DNA of 64,000 bases from Gallionellaceae bacterium. GTDB lineage: Bacteria > Pseudomonadota > Gammaproteobacteria > Burkholderiales > Gallionellaceae. Positions 1 to 64,000 of this stretch are shown here, piece after piece. The position numbers and the translations under genes are program-made. The first letter of the stretch is position 1, and every line of letters starts with the position of its first letter. The notes below the pieces were generated by a model. The model did not search any database, was not told where the DNA came from, and worked only from the letters and a program-made list of their open reading frames with translations. The stretch lies in NCBI GenBank assembly GCA_009885195.1, contig VFLG01000035.1:1-64000 (forward strand), written 5' to 3'.

Positions 1-934
1 CCGGCCGGTCCGCCATCAGATAGTAGGTGCTGTTGTCGATCCCCTTGTAGCTATAGACCGGGCCGGTGTGATCGCCCTCGCCGGTGTGATTGTAGACAAC
101 GTCGAGAACCACCTCGATATCCGCCTGGTGCAGCGCCTTGATCATTGCGCGAAACTCGTTGTGTTGCGCCTTGACCGTGTGGTCGCTGAGATAGCCATAG
201 TGGGGGGAGAAGAAGTTCAGCGGCATGTAGCCCCAATAGTTGCCGTCGGAGGGGTCGTACTGGAACACCGGCATCAACTCCACCACGGTGATGCCGAGAT
301 CCTTCAAGTACGGGATTTTCTCGACCACGCCCGCAAACGTGCCGCGTGCTTCGTCCCTGACTCCGGAGTTGGCATTCTTGGTAAATCCTCCGACGTGCAG
401 CTCGTAGATGACGGTATCCGCCTCGTGCCGGGGGCGATGATCGCCTTGCCAGTCGAAGCACTCGCTGTCTCCGTTAAGGACACCGAGGGGCGCCTTGCCC
501 GCGTTCGAACCAGGCCGGGCGGCGGCGAGCCGGTCGAAAGCCGGGGGAAACAGCACCGACTTTGCATAGGGGTCGAGCAGGATTTTGTTGCGATCGAACC
601 CGTGCCATTCGAACCGGCCATTGGGCTTGGGCCCATCGACACGGTACGCATAGTAGGACGCGCCCCGCATCGATACCAACGGGATGCGGCAATGCCAGAT
701 CCTGCCCGTTTTGTTCTTGAGGTAATCGAACGGATATTCGAATACCGGATTGACGATGTCGCGCTCGGTGTAAAGCAACAACGTGACACTCTCCGCATGC
801 TTCGAGTAAAGCGCGAAGTTGTAGGCGCCCCCTTCTTCTATCCTGGTCGGGGCTTCTATCTTGGTACAACCTAGGGGGAACGGAAGCCCTTCCGTAGCCG
901 CCCACCGGGGTGGTACTGTCTCTGGTAACGTCAT
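1..934 (-). CDS. glgX: Glycogen debranching enzyme (GlgX/isoamylase family), 3' part truncated by the window edge
   Basis: Reverse-strand translation from ATG at 934 is open to base 1: MTLPETVPPRWAATEGLPFPLG...DIEVVLDVVYNHTGEGDHTGPVYSYKGIDNSTYYLMADRP, with the typical GlgX DVVYNHT motif. Absent from the ORF track because no stop lies in the window. Confidence 0.9.
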   Translation of the reverse strand, partial: MTLPETVPPRWAATEGLPFPLGCTKIEAPTRIEEGGAYNFALYSKHAESVTLLLYTERDIVNPVFEYPFDYLKNKTGRIWHCRIPLVSMRGASYYAYRVDGPKPNGRFEWHGFDRNKILLDPYAKSVLFPPAFDRLAAARPGSNAGKAPLGVLNGDSECFDWQGDHRPRHEADTVIYELHVGGFTKNANSGVRDEARGTFAGVVEKIPYLKDLGITVVELMPVFQYDPSDGNYWGYMPLNFFSPHYGYLSDHTVKAQHNEFRAMIKALHQADIEVVLDVVYNHTGEGDHTGPVYSYKGIDNSTYYLMADRP

Positions 935-1139
935 GTTTGCTCCGGGGTCATTTTCTCTGTCGGCGATGAGTTGGCTCCCGCGAAGAGCAGGATCGATCGA
1001 CCCGGATATCTACAGTGCACCAGCCTTCGCAAGCATATCCGTAGCGAAAATTATCCCTCGCACCTAGAATGTCGTATGTACGCTGTCGCACATAAAGCGG
1101 AAAAGCAGGCATCGACTGAATGGCAATAAGCAATACAAA

Positions 1140-2345
1140 CTAGCCCACCGTCACACGCCCGAATTTGCGCTTGCCAACCTGTGCGACTACCTCAGTACCG
1201 GCCTTGAGCAGCAAGGCCTTGTCACTTACCCGTTCGCCATCAAGTTTGACCGCGCCCTGAGTAATCATGCGCAAAGCGTCCGAGGTGCTTTCCACCAGCC
1301 CAGCCTGCTTCAGCAATTGGGCAATACCGATCATGCCGCCGGATGACGCAACGCTTATTTCCGGCATGTCCTCCGGTAGTGCGCCTTGCCTGAAGCGCGC
1401 CTCGAATTCCGCCAGCGCCCGTTCGGCGGCAGTCCGGTCATGGAAGCGTGCGACCATTTCTTGTGCCAGCAATACTTTAATGTCGCGCGGATTGCGCCCT
1501 TGTTCAACCTCGGCGCGCCATTTGGTGAGGGTGTTCATGGACTCAAATGACAGCAGCTCGAGATAACGCCACATCAGGTCGTCTGAAACCGACATCAGCT
1601 TGCCGAATATTTCCTGGGGCGGCTCGGTGATGCCGATATAGTTGCCGAGCGATTTGGACATTTTGTTTACGCCATCCAGCCCTATCAGCAACGGCATGGT
1701 GAGCACGCACTGTGCCGCTTGACCGTAATGCTTTTGCAACTCGCGCCCCATTAATAAATTGAATTTTTGATCGGTGCCGCCCAATTCCATGTCGGCTTTG
1801 AGCGCTACTGAATCGTAGCCTTGCACCAGCGGATAAATGAATTCATGGATGGCAATCGGCTGATTGCTTTTGTAACGCTTGCCAAAGTCGTCGCGCTCCA
1901 GCATGCGCGCTACGGTGTGCGTGGCCGCCAGCTTGATCAAATCCGCTGCGTTGAATTTGTCCATCCAGGTGGAATTGAACACAATTTCAGTTTTATCGGG
2001 ATCCAATACCTTGAACACCTGCTCGCGGTAGCTTTGCGCATTTTCCAGAACTTGCTCGCGCGACAGCGGCGGACGGGTTGTGTTCTTGCCAGATGGATCG
2101 CCTATCATGCCGGTGAAATCGCCGATCAGAAACAGCGCATGGTGTCCCAGCTCCTGTAACTGGCGCAGTTTGTTGAGCAATACGGTATGTCCCAAATGCA
2201 GATCCGGCGCGGTGGGATCGAACCCGGCCTTGATGCGTAGCGGGCGACCCAAGGCCAGCTTTTGTTTCAATTCTGCTTCCAGCAGCAGTTCGTCGCAGCC
2301 CCGCTTAATCAAATCCAGTGTGTCTTGCTGTGTCATATCTGACAT
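1140..2345 (-). CDS. tyrS: Tyrosyl-tRNA synthetase
   Basis: 401 aa; class I aaRS HLGH ([15 protein letters not shown]) and KMSKS ([13 protein letters not shown]) motifs, C-terminal S4 domain. Confidence 0.97.
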
Positions 2346-2557
2346 GCTTCCCGTAAATTATTGTGACCAAAATTTGATGCGAATTACCGCCCATGCTCGC
2401 GCTTTAACCATTGGTCGGCAATATACCACCGTTCGTCCTTTCGCCAGCATCTGGCTGAATGGGTTTTGAATGACGACCCCTTTCTGGTAGAGTGGCGCTC
2501 AATTTGAACAAAACTGCGTTTGCAATAATTAAAGAACGCGGCAGCCGGGAGGCGCAA

Positions 2558-3877
2558 ATGTTAACTCAAAATACCCTGACCCAAGCACGCAAATTAAAGC
2601 TGCGCTGGTTCGTTGCCTTGTCCAGCCTGCCCTTGCTTGGCGTCGTCACTGCGTTCGGAATATCATCTCCGCAGACTGATTATTCCTCGGTCAACCTGAA
2701 AACGGTGGTGCAAGAAATCACTCTGTCTCTTGATACTCAGGATACGGGCAGCGCCCCCGCTAATGCCAACACCGCAACTTTCTGGCGCAATGTACACGTC
2801 CAGCGTGGCGATACGGTTGCCGAACTTCTTCGCCGCATGAACGTGGAAGATAAGGCTGCCGCAGAGTATCTTGGTAGAAATCCGGCTGCAGCCTCCCTGC
2901 ACCAGCTGCGCGTGGGCAAGGCAGTGCAGGCCGAGACCGACTCGGACGGTGGCCTGCTGGTGCTGCGCTTCCTGAGCAACAGCGGCGACCAGATGGTCAT
3001 TGAGAAAGGCCCCGACGGTTTTAATACCCGCGCAATGTCAGCCCAGTTGGAGCAACGTTTGTTTGTACGCACCGGTGAGATTACCAGCACTCTGTTTGCG
3101 GCTACGGATCAGGCTGGCCTGCCGGACGCTGCAGCTAACCAGATGGTAGAAATTTTTGGTGGCGACATTGACTTTCATCGCGACTTGCGCAAAGGCGACA
3201 AATTCACCGTTATCTATGAAATGACCTACAGCAACGGCGAACCGGTTCGTACCGGACGTATCCAGGCTGCCGAGTTTATTAATCAGGGGGAAACATTCCA
3301 AGTAGTGCATTACCAGTCCGACAGCAACCACAGTGACTATTACACACCGGATGGCAAGAGCGTACGCAAGGCATTCTTGCGCTCCCCCCTGGAGTTTTCG
3401 CGTGTCAGCTCCGGTTTCAGTCTGTCACGATTTCATCCGGTGCTGGGCACCTGGCGTGCGCACAAAGGCGTGGATTATGCCGCAGCCACCGGCACCAAGG
3501 TCAAGGTGACGGCTGATGGCATAGTGTCTTTTGTCGGCAAGCAAGGAGGTTATGGCAACGTGGTTATGGTGAATCACCAAGGCCGCTATACTACCGTGTA
3601 TGGCCACCTGTCCCGTTTCGCCAGTGGTTTGCGCCGCGGCCAGCGCCTTGCCCAAGGCGAGATTATCGGCTATGTCGGCAAAACCGGCTTGGCCAGCGGT
3701 CCACATCTGCACTATGAGTTCAAGATTAACGGCCAGCAGCGTGACCCGTTACGTGTCGCCCTGCCGGATGCCGCCCCGATAGTCAAAGTGCAGTTGGCCG
3801 CTTTTCAGGAAGCCACCAGCGGCCTGATTGCGCGCCTGGGATTGTTGCGCGACGTCAACCTGGCCAAGCTTGACTGA
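2558..3877 (+). CDS. M23 family metallopeptidase (OapA/MepM-like murein endopeptidase)
   Basis: ORF 2492..3877 with likely start at 2558; C-terminal HPVLGTWRAHKGVDYAAATGTKV...GNVVMVNHQGRYTTVYGHLSRF...GLASGPHLHYEF typical of LytM/M23. Confidence 0.93.
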   Translation: MLTQNTLTQARKLKLRWFVALSSLPLLGVVTAFGISSPQTDYSSVNLKTVVQEITLSLDTQDTGSAPANANTATFWRNVHVQRGDTVAELLRRMNVEDKAAAEYLGRNPAAASLHQLRVGKAVQAETDSDGGLLVLRFLSNSGDQMVIEKGPDGFNTRAMSAQLEQRLFVRTGEITSTLFAATDQAGLPDAAANQMVEIFGGDIDFHRDLRKGDKFTVIYEMTYSNGEPVRTGRIQAAEFINQGETFQVVHYQSDSNHSDYYTPDGKSVRKAFLRSPLEFSRVSSGFSLSRFHPVLGTWRAHKGVDYAAATGTKVKVTADGIVSFVGKQGGYGNVVMVNHQGRYTTVYGHLSRFASGLRRGQRLAQGEIIGYVGKTGLASGPHLHYEFKINGQQRDPLRVALPDAAPIVKVQLAAFQEATSGLIARLGLLRDVNLAKLD

Positions 3878-3905
3878 TTGACCGCATGCCAAACGGGCAT
3901 AGTGT

Positions 3906-5006
3906 GTGCTGAATAACCCAGGTATTTATACAGGCATCATGTCCGGCACCAGCCTGGACGGCATTGATGCCGTGCTGGTTGATCTCTCCACCAGCCAGCC
4001 CAGGCTGATCGCCACCCACTATCAACCTTATCAACAGACTCTAAAAAATGCGCTGTTGCTATTGCACCAGCCGTCCAGCAACGAATTGCATCAGGCGCAA
4101 ATGATCAGCAATGAACTGGCGCGCGAGTATGCATCAGCCACGCTGGCGTTGTTGCAAACAGCCAACGTAACCCCCGATCAAGTGCGCGCCATTGGCTGCC
4201 ACGGCCAGACCATACGCCATCGTCCCGACCAGGGCTACACCCTGCAATTAGGCAATGCCGCGCTGCTGGCCGAATTGAGCGGCATTGCTGTGGTGAGCGA
4301 TTTCCGCAGCCGCGATATTGCCGCAGGAGGGCAGGGCGCCCCGTTGGTTCCTGCCTTTCACGATCAGGTATTGCGCCATCCGGGCATTCACCGCGTCATC
4401 GTCAACATCGGCGGCATCAGCAACCTGACTGACCTGCCACCCGGCCGCCCCACCACCGGCTTCGACTGTGGGCCGGGCAACTTATTGATGGACGCTTGGA
4501 TTGCCCGGCATTGCGGCGAGCCTTATGACCGGGAAGGTGCTTGGGCCGCCAGCGGCCAGGTCATTCGGACATTGTTGCAGGCGTTTCTGGATGAACCGTA
4601 TTTGCGCGCCGAACCACCGAAAAGCAGCGGTCGCGACTTGTTTAATCAGGCTTGGCTGAATAACAAACTGCATGGCAACGAAGCGCCCGCCGATGTGCAA
4701 GCCACGCTGCTCGCGCTCACCGGCCATGCGATTGTTGACGCGATTCATGGCTACTGTGCAGGCGCGCAAGAGATATATTTGTGCGGCGGTGGCGCGCATA
4801 ACCTGGCTTTGGTGCAGCGCTTGCGCGCATCTTTGCCGGATTGCCGCATCCTGACTACCGATACGCTGGGCATGGGAGCCGATTGGCTGGAAGCCATCGC
4901 CTTTGCCTGGCTGGCCCAACAAACCATGTGCGGCCATAGCGCCAACCTGCCTGCCGTCACAGGCGCGCACCATCCCTGCATACTCGGCGCAATTTATGCG
5001 GCATAA
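3906..5006 (+). CDS. anmK: Anhydro-N-acetylmuramic acid kinase (GTG start)
   Basis: 366 aa; IMSGTSLDGIDAVLVD, GCHGQTIRHRP, NIGGISNLT motifs. Confidence 0.95.
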   Translation: MLNNPGIYTGIMSGTSLDGIDAVLVDLSTSQPRLIATHYQPYQQTLKNALLLLHQPSSNELHQAQMISNELAREYASATLALLQTANVTPDQVRAIGCHGQTIRHRPDQGYTLQLGNAALLAELSGIAVVSDFRSRDIAAGGQGAPLVPAFHDQVLRHPGIHRVIVNIGGISNLTDLPPGRPTTGFDCGPGNLLMDAWIARHCGEPYDREGAWAASGQVIRTLLQAFLDEPYLRAEPPKSSGRDLFNQAWLNNKLHGNEAPADVQATLLALTGHAIVDAIHGYCAGAQEIYLCGGGAHNLALVQRLRASLPDCRILTTDTLGMGADWLEAIAFAWLAQQTMCGHSANLPAVTGAHHPCILGAIYAA

Positions 5007-5034
5007 AAGAAAAGAGGGCTTACGCCCCCTCGCT
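5007..5034 (-). terminator. Rho-independent terminator, probably serving erpA on the minus strand
   Basis: Minus strand GAGGGGGCGTAAGCCCTCTTTTCTTTT: GC stem followed by a T-rich tract just past the erpA stop. Confidence 0.6.
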
Positions 5035-5056
5035 TGGTAACTAATAGAACGCTCGG

Positions 5057-5422
5057 CTAAACCGAAAAAGACGAGCCGCAACCGCAGGTAGAAGTAGCGC
5101 CTGGATTTTTTATCACAAACTGCGATCCTTCCAATCCTTCCTGATAATCAATTTCAGCGCCAACCAGATACTGGAAGCTCATCGGATCAATCAATAATTG
5201 CACGCCATTCTTGATCAGCACGGTGTCATCTTCATTGCTTATTTCGTCAAAAGTAAAACCGTACTGGAAGCCGGAACAGCCACCCCCACTGACGAACACG
5301 CGCAGCTTCAAGTCGGCGTTGCCCTCTTCCTCAATCAGCAGCCTGACCTTGTTGGCCGCACTGTCGGTAAACAGAATCGGGTCTTGCATTTCAACTGCTG
5401 ACATGTCAGCTACTGTATTCAT
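5057..5422 (-). CDS. erpA: Iron-sulfur cluster insertion protein ErpA (A-type carrier)
   Basis: 121 aa; [18 protein letters not shown] and C-terminal [11 protein letters not shown] (A-type Cys residues). Confidence 0.95.
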
Positions 5423-5448
5423 GATTATCTCCGAAGTGGGTTGACTGC

Positions 5449-5859
5449 TTATTCTGCGCTACTTAACTTAAATGCCACCACCTTGTTAGCCGTTGCCGCA
5501 TCTGCCAAATGGATGAGCGTGCCTTCGACTATCGCACCTAACTGAATTTCCAGCGTTTTGTAATGAATATCGCCTATGATCCTAGATTTACTTTGCAGTT
5601 CCATGTATTCAGATGCGCTCACTGAGCCAGTCACCACACCGTTTATCACCAGGTGAGTTACGCTGATTTCGCCGTTGATGCGCCCGTGCTCGCTCAGCAC
5701 CAGTGTGCTGGACTCGCCCGGCACGGCAATGACATTACCGGTAATTTCGCCATCCACACGCAGCCCGCCGCTGAAAGTCAGGTTGCCCTCTATTTTGACT
5801 GCCGCCCCAATCAACGAATCAATGCGACCTTGCGGCTTGCTGTGACGTTTATTGAACAT
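5449..5859 (-). CDS. Bactofilin (polymer-forming cytoskeletal protein)
   Basis: [31 protein letters not shown] beta-helical repeat pattern. Confidence 0.9.
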
Positions 5860-5875
5860 GATTTTTCCTCTTCAA

Positions 5876-6634
5876 CTAAGAAAGACTGACGCGCTGTTTA
5901 TTTTTTGGTTCGCTCGAACCGCGCTCAAAAACCCGCACTTCAATACTTTCGACCGACACATCCTCCGGCAACTGGAAGCTGCGCTGGATACGCAGATAGT
6001 ACTTGAAATTGAGCTGATATGTCGCATCCTCCGGCGCTGTGCTTTCGTGCGGGAATACCACCACCGACCGCTCGCCGTTGCGCAGCACATTAACCAGTAA
6101 TTGCAGATTACCCTGAAAAGGCTTGGCCCGCTGCTGCCCGCCCTGCACCAGCAGCAAGCGGTAGCGATATTCACCGGGCAGGGTATCACGCTCGATTTTA
6201 AAGTGCTGGATGGACAACTCCCCCTCGCGCGTGCCGGACACGGTCAGGTTCTGGAACAGCGTCAAATCTTCCTTGAGGCGAGTATTTTCTTCGTTCACCC
6301 CCTGCAACTGCCTGGCCGTTTCCAGGTTGGCGGCACGTTCAATCTGCGCTTGCCGTTCATAGGATGCCACTTGGCTGGCCAACTGTGCATTTTCGCTTAC
6401 TAGGGTCGCAACCCGGTCGCGCAACCCGGCTAAATCCCCCTCAGCCTGTGCGCGATGAAAGCCAGCGAACTCCAGGCCGGAGTCGTAAGCCCACCAAACC
6501 AGTCCGCTGGCCGCAAATATGAAAGGCAAGGCAATTGCCCATCGCACATACCACGGCACATGAGGCCGCACCGTTAAAGTGGGCGCGGAAATGCTGAATT
6601 TCCGTTTTAAGTGGCGTATCAAGTGATGGCGCAT
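5876..6634 (-). CDS. Conserved membrane-anchored coiled-coil protein of unknown function (DUF6776-like)
   Basis: One N-terminal TM segment and coiled coil (LRDRVATLVSENAQLASQVASYERQ); collinear with bactofilin and argC. Confidence 0.6.
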   Translation of the reverse strand: MRHHLIRHLKRKFSISAPTLTVRPHVPWYVRWAIALPFIFAASGLVWWAYDSGLEFAGFHRAQAEGDLAGLRDRVATLVSENAQLASQVASYERQAQIERAANLETARQLQGVNEENTRLKEDLTLFQNLTVSGTREGELSIQHFKIERDTLPGEYRYRLLLVQGGQQRAKPFQGNLQLLVNVLRNGERSVVVFPHESTAPEDATYQLNFKYYLRIQRSFQLPEDVSVESIEVRVFERGSSEPKNKQRVSLS

Positions 6635-6636
6635 GG

Positions 6637-7665
6637 TTAAGGCAGCAAAGGCAAGCCGGTCAGCGCCGTGGTTTCAGGCAGCCCAAACATGATGTTCATG
6701 TTTTGCACCGCCTGGCCGGCTGCGCCCTTGACCAGATTGTCAATCACAGCCAGCACGACCACGGTATTGCCCTGCTGCGGGCGGTGCACCGCGATACGGC
6801 AAATGTTTGCGCCGCGCACTGAGCGCGTTTCTGGATGGCTGCCGCCAGGCATCACATCCACGAACGGCTCATTGCGGTAACGCTGCTCATACAGCGCCTG
6901 CAGGTCGGCATCGCCCTTCAGGCGCGCGTACAACGTCGCATGAATACCGCGTATCATCGGCGTAAGGTGGGGCACGAAGGTCAAGCCCACTTCGCCCTGC
7001 GCCGCCCACGCCAGCCCCTGGCTGATTTCCGGCAAATGGCGATGCCCGGCCACGCCATATGCCTTGAAATTGTCCGCCGCTTCGGGAAACAAAAAACCAA
7101 TCTCTGCTTTGCGCCCGGCACCGGATACCCCGGATTTTGCATCGGCAATCAAGCTGCCGCAATCCACCAGTCCGGCCTCCAGCAGCGGAATAAAACCGAG
7201 CTGCACTGCCGTCGGATAACAACCGGGATTGGCTACCAGCCGAGCCTGCTTGATCTGCTCCCGGTTAACTTCGGGCAGCCCATACACCGCGTCCGCAACC
7301 AGTTCGGGGCAAGCGTGACGCATGCCATACCATTTTTCCCACTCGGCTATGTCCTGAATACGAAAATCTGCGGCCAGATCAATCACCCGCACGCCCGCAT
7401 CGAGCAAGGCGCGCGCTTGCTGCATGGCAATGCCATTGGGTGTGGCAAAGAACACCAGATCACACTGATCCAGATGGGCTTCATCCGGGTGGGCAAAATG
7501 CAAATCCACATACCCGCGCAAACTGGCAAACATCTGACTGACCGGCGTGCCCGCGTCGGTACGCGAAGTAATGGCGCGCAACTCTACCTGCGGATGCTGC
7601 GCCAACAGACGCAGCAGCTCCACACCGGTATATCCTGTGCCCCCGACGATACCAACCTTGATCAC
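6637..7665 (-). CDS. argC: N-acetyl-gamma-glutamyl-phosphate reductase
   Basis: 342 aa; [35 protein letters not shown] active-site motif. Confidence 0.97.
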
Positions 7666-7714
7666 GAATTGCTCCTGCTTTGTCTTAAACTACGTCCGAA
7701 TGATACATCGAAAA

Positions 7715-7738
7715 TGAAAAAACCGCCCGAAGGCGGTT
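7715..7738 (-). terminator. Rho-independent terminator after rpsI
   Basis: Minus strand AACCGCCTTCGGGCGGTTTTTTCATTTT hairpin plus T-tract downstream of rpsI. Confidence 0.8.
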
Positions 7739-7760
7739 GTTCCAAGTGCTGTTCGCAAGC

Positions 7761-8153
7761 TTAACGCTTGGAGAACTGCTTGCGGCGGCGCGCCTTGCGC
7801 AGGCCGACTTTTTTCCGTTCCACTTCGCGCGCATCGCGCGTCACCAATCCCGCTTTGCTCAGCACAGGCTTCAATGCCGCATCAAAATCTATCAGCGCGC
7901 GCGTGATGCCGTGACGCACTGCACCCGCCTGGCCAGACTCACCGCCGCCGAACACGTTTACCATGATATCGAACTTGTTGAGGGTGTCGGTCAGCTGCAG
8001 CGGCTGACGCACCACCATGCGACCCGTCTCACGCGAAAAAAACACATCCAGCGGCTTGTCATTCACCACGATGTCGCCCTTGCCCAGCTTGATGAAGACA
8101 CGCGCTACCGCGCTCTTGCGGCGGCCGGTGCCATAGTTATAAGTCACGCTCAT
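7761..8153 (-). CDS. rpsI: 30S ribosomal protein S9
   Basis: [21 protein letters not shown]... [13 protein letters not shown]. Confidence 0.98.
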
Positions 8154-8155
8154 GG

Positions 8156-8593
8156 TTACGCTTTCAATAAATCAATGGGTTTGGGTTGCTGTGCTACATG
8201 CGGATGTTCCGCACCGCCGTAAATCTTCAGCTTGCGCAGCATGGCATAGCCCAGCGGACCTTTCGGCAACATGCCTTTGACCGCCTTTTGCAGCACGCGA
8301 TCAGGGTGACGCTCCTGCAACTTGGCAAAATTGGTGGTGTATAGACCGCCGGGATAAGTCGTGTGGCGGTGATACAGCTTGGCTTCCGTCTTGTTGCCGG
8401 TTACCACCAGCTTTTTAGCGTTGACCACAACGATAAAATCGCCGGTATCCACGTGCGGGGTATAAATCGCCTTGTGCTTGCCGCGCAGGCGAGCCGCGAT
8501 CTGGCTGGCCAAACGACCCAGAATTTTGTCGGCAGCATCCACCAGATACCAGTCGTGCTGGACTTCGTGCGGCTTAGCGGAAAATGTTTTCAT
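8156..8593 (-). CDS. rplM: 50S ribosomal protein L13
   Basis: [33 protein letters not shown] track start (8659) trimmed to the canonical start. Confidence 0.97.
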
Positions 8594-9107
8594 GGCACAT
8601 CCTAAAACAAAAATATTGAATAAATCTCGAAGGGCGCGAATTCTATGCCAGATAGCCACCTCCTGTCAAACCATTCGAATCATTTGTCGGCGGATACCCT
8701 CTCAATGCTGGGCTCAATCTCGGCGGCAACCATTGATCGCCTGCTCAAGCCAATCACGCCCGCACAACGTGTGCTCGTCCATCCCGACATACCGCAAGAC
8801 GCCAGGGAGAAACTATCGGACATCTCTAAAAATCCAAACTCCGACGCGATACTGCGTTGCTCAAGAAATTTTAACGCTTACATATCAAAATATATGGGTT
8901 GCGCGGACTTTCTTTCGCGCCTTGTCTCGCTTAGGATTTTGAATTTATAGAGGCGCCCTATCGTCACAAATGAAATCGCTCAATCCCTTCCTGATTCAGA
9001 AGCAGATTCAGCGTAAACTGAGAGCTATCTTCAAACTTCTTCGGTAACCACCGAACTTGAGGAAACGATCACTACTTCGGTAACCTTTTATCTTGAGGCA
9101 ACGCAAT

Positions 9108-9464
9108 ATGGACATCATTTTTCTGCGAGAACTCAAAGTCGAAACGCTCATCGGCGTGTACGAATGGGAAAAGCGCGTGCCGCAAATTCTGCAACTCGAT
9201 CTGGAAATTGCCCTGCCGAATAGCCGCGCCTGCCACAGCGACGACATCGCCGACGCGCTGAATTACGCGCAAATCGCGCAACACATCCAAACTGTGTTGA
9301 GTGAAGGGCATTTCTCGCTGCTGGAAACCCTGGCCGAACACATCGCACAAATCATCCTCAAGGACTTCAACGCACCATGGGTCAAGGTCAGCGTCGCCAA
9401 ACTGCAAGCGATACGGAATTGCAAGATGGTGGGGATCAGTATTGAGCGGGGGCAGGTTAAGTAA
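9108..9464 (+). CDS. folB: Dihydroneopterin aldolase
   Basis: MDIIFLRELKVETLIGVYEWEKRVPQILQLDLEI. Confidence 0.93.
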   Translation: MDIIFLRELKVETLIGVYEWEKRVPQILQLDLEIALPNSRACHSDDIADALNYAQIAQHIQTVLSEGHFSLLETLAEHIAQIILKDFNAPWVKVSVAKLQAIRNCKMVGISIERGQVK

Positions 9465-9524
9465 CGTTGTTTTGTGAAACGGCATTTTTGGACGACTAAT
9501 TAACTTTAGGCATCGAATCACAAG

Positions 9525-10370
9525 ATGGGAAAATACAAAAAAGACATGCATTGGTTGCGCTTTGAGAACCATCTTCCACGACTTTTTCTTCACGAAAAGA
9601 GAGAAAAATTAGTCCGATGGGCTCTTAGAGCCTTAACGACTATAGGGATTATTACTAGCGTAATTACTCTCGGTTGGCATTACAGCTTGTCTCTTAGTGT
9701 GGGCTTGGTAGTGTTCGATGCTTTCTTGGAACGGACGCTGTTTTACTACACAAGCATGTATGTTCAAGCTATGCCAGATTTTGAATACGATCCAGATAAA
9801 TGGGTGGCAAATGCATTTGTATCACATGGCCACCCGACCGACCAAAATAGTAAACGAATAATAGGCTTGGTTTTTACCGAAGAACAGTATGCAAGAAAGT
9901 TTTTTGAGTTGCTTCGCGCATGGAATCACGGTGACTCAGATAACAAAGATGGCAACATTTGTATTTCGTTCATAACTGATGAGGATATGTACTATGTGTA
10001 TCTCTACCCAAGCTTCGACAAAGCTAGCATCAAATCAATGCACAAAAAGGTGGAGAATGAAAACAAGCTAAAGAAATATGGGAAGGAACATTTTGGAATC
10101 GTAATGACAATGGTTATCTGTAAGGGATTTAGCACCGCACATGGGTACGCGCTAGGTACATTTGTGGATAATCACCCAGTTGGAAAATCTTTTCTGCTTG
10201 GGCCATTTATTCAAACACAAGAGGGGCCACCTCAACCTATTTACGATATCGAACCGATCCGCATGTACCAATATAAAGCTAGAATACCAAGCGAACTGAG
10301 CGAAGATGATTTTGAGTATCAACATTGGCGCATGCTCGTCAATCGTACCGCAGTTGGCGCTGATACCTAA
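9525..10370 (+). CDS. Hypothetical protein with N-terminal hydrophobic segments
   Basis: 281 aa ORF, locally AT-rich; no family recognised. Confidence 0.6.
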   Translation: MGKYKKDMHWLRFENHLPRLFLHEKREKLVRWALRALTTIGIITSVITLGWHYSLSLSVGLVVFDAFLERTLFYYTSMYVQAMPDFEYDPDKWVANAFVSHGHPTDQNSKRIIGLVFTEEQYARKFFELLRAWNHGDSDNKDGNICISFITDEDMYYVYLYPSFDKASIKSMHKKVENENKLKKYGKEHFGIVMTMVICKGFSTAHGYALGTFVDNHPVGKSFLLGPFIQTQEGPPQPIYDIEPIRMYQYKARIPSELSEDDFEYQHWRMLVNRTAVGADT

Positions 10371-10552
10371 CACAGTTCGCTTAAGACACAATAACCTACG
10401 GACATTGCACCGCACAAAACCTGAAATTACTTTTTGAAGTTTCAGCCTATGGTGGGCAATTTTGTCAAACAGCGTACAAAACTTTCCAGCCTCTCCCGTC
10501 TCGCCTCCTTGGGTAAAGCTGCCAGTGCAATCCACGCGTTGGTGGCGAAAAC

Positions 10553-10999
10553 TTAGAGAAACGCGCCCGGCGAAACCGCAAACCGCGCTGCCAGCGCCTT
10601 GGCTTGGCGCGCGTTGATGGCGCGTTTGCCGCTGAGAATTTCGCTGACGACCGACTGGCTGCCCAACTCGGTGGCCAAGTCCTTTTGCTGCAAGCTGTTT
10701 TGCTCCATCAACAGCCGCAACACTTCTCGTGGCTCTGCGTCAGCAATGGGATAGTGCCGGTCTTCATAAACGGCGATGATGTCGCCGACGATTTCCAGCA
10801 GGTCGGCCAGCGGGTGCTTTTCATTGCTGCCCACTTCATCCACCAGGCTGTTCATCAATTGCACCATACGGTTGTATTGTGCCTTGCTGTGGATGGGCGA
10901 CAGACCGAGGCGTTGCTGGAGGTCGTCCCAGATGGGGGCGATAGCGTTGGTGTCAATCGGGTGCCCGGACAAATGTTTTTCGTCTTCTGCAAGTTTCAT
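10553..10999 (-). CDS. higA: HigA-type antitoxin, XRE HTH
   Basis: EVLRLLMEQNSLQQKDLATELGSQSVVSEILSGKRAINARQAKALAARFAVSPGAFL; overlaps the end of the toxin gene. Confidence 0.9.
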   Translation of the reverse strand: MKLAEDEKHLSGHPIDTNAIAPIWDDLQQRLGLSPIHSKAQYNRMVQLMNSLVDEVGSNEKHPLADLLEIVGDIIAVYEDRHYPIADAEPREVLRLLMEQNSLQQKDLATELGSQSVVSEILSGKRAINARQAKALAARFAVSPGAFL

Positions 11000-11298
11000 T
11001 TCCTGCTCCTTTTCCGTTGCTGCTCGTTCCAGTCGTCGTATTCCGCATGGGCGTACACATGCCGGAGGAAAACCTTGTTGCGGTTGAAATGAACCACCGC
11101 AATGATCCGGTATCCCGCGCCCACATCAAACACAACAAACTCGCCCGCCTTATCCGCTGAATTGAACGTGTTGCGAATATCAGCGAAAGTGCCCCACGAT
11201 GCGCGCTCAACCGTTTTATGCCAAGCCTCCATTGGTCTTTGAGCCGAAGAATGTTTCAGCCAGAAATCAACCAACAATTTACGTGAGATGACGTGCAT
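10996..11298 (-). CDS. higB: HigB-type mRNA interferase toxin (RelE superfamily)
   Basis: MHVISRKLLVDFWLKHSSAQRPMEAWHKTVERASWGTFADIR...YRIIAVVHFNRNKVFLRHVYAHAEYDDW. Confidence 0.92.
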   Translation of the reverse strand: MHVISRKLLVDFWLKHSSAQRPMEAWHKTVERASWGTFADIRNTFNSADKAGEFVVFDVGAGYRIIAVVHFNRNKVFLRHVYAHAEYDDWNEQQRKRSRK

Positions 11299-11352
11299 GG
11301 TGCATCATATCGCAATATGCGATATAGTCAAGCGTCCTTTTGATAGCATCAG

Positions 11353-12245
<893 letters not shown>

Positions 12246-12249
<4 letters not shown>

Positions 12250-12812
12250 TTTGGCTCCCCTCGCCCCTTGTTGGAGGGGGATTCCGCGCTTCTACCCTCA
12301 CCCCAACCCTCTCCCTGCAAGGGAGAGGGAGTGGCGGATTCATGCGCCAACAACCAGCGTTTTATGTCCAGCGCATCACCCCCGCGCTGATGCATGAAGC
12401 CGCCCATGCCAGACCTGCTCACCACGCGATGGCAGGGAATGACCACGGGAATGGGATTGGCACCGCAGGCCTGACCGACCGCGCGCGGGCTGGAATTGAG
12501 CTGCTGCGCCAGCTCACCATAATGCCGCGTCTGGCCGCGTGGAATAGCACTCATTGCCTGCCAAACTTTAGCTTGATGTGCCGTGCCATTCAGCTTGAGC
12601 GGTAGGTCGAAACGAAATGAGGCATGGTCAAAATAGGCCAGCAGTTGCTCGCACACGGTTTGTGCGAATGTATCTGTCGGCGGCTGTGGCTTTGCCCCCG
12701 GCGCAAGAAATTCAATGCCGGTTAGCGCACCCGCCGCACAGCGTATGCCGAGCACACCAAAGGGAACAGCCAGCTTGGCTTGATAATCTGTCATGCCGCA
12801 ATCATAACCCAA
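12246..12812 (-). CDS. ogt: Methylated-DNA--[protein]-cysteine S-methyltransferase; C-terminus encoded by a repeat element
   Basis: IPVVIPCHRVVSRSGMGGF active site; the last ~30 aa (SATPSPLQGEGWGEGRSAESPSNKGRGEPK) derive from a palindromic repeat. Confidence 0.93.
12253..12335. repeat. Palindromic repeat pair (REP/BIME-like)
   Basis: CCCTCGCCCCTTGTTGGAGGGGGA ... CTACCCTCACCCCAACCCTCTCCCTGCAAGGGAGAGGG; related unit at 44036-44135. Confidence 0.8.
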
Positions 12813-12820
12813 TCCATCAA

Positions 12821-12984
12821 CCTAAAAAACTCAGTTAGCCACAGAGATCACAGAGATCACAGAGGAGAAACCAACGGCTATCACGAACGCGAATCACCTT
12901 TCGGGTGAATCCGCGAAACAGGGAACAATCATTTCTTTCTCTGTGTTCTCTGTGAACTCTGTGGCTTGAATTACGGTTTTTAGG
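12821..12984 (+). repeat. MITE-like element, copy 1 (164 bp)
   Basis: CCTAAAAA...TTTTTAGG ends, internal CACAGAG arrays; near-identical inverted copy at 53749-53913; flanked on both sides by ATCAA. Confidence 0.9.
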
Positions 12985-12990
12985 ATCAAT

Positions 12991-13020
12991 GAAAAAGGGG
13001 AGCCGAAGCCCCCCTTTTTA
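12991..13020 (-). terminator. Rho-independent terminator of the rpsP-rimM-trmD-rplS operon
   Basis: Minus strand AAAAAGGGGGGCTTCGGCTCCCCTTTTTC hairpin plus T-tract. Confidence 0.8.
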
Positions 13021-13040
13021 CAACCTGCCTACGCGCAATC

Positions 13041-13423
<383 letters not shown>

Positions 13424-13427
<4 letters not shown>

Positions 13428-14200
13428 TTTGTTTCCTCTTGTTGTGCGGATGCTTGTTCCTGCTGGTACTCTGCCAGTAGCCGAGCTTCCTCTTTTGTTA
13501 ACTGGCGTAGTGCCAGCAAATCTGGGCGGCGTTGCCAGGTGCGTCCCAGCGCCTGTTTCAACCGCCACTTTTCTATCTCGGCGTGGTGACCGGAAAGCAA
13601 CACTTCCGGAACCCCCTCGCCTTGAAAAACCTCTGGCCGCGTGTAATGCGGACAATCCAGCAGCCCATTCACAAACGAATCCTGCTGCGCCGACTCGGCA
13701 TCACCCAACACCCCGGGCAACTGCCGCACCAGACTATCTATCACCACCATCGCTGCCAACTCGCCACCGGACAAAACATAATCGCCAATGGAAAGCTCTT
13801 CATCCACGTAATTTCTTAACAGCCGCTCATCCACGCCTTCATAGCGTCCCGCCAGCAGAATCAACCCTTCGTCACGCGCCAGCAATTCCTTCACGACTTC
13901 GTGGGTGAGTGGCCGCCCTTGGGGTGACAGATGAATGACACAACTCTTTTTAACACCGGCCTGCGCCTGGTTTTGCCGCGCTGCGGCTATCGCCTGTTGC
14001 AGCGGCTCCGCCAGCATCACCATACCGGGGCCGCCGCCGTATGGACGGTCATCGGCGGCGCGGTGGTTGTCGCGGGTAAAGTCGCGCGGGTTCCACGTGC
14101 GCAACACAAACTTGCCCTGCTCCGCCGCGCGCCGCGTTACTCCATACTGAGTAATCGCGTCGAACATTTCCGGAAATAGCGTGATGACATCGAACTGCAT
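13424..14200 (-). CDS. trmD: tRNA (guanine-N1)-methyltransferase
   Basis: [25 protein letters not shown]...[11 protein letters not shown]...[13 protein letters not shown]. Confidence 0.97.
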
Positions 14201-14205
14201 ATCAG

Positions 14206-14766
14206 TCAGTGCTTTGCTGCCCAATCGGTCGCCCAATCGACATGAATCATTTTTTCCGTCAAATCCACTTGCTTGATTGCGCTGGCAATGAAGGGAATCA
14301 ACACCTCGCCGCTCTCGCCCTGCACACACAGCACCTGATTGGCACCGGTATCCATCAAACTGTCCACCGTTCCCAGGCATACACCTGCGAGGTTGACCAC
14401 TTCAAGCCCGATCAAATCAGACCAGTAATATTCATCATCCGGTTGCTGCGGCAGACTGCTGCGCGGCACGGCCACCAGCAACCCCCTATATTTTTCGGCT
14501 GCGGTGCGGTCGCTGCAGCCCGCAAATTTGGCAATCAGACCTTTGCTTTGCACAGCAAACGCTTCCACACTGACCTCGCGCCAGGGAAGCTTGTCGTCCC
14601 CCAGCCACCACACCGGGTAGTCGGCAAGGCTATCCACCGTCCCGGTGTAAGTTTTAAGCGCCACCCAGCCGAGTATGCCCTGCGCCGCTGCCACGCGCCC
14701 CATGATGACCATGGGGCCTGCTTGCTCAGGCTTTTGCTGCAGCACCCAAAACCTTGGCTGTGGCAC
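14206..14766 (-). CDS. rimM: Ribosome maturation factor RimM
   Basis: [20 protein letters not shown]...[13 protein letters not shown]; operon context. Confidence 0.95.
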
Positions 14767-15001
14767 TGGCGCGCTTGACCAGCTTGGCTACAGCGTCGCT
14801 CAGTTGGGCGCCTTTTCCCTGCCAGTACGCCACACGCTCCAGCTCGATACGCATACCCTCCGGACCTTCCGGAGCAACCGGGTTATAAAAACCGAGGCGC
14901 TCAATGAACCTGCCATCGCGGCGATTGCGCGAATCAGCCACCACCACATTGAAGAAAGGGCGATTTCTGGAGCCGCCACGTGCAAATCTGATAATAACCA
15001 T
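14726..15001 (-). CDS. rpsP: 30S ribosomal protein S16
   Basis: [41 protein letters not shown]. Confidence 0.97.
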
Positions 15002-15108
15002 AGTCAACCTGTTTTTCGTTAGCAAATACCCCCTTAGCGAATACCAAGGGGGCGCGATTCTACGACACTTTGCCGAGTTAAGGCAAGCAGAAGTATGTGT
15101 ACTGGGGA

Positions 15109-15920
15109 CTAGCGATGCAGCAACACCTCGATGACGAACTTGCTGCCCAAGTAGGCCAGCAGCAAAAATACGAAGCCGCTCACGGTCCAGTTCACCGCGA
15201 CGCGCCCGCGCCAGCCGTAGGTGCGATGCCCCACAACAGCACGGCGAACACCCCCCAGGAGATAAAACCGAACAGCACCTTGTGGTTGAACTGCCACACC
15301 TTGCCGAATATCTGCTCGGAAAACAGCACACCGGACACCAGCGTCAGCGTCAGCAGCACAAAACCAACCGCTATCATGCGGAACAGCAAGGTTTCCATGG
15401 TCATCAACGGGGGCAGGTTTTGCAGGATGCGCGGCATGGAACCGTGATGCAGCCGTTTTTCCACCAGTGCAATCAATACTGCGTGCAGCACAGCGATGGT
15501 GAACAAACTGTAGGCCAGCATCGCGGTGGCAATATGAGCCTTAAAGGCGAACAACTCGGTATTTGCCAACTGGTGTGGTGATGGAAAAACACTCGGCAAC
15601 AACACGGCCACCGCCGCAAGCGGCAACACCAAAGCCTGCAAGCAACCGACCGGATAAAAGAAACGCGCCACCCAGTACACCAGCAAGGTCAGCCAGAAGA
15701 TCATTGACAGCGCATTGGCCACGCTCAGGTTGAAACCGCCGCCGGCAAACACATCCTGCGCCAGCAGATAGCCGTGCAACAGCAATGGCGCCACTATCCA
15801 ATGCCCGGCCGCGCCGCGACTCAACACGTCGCCTTTGCCGCGCATCTGCGCATGCCAGAAATAGAACGCGAGCACGCTATAAGCAGTGAAGGCCAACCAA
15901 GAGAAGAGAACGTTAGGCAT
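15109..15920 (-). pseudogene. Cytochrome c assembly protein (CcsA/YpjD-like), apparently frameshifted
   Basis: ORF 15192..15920 ends [16 protein letters not shown] then changes frame; the expected C-terminus [39 protein letters not shown] lies in ORF 15109..15297. Junction at the CCCC run 15229-15232. Confidence 0.8.
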
Positions 15921-15976
15921 TTTTTGTCAGAATGTTTTAGACTTCGCGGATTCTACACCAAACTTGTAAAACAACC

Positions 15977-17326
15977 ATGCTGGACAACCTAACCCAACGC
16001 CTTTCCGGCGTCATCAAGAATTTACGCGGACAGGCGCGCCTGTCCGAAAGCAACATTCAGGACGCCTTGCGCGAAGTACGCATGGCGTTGCTGGAAGCCG
16101 ATGTGGCATTGCCGGTGGTCAAGGAATTCACTGCCCAAGTAAAGCAGGCCGCACTGGGACAGGAAGTGATCGGCAACCTGAACCCCGGACAGGCGCTGAT
16201 CGGCATCGTACACCGCGAGCTGACCAGGCTGATGGGCGAGCACAATGACTCGCTCAACCTGGCTGCGGTGCCGCCCGCCGTGATCCTGATGGCCGGCTTG
16301 CAGGGCGCGGGCAAAACCACCACCTGCGGCAAACTGGCCAAACTACTGCGCGAACAGCTCAAGAAAAAAGTGCTGCTGGTCAGTTGCGACGTGTACCGCC
16401 CCGCCGCCATCGAGCAATTGCGCACCCTGGCGCAACAAGTGGCAATCGACTTCTTCGCCTCCGATATCAGCCAGAAACCGCGCGACATCGCGCTGGCGGC
16501 GCTGGACTACGCGCGCAAACACCACCACGAGGTGTTGATTGTGGACACGGCCGGCCGCCTCGCGATTGATGCTGCGATGATGGAAGAAATCCAGCAACTG
16601 CACGCCGCGCTCAAGCCCATCGAAACCCTGTTCGTGGTGGATGCCATGACTGGCCAGGACGCGGTGAACACGGCCAAGGCTTTCGGCGAGGCACTGCCGC
16701 TGACCGGCATCATCCTGACCAAACTGGATGGCGATGCGCGCGGTGGCGCGGCGCTGTCAGTGCACCACATTACTGGCAAGCCGATCAAATTCGTCGGCGT
16801 GAGCGAAAAGCTCGGCGGCCTGGAAGCCTTCCACCCCGAGCGCATGGCCTCGCGCATACTGGGCATGGGCGACGTACTGTCGCTGATCGAAGAAGCCCAG
16901 CGTGAAGTCGATCACGTGGAAGCGGAAAAGCTCGCCAAGAAGATGCAAAGCGGCAAAGGCTTCGACCTCAACGATTTCAAAATGCAAATGGTGCAAATGC
17001 GCAAGATGGGCGGCATGTCGGCGCTGATGGACAAACTGCCCGCCCAGCTCAGTCAGGCGGCGGCAAACAGCAAAGTAGATGACCGCGCCATTAACCGCAC
17101 CGAAGGCATCATCAACTCAATGACCCCGCAAGAACGCGCCCACCCGGAACTGCTCAAGGCCTCGCGCAAGCGCCGCATCGCCGCCGGGGCTGGAGTGCAG
17201 GTCATGCACGTCAACCAGCTGTTAAACCAATTTGAACAGACGCAAAAGATGATGAAAATGTTCAGCAAGGGCGGCATGGGGAAATTGATTCGCGGCATGA
17301 AAGGGATGCTGCCGGGGATGCACTGA
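15977..17326 (+). CDS. ffh: Signal recognition particle GTPase Ffh
   Basis: 449 aa; MAGLQGAGKTTTCGKLAK, VDTAGRLAIDAAMM, C-terminal Met-rich M domain. Confidence 0.97.
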   Translation: MLDNLTQRLSGVIKNLRGQARLSESNIQDALREVRMALLEADVALPVVKEFTAQVKQAALGQEVIGNLNPGQALIGIVHRELTRLMGEHNDSLNLAAVPPAVILMAGLQGAGKTTTCGKLAKLLREQLKKKVLLVSCDVYRPAAIEQLRTLAQQVAIDFFASDISQKPRDIALAALDYARKHHHEVLIVDTAGRLAIDAAMMEEIQQLHAALKPIETLFVVDAMTGQDAVNTAKAFGEALPLTGIILTKLDGDARGGAALSVHHITGKPIKFVGVSEKLGGLEAFHPERMASRILGMGDVLSLIEEAQREVDHVEAEKLAKKMQSGKGFDLNDFKMQMVQMRKMGGMSALMDKLPAQLSQAAANSKVDDRAINRTEGIINSMTPQERAHPELLKASRKRRIAAGAGVQVMHVNQLLNQFEQTQKMMKMFSKGGMGKLIRGMKGMLPGMH

Positions 17327-17380
17327 AAAAGCCTGTGGGCATTGCACCGCAGTTAGCAACATGGCGCAATGCGCCACACT

Positions 17381-17547
17381 TTTGGAGTGCGCATAACCAG
17401 CGACTTGGCTGTCGTTTTTTGACAGCCTAGTCGAATGGCTAGTAGCTTCATCAGACTCGTCTGCGCTTTTATAAAGGCGGTGTCGTGCCACCGCACTCCA
17501 TATGGGAGCATTTTTGGAGTGCGCAGACTCGTCTGCGCTTTTATAAA
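17381..17547. repeat. Clustered short repeats/palindromes
   Basis: TTTGGAGTGCGCA at 17381 and 17513; CAGACTCGTCTGCGCTTTTATAAA at 17452 and 17524 (palindrome GCGCAGACGAGTCTGCGC). Confidence 0.75.
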
Positions 17548-17575
17548 ACGGCGTGAGCCGAGAAGGAGCAATGCA

Positions 17576-17803
17576 ATGGAGCACATGGTACAACTACATA
17601 TCGAGCATTTGCCGGAAGGCGTGTAGTTGGCCACCAGCGATGACGTACAAGGGCTGATCGCCCAAGGTCGCACGATTGCCGAAACCATCGAGATCGCCCG
17701 CGATGTGGCGAAGAAGTTGATCGAAACGCAAAAAGGCGATGCGCAAGCCAAGCTGCCAAAGATAGCCGAATCGTTCGACTATCCCTTGATCGTGGCAACC
17801 TGA
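17576..17803 (+). pseudogene. hicB: HicB-like antitoxin pseudogene with an in-frame TAG
   Basis: MEHMVQLHIEHLPEGV*LATSDDVQGLIAQGRTIAETIEIARDVAKKLIETQKGDAQAKLPKIAESFDYPLIVAT*. Confidence 0.8.
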
Positions 17804-18048
17804 TGGGGCGGCTGGCAGGCTTCCGTTACCGGGAGATCGTCAAGCGGCTAAAGGAACTTGGCTTCTAATTTCACCGCCAGGCCGCAGGCAGTCACGAGAT
17901 TTGATTTAACCCGACAGCCAATCACTACACAACCATTCCGAACCATCCCGGCGATATGCCGGAAGGCACATTGCGCGCCATTCTCAAGCAGGCTGACATC
18001 GAGCCGGAGGCGTTCTTGCAGAAGAAGTGCGCCGCATCACGGGTTTGA
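17803..18048 (+). pseudogene. hicA: HicA-like toxin pseudogene with in-frame TAA and TGA
   Basis: MGRLAGFRYREIVKRLKELGF*FHRQAAGSHEI*FNPTANHYTTIPNHPGDMPEGTLRAILKQADIEPEAFLQKK; overlaps the hicB stop (TGATG). Confidence 0.8.
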
Positions 18049-18188
18049 TTTTAGGGCGCCTCTAATCACAAAATTGGAATCGACTCAGATCAGGGAGTAT
18101 GCCTTAACATCATACGGCTTCACCCTCCGACGGGTGCGCGGTTGTAGAACCATCAGAATGAGCATCCCATGCCGAATTGTTATCACAG

Positions 18189-19565
18189 CTAAACGCCCCG
18201 TGCGCTACCCAGATCCGCCAATTCCTCCAGCTTGCGATAGAGGCTGGACAAGCCGATGTCCAGTTTTTGCGCGGCCGCCTTGCGATCGCCGCCCACGCTG
18301 TCAAGCGCCTTGAATATGATCTCCGCTTCGACCTGCCGCAACTGGTCGCGCAGACTTCCGTTTCGGGCAAGCGACGATGCGGAAGGTTCCCGGGCAGGTT
18401 TCTGCTGCGCAATTTCTGGCGGCAATTCGGCCAAGGTAATGCGCCCGCCTTCGGCCAGGATGTGCGCGCGATGTATGACGTTCTCTAACTGCCTGACGTT
18501 GCCCGGCCAGCTGTAAGACTGCAGAACCTGTTCGGTTTCCGCATCAATTTCCAGCGTCCCTCCCCCGATGTTGAGCATCATGTGCCGGATCAGGTCGCCG
18601 ATGTCGCTACGGCGCTCGCGCAGCGGCGGTATATGGATATGAAACACGCTCAAGCGGAAATAAAGATCCTCGCGAAATTTTCCTTCTTTCACCATCTCTT
18701 CCAGATTGCGGTTGGTGGCGGCAATGATGCGCACATCCACGCCCCGCGCCTGCTCGCCGCCAACCGGACGAATCTGCTTATCTTCGATCACATGCAACAA
18801 TTTGGTCTGCAAATGCAGCGGCAGTTCCCCGATCTCATCCAGAAAAATAGTACCGCGATCAGCCTCGGTAAACAGCCCTTTGCGTGCTTTATCTGCGCCA
18901 GTAAACGCGCCCTTGGTGTGACCAAAAAATTCGCTCTCCAGCAGGTTCTCGGGAATCGCACTGCAATTGACCGGAATGAACGGGAAGGTGGAACGCGGAC
19001 TTTTTTCGTGAATCAAGCGTGCGACTATGCCTTTGCCAGTGCCACTTTCACCGGTAACAAGCACGGTGCTGTTGGTGACGGCAACTTTTCCAACCAAGCG
19101 ATCAACTTGCTGCATGGAAGGCGAACTGAATGTGTACAGCCCCTGCCCTCCCACAACCAAGTTGCGGAGCGCCTTGTTTTCCGCGAGCAGGCCGGTCATC
19201 GCGTCGATCTGTGCCAATTTGTGCAGCAACTCTTCGCTGTGTACCGGCTTGACGATATAGTCTGTGGCGCCCGCCCGCAGCGCCTCCACCGCCGTTTCCA
19301 TCGAAGCAAACGCCGTCACCATGATAAATTGGGTGTCGATTGTGGCACCTGACGCATCTGACGTCTTGAAGCTACGCACCAGCTCTATCCCATCACCATC
19401 GGGCAAGCGCACATCGCACAGCGCCACGTCAACATCTCCGCGCACCAGTTTGGCGGTCGCTTCAGCCGCAGTTGCCGCCACGTCGACCGAATAGCCGGCG
19501 CGACTAACCAGCGCCGAAAGAATCTGGCGTATGGCCGCTTCGTCGTCGATCACCAGCACATGCAT
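18189..19565 (-). CDS. Sigma-54-dependent response regulator (NtrC family)
   Basis: Receiver domain (MHVLVIDDEAAIRQIL), AAA+ GESGTGKGIVARLIH and GAFTGA, C-terminal Fis-type HTH. Confidence 0.95.
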   Translation of the reverse strand: MHVLVIDDEAAIRQILSALVSRAGYSVDVAATAAEATAKLVRGDVDVALCDVRLPDGDGIELVRSFKTSDASGATIDTQFIMVTAFASMETAVEALRAGATDYIVKPVHSEELLHKLAQIDAMTGLLAENKALRNLVVGGQGLYTFSSPSMQQVDRLVGKVAVTNSTVLVTGESGTGKGIVARLIHEKSPRSTFPFIPVNCSAIPENLLESEFFGHTKGAFTGADKARKGLFTEADRGTIFLDEIGELPLHLQTKLLHVIEDKQIRPVGGEQARGVDVRIIAATNRNLEEMVKEGKFREDLYFRLSVFHIHIPPLRERRSDIGDLIRHMMLNIGGGTLEIDAETEQVLQSYSWPGNVRQLENVIHRAHILAEGGRITLAELPPEIAQQKPAREPSASSLARNGSLRDQLRQVEAEIIFKALDSVGGDRKAAAQKLDIGLSSLYRKLEELADLGSARGV

Positions 19566-19566
19566 A

Positions 19567-21240
19567 TCATTCCTCCTTAAGACCGTATGCAACACCATCC
19601 GTAACAACAGGAAGCTGCACGGTTACCGTCGTTCCAACTCCCGGCTCCGATTCAACGCCGATGAGACCGCCATCCGATTCGATCAGCGACTTGGAAACTG
19701 CCATACCTATTCCGCTCCCCTTGCCCGGGAGTTTGGTGGTAAAAAATTCCTCGAATACCCGCGCCAGCGTATTCTTGTCCATCCCCGTGCCGTTGTCGGT
19801 GACGGTCACCACGGCATGTCCCTGCTGGAGATGGGTCGATACGGCAATACGTGGTTTGGGATCGGTTCTGCCCTCCATAGCATCCGCAGCATTGACCAGC
19901 AGGTTCATGATCACCTGGGTAATATGGTCGCCCACGGCGCGCACTGCAGGCAGGTTCGGGTCGAGATTAAGCTCCATATCAACAATACTGAAGCGCCGGT
20001 CAAAGCTGATAAATCTGACGGTACTGCGAATCAGATTATTCAGGTCCAGCAGTTCCCGCTCGGTCGATTGGGGCACAGAGAACTCGGAGATCTGGCGTGT
20101 AATATTCATCACCCGCCTGGCCTGCTCGAAGATCACCTCGGACAGGTTGTGATCGTCCCGACGATCGCCGTGTCCGGCACGCTGCTCCAACATCGCTTGC
20201 GCCGCCCCCATGATGGCCGACAACGGATTGTTTATCTCATGCGCCACGACGGCGGCAATCGAGCCTACCGCCGCCATCTTTTCCTTGTGGAATCGCTGCT
20301 GCCGGATGCGCTCTATCTGTACCTCGTTTTGGCGCAACTCGAACTGCATCTTGTTGATCGCCGCCATGAGCGAACCCAGTTCATCACGGCGCGTCACTTT
20401 CAGCGGCTGACCGCGGTATCCTTCGACGATTTCCAGTGCGCGATCCTGAACGCGCCTGACATCCACGGCAAGTCTGGTAACAAAAAACATCACCAGACCG
20501 CCGAGAAACACAATGCCGATGGCCGCAGTAACCGACCACACCAGCGATAGCCGGCTGAACGTAGCACGATATTGCTCCAACAACTCTTGTTTGCGGCCCC
20601 GTATCCGCTTGGTGACCTGATCCAGATCGAAGACCAGCTTGTGCAAATTGGTGCGGACGTCAGCAATCACTTCCCGGTTCAGCGGCCTGATGCTCTTGGT
20701 CAGCCCCCCCGGTGCAAGCTGCGGTTCGGCAGCGCTGCCGGAAAGCTCAGGATTATCCCCCGCCACCTTACCCGGACTCGTCCTGGTCAACTCACCCAGA
20801 TTGATCTGAAGCGCAACAATACTATCGAACAGCTCAGGATGGCTCTTCACCACCTTGCCCAAACCCGTCAATACCGCCTCGACCTGCACACTAACGCTAC
20901 GCGCAGCAGCCTCAATGCCCGCAGTGGTTCCCAAATCCGCAGAATAGTAATTGTCATTCACGACGAGAATGGCTCTCGTCACCAGCATATTGAGGGCGAA
21001 CTGATCCCCTTCTTCCGCATGCACCGCTTCCAGTTTCTGAACGTCCGAGTAAAGAATGTTGCGCTCCACTCCCAGGACAAACCCGACCGCGAGGGTATAA
21101 ATCAAAAACAGCAGCAGCATCCAGACGCCCTTGATCCGCAAAGACATGCCTTGAAGCGGCTGTGGCTGCGCGCCATGCAAGGGGGTTTGCTGGTGATTTT
21201 CTTCGCTAACCTTGTCCGGCAATGAACTCATGCTCTCCAA
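19567..21240 (-). CDS. Sensor histidine kinase, two TM segments with HAMP
   Basis: AAVVAHEINNPLSAIMGAAQAML H-box; VTDNGTGMDKNTLARVFEEFFTTKLPGKGSGIGMAVSKSLIESDGG ATPase. Confidence 0.95.
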   Translation of the reverse strand: MESMSSLPDKVSEENHQQTPLHGAQPQPLQGMSLRIKGVWMLLLFLIYTLAVGFVLGVERNILYSDVQKLEAVHAEEGDQFALNMLVTRAILVVNDNYYSADLGTTAGIEAAARSVSVQVEAVLTGLGKVVKSHPELFDSIVALQINLGELTRTSPGKVAGDNPELSGSAAEPQLAPGGLTKSIRPLNREVIADVRTNLHKLVFDLDQVTKRIRGRKQELLEQYRATFSRLSLVWSVTAAIGIVFLGGLVMFFVTRLAVDVRRVQDRALEIVEGYRGQPLKVTRRDELGSLMAAINKMQFELRQNEVQIERIRQQRFHKEKMAAVGSIAAVVAHEINNPLSAIMGAAQAMLEQRAGHGDRRDDHNLSEVIFEQARRVMNITRQISEFSVPQSTERELLDLNNLIRSTVRFISFDRRFSIVDMELNLDPNLPAVRAVGDHITQVIMNLLVNAADAMEGRTDPKPRIAVSTHLQQGHAVVTVTDNGTGMDKNTLARVFEEFFTTKLPGKGSGIGMAVSKSLIESDGGLIGVESEPGVGTTVTVQLPVVTDGVAYGLKEE

Positions 21241-21327
21241 ACGTGAAAGGTGAAACGTATGTTTCCCGGTCGTTAGACGTTAGTCGCTGGTACATTGGAA
21301 CATTATTTATTTCGTGTTGCTGGTTTT

Positions 21328-21452
21328 GTAGGTTGGGTTAGGCGGGTGTATGCCGTAACCCAACATTACCTAGCCGATGACCTTAATGGCTGTTGGGTTA
21401 CGTCCGTCGGTGGTGAGCCTGCCGAACCATGAAGCCGCTAACCCAACCTACG
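21328..21452. repeat. Inverted-repeat element (GTAGGTTGGGTTA family)
   Basis: GTAGGTTGGGTTA ... TAACCCAACCTAC ends; same termini at 58693-58776. Confidence 0.85.
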
Positions 21453-21503
21453 AAAAAACAGGTGTCACAGGGTACTAGCGACTACATCGGGTGTGCGAGT
21501 ATT

Positions 21504-22748
21504 TTACTTGACCTCTGAATCAATGATAATGCCAATACCTTTTGACCCGACTGTCACCGGTTGCGACAATCCTTGCAAATCTCCCGGACTGGGAGTGGCA
21601 TTCCCGGATTTCGATATACGCGCACCCACCACGACCCTGGCTGCGGAAGATAATTTCAAACTCGGCATCACCGCCATACTGTCATCCAGCGTGAAAGTCA
21701 GCGGCAGATCCTTTACCGTTTTGCGTATTACTGCCAGCGGCATGCGCGGCCCCTCTGCTGCCCGGGCAAAAATGAAGACCGCGTCTGTATCCGCGACCTG
21801 ATCCTTGAGCGCGGGATCAAGCCCTACCGTTCCACTCACCGACCCACCCGCCGCACCCGGCTGGGCAGGGGCTTGCCGCTCGCCCGCCTGCGGCTTTATG
21901 GGGGACAGGCCAACCTTGGCCCGCGCCTCATTGATGCTGGCGGTGATAGAGGTTGCGCCCTGGGAATCCGGCGGCACCAGCTTGAGTATCTTTTCCCACC
22001 ACTTGATGGCGCTGCGATAGTCCTTGCGCTCGAAGGCTGCCGATCCCGCCAGCGATAACGCCTTGAGGTTGTTAGGATCAATTTTCAACGCCCGCAAAAT
22101 GAATTTCTCCGGCTCACCCTGTAGCGTCTGCTTAACCATGGCCAGCATATCAGCGTGATCAGTCAGCAAAAAGGCGTTGTTCGGCAGCAATTCCACCGCA
22201 CGGGTATAGGCGGCGCTGGCATCAGGATAACGACGCAGGGCGGTGTAAGAGCGGGCGAGCATCACCCAGCCTTCCGCGTTGTCCGGCTCGGACTTAAGTT
22301 TTTGCGCCAGCCCCGCTACCATCGCCTCGATTTGCTCCGGTGTGGTCTGATGCGTTTGCTCAACTTCGGTTGCCTGGGGCTGCGGCTCCAATCCCGCCGG
22401 CGTACCCAGCCAAAAATACAATGCAACCGCCAATAGCGGCACTGCGGTTGCCACCACCACAACCGGCCAGCGGCTTGCGCTTGGTTGCACGACAAGGGTA
22501 TCGGGAGTGGCCGACTCTTCCAGCACCCGCCTCTCCAAATCGCTGCGCGCGCTGGCATGCTGCGCTTCATCCAACGTGCCGGATGCCAGATCCGCGTCCA
22601 ACTCACTTAACTGGTCGCGGTACACCGACAGGTTGACCTCGGAGCGTGTAGCGGATGCCGCATGTTTGCCCCGGCCCAGCAACGGCGGCAACAGCAGTAA
22701 TAACGCGCCAGCAATCAGAATAGCAACTACAACCCAAAACATAATCAT
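21504..22748 (-). CDS. ccmI: Cytochrome c biogenesis protein CcmI (TPR)
   Basis: N-terminal TM plus TPR (AEGWVMLARSYTALRRYPDASAAYTRAVELLPNNA); ccm context. Confidence 0.9.
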   Translation of the reverse strand: MIMFWVVVAILIAGALLLLLPPLLGRGKHAASATRSEVNLSVYRDQLSELDADLASGTLDEAQHASARSDLERRVLEESATPDTLVVQPSASRWPVVVVATAVPLLAVALYFWLGTPAGLEPQPQATEVEQTHQTTPEQIEAMVAGLAQKLKSEPDNAEGWVMLARSYTALRRYPDASAAYTRAVELLPNNAFLLTDHADMLAMVKQTLQGEPEKFILRALKIDPNNLKALSLAGSAAFERKDYRSAIKWWEKILKLVPPDSQGATSITASINEARAKVGLSPIKPQAGERQAPAQPGAAGGSVSGTVGLDPALKDQVADTDAVFIFARAAEGPRMPLAVIRKTVKDLPLTFTLDDSMAVMPSLKLSSAARVVVGARISKSGNATPSPGDLQGLSQPVTVGSKGIGIIIDSEVK

Positions 22749-23224
22749 GAACGATCCCCTTTATTTTTTCCAGACAACAGCGATGCGGCGCGGACATGCT
22801 CCTCGGCGCTCATAACCTGCGCCTGCCCCATCAGTTTGCGGCGCTGGCGCAGCATGACAATCAGCACGCCGACACCCAGCACCACCAACAGCAACGGCCC
22901 GAACCAGAGCAACCAGGTGGTGGACTTTACCAGCGGCTTAAACAGCACGAAGTCGCCATAACGGCTCACCATGTAATTCAATATCTCCTTCTCCGATTCT
23001 CCCTGCTTCAACTTTTCGCGTACCTGGTTTCTGAGGTCAACAGCAAGTTCGGCATTGGAATCGGCTATCGTCTGGTTCTGGCAAACCAAACAGCGGAGAT
23101 TATGGGACACTTCCATGACGCGCTTTTCCAATGCCGGGTCTTCCGCGGTCGGCACCGCCTCGCCCGCATGAGCCAACGGCAGCAGCATGGAAAGCAGAAG
23201 TGCGAAGGGTAATGTCTTATTCAT
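22745..23224 (-). CDS. ccmH: Cytochrome c-type biogenesis protein CcmH
   Basis: LRCLVCQNQTIADSNAELAVDLRNQVREKL (LRCxxC). Confidence 0.96.
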   Translation of the reverse strand: MNKTLPFALLLSMLLPLAHAGEAVPTAEDPALEKRVMEVSHNLRCLVCQNQTIADSNAELAVDLRNQVREKLKQGESEKEILNYMVSRYGDFVLFKPLVKSTTWLLWFGPLLLVVLGVGVLIVMLRQRRKLMGQAQVMSAEEHVRAASLLSGKNKGDRS

Positions 23225-23741
23225 CGTTAAGCTCCTTAATGAGCGGAAGTAGCAGTGCCATGTCCTCTGGCTTGATCGCCCCGATCACCTTATGGCGAAT
23301 GATGCCCGCCTTGTCGATAAGAAAGCTTTCCGGCACACCATAAACACCCCAGTCGATGCCGACCTTACCCTCTATATCATAGGCCGCCAGAACATAGGGG
23401 TCGCCGTGCATATTGAGCCAGGCGATACCGTCTTCGCGCTTGTCTTTGTAGTTGAGCCCGTAAATCGGCACGATGTTGCGCCGCGACATCTCTCTCAGCA
23501 AGGGATGCTCCTGCAAACAGGTTGCGCACCACGAAGCCCATACATTGAGTAGCCAAACCTTGCCCCGCATATCCTCGGGGGAAAAAGTCTTGGAGGCATC
23601 ATGCAATTGGGGTAGCCGGAACGTCGGCGCCGGTTTGCCAACAAGGGGCGAAGGCACCTCCCTGGGATTGAGCGAGAGCCCGATCCACAGGAAGACGACC
23701 AGGGTAACAAAAATCCCCAACGGAATAAAAGCGCGTTTCAT
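23217..23741 (-). CDS. ccmG: Thiol:disulfide interchange protein DsbE/CcmG
   Basis: VWLLNVWASWCATCLQEHPLL thioredoxin-like; start set to MKRAFIPLG. Confidence 0.94.
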   Translation of the reverse strand: MKRAFIPLGIFVTLVVFLWIGLSLNPREVPSPLVGKPAPTFRLPQLHDASKTFSPEDMRGKVWLLNVWASWCATCLQEHPLLREMSRRNIVPIYGLNYKDKREDGIAWLNMHGDPYVLAAYDIEGKVGIDWGVYGVPESFLIDKAGIIRHKVIGAIKPEDMALLLPLIKELNDE

Positions 23742-23752
23742 CTGGCTCTCCT

Positions 23753-25729
23753 TTACGCCTGCGCCGCCGGTTTTGATGCCCCAGCTTTTGATGCCAAGGG
23801 CAGGCGGTAGCGACGATCGCATATAGCCAGCAAGCCGCCGAGCGCCATCAGCAGGGCGCCGCCCCATATCCAGTAAACCATCGGTTTATGCAAGATGCGC
23901 ATGACCCACTCGTCCATGCCCACCTGCTCGCCGAGCGCCAGATAAAGATCGCGGAACAGGCTGGAGTCTATGGCTCCTTCAGTCATGTCTGAGGCCTGCT
24001 TGGTGTACTTGCGCTTTTCTGGATACAGCGTGGCTACTTTGTCATCACCACGCGTTATCTCCACCATCGCCTGAGCCGCAACATAATTCGGCCCTTGCAC
24101 CTCCCGCACCCCGTGGAATTTGAAAGTGTAACCATCCAGCGTGGTCGTGTCGCCGGTGCGCATGCGCACTTCGGTCTCACTTTGGTAACCGTTGACCAGG
24201 GTCACGCCAAGAACAAACACACCTACGCCGGCATGGGCAAGCAACATGCCATATGTGGCGAGCGATGTGGCGCGCAATTTCGCCCACACACCGCTCGCAC
24301 TGGTCGACTCACGCACTCGCGCGACCAGGTAGGCCAGGCCTGCAAGAATCGCCCACATCCCTAGCGCAACCCCCGCCACTATCGGCGCCGACCAACGGCC
24401 AAACAAGTAAGGAATAAGCAAACCTAAAGCTACGCTGGCTACCAGCCACGGCCATACACGCCTCACGATTTGTGCCAGGGTATCCTGTTTCCAACGCGCG
24501 AACGGCCCAAAGCCCATAACGAAAACGGCTACCATCATGATTGGTGCGAATACCGCCTCAAAATAGGGTGGTCCGACCGAGATCTTGCCCATGTTCATCG
24601 CATCCAGGAACAGGGGGTAGAGCGTACCAAGGAACACGGTACCGGCGGCGGCGACCAGCAGCACGTTGTTCAGCAACAGCATGGATTCACGCGAAACCAC
24701 CTCGAACCCGCCGCCCATGCCCACCTTCTGTGCGCGCCAGGCGAACAACACCAGCGAGCCACCGACCACCACGCAAATGTAAATCAGAATAAACAGACCG
24801 CGTGTCGGATCTGATGCAAAAGAATGTACCGATGTCAAAATACCGGAACGCACCAGGAAGGTTCCCAGCAGGCTCAACGAAAAAGCAGAGATAGCCAGGA
24901 TCACGGTCCAGCTCTTGAAAGCGCCGCGCTTTTCCGTCACCGCCAGCGAGTGGATCAGCGCCGTGCCCACCAGCCAAGGCATGAACGAGGCGTTCTCGAC
25001 CGGATCCCAGAACCACCAGCCGCCCCAACCCAACTCGTAATAGGCCCACCAGCTTCCGAGCATGACGCCCAAGGTGAGAAACATCCACGCCACCGTAGTC
25101 CATGGCCGCGACCAGCGCGCCCAGGCAGCATCCAACTGGCCACCGATAAGCGCCGCGACGGCGAAAGCAAAGGCCACCGACATGCCCACATAACCCATAT
25201 ACAGCAGGGGCGGGTGGATGATCATGCCAAAATCCTGCAACTGCGGATTGAGATCAAAACCGTCCAGCGGGCTTGGCAGCAAGCGTTCGAACGGATTAGA
25301 GGTAAACAGTATGAAAGAAATGAAACCGACGCTGACCAAGCCCAGCACACCCAACACACGCGCCACCATCTCTTCCGGCAGGCGCTTGCTGAACAGGGCC
25401 ACCGCTGTCGTCCATCCCGCCAGCATCATCATCCACAGCAGCAGCGAGCCCTCATGCCCGCCCCATACCGCCGCGATGCGGTACTCCAGCGGCAGCAGCA
25501 AATTAGAATGCTGGGCGACGAACTTGACCGAAAAATCGTAAGTAATAAAAGAATAAGCGAAAGTGACGAAAGCAATAATGACACAAGCCATCTGCCCAAA
25601 GACCGCCGGCTTGGCCACCGCCATCAGCCGTTGATTACCATTCAAGCTGCCGAGTATGGGTAATACGCCCAACACCAGCGCCAACACCAGCGCCAGCATC
25701 AGTGAAAAATTGCCGATCTCAGGTATCAT
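23753..25729 (-). CDS. ccmF: Cytochrome c heme lyase CcmF
   Basis: 658 aa; WGGHEGSLLLW, GWGGWWFWDPVENASFMPWL. Confidence 0.97.
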   Translation of the reverse strand: MIPEIGNFSLMLALVLALVLGVLPILGSLNGNQRLMAVAKPAVFGQMACVIIAFVTFAYSFITYDFSVKFVAQHSNLLLPLEYRIAAVWGGHEGSLLLWMMMLAGWTTAVALFSKRLPEEMVARVLGVLGLVSVGFISFILFTSNPFERLLPSPLDGFDLNPQLQDFGMIIHPPLLYMGYVGMSVAFAFAVAALIGGQLDAAWARWSRPWTTVAWMFLTLGVMLGSWWAYYELGWGGWWFWDPVENASFMPWLVGTALIHSLAVTEKRGAFKSWTVILAISAFSLSLLGTFLVRSGILTSVHSFASDPTRGLFILIYICVVVGGSLVLFAWRAQKVGMGGGFEVVSRESMLLLNNVLLVAAAGTVFLGTLYPLFLDAMNMGKISVGPPYFEAVFAPIMMVAVFVMGFGPFARWKQDTLAQIVRRVWPWLVASVALGLLIPYLFGRWSAPIVAGVALGMWAILAGLAYLVARVRESTSASGVWAKLRATSLATYGMLLAHAGVGVFVLGVTLVNGYQSETEVRMRTGDTTTLDGYTFKFHGVREVQGPNYVAAQAMVEITRGDDKVATLYPEKRKYTKQASDMTEGAIDSSLFRDLYLALGEQVGMDEWVMRILHKPMVYWIWGGALLMALGGLLAICDRRYRLPLASKAGASKPAAQA

Positions 25730-26122
25730 TCGCCTCTCCCTTGCCCGCCATCGCCACGGCTATCCGACACCAAAGTACTCAATCCAGCCGCGTTCGGCTG
25801 TACTCGTTTATACCTATCCATCATTCCCCATCCTTTCATCGTGTGCCATCTCCCAATCCGCGTTTTAAGATGCCCGTAGCGCTACCCAGTCCGTCTTTAA
25901 TATCATTCAACTTTTAAGTTTAACATGGCCGTTATAATTATTACAAACTTGTATAAAACCTGTCCAGCTCAATGGTAATCCCCGCCATCTTGCAATTGCG
26001 TATCGCTTGCAAGGTGGCGATATGCAGCGTGATGCATCGCATCTGTTGAAACTATTTCAGCCAGCCCTGTGTTTCCCAAAAATAATTCGACTCCGGTACC
26101 GCTGGTTCTACCACTCAACACA

Positions 26123-26305
26123 TCACGTTTTTGTTTTCCGTTTTGTCGTTTTCTTTTCCGTCGGCAGCAGGCTGGTGAGTTGCTGGTAACGCTCGAATAA
26201 AAACTCCACGCGCTGTGCGTCGCTGGTGAAGGCGGCTTTGCGGTAGCAGGCATCCACGGCGCGGTCGTGGGGTGATGTAGTCTTGTTATACGGTTATTGC
26301 ACTTG
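26123..26305 (-). pseudogene. C-terminal scrap resembling a YeeA-like/type IIG class I DNA methyltransferase
   Basis: Minus strand PYNKTTSPHDRAVDACYRKAAFTSDAQRVEFLFERYQQLTSLLPTEKKTTKRKTKT*, with an in-frame TAA immediately upstream. Confidence 0.45.
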
Positions 26306-26324
26306 GTAATTGAAACCGCACACA

Positions 26325-28793
26325 CTATCCCAAAACCGCCACCATCTCCGCTATTACCCTTAGCTCCCCCGCTTCCTGCCCATTCAAAACAATAGGCTCG
26401 TAACCTGGTGATGTTGTATCGGGTTTAAGTATTATTTTTTTGTGCTGCCAGCCGCCATCGTCATGGCTTGATTTTTCGCTCTCATACACTTTGATTGTGT
26501 AGTGGCCACCTGTGTCTATATCATCGATATCCCGATGCTGCACCAATACAACCTTGCCTTGCCGGGTGCCACTCGGCGCAAGTTTAAACAAGCACCATGA
26601 TCCGTTTGGTATACGCCGATTCATTGATTCGCCCACTACTTTTGCTACAAACAACCCGGCTTGGGGTCTAAAAGCCTCCGGTAGCTCTACCCAGTCATAC
26701 TGCTCGATTGCACCATCTTTTGGCACTTCATTTACTTCCTGTGAACCACTGAACTGACCTGCGGCAATCGCCAAGTCATAAATGGGCACGCTGTTCTGGT
26801 AAGGTTTTACATCCTTCGCGTTCAATATTCTTAAAGTTAAACCGGGGAATGTACTGACGACTTCCTGTTGCGCAACATCAAATGTGTGTGCGGTAGCTAC
26901 TTGATCAATAATTTCACTGCTTTCATGTTCCGCACCTATTCGCTCTTTGAAATATGCATTGGTCTCTGGGTCTGTGCAAAAAATGTAACATCCCTTGCTG
27001 CCTCGCGTCATCAAGGTTCTGTATGTATTCTTGATGATGACTTCCGCCTTTTCCTTCGCATCGGCAGGATTTTCCTTGAAAAGTTTTTTGAAGCCCTTGA
27101 TGGATGAATCGGTTTTAGCGCGCTTTTCTGCACTAACTGCTACCCGCCCTTCCCGTACTATAAAATCAGGCCCGATGATTACGCCTACATAATCCATCTC
27201 CAGCCCTTGGCATGTATGGATGCACCCAACCTCAGTGACAGATTCCGGTTTAAGTATCCACAGATTTCCATCGCTTGCCAGATTCCACTTCATCGCAAAA
27301 TCATGTTCTTTAATGGTGATATCTTTTAGCGAATTATCATTTTTGTTTTTACTTATCCAGTCCCAGCAATATCCCGCAACTAGCCGTGCCTTGTTATTGA
27401 TCCGATTCTTTCTGTAGATCGCATCTCGCAGCTCATTTGGCGAATCAAAAACCTTGAAATCATAATTAATTCCGTCCAGCGTTTCATTTGCTGTCTCTTT
27501 TATTTGCAACGAATTGTCCACCCATGCAAGGTAGCCATCTGATCCGTTGCAGCGAAACTGTGATTGCAGCACCAGCTCGTGAACTCGCGCCCCTAATTTA
27601 ATAGCCCACTTTTTGATCTCATCGTTTTCACCAATATCTCGCATCGTCACTCTTTGATCTTCATCAAGAAAAAATATGCTGAATTTAGAGGACGCAATAA
27701 TTTCCTTTATCTGGTTCTCGCCCAAGTTTTGAAACATGCCAGATTTTTCATTGAGCCTGTGCGCTTCATCAACAATAAGCACATCAAATGTGTTCGCCTC
27801 GGTTTCGGTGAATGAGCCAGAGCCTTTGAAGAGGTTGTTGATATGGCTTTTCTTGAAGGAGCCAACCAGCTTGCTGGCGTATACATCGCGGGGTGCGGAA
27901 TTCTTGGTGACATATTGAGCGAGCAGCTGTCTTTTGGTGAACTCGACAAGCAAGTTCACAGCAACAACTGATTTACCGGTGCCAGGCCCGCCTTGAACAA
28001 TCAAAACATGTTTGTTTTTAACTGTGGATTTGTTGGATAGATCTATAGCAGTTTCATAGACAATCTTTTGATCATCTATCATCAAAAACTCTTGATTGCC
28101 TTTAAGCAGGGATTCAAGTTTGTCGGCAAGGTTCTTGGATGGCCTGATCTTGCCGTTATCAATCCGATACATGATGTTATCGGAGTCGCCATATTTGACG
28201 TACTTCTTGATGAATTCAGTGAGCTTCTTTGCATCCTTTCTTAAGAATGCTGGCGCCTTTTCAGTATGCTCATTGTAAAAATGATCATTAATTGCCTCAT
28301 CGGATATGCAGTTATGAAGATATGCACAGGGTTTAAGCAGGATATTTTCTGTTGTTACCGCTTCATTGAAGTCTTCCAGCAATGCGGCATATACCCATGC
28401 CTGATATGACGGGTGGCTAACCTCGCGCACCCCTTTCCCCATAAATGTAGTAACAATGCCATCTTTGCTGGTGGCTTTTGCTTCAGCCCATTGCTTAAGC
28501 TCAATGATGATCGCGGTATTGACCTTATTTTCACCTTTCCCGGTCAAGATAAAATCGATGCGCTTGGAAGTTTGAGGCAGCCGGTATTCAATAGACACAC
28601 CGGCATCATTGGGAATGCCGCCGTCCATAATAATCTGGCTCATATACATCATGGAGTTTCTCCATGATGCTATTTCATTAGCAGATGTTGAATGACCGAG
28701 GTTGCGCTTGAAGGCTTCCAGAATTTTTTCTTCGATGATATTGGACTGGACATCGTCCATGAAATCCAGCTTGTTGGCTGTATAGACCAACAT
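26325..28793 (-). CDS. DUF2075 (Schlafen-type) DNA/RNA helicase with N-terminal PD-(D/E)XK-like region and C-terminal S24/LexA-like domain
   Basis: 822 aa; RIDFILTGKGENKVNTAIIIELKQW; VQGGPGTGKSVVAVNLL; DVLIVDEAHRL; SQFRCNGSDGYLAWVD; HTCQGLEMDYVGVIIGPDF; C-term VAKVVGESMNRRIPNGSWCLFK. Confidence 0.85.
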   Translation of the reverse strand: MLVYTANKLDFMDDVQSNIIEEKILEAFKRNLGHSTSANEIASWRNSMMYMSQIIMDGGIPNDAGVSIEYRLPQTSKRIDFILTGKGENKVNTAIIIELKQWAEAKATSKDGIVTTFMGKGVREVSHPSYQAWVYAALLEDFNEAVTTENILLKPCAYLHNCISDEAINDHFYNEHTEKAPAFLRKDAKKLTEFIKKYVKYGDSDNIMYRIDNGKIRPSKNLADKLESLLKGNQEFLMIDDQKIVYETAIDLSNKSTVKNKHVLIVQGGPGTGKSVVAVNLLVEFTKRQLLAQYVTKNSAPRDVYASKLVGSFKKSHINNLFKGSGSFTETEANTFDVLIVDEAHRLNEKSGMFQNLGENQIKEIIASSKFSIFFLDEDQRVTMRDIGENDEIKKWAIKLGARVHELVLQSQFRCNGSDGYLAWVDNSLQIKETANETLDGINYDFKVFDSPNELRDAIYRKNRINNKARLVAGYCWDWISKNKNDNSLKDITIKEHDFAMKWNLASDGNLWILKPESVTEVGCIHTCQGLEMDYVGVIIGPDFIVREGRVAVSAEKRAKTDSSIKGFKKLFKENPADAKEKAEVIIKNTYRTLMTRGSKGCYIFCTDPETNAYFKERIGAEHESSEIIDQVATAHTFDVAQQEVVSTFPGLTLRILNAKDVKPYQNSVPIYDLAIAAGQFSGSQEVNEVPKDGAIEQYDWVELPEAFRPQAGLFVAKVVGESMNRRIPNGSWCLFKLAPSGTRQGKVVLVQHRDIDDIDTGGHYTIKVYESEKSSHDDGGWQHKKIILKPDTTSPGYEPIVLNGQEAGELRVIAEMVAVLG

Positions 28794-28831
28794 GATATTA
28801 GAGCCGCCTATTGACCAATTTGAAGATCATG

Positions 28832-29182
28832 TCATTTGTACTCGGTATATTTCCTGGAGCTGCCACGGACTTTTTCATGTGGATATTTCACAGCATTGGC
28901 ATCCATCTTTTTGCTTGCCGCGTCCAGCAGGTCAATATTTAGTTTGTCTGCAATTCTAATCAGGTAAATTTGAATATCAGCCAACTCGTCCTGCACTTTT
29001 TTTAATTGTTCTTGCTCAAGCGATCTGGATTGCTCTTCTGTGAGCCATTGGAAATGCTCAACAAGCTCTGCCGCTTCAACTATTAAAGCCATTGATAAGT
29101 TTTTTGGGGAATGGAATTGATCCCAATCCCGATCTTCAGCAAACTGCCGAAGGCGCACTTTAAGTTGCTCAACTTCATTCAT
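28832..29182 (-). CDS. MazG-like nucleotide pyrophosphohydrolase
   Basis: MNEVEQLKVRLRQFAEDRDWDQFHSPKNLSMALIVEAAELVEHFQWL...KVQDELADIQIYLIRIADKL (EAAEL...DELAD all-alpha NTP-PPase motifs). Confidence 0.9.
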   Translation of the reverse strand: MNEVEQLKVRLRQFAEDRDWDQFHSPKNLSMALIVEAAELVEHFQWLTEEQSRSLEQEQLKKVQDELADIQIYLIRIADKLNIDLLDAASKKMDANAVKYPHEKVRGSSRKYTEYK

Positions 29183-29254
29183 AATTAATTTTCCAGTTCT
29201 CAATTTTATTAGAGATAAATGGGGAAGTTTTATTAACTCGTTACGACTATCCTT

Positions 29255-30793
29255 CTAACTAACCGCGCGCCGCGAAAAATCCTTGGGCCTGAAACCCAGT
29301 GCCCAAAGCACAGAGAAATAAACCACGACACCACCGATAACCAGTACAGACAACCGCAAAATGCGCGACCAGCCCGAACTGGTCAGCCAGCTTTGCTCGC
29401 TGCCCATGCCGAACCACAGCGTGAGCCCCAAAACCAGCATAGCGATGCACACCTTGAGGAAAAATTTCGCCCAGCCCGGTTCGGGTTGGTAGATGCCATG
29501 TTTGCGCAGGTAATAAAACAGGATCGCGGAATTCAGGCACGCGCCCAGGCCGATCGACAAGGCCAGTCCGGCATGTTGTATCCAGCCGATGAACAGCGCA
29601 TTCATCGCCTGGGTCGCCAGCAAGGTGACGATGCCGATCTTCACCGGGGTCTTGATGTCCTGCCGCGCGTAAAAACCCGGCGCGAGTATTTTCACCAGTA
29701 TCAACCCGACCAACCCGATGCTGTAGCCGATCAACGCCCGGCTGGTCATCATGACATCGTGTGCAGAAAACGCGCCGTGTTGAAAGAAGGTCGCCAGCAA
29801 CGGCACGGAGATCATGCCCAGCGCCAGCGCGGCGGGCAGGGTCAACATGATGGTCAGGCGCAAGCCCCAATCCAGCAGCCGGGAATATTCCACCGTGTTG
29901 TTGCTGGCATAGCATTGGGATAGCGAGGGCAGCAAAATCGTGCTGATAGCCACACCCAGAATACCGGTGGGGAACTCCATCAGCCGGTCCGCGTAATACA
30001 GCCAGGACACGCTGCCCGCCACCAGGAACGAAGCGAAGATGGTGTTGATGATCAGGCTGATCTGGGCGATGGACACACCGAATACTGCCGGTCCCATTTG
30101 TTTGATGACGCGCCGCATGCCTGGGTCTTTAAGGCTGAAGCGGATGCTCGGCAACATACCGATTTTTTTCAGGAACGGAATTTGAAACGCGAGCTGCACA
30201 AAACCCGCGATGAACCATGCCCACGCCATACCCATGATAGGCTGGTCGAAATAAGGCACCGCCCACAACGCACCGCCTATCAAACAGGTATTCAAAAGTA
30301 TCGGCGCAAATGCGGGAACCCAGAATTTATTATAGGTGTTGAGTATGCCCGCCGCCACCGCCACCAGCGAGATGAAGAAGATATACGGCGAGGTGATTTG
30401 CAACATCTGCACGGTGAGGTCGAACTTGGCGGCATCTTTAACGAAGCCAGGCGCACTGATGTACACCAGTAGCGGCGCAGCGAGAATGCCGATCAGCGTG
30501 ACCACAAACAGGATAATCGCCAGCATGGTGGTGACGTGATCCACCAGCAGCTTGGTGTCATCGTACCCGCGGCGGTTCTTGTATTCGCCGAAGATCGGCA
30601 CGAACGCCTGAGAAAATGCCCCCTCGGCGAACAACCGGCGTAACAAATTAGGAAGCTTGATGGCCACGAAGTATGCATCCGTCACCATGCCCGCACCGAA
30701 TATCCGCGCGATCAGCACGTCGCGCGTAAACGCGAGGATGCGCGAAACCAGCGTCAGGCTGCTGATGGTACCGAGAGCTCTAAGCAGGTTCAT
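29255..30793 (-). CDS. murJ: Lipid II flippase MurJ
   Basis: 512 aa multi-TM; MNLLRALGTISSLTLVSRILAFTRDVLIARIFGAG, RRLFAEGAFSQAFVPIF. Confidence 0.96.
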   Translation of the reverse strand: MNLLRALGTISSLTLVSRILAFTRDVLIARIFGAGMVTDAYFVAIKLPNLLRRLFAEGAFSQAFVPIFGEYKNRRGYDDTKLLVDHVTTMLAIILFVVTLIGILAAPLLVYISAPGFVKDAAKFDLTVQMLQITSPYIFFISLVAVAAGILNTYNKFWVPAFAPILLNTCLIGGALWAVPYFDQPIMGMAWAWFIAGFVQLAFQIPFLKKIGMLPSIRFSLKDPGMRRVIKQMGPAVFGVSIAQISLIINTIFASFLVAGSVSWLYYADRLMEFPTGILGVAISTILLPSLSQCYASNNTVEYSRLLDWGLRLTIMLTLPAALALGMISVPLLATFFQHGAFSAHDVMMTSRALIGYSIGLVGLILVKILAPGFYARQDIKTPVKIGIVTLLATQAMNALFIGWIQHAGLALSIGLGACLNSAILFYYLRKHGIYQPEPGWAKFFLKVCIAMLVLGLTLWFGMGSEQSWLTSSGWSRILRLSVLVIGGVVVYFSVLWALGFRPKDFSRRAVS

Positions 30794-30837
30794 ACCTTAG
30801 CCGCAACAAATGCTCCACCCGAAATACGCACATAGAA

Positions 30838-31197
30838 TTACCAGTTGTTGCGACGCGGGTCGCGACGATCTTTGCCGAAGGCCAAGTACTTACCGGTCCT
30901 TTCGCTATCACGGCTACCGCGCCCGGCGCGCACCATGAGACCATTGTCGGAAATATACCGCTTGATTATGCCGAAGGCCTCGGGGTTAACATCTTTCAGG
31001 GCAATGCGCACCACCAGAGACACATCCCCCTCGATTATATCCGTGCGAACATAAGAAGAATAATCCATGCTCCCACTCGACCCCGCTTTGGGCAAAGAGT
31101 CACGCAAGCGCTCGGCCCAGTCAGACGGCTCGAATATTTCCCCTTCCACAGTTATACCTTGCACCACGAATTCAGCAACATCGGATAGCATGTCCAC
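30838..31197 (-). CDS. DUF3579-like conserved protein
   Basis: FVVQGITVEGEIFEPSDWAERLRDSLPKAG. Confidence 0.75.
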   Translation of the reverse strand: MDMLSDVAEFVVQGITVEGEIFEPSDWAERLRDSLPKAGSSGSMDYSSYVRTDIIEGDVSLVVRIALKDVNPEAFGIIKRYISDNGLMVRAGRGSRDSERTGKYLAFGKDRRDPRRNNW

Positions 31198-31379
31198 CTC
31201 TCTAAAATACTAAAGTTTGAATTATTTGCGCGGATACCATTGTTTTCTATCATACCATTACTGTCACTCACGGCAGCGGAGCAGCTCCACCAATGCGCCA
31301 ACCCGCTTGTTTCAACCCGTAAATCTGGTATTGTTGCCCGCCTTTACAATAAAGAATTAGGGCGAGAGATTATAGTCAA

Positions 31380-34016
31380 ATGGCTGAAGTAAGCGCAAAA
31401 AACACCCCTATGATGCAGCAGTACTTAGGCATCAAGGCGCAGCACCCCGACATGCTGCTGTTCTACCGCATGGGGGACTTTTACGAGCTATTCCATGAGG
31501 ATGCCGTGCGCGCCGCCAGGCTGCTCGACATCACGCTCACCCAGCGCGGCGCCTCCAATGGCCAGCCAATCAAGATGGCGGGCGTACCCTATCACGCCGC
31601 CGAGCAATATCTGGCGCGGCTGGTCAAGCTGGGGGAGTCCGTTGCCATCTGCGAACAGATCGGCGACCCCGCCACCAGCAAAGGTCCGGTCGAGCGCAAG
31701 GTAATGCGCATCGTCACGCCCGGCACGCTGACCGACTCCGCGCTGCTGGATGAGAAGCGCGACAGCCTGCTGCTGGCTGTGCACGAACGTCATGGCAAGC
31801 TAGGATTGTCCTGGCTGAACTTGGCTTCGGGGCAATTTTTCGTGTGCGAGACTTCCCCTGAAAACCTGTCTGCCGAACTGGAACGTCTGCAACCTTCCGA
31901 AATTCTGCACGCGGAAAATACTCGCCTGCAAACCAACAATCATGCGTCTCTCAAAATGCTGCCCGACTGGCATTTTGAACTGGACACCGCGCGGCGCGCG
32001 CTGTGCCAGCAATTCGCCACGCTCGACCTGGCCGGATTCGGTTGCGACGATTACAGCGCAGGACTGGAAGCGGCCGGGGCATTGCTTGGTTACGCCAGGC
32101 TCACGCAGGGTCAGGCCATCAGCCATATCCGCGCCTTGCAGGTGTACAGCGCGGACCGCTACGTTCGCATGGACGCCGCGACAAGGCGCAATCTGGAGAT
32201 CACCCAGACGCTGCGCGGCGAGACTGCGCCTACCCTGCTGTCGCTGCTCGACACCTGCGCCACCAATATGGGCAGCCGCCTGCTCGCCAACTGGCTGCAC
32301 CATCCGTTGCGCGATCGAGCTGCTTTGAATGCAAGGCTGGATGCGGTAGATAAACTCGGCGAACTTCACCTCAAGGTGCACGAGCATCTCAAACCCTGCG
32401 TGGACGTGGAGCGCATCACCGCGCGCATCGCGTTGCGCAGCGCCCGCCCGCGCGACCTCTCCGGCTTGCGCGACACACTGCAAACTTTGCCGCAACTGCA
32501 CGCCACGCTAGCTGGCTGCAATGTATCAGGTAGGGTGGGCAACCTCGTTGCCCACGCGGAATCCCGCACTAACGAACGCGTGGGCACAGAAACATGCCCA
32601 CCCTACGCTGCCTGCGATGCTCCGCTCATTCAAGCGCTGGCCGACGCGCTGAAAGCCGATGCGCAGCTCGTCTCTATCCTGCAACGCTCGCTAAAACCCG
32701 AACCCTCCAGCGTATTAAGAGAGGGGGGCGTAATCGCCGACGGCTTCGACCCCGATCTGGACGAACTGCGCGGCATTCAGAACAACTGCGGCGATTTTCT
32801 GCTGCAACTGGAAGCGCGCGAGCGGGCGCGCAGCGGCATCGCCACGCTGAAAGTGGAATACAACCGCGTGCACGGTTTCTACATTGAGGTGACGCATGCG
32901 CAAAGCGCCAACGTGCCGGACGACTACCGCCGCCGCCAGACACTGAAGAACGCCGAGCGTTACATCACGCCGGAGCTCAAGACCTTCGAGGACAAGGCGT
33001 TGTCCGCCAACGACCGCGCGCGGGCACGCGAAAAATTTCTCTACGAACAACTACTCGACCAGCTCGCACCGTTCATCCCGCAACTGCAACGCATTGCTGC
33101 CGCCATCGCCGAGCTGGACGTGCTGACCACCTTTGCCGAGCGTGCTGCCACGCTGAATTTCAGCGCGCCGCGATTCGTGGACGAACCCGTGCTGCGCATC
33201 AGCAAAGGACGGCATCCGGTGGTGGAAGCGCAAGTCGAGCAATTCACGCCGAACGATGCCACGCTCTCGGATGCGCGGCGCATGCTGCTGATCACCGGCC
33301 CGAACATGGGCGGCAAATCCACCTACATGCGCCAGGTCGCACTGATCGCGCTGCTCGCGCATGTCGGGTCTTTCGTGCCCGCGCAGCAGGCGGTGCTCGG
33401 CGAGATCGACCAGATATTCACCCGCATCGGCGCATCCGACGACCTCGCCAGCGGACGCTCCACCTTCATGGTCGAAATGACCGAGGCCGCCAACATCCTG
33501 CACAACGCCACCGAAAAAAGCCTAGTGCTGGTGGACGAAATCGGGCGCGGCACCTCCACCTTCGACGGCCTCGCCCTCGCTTACGCCATCGCGCGCCACC
33601 TGCTGGAAAAGAACCGCAGCTACACGCTGTTCGCCACGCACTATTTCGAACTGACGCGACTGTCGGAAGAATTCGCACAACTGTCCAACGTCCACCTCGC
33701 CGCCATCGAACACCAGCACAGCATCGTGTTCCTGCACAGCGTGAACGAAGGCGCGGCCAGCCAGAGCTACGGCCTGCAAGTCGCCGCGCTCGCAGGCGTG
33801 CCCAACGACGTCATCCGCGCCGCGAAGAAACAACTGCTCAAGCTGGAACAAAACAGCGCCGCGCAGAGTCCGCAGGGCGACCTGTTCGACAGAAAACCGG
33901 AGATGCCAGAACCGAAAGAGCATCCGGTGTTGCAGTCATTGCGCGAGATGCAACCGGATGAGTTGAGTCCGAAGGAAGCGCTTGAGAGGCTGTATCAGTT
34001 GAAAAAACTGGTGTAG
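31380..34016 (+). CDS. mutS: DNA mismatch repair protein MutS, carrying an in-frame repeat insertion
   Basis: [65 protein letters not shown]. Confidence 0.97.
32530..32606. repeat. Palindromic repeat element inside mutS
   Basis: GTAGGGTGGGCAACCTCGTTGCCCACGCGG...CGCGTGGGCACAGAAACATGCCCACCCTAC; termini are inverted repeats. Confidence 0.85.
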
Positions 34017-34086
34017 CGCCAACCACTTGATCTTCTTTCTGCACAAGTGTAAATTGCCGCATCGCCATCGATCAGGAATTCGTAAA

Positions 34087-34296
34087 ATGAGCACTGCCAC
34101 CTTATCCAGCAAATATCAGCTTTCGCTGCCCAAGGCTCTGCGTGAAGCCATGCATCTCCAGCCCGGACAACAGTTTGAATTGATACCCACGGGTTCTGTT
34201 ATCCAGCTAGTCCCTAAAACCTCCATCAAGAAACTGCGCGGCATTGCACGCGGGGCGAACCCTTCGCATTACCGGGATCGCAAGGATCGCGCCTGA
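34087..34296 (+). CDS. AbrB/MazE-type antitoxin
   Basis: MSTATLSSKYQLSLPKALREAMHLQPGQQFELIPTGSVIQLVP (SpoVT-AbrB fold). Confidence 0.88.
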   Translation: MSTATLSSKYQLSLPKALREAMHLQPGQQFELIPTGSVIQLVPKTSIKKLRGIARGANPSHYRDRKDRA

Positions 34297-34673
34297 TGTA
34301 TCTGGTGGATACCTGCGGCTGGATCGAATGGATGACCGATTCGCCGCTATCGAAAAATTATTCGCGCTACCTGAACGCACCAGATTCCCTAATCGTCCCG
34401 ACGCTCGTACAACATGAACTCTACAAATGGCTGTGCCGGGAAATAGACCAAACGGTCGCCTTATCCGCCATTGCGGCAACACAGACTGCGATCATTGTTC
34501 CGCTTGATACATCCATCGCGTTACTCGCGGCGGATATCGCCAAGGAATTCAAACTGGCGACAGCAGATGCCATCATCTACGCCACTGCGCGCCAATACCG
34601 CGCCACATTGGCCACCAGCGATGCGCACTTTGCCAATTTGCCACAGGTAAAATATTTTGAGAAGGGAAGCTGA
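34296..34673 (+). CDS. vapC: PIN-domain toxin (VapC-like)
   Basis: MYLVDTCGWIEWMTDSP...ATADAIIYATARQYRATLATSDAHFANLP; start overlaps the antitoxin stop (TGATG). Confidence 0.9.
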   Translation: MYLVDTCGWIEWMTDSPLSKNYSRYLNAPDSLIVPTLVQHELYKWLCREIDQTVALSAIAATQTAIIVPLDTSIALLAADIAKEFKLATADAIIYATARQYRATLATSDAHFANLPQVKYFEKGS

Positions 34674-34813
34674 CCCTGTTAGCCTACCATCGCCAGCCGT
34701 GTGTACGCCGATGCCGACGCAACCGCTCGGCGGCATGTGGAAGTTGAGATTCATCGGTACGCAGCTTAGGAAAATACCGTGGTCTGTCCCTGAATATTTT
34801 GGAGATGCCTGAA

Positions 34814-35998
34814 ATGAAACTCATTACCACTAATGCCGAGCTAAAAAGCAACCTTTCTCGGCTTACGAAAAAGTACCCAAATATTGCATTTGCGGTCGCA
34901 TGGGCATCGGCTGGCACAGAGATATTCGAAGAGTTAAGCGCAAACCGAAATCGCATCCGCAAAGCGGTAATCGGTACCCATTTCTATCAAACACATCCCG
35001 ACGTTCTCGATACTTTCGTTGAATCAAATGACGTTCGCTTCATCCTGCAACCGAGGGGCGTATTCCACCCAAAGGTTTACATCTTCTGGAATGAAAAGCA
35101 CTGGGAAGTGTTGATGGGAAGTGCAAATCTAACTGCTGGAGCATTAAACAGGAACTCGGAAGCGATGGTCTTGTTTTCAAATGCCGATCAAGATGACTCA
35201 TCTCTAAAAAATGAAGTCATAGATTTGATCGAGAACTATTGGGATGATGCTCGCACTATTAGCAAAGCTGGGGCAATCTCCTATCGCGCACTTTGGTCGA
35301 AACAGCAACCAGCCTTGCAGCGGCTATCTGGCCAGTATGGGCAAAGCACAAAGAACAAAGCACCGGCTGACTCCGCAATAATGTCTATGCCATGGACGCA
35401 ATTTTTTGCCTCAGTTCAAAAGGACGCGCATCACGGATTTGAGAAACGCTGTGACTTGCTTAAGCTAGTGCGCACTGCATTTGAAACCACCAAACAGTTT
35501 CAGAAAATGGAGCTTGGCTTACGGAAAACCATCGCCGGGCTACCTACCGACTTTAATGAACACTGGGGTTGGTTCGGAAGTATGAGTGGTGCTGGCTACT
35601 ATCATCAGGCCGTGAACGAAAACAACGCTCACCTCTCGAATGCGCTGGATGAAATTCCACTAAATGGTTCTGTATCGCGAGAACACTACGAAGCCTATCT
35701 TGCAGAGTTCGTTAAAGCATTTCCTAACGGTAGGCATGGCATTGGTATTGCCAGTCGTTTGCTGGCGCTAAAACGACCAGATTACTTCGTTTGTTTTGAT
35801 TCAAAGAACAAGAAGGAACTTTGCCAAGACTTTGAGATAAAACAATCGGGCATGGACTACGAGCGTTATTGGGAAGAGATTATTGAGCGCATTATTGATT
35901 CTGCTTGGTGGAACGAACCTCGCCCAAAAAATCCTTTGGCTCGCACCGTCTGGGATGGAAGGGCAGCAATGCTCGATGCCATCTTCTACAGACCGTGA
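34814..35998 (+). CDS. Phospholipase D-like domain protein (putative nuclease)
   Basis: FHPKVYIFWNEKHWEVLMGSANLTAGALNRNSEAMVLFSN (HxK...GSANLT PLD signature). Confidence 0.75.
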   Translation: MKLITTNAELKSNLSRLTKKYPNIAFAVAWASAGTEIFEELSANRNRIRKAVIGTHFYQTHPDVLDTFVESNDVRFILQPRGVFHPKVYIFWNEKHWEVLMGSANLTAGALNRNSEAMVLFSNADQDDSSLKNEVIDLIENYWDDARTISKAGAISYRALWSKQQPALQRLSGQYGQSTKNKAPADSAIMSMPWTQFFASVQKDAHHGFEKRCDLLKLVRTAFETTKQFQKMELGLRKTIAGLPTDFNEHWGWFGSMSGAGYYHQAVNENNAHLSNALDEIPLNGSVSREHYEAYLAEFVKAFPNGRHGIGIASRLLALKRPDYFVCFDSKNKKELCQDFEIKQSGMDYERYWEEIIERIIDSAWWNEPRPKNPLARTVWDGRAAMLDAIFYRP

Positions 35999-36010
35999 GG
36001 TACAGCCCGC

Positions 36011-36081
36011 GTAGGGCGCAATCGTTATTGCGCCGAATGAAAAACATCCGGTGCAATGCGCTTCGCTTATTGTCACCCTAC
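36011..36081. repeat. Palindromic repeat (GTAGGGCGCAAT family)
   Basis: GTAGGGCGCAATCGTTATTGCGCC ... GGTGCAATGCGCTTCGCTTATTGTCACCCTAC. Confidence 0.75.
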
Positions 36082-36407
36082 GCCCAAGCCCGCGTCAGCA
36101 ACTCATCCAGCGCGCCAGTGATGCGGTCGCCTTCTTCAGCGAATGTGGCTACCTTTTCGCCTAACTGATCGGTGGCGACGGATACGATTTCCAACGGGTG
36201 CAGTACCACTTCTATTCCTTCCACCGTAAAAGCCGGATTCAGCGCCGAGCCAACCAGCGCTGCGGCGTTATCCAGATTGCTACGGCGCACCAAAGGAATC
36301 ACGACTCGGCGACGGTAGCTGTCGAACAGGGAAGATTGAACGATGACGACATAGGGAATGGCTTCCCGTTGTTTTCCGATATTCCGGTGAACGTCGAACT
36401 GTGCCAT
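36078..36407 (-). CDS. ccdB: CcdB-family toxin
   Basis: MAQFDVHRNIGKQREAIPYVVIVQSSLFDSYRRRVVIPLVRRS...LHPLEIVSVATDQLGEKVATF. Confidence 0.92.
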   Translation of the reverse strand: MAQFDVHRNIGKQREAIPYVVIVQSSLFDSYRRRVVIPLVRRSNLDNAAALVGSALNPAFTVEGIEVVLHPLEIVSVATDQLGEKVATFAEEGDRITGALDELLTRAWA

Positions 36408-36658
36408 TACAGTGTGGTGTGTTCGTCGGCAAACGAACCGGAGCGTTCGTTGAAGGTATTCCACGCTTGCGCCGCGACTTCTGCGCAATGCGCTTTTTCT
36501 TGCCGGGCGTTGTTCTGCTTCATCACGTAATCGGCCAGTAGCTGCTCGACCACACCGGAGAGGTTGGTCGTCATTCCTTTTGCCTGAGACACCAAATCTT
36601 CATTGAGCGTCAGGTTGACCGGGCGCTTACGTGCTTGATTGCTGTGCATTGATTTCAT
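36407..36658 (-). CDS. ccdA: CcdA-family antitoxin
   Basis: RKRPVNLTLNEDLVSQAKGMTTNLSGVVEQLLADYVMKQNNARQEK...WNTFNERSGSFADEHTTL; overlaps ccdB start. Confidence 0.92.
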   Translation of the reverse strand: MKSMHSNQARKRPVNLTLNEDLVSQAKGMTTNLSGVVEQLLADYVMKQNNARQEKAHCAEVAAQAWNTFNERSGSFADEHTTL

Positions 36659-36823
36659 GGGGAACCTCCATGTGCGCATAGTATGCGCATTGTGCGTGTT
36701 TGTGAAGTAGTAAATTTGCAATGGACTCAAGCAACCCTATCATCTGCGCAGAAGTAATTTCCCTTACCATCACGCAACCATGCCAAAATTCAAACTGACT
36801 TTTGCGCAAGAATGAGGTGCGGC

Positions 36824-37738
36824 ATGAAAATACGAGTGTTGATTCTGGGCTATGGCGAGATGGGGCATGCCATGGAGTATCTGCTGGCGGCGCGACACGA
36901 TGTGCGCATCTGGAATATGGGCGTGGTGGTGAAGGGCAGCCATGCGACGCTGGAGGATGAGGTCGCCGAGGCGCAGGTGATTTTGTTCTGCTTGCCGGTG
37001 AATCCGCACCATGAGATCGCCAGCCGCATCGCGCCGCATCGCGCAAAAGACAGCCTGTGCCTGACCATCGCGAAGGGGCTGGATGAATCGGGGCGGACGG
37101 CGGCGCAAGTATTCGAGCGCGTGTTCGGCGGCAAGCATCACTACGGGGTGGTGTATGGCCCGATGATTTCGGAGGAACTGAGGGCGGGGCGGCATGGCTT
37201 TGCCGATGCGGTGCTGTCCGACGCAGCGGATTTCGAGGTGATGCACAACCTATTCCGGGGCAGCATGCTGGTGTGCCAGCAGACTGCTGATATGCACGGC
37301 AGAAGCTGGTCGGTGATCCTGAAGAATGTGTATGCGATCCTGTTCGGCGTGGCGGATGAGATGAAGCTGGGCGACAACATGCGCGGGCATCTGATGGTCA
37401 CCGCGATTGCGGAGCTATCCGGCATCGTGCAAACGTTCGGCGGGCAGGCGCATACGCCTTACAGTTATGCCGGGCTGGGCGACCTGATGACGACGGCGAC
37501 CAGCGAGGGTTCACATCATCATGCGCTCGGACAACAACTGGTGCGCGGCGAGTGGTCGGACATCTCCGGCGAGGGGGTTCATACCTTGCGCATGGTGGAA
37601 AAATATCACTTGTTCGATTGGCGCGCCTATCCCTTGTTCGCACTGGTGTATGACATCGTCATCGCGCCGGAGACGATGCATGAACGAGTGGAGGATTATC
37701 TGAAGCGGTTGCGGGAGATAGTGAGTTGTGCGATTTGA
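36824..37738 (+). CDS. NAD(P)-binding GpsA-like glycerol-3-phosphate dehydrogenase-related protein
   Basis: RVLILGYGEMGHAMEYLL Rossmann motif; LKNVYAILFGVADEMKLGDNMRGHLMVTAIAEL; YSYAGLGDLMTTATS. Confidence 0.8.
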   Translation: MKIRVLILGYGEMGHAMEYLLAARHDVRIWNMGVVVKGSHATLEDEVAEAQVILFCLPVNPHHEIASRIAPHRAKDSLCLTIAKGLDESGRTAAQVFERVFGGKHHYGVVYGPMISEELRAGRHGFADAVLSDAADFEVMHNLFRGSMLVCQQTADMHGRSWSVILKNVYAILFGVADEMKLGDNMRGHLMVTAIAELSGIVQTFGGQAHTPYSYAGLGDLMTTATSEGSHHHALGQQLVRGEWSDISGEGVHTLRMVEKYHLFDWRAYPLFALVYDIVIAPETMHERVEDYLKRLREIVSCAI

Positions 37739-37813
37739 GTTCGTACCCGTCCCACTGATAGCATGAATGCCACCTCTTAAAAGACGAAAAGCCGAGAGAA
37801 CATCATGGGTACC

Positions 37814-38350
37814 TCATGCCGACTTGGGACGAAATGCGGTAATGATTTCAGGATTAGTTTCTATGGTTGGCCCGCCGATTAAATCTATGCAATAAGGCAC
37901 CGCCGCAAAAATCCCGTCCAGTGTTTCCTTGATGGCTTTCGGCTGCCCCGGCAAATTCAGAATCAACGACTTGCCGCGTATCACCCCCACCTGGCGCGAC
38001 AGAATTGCGGTGGGAACGAATTTCAAACTAACCGCCCGCATCTGCTCGCCGAAACCGGGCATCACCTTGTGCGCCACCGCCAGCGTGGCTTCCGGCGTGA
38101 CATCGCGCGGCGCGGGGCCGGTGCCGCCGGTGGTCAATATCAAGTGGCAAGCCTCGCGGTCGGCCAGTTCAATTAACGTCGCTTCAATCAGCGCCTGTTC
38201 GTCCGGTATCAAACGCGTAATGGATTGCCACGGACTGCGTAGCGCGCGCGTGAACCAATCGTGCAAGGCCGGCAGGCCGGCATCCTGATAGACGCCACTG
38301 CTGGCACGGTCGCTGATGGATACAAGGCCGATTTTGAGTGTGGTGTTCAT
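37814..38350 (-). CDS. mog: Molybdopterin adenylyltransferase (Mog/MoaB)
   Basis: ISDRASSGVYQDAG...LILTTGGTGPAPRDVTPEATLAV; NLPGQPKAIKETL. Confidence 0.93.
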   Translation of the reverse strand: MNTTLKIGLVSISDRASSGVYQDAGLPALHDWFTRALRSPWQSITRLIPDEQALIEATLIELADREACHLILTTGGTGPAPRDVTPEATLAVAHKVMPGFGEQMRAVSLKFVPTAILSRQVGVIRGKSLILNLPGQPKAIKETLDGIFAAVPYCIDLIGGPTIETNPEIITAFRPKSA

Positions 38351-38360
38351 TTTTTTTAAG

Positions 38361-38953
38361 TTATTGATGCGTCCGATTGGCTATGCGCAATTCATCCAGC
38401 GAATTAATATTGGCAAACGCGGCGGCATCTTCAAACACCACTTCGCTTACGTGTAAGGTGTTGAGCCAATCGCCGACCTTGCGCGCACACGATCCGAGGT
38501 AGGCATCCAGCTTGGGCAGGACGTCTTTGCGATACAACGCAATCGCGGGTTGCCGCTGCCCTTCCACCACTGCTACAGCAACTTCAGTTGCTGGTTTGAT
38601 AGCCGTCCATAGTCTGCTAATTAAATCATCCGGCAAGAATGGCGTGTCGCACGGCACGCAGGCAACCCATTCATATCGCGCGTTGCGCAAGGCGGATTGC
38701 AAGCCGGCCAGCGGTCCGGCCCATCCTAGCAATTGATCCGCGATGATACGGCAGTTGCGCGCTGCATAATCATCGTGATTTGCATTGGCGTTAATCAGCA
38801 CCTCATCACTCTGCTGGCTGATGACATCCAACACCCAGTCGATCAGCGCTTTGCCGCGCAACAGTTGCAAGCCCTTGTCGCCACCGATGCGCGTGCCTTT
38901 TCCTCCGGCAAGAATAACTGTGGTGATAGGCGCCCCTTCGACTGAACTCAGGA
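38361..38953 (-). CDS. mobA: Molybdenum cofactor guanylyltransferase MobA; start codon uncertain (no ATG/GTG/TTG before the nucleotide-binding loop)
   Basis: In-frame upstream extension of ORF 38361..38870 reads ...ITTVILAGGKGTRIGGDKGLQLLRGKALIDW; CVPCDTPFLPDDL. Confidence 0.8.
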
Positions 38954-38965
38954 CAGGTTCCAGGA

Positions 38966-39970
38966 TTAGCCCCCGGTGCGCGACATGAAACGAATGATGC
39001 GGGGTTTACTTTGAGTCAAATCGAATTCATGGCCCGCAGGTTTATCGGCCACGGCCTGGATAATCAGTTGGCGCAGTTGATCCACATCACCCGCACGTAC
39101 TGCGGGTAGCAAATCCACCATACCTTCGTCACCCAGACAGGGGAACAGTTCGCCACGCGCCGTGACTCTCATGCGGTTGCAATCGGCGCAGAAATTCTGC
39201 GAGTGCGGCGAGATAAAACCGATGCGCGTGTCATGGCCGGGAATGCGCCAATAGCGCGCCGGCCCACCGCTGCTTTCTACGCTGGCGACCAGCTCATAAT
39301 GTTGTTTGAGTTGTGCCAACGCCTCCTGGCTGCTGTAGAACGAGCGGGCATAATCATGCCCGCTTAGTCCCAGCGGCATTTGCTCGATGAAGTTGATGTT
39401 GATTTTCTGCGCCACGGCAAACTCAACCATCGCGGGCAATTCTTCATGATTTATATTGCGCAGCATCACGGTATTCAACTTGATACGATGGCCACCGAAG
39501 GCAGCTATGGCGGCATCAACGCCAGCCCGCACCTGATCCAGGTCGCCGGTGCGCGTGATCCGTTTAAAAATTCCCGGGTTGAGACTGTCCAGGCTGATGT
39601 TGATGCGATCTACACCGGCCTGCGCCAGCGGCACAGCGTAACGAACCAGCTGCGAGCCATTGGTGGTCATGGCCAGTTCGCGCAAACCATCCAGCTCGCG
39701 TATACGCGCAGCCAGCCACGAGAAATTTTTTCTGACCAATGGCTCGCCACCGGTCAAACGTATTTTGTTGATGCCTAGGGAAATAAATGTTTGGGCGACC
39801 AGCAGGCATTCTTCCAGCGACAAGATATCCGCGCGCGGCAAAAAATCCATTTTTTCCGCCATGCAATAGGTGCAGCGGAAATCGCAGCGATCAGTCACCG
39901 ACAGGCGCAGGTAAGAAATTTTTCTGCCCAACCCGTCCTGCAATAATGGTCTGTTAACGTCTGTCTTCAT
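38966..39970 (-). CDS. moaA: GTP 3',8-cyclase MoaA
   Basis: LRLSVTDRCDFRCTYCMAEKMDF radical SAM CxxxCxxC; SPHSQNFCADCNRMRVTARG. Confidence 0.97.
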   Translation of the reverse strand: MKTDVNRPLLQDGLGRKISYLRLSVTDRCDFRCTYCMAEKMDFLPRADILSLEECLLVAQTFISLGINKIRLTGGEPLVRKNFSWLAARIRELDGLRELAMTTNGSQLVRYAVPLAQAGVDRINISLDSLNPGIFKRITRTGDLDQVRAGVDAAIAAFGGHRIKLNTVMLRNINHEELPAMVEFAVAQKININFIEQMPLGLSGHDYARSFYSSQEALAQLKQHYELVASVESSGGPARYWRIPGHDTRIGFISPHSQNFCADCNRMRVTARGELFPCLGDEGMVDLLPAVRAGDVDQLRQLIIQAVADKPAGHEFDLTQSKPRIIRFMSRTGG

Positions 39971-40307
39971 GGTGCTCAGTCCTCTGTCCTCTGTCCTCTG
40001 TTAACGACAGATACACCGTCTCGCCTTCCATTTTAACCGGATAGTGGCGCGCACAGCCTACGTCAGGTGCCACCGCATTACCATCCTCCAGGTTGATGTT
40101 CCAGCCATGCAGCGGGCAGGCCACTTTTTTTCCGAACACGATGCCTTGCGACAGCGGCCCTCCTTTGTGCGGACACTTGTCGCGCAGCGCAAACACTTCG
40201 CCCTCCGAGGTGCGGAACAAGGCAATTTCGCCGTGAGTCGTATGCACCACGCGGCTGCCCAGCGGCGGGATGTCATTCAGGGTGGCGACTTTGGTCCAGT
40301 CTTTCAT
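39954..40307 (-). CDS. nirD: Nitrite reductase small subunit (Rieske)
   Basis: CPHKGGPLSQGIVFGKKVACPLHGWNINLEDG. Confidence 0.95.
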   Translation of the reverse strand: MKDWTKVATLNDIPPLGSRVVHTTHGEIALFRTSEGEVFALRDKCPHKGGPLSQGIVFGKKVACPLHGWNINLEDGNAVAPDVGCARHYPVKMEGETVYLSLTEDRGQRTEHHEDRR

Positions 40308-40361
40308 ATGCGTCTCTCTCCCGTGGTTAACTACTAAGTATTTTGAATTTATAGGGACACC

Positions 40362-42785
40362 CTAAAGTTCAAGCGCCTCAAATTCGCGCTGATTCACATT
40401 GTCTTTCGCCCATGGATCTTTTTCGTCCTGTAACGCATACAGCAGGCGCTCGTACAGCGCCTTGCGGTTCGCCGCATCCTCCACCATCTGCTGCTTGACG
40501 TACTCCAGCCCCACCCGTTCCACATAATGCACGGTGCGATCTAGGTAGCGCGCTTGCTCGCGGTAGAGCTGCAGGAAGGCGCCGGTGTATTCCATCACTT
40601 CATCGTGCGTTTTGACCTTAACCAGAAACTGGGCAACCACAGTCTTGATGCCGCCATTGCCCCCCACATAAATTTCCCAGCCAGATTCGACGCCGATCAC
40701 GCCGACGTCCTTGATGCCGGATTCGGCACAATTGCGCGGGCAGCCGGAGACGGCAATCTTGACCTTGTGCGGCGCATACATTTTCCACAACTGCTTTTCC
40801 AGATCTATGCCCATCTGCGTGGAATCCTGCACGCCGAAGCGACACCACTCGCTGCCCACGCAGGTCTTAACGGTGCGCAGTGCTTTCGCGTAAGCATGGC
40901 CGGAAGGCATGTCCAGGTCAGCCCAGACCTTGGGCAGATCTTCTTTTTTTACGCCGAGCAAATCTATGCGCTGCCCGCCGGTGACCTTGACAGTGGGGAT
41001 ATTGTATTTGTCCGCCACATCGGCAATGCGCCGCAAATCCTTGGCCGTCGTGACACCGCCGAACATGCGCGGGATTACCGAGAACGTGCCATCCTTTTGA
41101 ATATTGGCGTGCGCCCGTTCATTGATGAAGCGCGATTGCGGATCGTCCCTGGCCAAGCGCGGGTGGGCACACAGCACATAGTAATTAAGCCCCGGGCGGC
41201 AGCTGGCGCAGCCATTCGGCGTGCTCCATGCCAGCGCCTGCATGACCTGTGGAATGCTGATCAGCTTTTGTGCGTCAATCGCCTGACGCACTTCTTCGTG
41301 GGTCAGTTCGGTGCAACCGCACATCGTCTTGGTCATATTCAGTGCCGGGGTATAAGCGCCGCCCACCGTCGAGGCCAGCAATTGCTCCACCAGCCCGGTG
41401 CAAGAGCCGCACGAAGCGGAAGCCTTGGTGTGCTTGCGCACATCTTCCAGCGTGAACAAACCCTTTTCTTTGATGGCCTTGACGATCACGCCCTTGCACA
41501 CGCCATTGCAGCCGCACACCTCCATCGTGTCCGGCATGCTCGCCGCGCTGCTCTGGCCGAGATGTCCGCTATTGCCCAGATGTGATTGGCCGAACAGCAG
41601 GTGATCGCGGATTTCGGCGACGTTCTTGCCGTCGCGTATCATCTGGAAATACCACGAGCCATCGGTGGTGTCGCCGTACATGACCGCGCCGACCAGCTTG
41701 TCATCCTGCAACACTAATTTCTTGTAAACCCCGCCTGCGGCATCGTGCAGCACAATCTCGTCGGTGTTGTCGTTGCCGGTAAAATCGCCGGCGGAAAATA
41801 AATCAATGCCGGTGACCTTGAGCTTGGTCGAGGTCACCGAACCCTGATAGCGCGCAATGCCCATGCGCGCCAGATGATTGGCGCAAACCTTGGCCATATC
41901 GAACAGCGGTGCCACCAGCCCATAAGCCGTACCGCGATGCGACACGCATTCACCCACCGCATAAATGCTGGGATCGTAAGTCTGCATGGTGTCGTTGACG
42001 ACGATACCGCGATTGCAGTAAATGCCAGCCGACTCGGCCAGTGCCGTGTTGGGGCGTATGCCGACCGCCATCACCAACAGATCGGCGGGGATCTCGCTGC
42101 CATCTTTAAAGCGCACTGCCGTAACACGTCCATCCGGCCCGCCCACCAATTCCTGCGTTTGTTTTTCCAGCAGGAATTTCAGCCCCTTCGCTTCCAAAGA
42201 GCTTTGCAGCATTCTGGATGAACTTTGATCCAGCTGCCGCTCCATCAGCCACGGCAGGATGTGCACCACCGTCACATCCATGCCCCTGAGCGCCAGCCCA
42301 TTGGCGGCTTCCAGGCCGAGCAGGCCGCCGCCGATAACCACCGCGTGCTTATATTTTTCCGCTGCGGCGATCATGGCATTGGTGTCCTGAATATCGCGGT
42401 AGCTGATCACGCCTTGCAGATCCTTGCCCGGCACCGGCAGGATAAAAGGGTTGGAACCGGTAGCCAGCAACAGCCGGTCATATTCCGCTTCCGTGCCATC
42501 TTCGGCATACACAATTTTTTTTAAGCGGTCGATACGCACCACTTTTTTGTTAAGGTGCAAGGTAATGTTGTTCTGCTGATACCAATCCAGATCGTTCAGG
42601 ATAATGTCCTGTATGCCCTGCTCCCCCGCCAGCACCGGCGACAGCATGATGCGGTTATAGTTGGGATAAGGCTCGGCGCCAAACACGGTGATGTCGTACA
42701 TATCCGGCATCAGTTTCAGCAACTCCTCCAGCGTGCGTACCCCCGCCATCCCGTTGCCGACCATAACCAATTTCATTTTTTTCAT
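40362..42785 (-). CDS. nirB: Nitrite reductase large subunit NirB
   Basis: MKKMKLVMVGNGMAGVRTLEEL; CGCNGVCKGVIVKAI; CVGSEWCRFGVQDSTQMG; SGCPRNCAESGIKDVGV. Confidence 0.96.
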   Translation of the reverse strand: MKKMKLVMVGNGMAGVRTLEELLKLMPDMYDITVFGAEPYPNYNRIMLSPVLAGEQGIQDIILNDLDWYQQNNITLHLNKKVVRIDRLKKIVYAEDGTEAEYDRLLLATGSNPFILPVPGKDLQGVISYRDIQDTNAMIAAAEKYKHAVVIGGGLLGLEAANGLALRGMDVTVVHILPWLMERQLDQSSSRMLQSSLEAKGLKFLLEKQTQELVGGPDGRVTAVRFKDGSEIPADLLVMAVGIRPNTALAESAGIYCNRGIVVNDTMQTYDPSIYAVGECVSHRGTAYGLVAPLFDMAKVCANHLARMGIARYQGSVTSTKLKVTGIDLFSAGDFTGNDNTDEIVLHDAAGGVYKKLVLQDDKLVGAVMYGDTTDGSWYFQMIRDGKNVAEIRDHLLFGQSHLGNSGHLGQSSAASMPDTMEVCGCNGVCKGVIVKAIKEKGLFTLEDVRKHTKASASCGSCTGLVEQLLASTVGGAYTPALNMTKTMCGCTELTHEEVRQAIDAQKLISIPQVMQALAWSTPNGCASCRPGLNYYVLCAHPRLARDDPQSRFINERAHANIQKDGTFSVIPRMFGGVTTAKDLRRIADVADKYNIPTVKVTGGQRIDLLGVKKEDLPKVWADLDMPSGHAYAKALRTVKTCVGSEWCRFGVQDSTQMGIDLEKQLWKMYAPHKVKIAVSGCPRNCAESGIKDVGVIGVESGWEIYVGGNGGIKTVVAQFLVKVKTHDEVMEYTGAFLQLYREQARYLDRTVHYVERVGLEYVKQQMVEDAANRKALYERLLYALQDEKDPWAKDNVNQREFEALEL

Positions 42786-42802
42786 AACACCGCTCCTATT
42801 TA

Positions 42803-45607
42803 TTAAGCTGCTATCTTTTGACTCGCCAGCCGCTTCAATTCCGGCAGACATGAGCCGCATTCCGTTCCGCATTTCAGCTTGCCCTGAATGGCGGGCAAAT
42901 CGAACCCCTGTTTCAACTCGGCCTGAATTTCCTGCTCCGACACATCCAGACAATTGCACACAATACGACCGCGCTGCGGCTGCCCGGCAGGCGGCGCACT
43001 CAATGGTGCCAGCAGCCACGGGCGCAGAGTTTGTGCGTCGGCGTCCTGCGCGATGATTTCCTTCAACCAGTCGCGCGCCGCCGTTTCTCCGGTCAGGCGC
43101 ACGCCGTTCAGTTTTCCGTCTTCCATCAGCGCGCGCTTGGAAATGCCGCGTTTGGCATCGCGATAATTTATCAGTTGTGTTTCATCATCCAGACCGAGTA
43201 TGGCATCCACCTGTGCCAGCAATTCGTCTGCGACCGGCGATGAATGCGCTGCGCGCAGCACCACCAGCTCTTGATCGCGCCCATACAAACCCAGCGCGGC
43301 ATAATCAAACTGTTTCAGCAGCGGCTGCAAGCGTGACATCCGGTGCAGCACATCGCCTTTGCGCATGGCCACCATCTGCCACGGCAAATTGAGTTTCTCC
43401 ACCTGCACCGCCGCATGTTTCAGCTCCGGCTGTTTCGATTGCGGATCGAAGGCATTGATGGTCAGCGCGTTCACCCCCAGCCCATTCATGAACTGGCTGC
43501 CCCAGTGCATGGCCATGAACACCTGTCCGGCGCGCATTTCAGGCGATGCGGCAACACGCACATTGAGCTGGCCGCGACGGCTGGCAAGCCGGACGATATC
43601 GCTATCCACCAAACCGCGCCGCGTCATATCATCGGCATGCATGGACAGCAGCGGTTCCTCGTCATGGCTGAACAAGCGGCCCACCGTTCCAGTGCGACTC
43701 ATGCCATGCCACTGGTCGCGCAGCCGCCCGTTATTTAAATGCAAGGGGTAGCGCGCATTGGTATCTTCTGCCACCGGCACATATTTGGCGCTGACGAAAC
43801 GCGCCCTGCCACTGGCTGTAGGGAATATGCCATCTTCATACAAGCGCTTTTTTCCCTGCGCAGCGCCTTGCGGCATAGGCCATTGCTGCGGGCCACTGTG
43901 TTCCAGCAACGCATAACTCAAGCCACTAATATCGAGATCGCGGCCAGCAGTCGTGGCGCGATGCTCGTTGAAAATAGCTTCGGGGTTGGCGTAGTCGAAT
44001 GAAATTCCGGCAGACTGGCGGTCTGGAAAAATATCCCCTCCCCCTTGCAGGGGGAGGGTTAGGGTGGGGGTAGAAACATTCGAGCCCTCCACTTCTACCC
44101 CCATCCCACCCTTCCCCCTGCGAGGGGGAAGGAGCAGGCGCTGAGCCAGCCGTTGGGCAAAGTCCACGACGATCTGCGAGTCATGGCGCGCCTCTCCCGC
44201 TGGCGCAACGGCCTGGCGTACCCGCGAAATGCAGCGTTCTGAATTGGTGACCGTCCCTTCCTTCTCGCCCCAGGTGCTGGCCGGTAGCAGTACATCGGCG
44301 TAGGCCACGGTATCGGTGGAGCGGAAGGCATCTTGCACCACCACGAATTCAGCCTTTTGCAGCGCTTCATTGACCAGATTAAGATCGGGCATGGACTGCG
44401 CGGGATTGGTGCAGGCGATCCAGATAGCCTTGATCTCGCCGCTACGCACCGCCTCGAACATTTCCACGGCGGTCTTGCCCGGCTGTGCCGGAACATCGGC
44501 TATCCCCCACAATGCGGCGACCTCCGCGCGATGTGCCGGATTCGCCAGATCGCGATGGCCGGACAACAAATTCGCCATGCCACCCACTTCGCGCCCGCCC
44601 ATCGCGTTCGGCTGGCCGGTGAGCGACAGCGGCGCCGCACCGGGCTTGCCGATCTGCGCCGTGGCCAGATGCAAATTGATCAGCGCGGCATTTTTGTGCG
44701 TGCCCTGTATTGATTGATTCAAACCCTGGCAATACAGCGACAGCGTCGGCCCGCGCGCAAACCATTGTGCGGCAAGTACGATGTCGTCCGCCGCAATGCC
44801 ACACACGGTCGCCGCATGTTGTGGGGTAAATTCGCGCACGGTTGCCTTGAGTTGTTCAAAGCCTTCGGTATGCGCCGCGATGTAATCCAGATCGCACCAG
44901 CCTTCCCACAGCATTACATGCAGCATGGCGTTGAACAGCACCACATCGGTGCCGGGCAAAATCGCCAGATGCAAATCCGCCACGCTGGCGGTATCGGTGC
45001 GGCGCGGATCAACCACGATCAGCTTCAAATCCGGGTTCTTTTTGCGCGCATCTTCAATACGCCGGAACACGATCGGATGCGCATAAGCCGTGTTGGAACC
45101 CGCTATGAAAATACAGTGCGCGTGATCGATGTCTTCATAGCAGCCGGGCGGCGCATCCATGCCCAGCGTGGCCTTGTATCCGGCCACCGCCGAAGACATG
45201 CACAGGCGCGAGTTGGTATCCACATTGTTGGTGCCGATCAGCCCCTTGGCCAGCTTGTTGAAGACGTAGTAATCCTCGGTCAGCAACTGCCCCGAAATAT
45301 AAAAGCCCACCGCATCCGGTCCATGCTGCTGGATGATGGCGGAAAATTTGTCGGCTACCGTATCGAGCGCCTCATCCCAGCTTGCTCGCTGGCGCGCGGC
45401 GTTGCGTTGCGTGCGCATTTCCGGATAGAGTGCGCGCAGTTCATCGCGCGCGGTCAGATGCAGCGTCGAACCCTTGGTGCACAAGCGCCCAAAGTTGGCC
45501 GGATGATCCGGGTCGCCCCGCACACCCGTGATCTTGCCCGCGTCCGTGGCAATGATGACACCACACCCCACGCCGCAATAACAACAGGTCGATTTAATTT
45601 CTTGCAT
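42803..45607 (-). CDS. nasA: Assimilatory nitrate reductase with C-terminal BFD-like [2Fe-2S] domain
   Basis: STCCYCGVGCGVIIATDAG; SNTAYAHPIVFRRIEDA; C-term GRIVCNCLDVSEQEIQ...CGTECGSCLPELKRL. Confidence 0.95.
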   Translation of the reverse strand: MQEIKSTCCYCGVGCGVIIATDAGKITGVRGDPDHPANFGRLCTKGSTLHLTARDELRALYPEMRTQRNAARQRASWDEALDTVADKFSAIIQQHGPDAVGFYISGQLLTEDYYVFNKLAKGLIGTNNVDTNSRLCMSSAVAGYKATLGMDAPPGCYEDIDHAHCIFIAGSNTAYAHPIVFRRIEDARKKNPDLKLIVVDPRRTDTASVADLHLAILPGTDVVLFNAMLHVMLWEGWCDLDYIAAHTEGFEQLKATVREFTPQHAATVCGIAADDIVLAAQWFARGPTLSLYCQGLNQSIQGTHKNAALINLHLATAQIGKPGAAPLSLTGQPNAMGGREVGGMANLLSGHRDLANPAHRAEVAALWGIADVPAQPGKTAVEMFEAVRSGEIKAIWIACTNPAQSMPDLNLVNEALQKAEFVVVQDAFRSTDTVAYADVLLPASTWGEKEGTVTNSERCISRVRQAVAPAGEARHDSQIVVDFAQRLAQRLLLPPRRGKGGMGVEVEGSNVSTPTLTLPLQGGGDIFPDRQSAGISFDYANPEAIFNEHRATTAGRDLDISGLSYALLEHSGPQQWPMPQGAAQGKKRLYEDGIFPTASGRARFVSAKYVPVAEDTNARYPLHLNNGRLRDQWHGMSRTGTVGRLFSHDEEPLLSMHADDMTRRGLVDSDIVRLASRRGQLNVRVAASPEMRAGQVFMAMHWGSQFMNGLGVNALTINAFDPQSKQPELKHAAVQVEKLNLPWQMVAMRKGDVLHRMSRLQPLLKQFDYAALGLYGRDQELVVLRAAHSSPVADELLAQVDAILGLDDETQLINYRDAKRGISKRALMEDGKLNGVRLTGETAARDWLKEIIAQDADAQTLRPWLLAPLSAPPAGQPQRGRIVCNCLDVSEQEIQAELKQGFDLPAIQGKLKCGTECGSCLPELKRLASQKIAA
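44036..44135. repeat. Palindromic repeat pair inside nasA
   Basis: CCTCCCCCTTGCAGGGGGAGGGTTAGGGTGGGGG ... CTACCCCCATCCCACCCTTCCCCCTGCGAGGGGGAAGG; same type as 12253-12335. Confidence 0.85.
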
Positions 45608-46327
45608 GATTCTTGTAAGGTCTCCTGATCATTAATTAGCAATACCTGTGCCACCAATCGATGTCAGATGAATCAATCAGTTATGCAAAATAAGTTATCA
45701 CGGAAAAATAATCGCCAGATATGAGTGCGCCAGCACCACAACGGCGCATGTAATTGGTGCATAGATCGGGGGGTGGTGCATCGCTCCGGGACTTATCGGG
45801 GCTGTGATGAAGCGATACTGGGAAACAGGTTCAATCAGCTAGCTGACAGTTTAGCTGGAGTAGCTCAGTCAAGAACTCAAAATGGTAATGGTATCTCCAT
45901 AGTTGTTAAACAGAAATGCTGATTAAGGCGGGTATTGTGACCAAGTGAGACGGTAAGATTCCCAGAGAATAATTATTGGCCGAGAATCAATGTACATGGC
46001 GCACAAATCGTCTCGAGCGCCATGTAGTTCCACAAACTATTGTTTTTATTTTGGTGCAACCCTGCAACGACGAGAGTGTGACCTCAGCAATCCGCTATAA
46101 TGGCAGTAATCGCTCTGCACCTGCACAAAAATCCCTGACTATCAGCATTCAATGTCCCGTGCCACAAATGGTGGCCGAGGACATGGAAGACTTATTCAGA
46201 GGCTTAACTACCGTGTAGAAATAAATCGGCTTTCAAAGGCGCATTATCGCCTCGACGGAAACCCAGCCTTGCAATTTGTGCAAGGTGAGTGAATATCACT
46301 CCCTAACGATAATAATTAAGGATAGCC

Positions 46328-46939
46328 ATGAACGACAGGATACGACAGATTCTTAACCAGATAAGCACCCTCGAGGCTGAATTGAACGCAGCCGTCGAAG
46401 CGCAGGAAAGCCATGTACGCTACCAGATAGAAGGCAAACGCGTGGTGTTCGAGCACGCCATCAAGGAGTCGCACCGCAAGCTCAAACCCAAGATGAGCTT
46501 TTTAATATGGTTTTTTACCGTACACCCGAAAAATTTTCTCACCATGCCGATCATCTACGGCATGCTCGTTCCGTTGGCCTTGCTTGATCTGTGCCTCAGC
46601 CTCTATCAGCTGAGCTGCTTCCCCATATACGGCATTACCAGAGTCAATCGTGCCAACTACATCCTGATCGACCGTCAATACCTGGCCTACCTGAACATCA
46701 TCGAAAAACTGGACTGCATGTACTGCGGGTATGCGGTCGGGATGATAGCCTATGCAAGCGAGATCCTTGCTCGCACCGAGCAATATTTCTGCCCGATCAA
46801 ACACGCGCATAAAATGCTCGGGGCGCATGCGCGTTATGCTCATTTTCTGGGCTACGGTGAAGCAGAAAACTTCCATGACAAACTCGAAGAGTTCCGTAGT
46901 GAACTCGCCAAACAGGCAACAAACGATACAAGCAAATAG
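46328..46939 (+). CDS. Conserved hypothetical membrane-associated protein
   Basis: 203 aa, hydrophobic middle, Cys-containing LDCMYCGYAVGMI; directly upstream of the RNR gene. Confidence 0.7.
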   Translation: MNDRIRQILNQISTLEAELNAAVEAQESHVRYQIEGKRVVFEHAIKESHRKLKPKMSFLIWFFTVHPKNFLTMPIIYGMLVPLALLDLCLSLYQLSCFPIYGITRVNRANYILIDRQYLAYLNIIEKLDCMYCGYAVGMIAYASEILARTEQYFCPIKHAHKMLGAHARYAHFLGYGEAENFHDKLEEFRSELAKQATNDTSK

Positions 46940-46959
46940 CGATAAAGGAACAACTGTAA

Positions 46960-49794
46960 ATGACGCAAGAAATCAGCACCGAAGTATTGTTGGAGAAGTA
47001 CGCCGAACCCGGCGAAACATCCGTTGAAGATGTGCGCCGCCGTGTGGCGCGCGGTTTGGCCCAGGCCGAAAAACCGGAACAGCGCGCGCAATGGGAAGAA
47101 GATTTTTTTCAGGCGCAGCAAAACGGTTTTATTCCTGCCGGGCGCATCAACTCGGCGGCTGGATTAAAGAATCAGGCGACGCTGATCAACTGTTTCGTGC
47201 AACCGGTGGGAGACTCGATCTCCGGCACCGTCGAAGGCAAACCTGGAATATATGATGCCTTGCAACAAGCCGCCGAAACCATGCGGCGCGGCGGCGGAGT
47301 CGGTTATGATTTTTCATCAATCCGTCCCGAAGGCGCTCAGGTAAAAGGTACCAACTCACGCGCCAGCGGGCCGATCTCCTACATGCGCGTATTCGACCGC
47401 TCCTGCGAGACCGTGGAATCAGCCGGCGCGCGGCGCGGTGCACAGATGGGGGTGCTGCGCTGCGATCATCCCGACATCGAAAAATTCATCCACGCCAAGG
47501 ACCAGGGCGATCTGCGCAACTTCAACATTTCTGTCGGTGTGACCGATGCGCTGATGCAGGCGGTGGAAAACGATCAGGAGTTCGAGCTGGTGCATGCCGC
47601 CGAGCCTTCCGCCGCGCTCAAGGAACAAGGCGCGAGCCAACGCGCTGACGGCAAGTGGATATACCGCAAAGTGCGGGCGACTGATTTGTGGAAGCAGATC
47701 ATCGAGAGCACCTACGATCACGCCGAGCCGGGGGTGCTATTCATTGACCTGATGAACCGCGACAACAACCTGTCTTATTGCGAGGTAATTGAAGCCAGCA
47801 ATCCATGCGCAGAGCAGCCACTTCCACCCTATGGTTGCTGCTGCCTCGGCTCGATCGACCTGACCCGCATGGTGGACCAACCATTCACAACACACGCGGC
47901 TTTCAACTTCGATCAATTCAAACAACTGGTGCATGTCGCCGTGCGCATGCTGGACAACGTGCTCGATGTCACCGCCTGGCCGCTGCCCGAACAACAACTG
48001 GAAGCGCAAAACAAAAGGCGTATCGGACTGGGCTATACCGGACTGGGCGACGCGCTGGTGATGCTGGGCCTGCGCTACGACACCGACGAGGCGCGCGCGT
48101 TTGCCGCCGACATCACACGCCTCATGCGCGATGAGGCTTATCTCGCCTCGGTGGATCTGGCCATCGAGCGCGGCACGTTCCCGCTGCTGGATGCCGCGCA
48201 ATATCTGGCCGAGCCGCGCTTCGCCTCACGCCTGCCCAAAGCCATCAAGGACAAGATACGCAAACACGGGCTGCGCAACAGCCACCTGTTATCAATCGCA
48301 CCCACCGGAACCATCTCGCTGGCGTTTGCCGACAATGCCTCCAACGGCATCGAGCCGCCATTCTCGTGGTTCTACACGCGCAAGAAACGCATGGCGGATG
48401 GCGGCACCAAGGATTACCAGGTGGAAGATCATGCATGGCGTTTGTACAAAAAGATGGGCGGCGATATGAACAAGCTGCCGACAGCATTCGTCACCGCGCT
48501 GGAAATTTCCGCCCTCGATCACATGAAAATGGTGGCCGCCGTCGCGCCGTTCATCGACACCTCGATCAGCAAGACCGTCAACGTGCCCGCCGATTATCCG
48601 TATGAGGACTTCAAGCACCTCTATACCGAAGCGTGGAAGGCCGGATTGAAAGGGCTGGCGACCTACCGTCCCAACAACGTGCTGGGCTCGGTATTGTCGG
48701 TCACTCCGGCAGTTAATCCGGCAACAAATGAAGAGCAGGTACAAGATTTTATTTTCGATCAGGATCGGCGCATCGTGCTGGAAGCCGCCCCCACACCGGC
48801 TCTCGCCTCACTGCGCTGGCCGGGTCGACCGAAATTGCCGAACGGCAGCGCAGGCTGGGTCTCCCAAGTAGTGAAGCATCCGCTCGGTAGTTTTGTGACA
48901 TTTGTTTCCCACACTTCAAATGGCCGCAATCATCCATTCGAAGTTTGGGTAAATGGTTCGGAACAACCGCGCGGACTCGGTGCGCTGGCGAAAACACTGT
49001 CGATGGATATGCGCACGCAAGATCCGGTGTGGCTACGCATGAAGCTGGAAATGCTGATGAAGACCGCAGGTGACGACGCCTTCGACATGCCCATGCCGCC
49101 TGACGGTGAAATTAAACGCATGCCGAGTCTAGTGGCCGCGTTCGCTCATCTGCTGAAATACCGCATCGAAGAATTGGGCGCACTGGAAGCAAGTGCGGAC
49201 GCAACCACCCCAATGATGGACGCGCTGTTCGCCAAAAAAGAACCGAAGACCGGCACCGATGGCACGATGAGTTGGACGGTTGATATTTCCAACGCAGGTA
49301 GCGGCGACGACTTCGTGCTGGGCTTGAAAGAACTGGTGCTGCCGGACGGCCAACGCCGCCCCTACTCGATGTGGCTGGCAGGCGTTTATCCACGCGCCCT
49401 CGACGGACTGTGCAAAGTGTTAAGCCTGGATATGCGCGTCATCGATCCGGCCTGGATCGGCATGAAGCTGCGCAAGCTGCTCAACTTCGGCGAACCGCTG
49501 GGCGATTTCATGGCGCGCGTGCCGGGCGGCATCAAGATGGAAAGCTACCCCTCGACGGTTTCCTATGTCGCCAGATTGATCCTGCACCGCTACGCCATGC
49601 TCGGCATTCTCGACGAGCACGGCTATCCGGTACAACAAATGGGCGTGCTGGAGATTCCAAAAAATAAAAGCAAAGCCGCCGGATACAAAACGATACCCGG
49701 CAAGGTATGCAAGGAATGCGGCAATGCCACGCTGATCAAGAAAGACGGCTGCGAGTTTTGCACCAGTTGCGGGGCGATTGGCGCGTGCGGATAA
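46960..49794 (+). CDS. nrdJ: Adenosylcobalamin-dependent (class II) ribonucleoside-diphosphate reductase with C-terminal TSCPD-type extension
   Basis: [59 protein letters not shown]-term [28 protein letters not shown]. Confidence 0.93.
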
Positions 49795-50106
49795 TGATGC
49801 AAAGTTAATGCTGGAATTCTGTTGTTGCGGGCACAATTTTTCAACGACCGCTTGCAGGAAGGTAATCAGGAAGATTGACGGGCAACGGTGTGCCAAAACC
49901 TGCCGCTCGCATTTTTTCCACAAAGGAGACATTCGCTCCCGTCCGTACTATTATGCATATGTGGAACAATAAAAACGGGGGGCTTCAATGAATCCATTGC
50001 TTATCGAAAAATATGCATTCCTCACTATTTTTAATAGTACAGACCGGTGGGTCTGGTGAATAACTGTTAGGGTTTAAAAACTCACCGCAGCTTTACGGCT
50101 TCGCCC

Positions 50107-50367
50107 ATGAAAAGAGAAACAAAGAAAAACATAGCTCCAATCCAATGCATTGTTGATGCCGCATTGAAACGGCAGTTATATTTAATTGCGGCATTTGCTG
50201 AAAGTTCACCAACTTTCCTCGTCGCTGTTCTAATCACTGTTTCAGTATTTAATCTTCCATTAGCTCATCAAGAGCTGATGTTTTGGTTGCGATCCATATT
50301 GTCTATTCTTACTTTTACATTGTGGGCTATCATGTTTTACCAATCATATAAAAATGTTAAACCCTAA
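50107..50367 (+). CDS. Small hypothetical membrane protein
   Basis: 86 aa with two hydrophobic segments; AT-rich. Confidence 0.4.
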   Translation: MKRETKKNIAPIQCIVDAALKRQLYLIAAFAESSPTFLVAVLITVSVFNLPLAHQELMFWLRSILSILTFTLWAIMFYQSYKNVKP

Positions 50368-50466
50368 CCCTACTCAAGCGGGCGCAAAAGGGCGCAGCCC
50401 ATTACTTTTACGTTAAGGGGCATTAATGCCGCCGCACACTTCATTGTCTGCACCGTTTCTAAGAAT

Positions 50467-50519
50467 AAAAGGGACGCTACCCTTTGTTAGCGCTTCTTTT
50501 AAAGGGTAGCGTCCCCTTT
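50467..50519. repeat. Strong inverted repeat (hairpin element)
   Basis: AAAAGGGACGCTACCCTTT-gttagcgcttctttt-AAAGGGTAGCGTCCCCTTT. Confidence 0.85.
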
Positions 50520-50721
50520 AATAATAATATGAATAGATCAGGGCGCGATGAATCGCGCCCCTACGATATTGCATTATTGATCGGGAAATGGAATAAGGCA
50601 GGGAGCAGAACATCCAAACTCCGGGTTAGCCAAGTCTGCGAAGCGATTAGCGCGTGCGGTTAGTGTAGGCTACAGCTCCATCCGGGCACGGCATTCTCGC
50701 GTCAAGATTGATCGTGCCACA

Positions 50722-51627
50722 TCATAGCAACGGCATAATACCGGCAATCTTTGCCTGGCTGATGGCTTGCGCCAGCACTGCGATGGCTTGATCGCGCGCG
50801 AAGCTTTTGCGCCATGCCAGAGCGATGCGCCGCGCCGGGGCGGGCTTGGTGAAGGGAATCACTTTCAGCAAACGGTTGCGATAACGCGCACTGTTGGCCG
50901 AGGCGGGCAGCACGGTGATACCCAAGCCAGAGGCGACCATGTTGCGTATAGTTTCCAGCGAAGTGCCTTGCTGAATTTCCGCGCCTTTACGATTGAGATC
51001 CGGGCAGGCTTCGGCGACCTGATTGCTGAAACAATGACCGGAATCAAGCAACAGCACTTTTTCGGCGGCAAGTTCAGACGGCTTGATGCTGCGTCGGTTG
51101 GCCCAGTGATGATCGTTGTTGACCATCACCTCGAACGGCTCGTCATATAAGGGCTGCGTGAGGATGCCGGTATCGCCGAATGGCAGTGCGATGATGATGA
51201 CATCAAGCTTGCCATTGCGCAGCAAGGCGTCCAAATTGGCCGTGATATTTTCTTCCACTTCCAGCGGCATTTTCGGGGCGAGTTTTTTCAGCGCGGGAAT
51301 CAGATCGGGCAGCAGATAAGGGCCGACGCTGTAGATGATGCCGACGCGCAAGGCGCCGACCAACTGGTCGTTGCCTTGTTTGGCGATTTCACGGATGCGC
51401 CCCGCTTCTTCCATAACCCGCTGGGCTTGTTCAACGATCTGCACGCCAATGGGCGTGATAGAGATTTCGCTTTTGCCGCGCTCGAATATTTTTACGCCCA
51501 GCTCTTCTTCCAGCTTTTGTATCGCCAGTGAAAGCGCGGGCTGGCTGATGAATGATTTTTCTGCGGCGCGACGGAAGTTTCGTTCCTGCGCCACGGCGAT
51601 GACATAGCGCAATTCATTTAGAGTCAT
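50722..51627 (-). CDS. oxyR: LysR-family regulator, OxyR-like
   Basis: MTLNELRYVIAVAQERNFRRAAEKSFISQPALSLAIQKLEEELG; redox Cys pair in LLLDSGHCFSNQVAEACPDL. Confidence 0.92.
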   Translation of the reverse strand: MTLNELRYVIAVAQERNFRRAAEKSFISQPALSLAIQKLEEELGVKIFERGKSEISITPIGVQIVEQAQRVMEEAGRIREIAKQGNDQLVGALRVGIIYSVGPYLLPDLIPALKKLAPKMPLEVEENITANLDALLRNGKLDVIIIALPFGDTGILTQPLYDEPFEVMVNNDHHWANRRSIKPSELAAEKVLLLDSGHCFSNQVAEACPDLNRKGAEIQQGTSLETIRNMVASGLGITVLPASANSARYRNRLLKVIPFTKPAPARRIALAWRKSFARDQAIAVLAQAISQAKIAGIMPLL

Positions 51628-51650
51628 GATGACGTCTCCTGGAGCATCTC

Positions 51651-51799
51651 CTGGCAGGGCATTGAAAAACGTAGCGAGCGCAGCCAAGACAAGGCGAAAG
51701 TGGGCGAGAAACCGGAGTGTACACAGAAGTACACGAGGATTTTGAGCCCATTTTCAACGCAGTATTGGCAAGTGCAGTAGTTTTACAATGCCCTGCCAG
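51651..51799. repeat. MITE-like element with 14-bp perfect terminal inverted repeats
   Basis: CTGGCAGGGCATTG ... CAATGCCCTGCCAG, 149 bp, between divergent oxyR and rubrerythrin. Confidence 0.9.
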
Positions 51800-51914
51800 T
51801 GATTTGCATAATAAATCATCTTGGTTTAAACAATCAATTAGATTTATTGATACACAAGCCTTAAATTGCGTCCGTGGGCAGCAAACCACTTAACCAACCT
51901 TTAAGGAGAACATT

Positions 51915-52388
51915 ATGCAACGACCAGAAATAAAAACCGTCGCCAATCTTGAATCGGCTTTTGCCGGTGAATCCATGGCGCACATCAAGTATCGCTACTT
52001 CGCCAAGATCGCGCGTGCCGCAGGCGATGAGGATACCGCGCGAATATTTGAGGAGACCGCCGCCCAGGAAGTGCAGCATGCGTTCGGCCATCTCGATTTG
52101 CTGTACCCGAAGGAAACCATGAGTCCGGCGCGCTGCTTGCAAATGGCGATAGACGGCGAGACCTACGAGTACACCGAAATGTATCCTGGCTTTCTCAAAA
52201 CGGCACAGCAAGAAGGTAATGCTGCTGCCGTGTCTGAAATGAACGAGCAGATCGCCGAATCGAAACAACACGCCGAGCAATTTCAGGCGATGTTGCAAAA
52301 GGCGGCGAAACGCTTTGCCGCATTGACCAAAGTGGAAGAGCGTCATGCCAATCAATATCGCGCCGTGTTGGCGAAAGTTTCAGCTTAA
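51915..52388 (+). CDS. Rubrerythrin-family diiron protein
   Basis: ESAFAGESMAHIKYRYFAKIARAAGDEDTARIFEETAAQEVQHAFGHL (ExxxE...ExxH). Confidence 0.92.
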   Translation: MQRPEIKTVANLESAFAGESMAHIKYRYFAKIARAAGDEDTARIFEETAAQEVQHAFGHLDLLYPKETMSPARCLQMAIDGETYEYTEMYPGFLKTAQQEGNAAAVSEMNEQIAESKQHAEQFQAMLQKAAKRFAALTKVEERHANQYRAVLAKVSA

Positions 52389-52403
52389 ACAAAGGAGAAC
52401 AAC

Positions 52404-52568
52404 ATGAAAGTTTGGCAATGTGTAGTTTGTGGTTTCGTATATAACGAAGCACTTGGTTTGCCGGGTGAAGGCATCAAGCCTGGCACGGCGTGGGCGGATA
52501 TTCCCGATGGCTGGGCTTGTCCGGATTGCGGTGTAGCCAAGGCCGATTTTGAGATGGTCGAGGTGTGA
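52404..52568 (+). CDS. Rubredoxin
   Basis: 54 aa [54 protein letters not shown]; too short for the supplied ORF track. Confidence 0.96.
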
Positions 52569-52616
52569 ACCGCTGACTATTTATTAAGGCAGTTTGTTGA
52601 AAAACTAAGGGAAGAC

Positions 52617-53753
52617 ATGAAACCTATTGTTGTTTTAGGCAGCGGCTTGGCGGGCTATACGCTGGTGCGAGAGTTGCGCAAACTGGATCGCGAGGTGGCG
52701 ATCACCATGGTGTCGCGCGACAGCGGCGATTTCTACTCCAAGCCCATGCTCTCGAATGCGTTCGCACAAGGCAAGGATGCGGCCGCACTGGTCAACACGG
52801 CGGCGGCGGAAATGTCCAAGCAGATGAACATCACGCTGCTGCAACATACCGAGGTGTTGGGCATAGATCGCCAGAAAAAGCAGTTGCTAACATCGGCGGG
52901 CGCGATCGAGTATTCCCGCCTGGTGTTGGCGTTGGGTGCAGACCCGATACGCTTGCCGTTGCAGGGCGATGCGGCTGATGCCGTGTTGTCGGTGAACGAT
53001 CTTGCGGACTATGCGAGATTCCGTGGCGCGCTTACTTCGACAAAGCAGGTCGCGATCATCGGCGGCGGATTGATCGGCTGCGAGTTCGCCAATGATCTGG
53101 CGTCCGCCGGATTTGCCGTAACGGTGATAGATCCGACCGCTTATCCGCTCTCCGGCCTGATGCCGGAGCAAGCCGGCAAGCAATTGCTTGAACCGCTGGC
53201 AAAGCTGGGCGTGACATGGCGATTCGGTGTAGCGGTGAAAGCGGTGGATAAGCTGGCTACGGGCTATGCGCTGACATTGACCGATGGCTCGACTTTGCAC
53301 GCCGATGTGGTGTTGTCTGCGGTCGGCTTGCGCCCGCGCATCGAGTTGGCGCGCAATGCCGGACTCGCGGTGAATCGCGGCATTGTGGTGGATGCGCAAT
53401 TGCGCAGCAGCGATGTGGATGTTTTCGCGCTGGGCGATTGCGCCGAGATCGAGGGGCGCGTGCTGCCTTACGTGTTGCCCATCATGCACGCCGCGCGGGC
53501 TTTGGCGCGTGTGTTAGCGGGTGAAGATGCGCGTGTAGAATTTCCCGCCATGCCGGTGGTGATTAAAACGCCCGCTCATCCGGTTGCAGTATTGCCGGTT
53601 GCGCGCGATGCGGCAGGCGAGTGGAAAGTGTTGGCTGAAGGTCAGGGGATCAAGCTGGGATTTGTTGATGCGCAAACTCAGATGCGCGGATTTGTGCTCA
53701 CCGGAGCATACGCCGCCGAACGCAGCGAAATGTCCAAGCAGGTATCAACCTAA
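52617..53753 (+). CDS. Rubredoxin-NAD(+) reductase-like FAD/NAD(P)-binding oxidoreductase
   Basis: VVLGSGLAGYTLVRELRK; VAIIGGGLIGCEFANDLASAG; VFALGDCAEI; next to rubredoxin. Confidence 0.92.
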   Translation: MKPIVVLGSGLAGYTLVRELRKLDREVAITMVSRDSGDFYSKPMLSNAFAQGKDAAALVNTAAAEMSKQMNITLLQHTEVLGIDRQKKQLLTSAGAIEYSRLVLALGADPIRLPLQGDAADAVLSVNDLADYARFRGALTSTKQVAIIGGGLIGCEFANDLASAGFAVTVIDPTAYPLSGLMPEQAGKQLLEPLAKLGVTWRFGVAVKAVDKLATGYALTLTDGSTLHADVVLSAVGLRPRIELARNAGLAVNRGIVVDAQLRSSDVDVFALGDCAEIEGRVLPYVLPIMHAARALARVLAGEDARVEFPAMPVVIKTPAHPVAVLPVARDAAGEWKVLAEGQGIKLGFVDAQTQMRGFVLTGAYAAERSEMSKQVST

Positions 53754-53913
53754 AAACCGTAATTCAAGCCACAGAGTTCACAGAGAACACAGAGAAAGAA
53801 ATGATTTCTCCCTGTTTCGCGGATTCACCCGAAAGGTGATTCGCGTTCGTGATAGCCGTTGGTTTCTCCTCTGTGATCTCTGTGTTCTCTGTGGCTAACT
53901 GAGTTTTTTTAGG
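53749..53913 (-). repeat. MITE-like element, copy 2 (inverted relative to 12821-12984)
   Basis: Reverse complement matches copy 1 with about 3 substitutions and one A-run length change; flanked by ATCAA on both sides. Confidence 0.9.
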
Positions 53914-53922
53914 ATCAAGGGA

Positions 53923-55614
53923 TTAAATAGCCAGCAAATAAAAAAGCAACACATTCGCCAGCAGCGACAGCACGGCTATCCATTGCCACATCAACAGCGG
54001 ATCGCGCCCGGCAAGCGGCGTGCGCCGTGGTGACTGAACGAGTTTATGCTCACCGGCTTCCAGCGCCAGCAACATTTCTTCGGCAGTTTCAAAGCGCAAT
54101 TTCGGATCATGTGCGACTGCCTTGAGCACGATGTTTTCCAGCCATTGCGGAATGTCGGGGCGGTAGCGCGTTGGCGGCACCGGGTCGCCGAAGCGCGGGC
54201 GCTGGAACGGTTCCACCTCGCCGTAGGGATAGCGCCTTGTCAACAGGTGATACAGCGTCACGCCCGCAGCATAGAGATCGCTCTGGGCATTCGCAGTTTC
54301 TCCGGCAAATAATTCCGGCGCCATGAAGCTGGGCGTGCCCGGATTGCCCGCAGGTTGTGCGCCGCTGATACCGGGGCTGGTGGCCACGCCCAGATCGAGG
54401 ATGCGCAGCTTGCCGTCATCGCCCTGATGCAGGTTGGCCGGTTTGATGTCGCGATGAATGATATTCAGGCGATGCAGCGCAGCCAGTCCTTTGGCCAGAC
54501 GCAGGCCGATGCTGGCGACATCGGCGGCGGAAAAATGCTGGCCGATGTCGAGCTTTTGTTGCAGCGTCGCGCCGGCGTGCCAGCTCATCACGTAGTAAAG
54601 ACAGCTGCGCCGCTCGGTCGGGATGGGCAGCACTTGCGAAAAATAATGCGATAACACGCGCTTGCCCAGCCACTCTTCGTTGAGCAGACCGTGGCAACTA
54701 TCTGCATCTTCCGCCAGCAGCGGTTGCAGCGTTTTCAGCACGCACACTTGGCCATTGACGATATTCTTGACCTTGTACAGCAGGCTGGCGCGCGATTCGT
54801 GCAGCAGCTCCAGCACTTCGAAGTCATCCAGTTGCTCGCCTACCTTGAGGCGATGCGGCACGCCAAGGCGCTTGGCTTCCGCCACCAGGTCGGCCAGATT
54901 TTCTTCGCCCAGATGTTCGATGCGTACCACCAGCGCCGTGGCATTGTCCTGGCCGCCCTGCGCCAGAGCGCGCTTGACCAGATCGTCTGCCGCCATCTGC
55001 GGGCTATGGTAGAGCTGCAAAATTTCGTGGATGTCTTTCTGCTCCAGCCGTTCCCACACGCCATCGCTCATCAATGCAAACACGTCACCGGCGCGCAATT
55101 CGCCCTCGGCATAGTCCACCAGCAGTTGCTGATCCAGCCCGACCGCGCGCTTGAGCACATGCCTCATATCCGGCCTGTCCCACACATGATCGGTGGTGAG
55201 CTGTTGCAGCTCGCTGCCACGCAGGCGATAAATGCGGCTGTCACCGACATGCGCCAGGATGTAGCGTTTGCCGCGCAGAACCAGCAGCGAAAGTGTCGTC
55301 GCCATGCCGGCCAGGTCGCGATGCTTGGCGGCATGCGACTGCACCCAGCGGTTGAGTGCGGCCAGCACCTTGTCCAGCGCGGCAGTGGTTTCCCATGTTT
55401 CCGGCGTGGCGTAGTAATCGGCGAGGACGCCGCGCACGGTCATTTCCGCCGCCTCGCGCCCGCCCGCATTGCCGCCGACACCATCGGCCACGGCCAGCAA
55501 CGCGCCCTTGGTGGCAAGTTGCTCGTCTTGCGGCGTGACCGCGCCGCAATAATCTTCGTTGCGCTCACGCAAGCCGGTTTCGCTGGCCTGGCCGATGATG
55601 ATTTTTAGTGGCAT
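53923..55614 (-). CDS. Bifunctional PP2C-type phosphatase/Ser-Thr protein kinase
   Basis: N-term GLRERNEDYCG...LAVADGVGGNAGGREAAEM, AHVGDSRIYRLR; C-term LNIIHRDIKPANLHQGDDGKLRILDLGVA; terminal TM. Confidence 0.94.
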   Translation of the reverse strand: MPLKIIIGQASETGLRERNEDYCGAVTPQDEQLATKGALLAVADGVGGNAGGREAAEMTVRGVLADYYATPETWETTAALDKVLAALNRWVQSHAAKHRDLAGMATTLSLLVLRGKRYILAHVGDSRIYRLRGSELQQLTTDHVWDRPDMRHVLKRAVGLDQQLLVDYAEGELRAGDVFALMSDGVWERLEQKDIHEILQLYHSPQMAADDLVKRALAQGGQDNATALVVRIEHLGEENLADLVAEAKRLGVPHRLKVGEQLDDFEVLELLHESRASLLYKVKNIVNGQVCVLKTLQPLLAEDADSCHGLLNEEWLGKRVLSHYFSQVLPIPTERRSCLYYVMSWHAGATLQQKLDIGQHFSAADVASIGLRLAKGLAALHRLNIIHRDIKPANLHQGDDGKLRILDLGVATSPGISGAQPAGNPGTPSFMAPELFAGETANAQSDLYAAGVTLYHLLTRRYPYGEVEPFQRPRFGDPVPPTRYRPDIPQWLENIVLKAVAHDPKLRFETAEEMLLALEAGEHKLVQSPRRTPLAGRDPLLMWQWIAVLSLLANVLLFYLLAI

Positions 55615-55654
55615 ATTATTGAGCATTCCATAATTAGCGACAAACATGCCGTTC

Positions 55655-55795
55655 GGGCTGATGCTTCGCCCTTAGATACCTCAGGAGCCTCAGCACAGGG
55701 TACATCCGTTCGTGGTGAGGTATCGAACCATAACGGATGTGTCGAAGCCCAATCACTAGGCGGGCAATACCCTTCGATACCTCAGGCTGAACGGT
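55655..55795. repeat. REP-like repeats upstream of the PP2C-kinase gene
   Basis: GCCGTTCGGGCTGA, GATACCTCAGGAGCCT, TGAGGTATCGAA, CCCTTCGATACCTCAGGCTGAACGG arranged as direct/inverted copies. Confidence 0.65.
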
Positions 55796-55841
55796 GTAAT
55801 GAATAACGGAAAGATCAATATTTAAATTTCAAGACTCGAGC

Positions 55842-57053
55842 TTACACTCTCGCCGTGGTCGCTGTAGTGGAACCCCAGGTAGTGCGCCAGCGTTTCTTGA
55901 CACTGATCAGGCCAACCATAGCCAGCACCGCCAGTGCCGCGAATATTATCAGGCCGGTCTGATAGCTGCCGGTGATTTGTCTGGAATAACCCAGACTGGA
56001 AGCCAGATAGAAGCCACCCACGCCACCTGCCATGCCGACCATTCCGGTCATCACGCCGATTTCTTTACGGAAGCGTTGCGGCACCAGTTGAAATACCGCG
56101 CCGTTGCCCATGCCGAGCGCGAACATGACAGCCACGGCCACGGCCAGTGCGACGTAGGCTTGCGACATGCCGAAGCTGAATATGAACAGAAATAGTGCCG
56201 CCAGCGCATACATCGCCATCAATGTGCGTATGCCGCCGATACGGTCGGCCACATTGCCCCCTACCGGCCGTATAAGCGAACCGGCGAGTACGCAGGCGGC
56301 GGTGAAGTAGCCCGCCGTGACCGGAGGTAGACCATACTGGTCGTTAAAATAAAGTGTGAGTGAAGATGCCATGCCGACGAAGCCGCCAAAAGTGACGCTG
56401 TAGAACAACATGAACCACCAGGCATCCTTGTCCTTGAGCACGTTCATATACTGGTGCAGCGACTTGGCTGGTGGGCACTCCGGGCTATCCTTGGCGAACA
56501 TCATATAGACCAGCAGCGCACAAAAGAGTGGAATCAATGCCATGCCGAATACATTATTCCAGCCGTAAGCCAGCGCCAGCCCCGGCGCAAGAAGAGCCGC
56601 CAGCACAGTGCCGGAATTGCCTGCCCCGGCGATGCCCAAAGCTGTACCCTGATGCTCGGGCGGATACCAGCGCGAGGCGAGCGGCAACGCCACAGCAAAC
56701 GAAGCGCCCGCCACGCCGAGGAAGACGCCCAGCAACAGCACCTGATGATAAGTATGCACCCCGCTGAACCAGGCGAACGCGAGCGCCACCAGCACAATGA
56801 CCTGGCCGATCAGGCCGGCCATTTTAGGCTTGAGGTGATCCACCAGCACGCCCATCACGATGCGCAACAACGCACCGGACAGGATAGGTGTGGCGACCAT
56901 CATACCCTTCTGCGCATGGGTGAGTTGCAGGTCGGCAGCGATCTGCACCGCCATCGGCCCCAGCATTACCCACACCATAAAGCTCAAATCAAAATAAAGG
57001 AAAGCCGAGAATAAAGTCGGCTTGTGTCCTGCGCTCCAGAAACTGCTTTGCAT
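55842..57053 (-). CDS. narK: Nitrate/nitrite transporter (NarK family MFS)
   Basis: 12-TM MFS; FDLSFMVWVMLGPMAVQIAADL, GAGNSGTVLAALLAPGLA. Confidence 0.92.
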   Translation of the reverse strand: MQSSFWSAGHKPTLFSAFLYFDLSFMVWVMLGPMAVQIAADLQLTHAQKGMMVATPILSGALLRIVMGVLVDHLKPKMAGLIGQVIVLVALAFAWFSGVHTYHQVLLLGVFLGVAGASFAVALPLASRWYPPEHQGTALGIAGAGNSGTVLAALLAPGLALAYGWNNVFGMALIPLFCALLVYMMFAKDSPECPPAKSLHQYMNVLKDKDAWWFMLFYSVTFGGFVGMASSLTLYFNDQYGLPPVTAGYFTAACVLAGSLIRPVGGNVADRIGGIRTLMAMYALAALFLFIFSFGMSQAYVALAVAVAVMFALGMGNGAVFQLVPQRFRKEIGVMTGMVGMAGGVGGFYLASSLGYSRQITGSYQTGLIIFAALAVLAMVGLISVKKRWRTTWGSTTATTARV

Positions 57054-57340
57054 GATTGTCCTCGCAAGAAATGGTTTTGAAAATAACGCAATCATTTCTT
57101 ACTGAGCAACCTTTGTGCCAGTACGTCAAATCAGGCTCATACCCTGTGTTTATAAGGGTTGTGCATGAATGGCCTGGCAAATGTTTATGCCCCAGCATGG
57201 TGCCACATGAAATTTCATGCACTCGAATAGCGTGATCGTGCGGAGGAGAATAATGTGATTTTGGGATTGGAATTATCGCCAGCAATGGTGATAACTTGGG
57301 TGTGGCTTAAAACTGGCAGAGCAGCGCGATCTACTCCAGT

Positions 57341-58776
<1,436 letters not shown>

Positions 58777-58786
58777 ATGATATTTT

Positions 58787-59950
58787 TTATTTTAAATCGG
58801 CCACGACCCAGACGCCATCCCGCAACACCAGTTCGCGGTCGCAGTTGAGTTCGTTGCGCAGTGCGGGCTTGCCTAACAAATCCACCACTACGGCGTGTCC
58901 TTGCGCGCGCAACTGCGCAATTATTTTCTGTAGCACGGCATCGTCACGATGCGGTGCGAGTATGCCCTTGGTCTGCGATTGCTGCGGCAGCAGGCCGTGC
59001 AACTGGCGCAAATCCATGCTGAAACCGGTGGCTGGCCGCGCGCGACCAAAGCTCTTGCCCACGTCGTCATAGCGTCCACCTTGCGCGATGGCATCATGAC
59101 TGCCCGCATGATAGGCCGCGAACACCATACCGCTGTGATAGTGGTAGCCGCGCAGTTCGGCCAGGTCGATGCCGATGCTGTGCGCCAGCGGTTGCAGATG
59201 CACGGCAGCCTGCTCCAGTTCGTTCAGCGCTGCCGTCACTTCCGGATACGTCGGCAGCACCTCACGAGCACGCGCGATCACTTCCACCCCGCCGTACAAT
59301 TGCGGCAACGCCAGCATCGCATTTTTTACTGCCGGCTTTAATCCACTTACCAGCACTTGCAATGCCGCCATGTCCTTGCCTTGCAGGGCGTTGAATAATT
59401 CCGCTTCCAGTTCCTTGGCGATCCCGGCGTGATTGACCAGCGCACGGAATAGGGCAACATGACCCAGATCGAGATGCACGCCGTCGATGCCGAGCAAGGC
59501 CAGCGCCTGGAGCATCAAACACTGCACTTCCAGATCGCTTTCAAAACCGCCGTGGCCGTATAACTCCGCGCCAATCTGCAACTGCTCGCGCGTGCGCATC
59601 ACCCCCGCAGGTTGGGTGTGCAGCACGCTGCCGACATAGCACAAGCGGGTCACGCCCTGGCGATTGAGCAAGTGCGCATCGATGCGCGCCACCTGCGGCG
59701 TGATATCGGCGCGCAGCGCCAAGGTGCGCCCGCTCAGCTGGTCGACCAGCTTGAACGTGCGCAAATCCATATCCTTGCTGCCATTGATTAGCAGTGACTC
59801 GGCATATTCCAGCAGCGGCGGCACGACTAACTGATAGCCGGACAGGCGCAGCAGTTCGAGCACGCTGGCGCGCATGTGCTCGATGCGGGCGGCCTCGTCC
59901 GGCAGCATGTCCTGGATATATTCCGGCAATAGCCAATTTGAATGGGTCAT
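58787..59950 (-). CDS. hisZ: ATP phosphoribosyltransferase regulatory subunit HisZ
   Basis: HisRS-like: LPEYIQDMLPDEAARIEHMR, LALRADITPQVARIDAH; no anticodon domain; hfl-purA context. Confidence 0.93.
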   Translation of the reverse strand: MTHSNWLLPEYIQDMLPDEAARIEHMRASVLELLRLSGYQLVVPPLLEYAESLLINGSKDMDLRTFKLVDQLSGRTLALRADITPQVARIDAHLLNRQGVTRLCYVGSVLHTQPAGVMRTREQLQIGAELYGHGGFESDLEVQCLMLQALALLGIDGVHLDLGHVALFRALVNHAGIAKELEAELFNALQGKDMAALQVLVSGLKPAVKNAMLALPQLYGGVEVIARAREVLPTYPEVTAALNELEQAAVHLQPLAHSIGIDLAELRGYHYHSGMVFAAYHAGSHDAIAQGGRYDDVGKSFGRARPATGFSMDLRQLHGLLPQQSQTKGILAPHRDDAVLQKIIAQLRAQGHAVVVDLLGKPALRNELNCDRELVLRDGVWVVADLK

Positions 59951-60135
59951 CATTGAGTCCAATACAGCAACAGCAGCCCGGACAGCATGGCGGTCATGCC
60001 CATGAAACGGAGTTGTCCATCGGACAGCAGCAGCAATTTGCGGAACGCCTCGCGCCACAGGTCGGGAAACAGAAACGGCATGATGCCTTCGATGATCAGC
60101 ATCAACGCCAATCCAGTCAACCAATAAGTCAGCAT
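59950..60135 (-). CDS. DUF2065 small membrane protein
   Basis: MLTYWLTGLALMLIIEGIMPFLFPDLWREAFRKLLLLSDGQLRFMGMTAMLSGLLLLYW. Confidence 0.88.
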   Translation of the reverse strand: MLTYWLTGLALMLIIEGIMPFLFPDLWREAFRKLLLLSDGQLRFMGMTAMLSGLLLLYWTQ

Positions 60136-60144
60136 GGGAACCTG

Positions 60145-61017
60145 TTATTTTTTGCCGGAACCCTTGAGATATTTGAAGAAGGCGGAACTGGGATCAATCA
60201 CCATGACATCACTCTTGCTCTTGAAGCTTTGTTTGTAGGCTTCCATGCTGCGGTAGAACGCGTAGAACTCAGCATTGCGGCCAAACGCAGCAGCATAAAT
60301 AGACGCTGCCTTGCCATCGCCCTCACCCTTGATTTTCTGGGCATCGCGATAGGCATTGGCGAGTATCACTTCGCGTTGACGGTCGGCATCGGCGCGAATT
60401 TTTTCGCTATCGGCATTGCCGGTGGCGCGCAGCTCATTGGCCACGCGCTTGCGCTCGGCGTCCATGCGGCGATACACCGATTCACTGATCTCCAGCGGAA
60501 AATCCACCCGCTTCAGGCGCACATCCAACACCTCTACGCCGATTTTACGCGCATCAAAATCGGCCTTGTTGCGCAGCACTTCCATGATCTTGTCGCGCTC
60601 GCCGGATACCACTTCATTAATGGTGCGTTTGCCGAACTCCTCGCGCATGCTCGAGTTCACCGTCTGCATCAAACGAGTCCGCGCACGCACTTCGTCACCG
60701 CCCACGCTGATATAGTATTGCTTCACATCGGCAATGCGCCACTTGACAAATGAATCCACCATCACGTTTTTCTTTTCCGCCGTGATGAAGCGCTCCGGCT
60801 CAACGCTGTCCATGGTCAAGATACGCGAATCAAAATAACGCACGTTCTGCACCAGCGGCATCTTGAAATACAGTCCGGGTGCGGTCTTCACTTCAACCAT
60901 CTCTCCCAGTTGCAACACGATGGCGGTCTGGCGCTGATCGACCACAAACATGCTCAGGCTGAGCGCGATTAATACAACGACTGCGCCTACCAAAATGCTG
61001 TTGAAATTAATTTTCAT
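60145..61017 (-). CDS. hflC: HflC protease modulator
   Basis: SPFH-family protein, FVVDQRQTAIVLQLGEMV; adjacent hflK. Confidence 0.96.
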   Translation of the reverse strand: MKINFNSILVGAVVVLIALSLSMFVVDQRQTAIVLQLGEMVEVKTAPGLYFKMPLVQNVRYFDSRILTMDSVEPERFITAEKKNVMVDSFVKWRIADVKQYYISVGGDEVRARTRLMQTVNSSMREEFGKRTINEVVSGERDKIMEVLRNKADFDARKIGVEVLDVRLKRVDFPLEISESVYRRMDAERKRVANELRATGNADSEKIRADADRQREVILANAYRDAQKIKGEGDGKAASIYAAAFGRNAEFYAFYRSMEAYKQSFKSKSDVMVIDPSSAFFKYLKGSGKK

Positions 61018-62210
61018 TATCGTGCCTCCCTATCGCGTCCGCGCAACGTCTCGCGCGCGCGCTGCACCCCTGCCGCAGCCTCATTGATCAGTGTCGCCGC
61101 TTGCTCTCCGCCATCTGCTGCCTGAGTGTCGGGCAAGCCACTTTGTGCCGCGGTGCTTTGAATTAGCTTGTCCAGCGGCAAGTACAACAGGCTATTGCCG
61201 CCCTTCTGATCCACCATGACCTTGCTGGTGCTGGTCAATATCTGCTGCATCATGTCAATGTACATGCGTTCACGCGTCACACCCGGTGCCTTATCATATT
61301 CCACCAGCACCTGCTTGAAGCGGCTGGCATCGCCCTCGGCATTGGCAATCACGCTCTGGCGATAACCTCCTGCCTCCTCCATCAGGCGCGCGGCTGCGCC
61401 CTTTGCTCTGGGCACCACATCATTGGCATAGGCCTGACCCTCGTTCTTCTGGCGCTCCCTATCCTGCCCGGCTTTCACCGCATCGTCGAACGCGGCCTGC
61501 ACCTGTTCCGGCGGTTGCGCGTTTTGCATGGTCACTTTGCTCACCAGAATGCCGGACTTGTAGCGATCCAGAATGTCCTGAACCAGCTTGGTCGTTGCCG
61601 CAGCCACCTGTTCGCGCCCTTCATACAACACGAAGTCCATCTTGTTCTTGCCCACGACTTCGCGAATGGCCGTCTCCGCAGCATGACGCACGCTCTCGTC
61701 CGGAGCGCGATTGTTAAACAAATAATCGGCGGGGTCCTTGAGGAAATATTGCACGGCAAATTGAATATCGATGATGTTTTCATCATCGGTCAGCATCAGC
61801 GACTCTTTCAGCACCTTGTTCTTGACGTTATCGCGGTAACCGACTTCCGCCGTCCGCACCTGACTCAAGTTCACCACCTCGACCGATTCGATGGGAAATG
61901 GCAAATGCCAGCGCGGGCCGGGCGTCGTGGCTTCGACATACTTGCCGAAGCGCAGCACCACGCCGCGCTCGCTGGCGTCCACAATGTAGAAACCACTGGC
62001 GATCCAAACCAGCACAACAATGACCACGATCAGGCCGATGCCGCCGCCGAATTTCATGGGCGACTCTCCGCCGCTGCCGTTGCCGCTGGTGCCGCCACTT
62101 TTGCCACCGAACAAGCCCGCGATCTTTTTATTGAGGTCGCGCATTACAGCCTCCAGATCGGGCGGTCCGCCACTGTTTTTATTTCCCCATTGCGGATCAT
62201 TCAATCCCAT
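61017..62210 (-). CDS. hflK: HflK protease modulator
   Basis: Gly-rich N-terminus, SGFYIVDASERGVVLRFGKYVEATTPGPRWHLPFP. Confidence 0.96.
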   Translation of the reverse strand: MGLNDPQWGNKNSGGPPDLEAVMRDLNKKIAGLFGGKSGGTSGNGSGGESPMKFGGGIGLIVVIVVLVWIASGFYIVDASERGVVLRFGKYVEATTPGPRWHLPFPIESVEVVNLSQVRTAEVGYRDNVKNKVLKESLMLTDDENIIDIQFAVQYFLKDPADYLFNNRAPDESVRHAAETAIREVVGKNKMDFVLYEGREQVAAATTKLVQDILDRYKSGILVSKVTMQNAQPPEQVQAAFDDAVKAGQDRERQKNEGQAYANDVVPRAKGAAARLMEEAGGYRQSVIANAEGDASRFKQVLVEYDKAPGVTRERMYIDMMQQILTSTSKVMVDQKGGNSLLYLPLDKLIQSTAAQSGLPDTQAADGGEQAATLINEAAAGVQRARETLRGRDREAR

Positions 62211-62233
62211 AATTTATCCTGTCTTCTGTTAAC

Positions 62234-63370
62234 TCAGTTCTTGTTAAGGGGATGCCACTCTTGCGCCGCCACATCCTGCCCACTAGCATCGCGCACCTCC
62301 GCCAATGCCGCGCGCAATTCATCTATACCCGCACCGGTCTTGGCGCTCAGATGAATGCCGACAATTCTACCATGTTCGTCGCGCTGCACGCCCGCAGCAA
62401 TATCCTGCAAATCAATCTTGTTGAACACCAAAATTTGCGGGATATGTTGCGCGCCAATTTCCAATAATACCTTATTTACTTCAGCAATCTGGTCAAATCG
62501 CTCCGAACTGTTGGCATCCACCACATGCAACAACAAATCGGCCTGCGCCGTCTCCTCCAGCGTACTGCGGAACGCCGCCACCAGGCCATGCGGCAGATGG
62601 CGGATAAACCCGACCGTATCCGACAATACCACCTGCCCCGTGCCTTCGATAAACACCTTGCGCGAAGTCGTGTCGAGCGTGGCAAACAACTGATCCGCCA
62701 CATAGACATTAGCCTGGGTCAGCTTGTTAAATAAGGTGGATTTCCCGGCGTTGGTATAGCCGACTATCGACACCGACATCACCTCGGAACGATTGCGCGC
62801 CCGGCGCATCAGTTGGCGCTGCCGCGCGAGTTTTTCGAGCCGCTCTTTCAACAGCTGCACCCGCTTATCCAGCTTGCGCCTGTCCAGCTCCAGCTGCGTT
62901 TCCCCCGGGCCGCGCGCGCCTACCGCATATTTTTGTTGCCCCATGTCGGTATTCATACCGACCAAACGCGTGGAAAGATATTTAAGCTGCGCCAATTCGA
63001 CTTGCACCTTGCCTTCATGGCTTTGCGCGCGCAAGGCAAAAATATCCAGGATCAACATGGTGCGGTCAATCACGCGCGCCTTGATTCTGGCAGTGAGATT
63101 GCGCATCTGTGCCGGAGTAAGGTCGTGATTGAAAATGACCAACGGCACTTCGTGCTGCTCTACCAGCGCGGCAATTTCATCCACCTTGCCGCTGCCCGCA
63201 AAGAGCGATGCATCGGGGCGCTGGCGCTTACCTTCCACCAGCGCAATGGTCTGCACCCCAGCGGTCTCCGCCAGCAAGCATAATTCTTCCAGACTCTCCG
63301 CGTAGTCCGGCGCACCGAAATCCAGACTGACTAATATTGCAGTATTAGCCGCCGTCGTACTCTCATGCAT
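62234..63370 (-). CDS. hflX: GTPase HflX
   Basis: VSIVGYTNAGKSTLFNKLTQANVYVADQLFATLDTTSR. Confidence 0.96.
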   Translation of the reverse strand: MHESTTAANTAILVSLDFGAPDYAESLEELCLLAETAGVQTIALVEGKRQRPDASLFAGSGKVDEIAALVEQHEVPLVIFNHDLTPAQMRNLTARIKARVIDRTMLILDIFALRAQSHEGKVQVELAQLKYLSTRLVGMNTDMGQQKYAVGARGPGETQLELDRRKLDKRVQLLKERLEKLARQRQLMRRARNRSEVMSVSIVGYTNAGKSTLFNKLTQANVYVADQLFATLDTTSRKVFIEGTGQVVLSDTVGFIRHLPHGLVAAFRSTLEETAQADLLLHVVDANSSERFDQIAEVNKVLLEIGAQHIPQILVFNKIDLQDIAAGVQRDEHGRIVGIHLSAKTGAGIDELRAALAEVRDASGQDVAAQEWHPLNKN

Positions 63371-63600
63371 TACTCAGCGTCTAGCGGAATGGTTACAGAA
63401 CGTGCCGGGACAATAGTGGAAATGGCGTGCTTGTACACCATCTGGGTAATGGTGTTCTTCAGCAACACCACATACTGGTCGAACGACTCGACCTGGCCCT
63501 GCAACTTGATGCCGTTCACCAGATAAATAGCGACCTGCACCTGCTCCTTGCGCAACGCATTCAGGAACGGGTCTTGTAACTGTTGCCCTTTTATAGTCAT
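63370..63600 (-). CDS. hfq: RNA chaperone Hfq
   Basis: [61 protein letters not shown]. Confidence 0.98.
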
Positions 63601-63801
63601 AGTTTTAGCTCTTAATAGTCATGGCGGGGAGTCACTTTACTGGATTTTCTGCTTATGCGAAAGAGCATTAATTCTTTTAGGCGTGCCAACATTAAACGAA
63701 ATCACCCCGAATACAATCTGATGGACATTCGAAGCGTGCCACGGCTATTGAGATATGAATATACTGACGCTCAAACAGTTTTGTGTATGGGTCGTCTTGC
63801 C

Positions 63802-64000
63802 CTAGCAAAAACCACCCTTGAAACCCAACTTTGCCAATATATTATTGAGCGGACAGATTTTGGTGAAGCCGCTCTGAAACAGATTCAAGCCAACGAAAAC
63901 GGTGAACCACAAAAAGTATTGGCTCACGAACAAGGGGCTGCCTGCCACACCCAGCGACAAAGACAGCAGGATAAAAAATCCTGCAATGATACGAACAATG
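63802..64000 (-). CDS. DUF2892-like (YgaP-type) inner membrane protein, N-terminus beyond the window
   Basis: Minus-strand frame open to the edge: IVRIIAGFFILLSLSLGVAGSPLFVSQYFLWFTVFVGLNLFQSGFTKICPLNNILAKLGFKGGFC*. Confidence 0.75.
   Translation of the reverse strand, partial: IVRIIAGFFILLSLSLGVAGSPLFVSQYFLWFTVFVGLNLFQSGFTKICPLNNILAKLGFKGGFC

Follow-up and report, generated by a model that had tools for sequence, protein, structure and literature searches.

The window analysed here, a stretch of 64,000 nucleotides from a Gallionellaceae bacterium (assembly GCA_009885195.1, contig VFLG01000035.1), carries between murJ and ccmF two genes on the reverse strand, one encoding a MazG-like pyrophosphohydrolase and the other, which starts 38 bp further downstream, an 822-aa protein in which a putative nuclease, a helicase and an S24/LexA-type tail are fused (Table 1). 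An earlier reading made from the letters alone (the sequence-only reading) had described two such ORFs, MazG directly upstream on the same strand, in an AT-richer stretch between ccmF and murJ; the ORFs and both flanks were found as described, and the G+C content of the pair's stretch is 42-48%, against 54-59% around it. The span then assigned to the pair was right at its high end (29182), while its low end (26123) is the stop of a gene remnant, the helicase gene itself ending at 26325. This remnant, directly downstream of the helicase gene and outside the pair, matches the last part of MmeI_C (PF20467, E 2.6e-8, profile 53-82 of 83) and suggests that the spot once held another restriction gene, and so that the pair may lie in a defence site. 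Since murJ has other neighbours than ccmF in relatives, no empty insertion site could be demonstrated at murJ. The scan for promoters and terminators gave matches at chance level only, and the repeats around it are just short, chance-like ones.

Table 1. Features of the MazG-helicase locus and its flanks (positions in the window; residues are those of the 822-aa protein unless it is a separate gene)
Feature	Positions	Strand	Evidence
murJ	29255-30793	-	flank of pair
MazG-like nucleoside triphosphate pyrophosphohydrolase, DCTPP1/RS21-C6 type, 116 aa from ATG	28832..29182	-	PF12643, PDB 6sqw
822-aa nuclease-helicase-S24 fusion protein	26325..28793	-	ORF; full-length homologues at other S24-bearing loci, 49-70% identity
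PD-(D/E)XK-like (NERD-like) putative nuclease domain, residues 1-200	28194..28793	-	invariant motifs; predicted core topology
Nuclease motif RIDFILTG...IIELKQW, residues 78-102 (D80, E98, K100)	28488..28562	-	D80/E98/K100 invariant in 14 and 15 homologues
SLFN-g3 (DUF2075) SF1 helicase domain, residues 261-608	26970..28013	-	PF09848, E 9e-111
Walker A GGPGTGKS, residues 268-275	27969..27992	-	GTGK core invariant
Walker B DEAH, residues 342-345	27759..27770	-	invariant
S24/LexA-type autoprotease-like tail, residues 666-820	26334..26798	-	PF00717 in 10/10 tail homologues; phrog_4; dN/dS
Predicted scissile Ala678-Gly679	26757..26762	-	Gly invariant in aligned tails
Predicted catalytic Ser723 (GESM)	26625..26627	-	invariant in 10/10 tails
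Predicted catalytic Lys768 (TIK)	26490..26492	-	invariant in 10/10 tails
C-terminal stump of MmeI-type (type IIL) restriction-modification enzyme, last 43 codons and stop	26123..26254	-	MmeI_C PF20467; tblastn placement
ccmF	23753-25729	-	other flank of pair

Domains of the two proteins

The helicase domain, which the sequence-only reading had assigned to the DUF2075/Schlafen type from its Walker A and B motifs, matches PF09848 (SLFN-g3_helicase) over the whole profile (1-354 of 354; 371 bits, cut-off 24) with the SF1 motifs present, and Walker A, DEAH, QFRC and the C-terminal helicase motifs are conserved among the homologues. The full-length AlphaFold2 model (mean pLDDT 74.6) finds human SLFN11 and RecD2-type SF1 helicases as its top fold matches.

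In the N-terminal domain E69, R78-x-D80, E98-L-K100 and Q131 are unchanged across alignments of 14-15 homologues and H127 is invariant as well, so that the D...ExK stretch pointed out earlier is a real motif. The NERD HMM matches four of 14 homologues (best 1e-5), with no match in the window protein itself. When residues 1-230 were modelled separately with AlphaFold2 (mean pLDDT 90), the elements followed the order alpha-beta-beta-beta-alpha-beta expected for PD-(D/E)XK, and the third core strand ends in the ExK. A PDB fold search with this domain returned nothing significant, its top match being a restriction endonuclease at E 0.12, and a PDB sequence search with the nuclease alignment gave no useful match; we treat the domain as a putative PD-(D/E)XK nuclease by motif and predicted topology, not by statistical fold match.

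Concerning the C-terminal tail, Peptidase_S24 matches residues 675-771 with 23.3 bits in the whole protein, at the gathering cut-off of 23.3 (E 5e-5), and with 27.5 bits when the tail is searched alone (E 3e-6). All ten tail homologues match the same family (best 2e-11), and in PHROGs the tail matches the phage repressor family phrog_4 (E 5e-9); a PDB sequence search with the S24 alignment gave no useful match. Ala-Gly and Cys-Gly are the two scissile pairs of LexA and UmuD, and in the ten aligned tails the invariant Gly679 follows an Ala in the proteobacterial sequences and a Cys in those of Bacteroides. The S24/LexA-like segment seen by the sequence-only reading is upheld by the family match and by the three invariant residues listed in Table 1. 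The tail in the full-length AlphaFold2 model has a pLDDT of mostly 30-60, and therefore we make no structural claim on the Ser-Lys geometry.

We also evaluated selection on the tail and its presence among relatives. One pair of loci (L019/L024) gives dN/dS values of 0.06 (tail), 0.07 (core) and 0.05 (MazG); taking the pairs together, the tail has ~0.06 in one and 0.12 in another, and nuclease plus helicase 0.05-0.09. The majority of homologues lack the tail, yet they have MazG and all core motifs, and therefore the sensor/autoprotease is dispensable for the core system. L006, the nearest relative of the window's protein (core 83% identical), is without the tail and keeps MazG; the idea that it holds a remnant of a lost tail was rejected, none being found. 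A quick tree made from 40 helicase cores, in which some forks are open, implies at least four state changes of the tail. By these results, the tail is a selected yet optional module, under purifying selection, in a minority branch. No SOS box (at most one mismatch) was found upstream of eight S24-bearing loci. On a Halomonas plasmid (L024, 9893-10387) helicase and tail stand in different frames, through either a natural split or a sequencing error, and the close relative L019 is intact.

The MazG partner matches Pfam MazG-like PF12643 (E 6e-13) and, over nearly the whole protein, dCTP pyrophosphatase 1 in the PDB (6sqw/2a3q, E 2e-23), and the residues of its metal motif E36xxE39...E66xxD69 are invariant in nine pair-associated MazGs, in agreement with the MazG-type pyrophosphohydrolase recognised before. 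This DCTPP1/RS21-C6 type points to dCTP-like substrates. MazG of the DCTPP1 type is present in 30 of 61 relatives' genomes, the helicase in three of 61; being common without the helicase, the enzyme is therefore not defence-specific. Neither the helicase nor this MazG was found in any of the 18 other genomes of the same genus, and thus in this genome MazG most likely arrived with the helicase.

Occurrence and neighbourhood of the pair

Linkage was counted by hand in 38 non-redundant loci (labelled L) taken from genome, plasmid, phage and genome-contig searches, a count that takes in broken helicase frames (L026, L043, L080) and leaves out a viral-contig relative of 27% identity in which an HNH_2 gene stands between MazG and helicase (L015). 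MazG directly adjoins the helicase gene on the same strand in 28 of the 38, usually at a distance of -4 to +59 bp and with some ATGA overlaps, and among these 28 it is nearly always upstream (downstream in two). Elsewhere a single gene separates the two (L035), just a MazG fragment is present (L021/L083), MazG lies several kb from the helicase in the same island (three Hymenobacter loci), or no MazG is found nearby (five loci: L003, L009, L022, L036, L080). The lineages bearing the pair are Pseudomonadota, Bacteroidota, Patescibacteria (L007, L038-L044), Bacillota, where the carrier is a plasmid (L028), and haloarchaea (L023), together with a Microcystis phage record (L025). The DUF2075-MazG linkage, whose conservation across genomes had been suggested as a check, thus recurs across phyla in operon-like form.

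The tree of helicase cores mixes phyla, and the presence of MazG in the locus changes state on it at least six times, again with the reservation that the 40-core tree is quick and some of its forks are open. Occurrence is patchy: 4 of 369 genomes of the window's class, 8 of 396 Bacteroidota and 8 of 287 Patescibacteria (~1-3%), each tally counting the genome that seeded it. About 3% of the sampled Patescibacteria, with genomes of ~0.7-1.1 Mb, carry helicase and MazG, a notable cost. The Microcystis phage record (phage Mwe-JY31, PP438423.1) holds a recombinase-like gene, a TPR gene, MazG and the nuclease-helicase, and may be a mobile element, not a phage.

Relatives of the pair often lie near restriction or other defence genes, by the loci listed here rather than by comparison with matched random genes. 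Type III R-M with DUF4747, SIR2 and DruA are neighbours or occupy the same island, and type I-like R-M neighbours comprise a restriction endonuclease, an N-6 methylase and an S subunit. An Mrr-type restriction endonuclease with a zinc ribbon (4019-4858) lies directly downstream of the S24-bearing helicase of L002, the Hymenobacter islands contain GmrSD, TmtA-like and PDC-M62/PtuA-like genes, and an AAA_15/AriA-like gene is near the pair in L007. In L025 and L081 the genes of TPR proteins immediately precede MazG. An MrcB_N-HNH gene abuts MazG in L028 (4407-5612), HNH_2 genes occur at L036 (565-1494) and at the distant L015 (4887-5879), and the gene of an extra 363-aa protein (413-1501) is next to MazG or helicase in L035; the extra genes at these four loci may be interchangeable modules that serve as sensor or as second nuclease. 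Ordinary chromosomal neighbours are found at L006, L008 and L084. Two different SLFN-g3 helicases stand in tandem, within large defence islands, on Hymenobacter canadensis plasmid unnamed2 (L079) and in L082; the genes in these islands include type III R-M, SIR2 (L079), TPR-MazG and GmrSD (L082).

Relation to known systems

Neither protein has a full-length match in PADLOC-DB 2.0.0. The best match is the candidate PDC-S41 (residues 391-606 to profile 427-623 of 657, E 5.5e-17), whose best matching stretch covers the second helicase lobe only. The Nhi model matches residues 254-416 (profile 192-331 of 470, E 1.4e-11) and the AbiO model residues 233-417 (E 1.1e-11). Nhi of Staphylococcus, which has anti-phage activity, is like the window protein a single-protein helicase and nuclease, with homology confined to the helicase region; the match being partial, the window protein may work like Nhi and is not filed as a member. 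AbiO likewise shares only the helicase region. To our knowledge Nhi lacks both a MazG partner and an S24 tail, and we know of no MazG operon or S24 tail for AbiO. By these profile matches Nhi and AbiO are the closest validated relatives, through the helicase domain only.

A nuclease is coupled with a helicase as effector also in Hna, Hachiman and Gabija (PMC13381803). Hna differs in having an SF2 helicase, a PD-(D/E)XK nuclease at the C-terminus and a single effector, with no MazG or S24 described; its helicase-nuclease is held off and is triggered by phage SSB (PMC13381803). MazG is among the predicted, unvalidated defence domains of DefensePredictor, and the portion of that paper available to us names no DUF2075 partner or S24 tail beside it (PMC13092281). 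The literature on DUF2075 in connection with MazG, anti-phage activity or Schlafen, so far as it was searched, yielded no description of the pair or of the fusion.

LexA, UmuD and phage repressors share with the tail a scissile Ala-Gly or Cys-Gly, a GxSM serine and a downstream lysine; however, they join the S24 domain to an HTH, whereas in the window it is fused to a nuclease-helicase, and Pfam detected no DNA-binding repressor domain in the 822-aa protein. DCTPP1/RS21-C6 resembles the window MazG in its ExxE...ExxD motif and by a near-whole-length match, but the window enzyme, with a predicted dCTP-type substrate, belongs to an operon-like pair with a nuclease-helicase. On the whole, the pair is conserved and probably represents a defence system not described before, although its general kind (helicase-nuclease) is known; a minority branch has in addition an unusual regulatory tail that is putatively self-cleaving.

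Proposed function and alternatives

From the sequences we infer a defence role, gating by the S24 tail and a coupling with the hydrolysis of nucleotides. The defence reading is drawn from the linkage of the two genes, their patchiness, their absence from the 18 same-genus genomes, the low G+C, the plasmid and phage records, the defence neighbours, the invariant motifs and the low dN/dS. The sequence-only reading had envisaged an S24-type sensor gating a nuclease-helicase coupled to nucleotide hydrolysis; its domain calls are supported and its two-gene linkage recurs across phyla, while the S24 part is optional and absent from most homologues. In our preferred reading the two genes form a mobile anti-phage system of nuclease-helicase type, made up of an effector and a dNTP pyrophosphatase, with LexA-type gating in this variant, and we give it about an even chance of being correct. 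Several observations weigh against it: DCTPP1-type MazG is common without the helicase, some helicases have no MazG nearby, the neighbours of L006, L008 and L084 are ordinary, the tail is poorly modelled, no SOS box was found at the eight S24-bearing loci, and the fold search with the nuclease domain was not significant. The helicase-nuclease would load on phage DNA or on abnormal replication intermediates and then degrade them, and MazG would impede the synthesis of phage DNA by withdrawing dCTP or modified dCTP from the pool. In the window's variant the tail would act as an inhibitory or sensing brake on the effector core until a stimulus, for example RecA-ssDNA filaments, led it to cut itself between Ala678 and Gly679 and free the core; tail-less relatives would be gated otherwise, for example by neighbouring TPR, HNH or MrcB-like proteins.

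The same genes could instead form a mobile DNA-repair or housecleaning pair, in which MazG clears damaged or modified dNTPs, the nuclease-helicase processes damaged forks and the tail ties both to DNA damage. LexA-type S24 domains are indeed classic DNA-damage sensors, many relatives have MazG of this type but no helicase, and some loci have ordinary chromosomal neighbours; but the patchy occurrence, the phylum-mixing helicase tree, the carriage on plasmids and in a phage record and the recurrent proximity of restriction genes and other genes of defence speak against this explanation, which we consider unlikely. It is similarly improbable, in our view, that MazG is a protective partner (an immunity factor) keeping the nuclease-helicase off, for instance by removing an activating nucleotide, and not a co-effector: the tight coupling with MazG first is the typical antitoxin-toxin order, yet MazG lies downstream in two loci and a few loci have an intact helicase without nearby MazG.

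The pair might also be a defence system whose tail, instead of being an active switch, serves for dimerisation or partner binding, the effector being gated solely by the structure of DNA or by proteins of the phage such as SSB, as in Hna and Nhi. In favour of this, homologues without the tail retain MazG together with every core motif, and Hna is activated by a phage SSB, while stimulation by phage SSBs is reported for Nhi (PMC13381803). However, every tail has the Ser, the Lys and the scissile Gly, the latter in an Ala-Gly or Cys-Gly pair as in LexA and UmuD, dN/dS is ~0.06-0.12, and the retention of dyad and cleavage pair argues against a mere binding module, which would not need them; we hold a tail of this kind to be rather doubtful.

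Returning to the preferred anti-phage reading, a broader form of it, which we put forward only tentatively, is that of a widely travelled and undescribed bacterial and archaeal immune system, in which a dCTP(-like) pyrophosphatase and a nuclease-helicase core would be combined with exchangeable sensors; in the window's variant the self-cleaving LexA-type domain, being fused to the effector, would turn an SOS-like signal straight into effector activation without transcription. If true, DNA destruction and nucleotide depletion would be linked in one compact operon from haloarchaea to Patescibacteria, and in the S24 branch LexA-type autoproteolysis would act directly on an enzyme, not on a transcription repressor. 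Tailed and tail-less relatives, with cores 83% identical, offer a natural comparison for the role of the tail.
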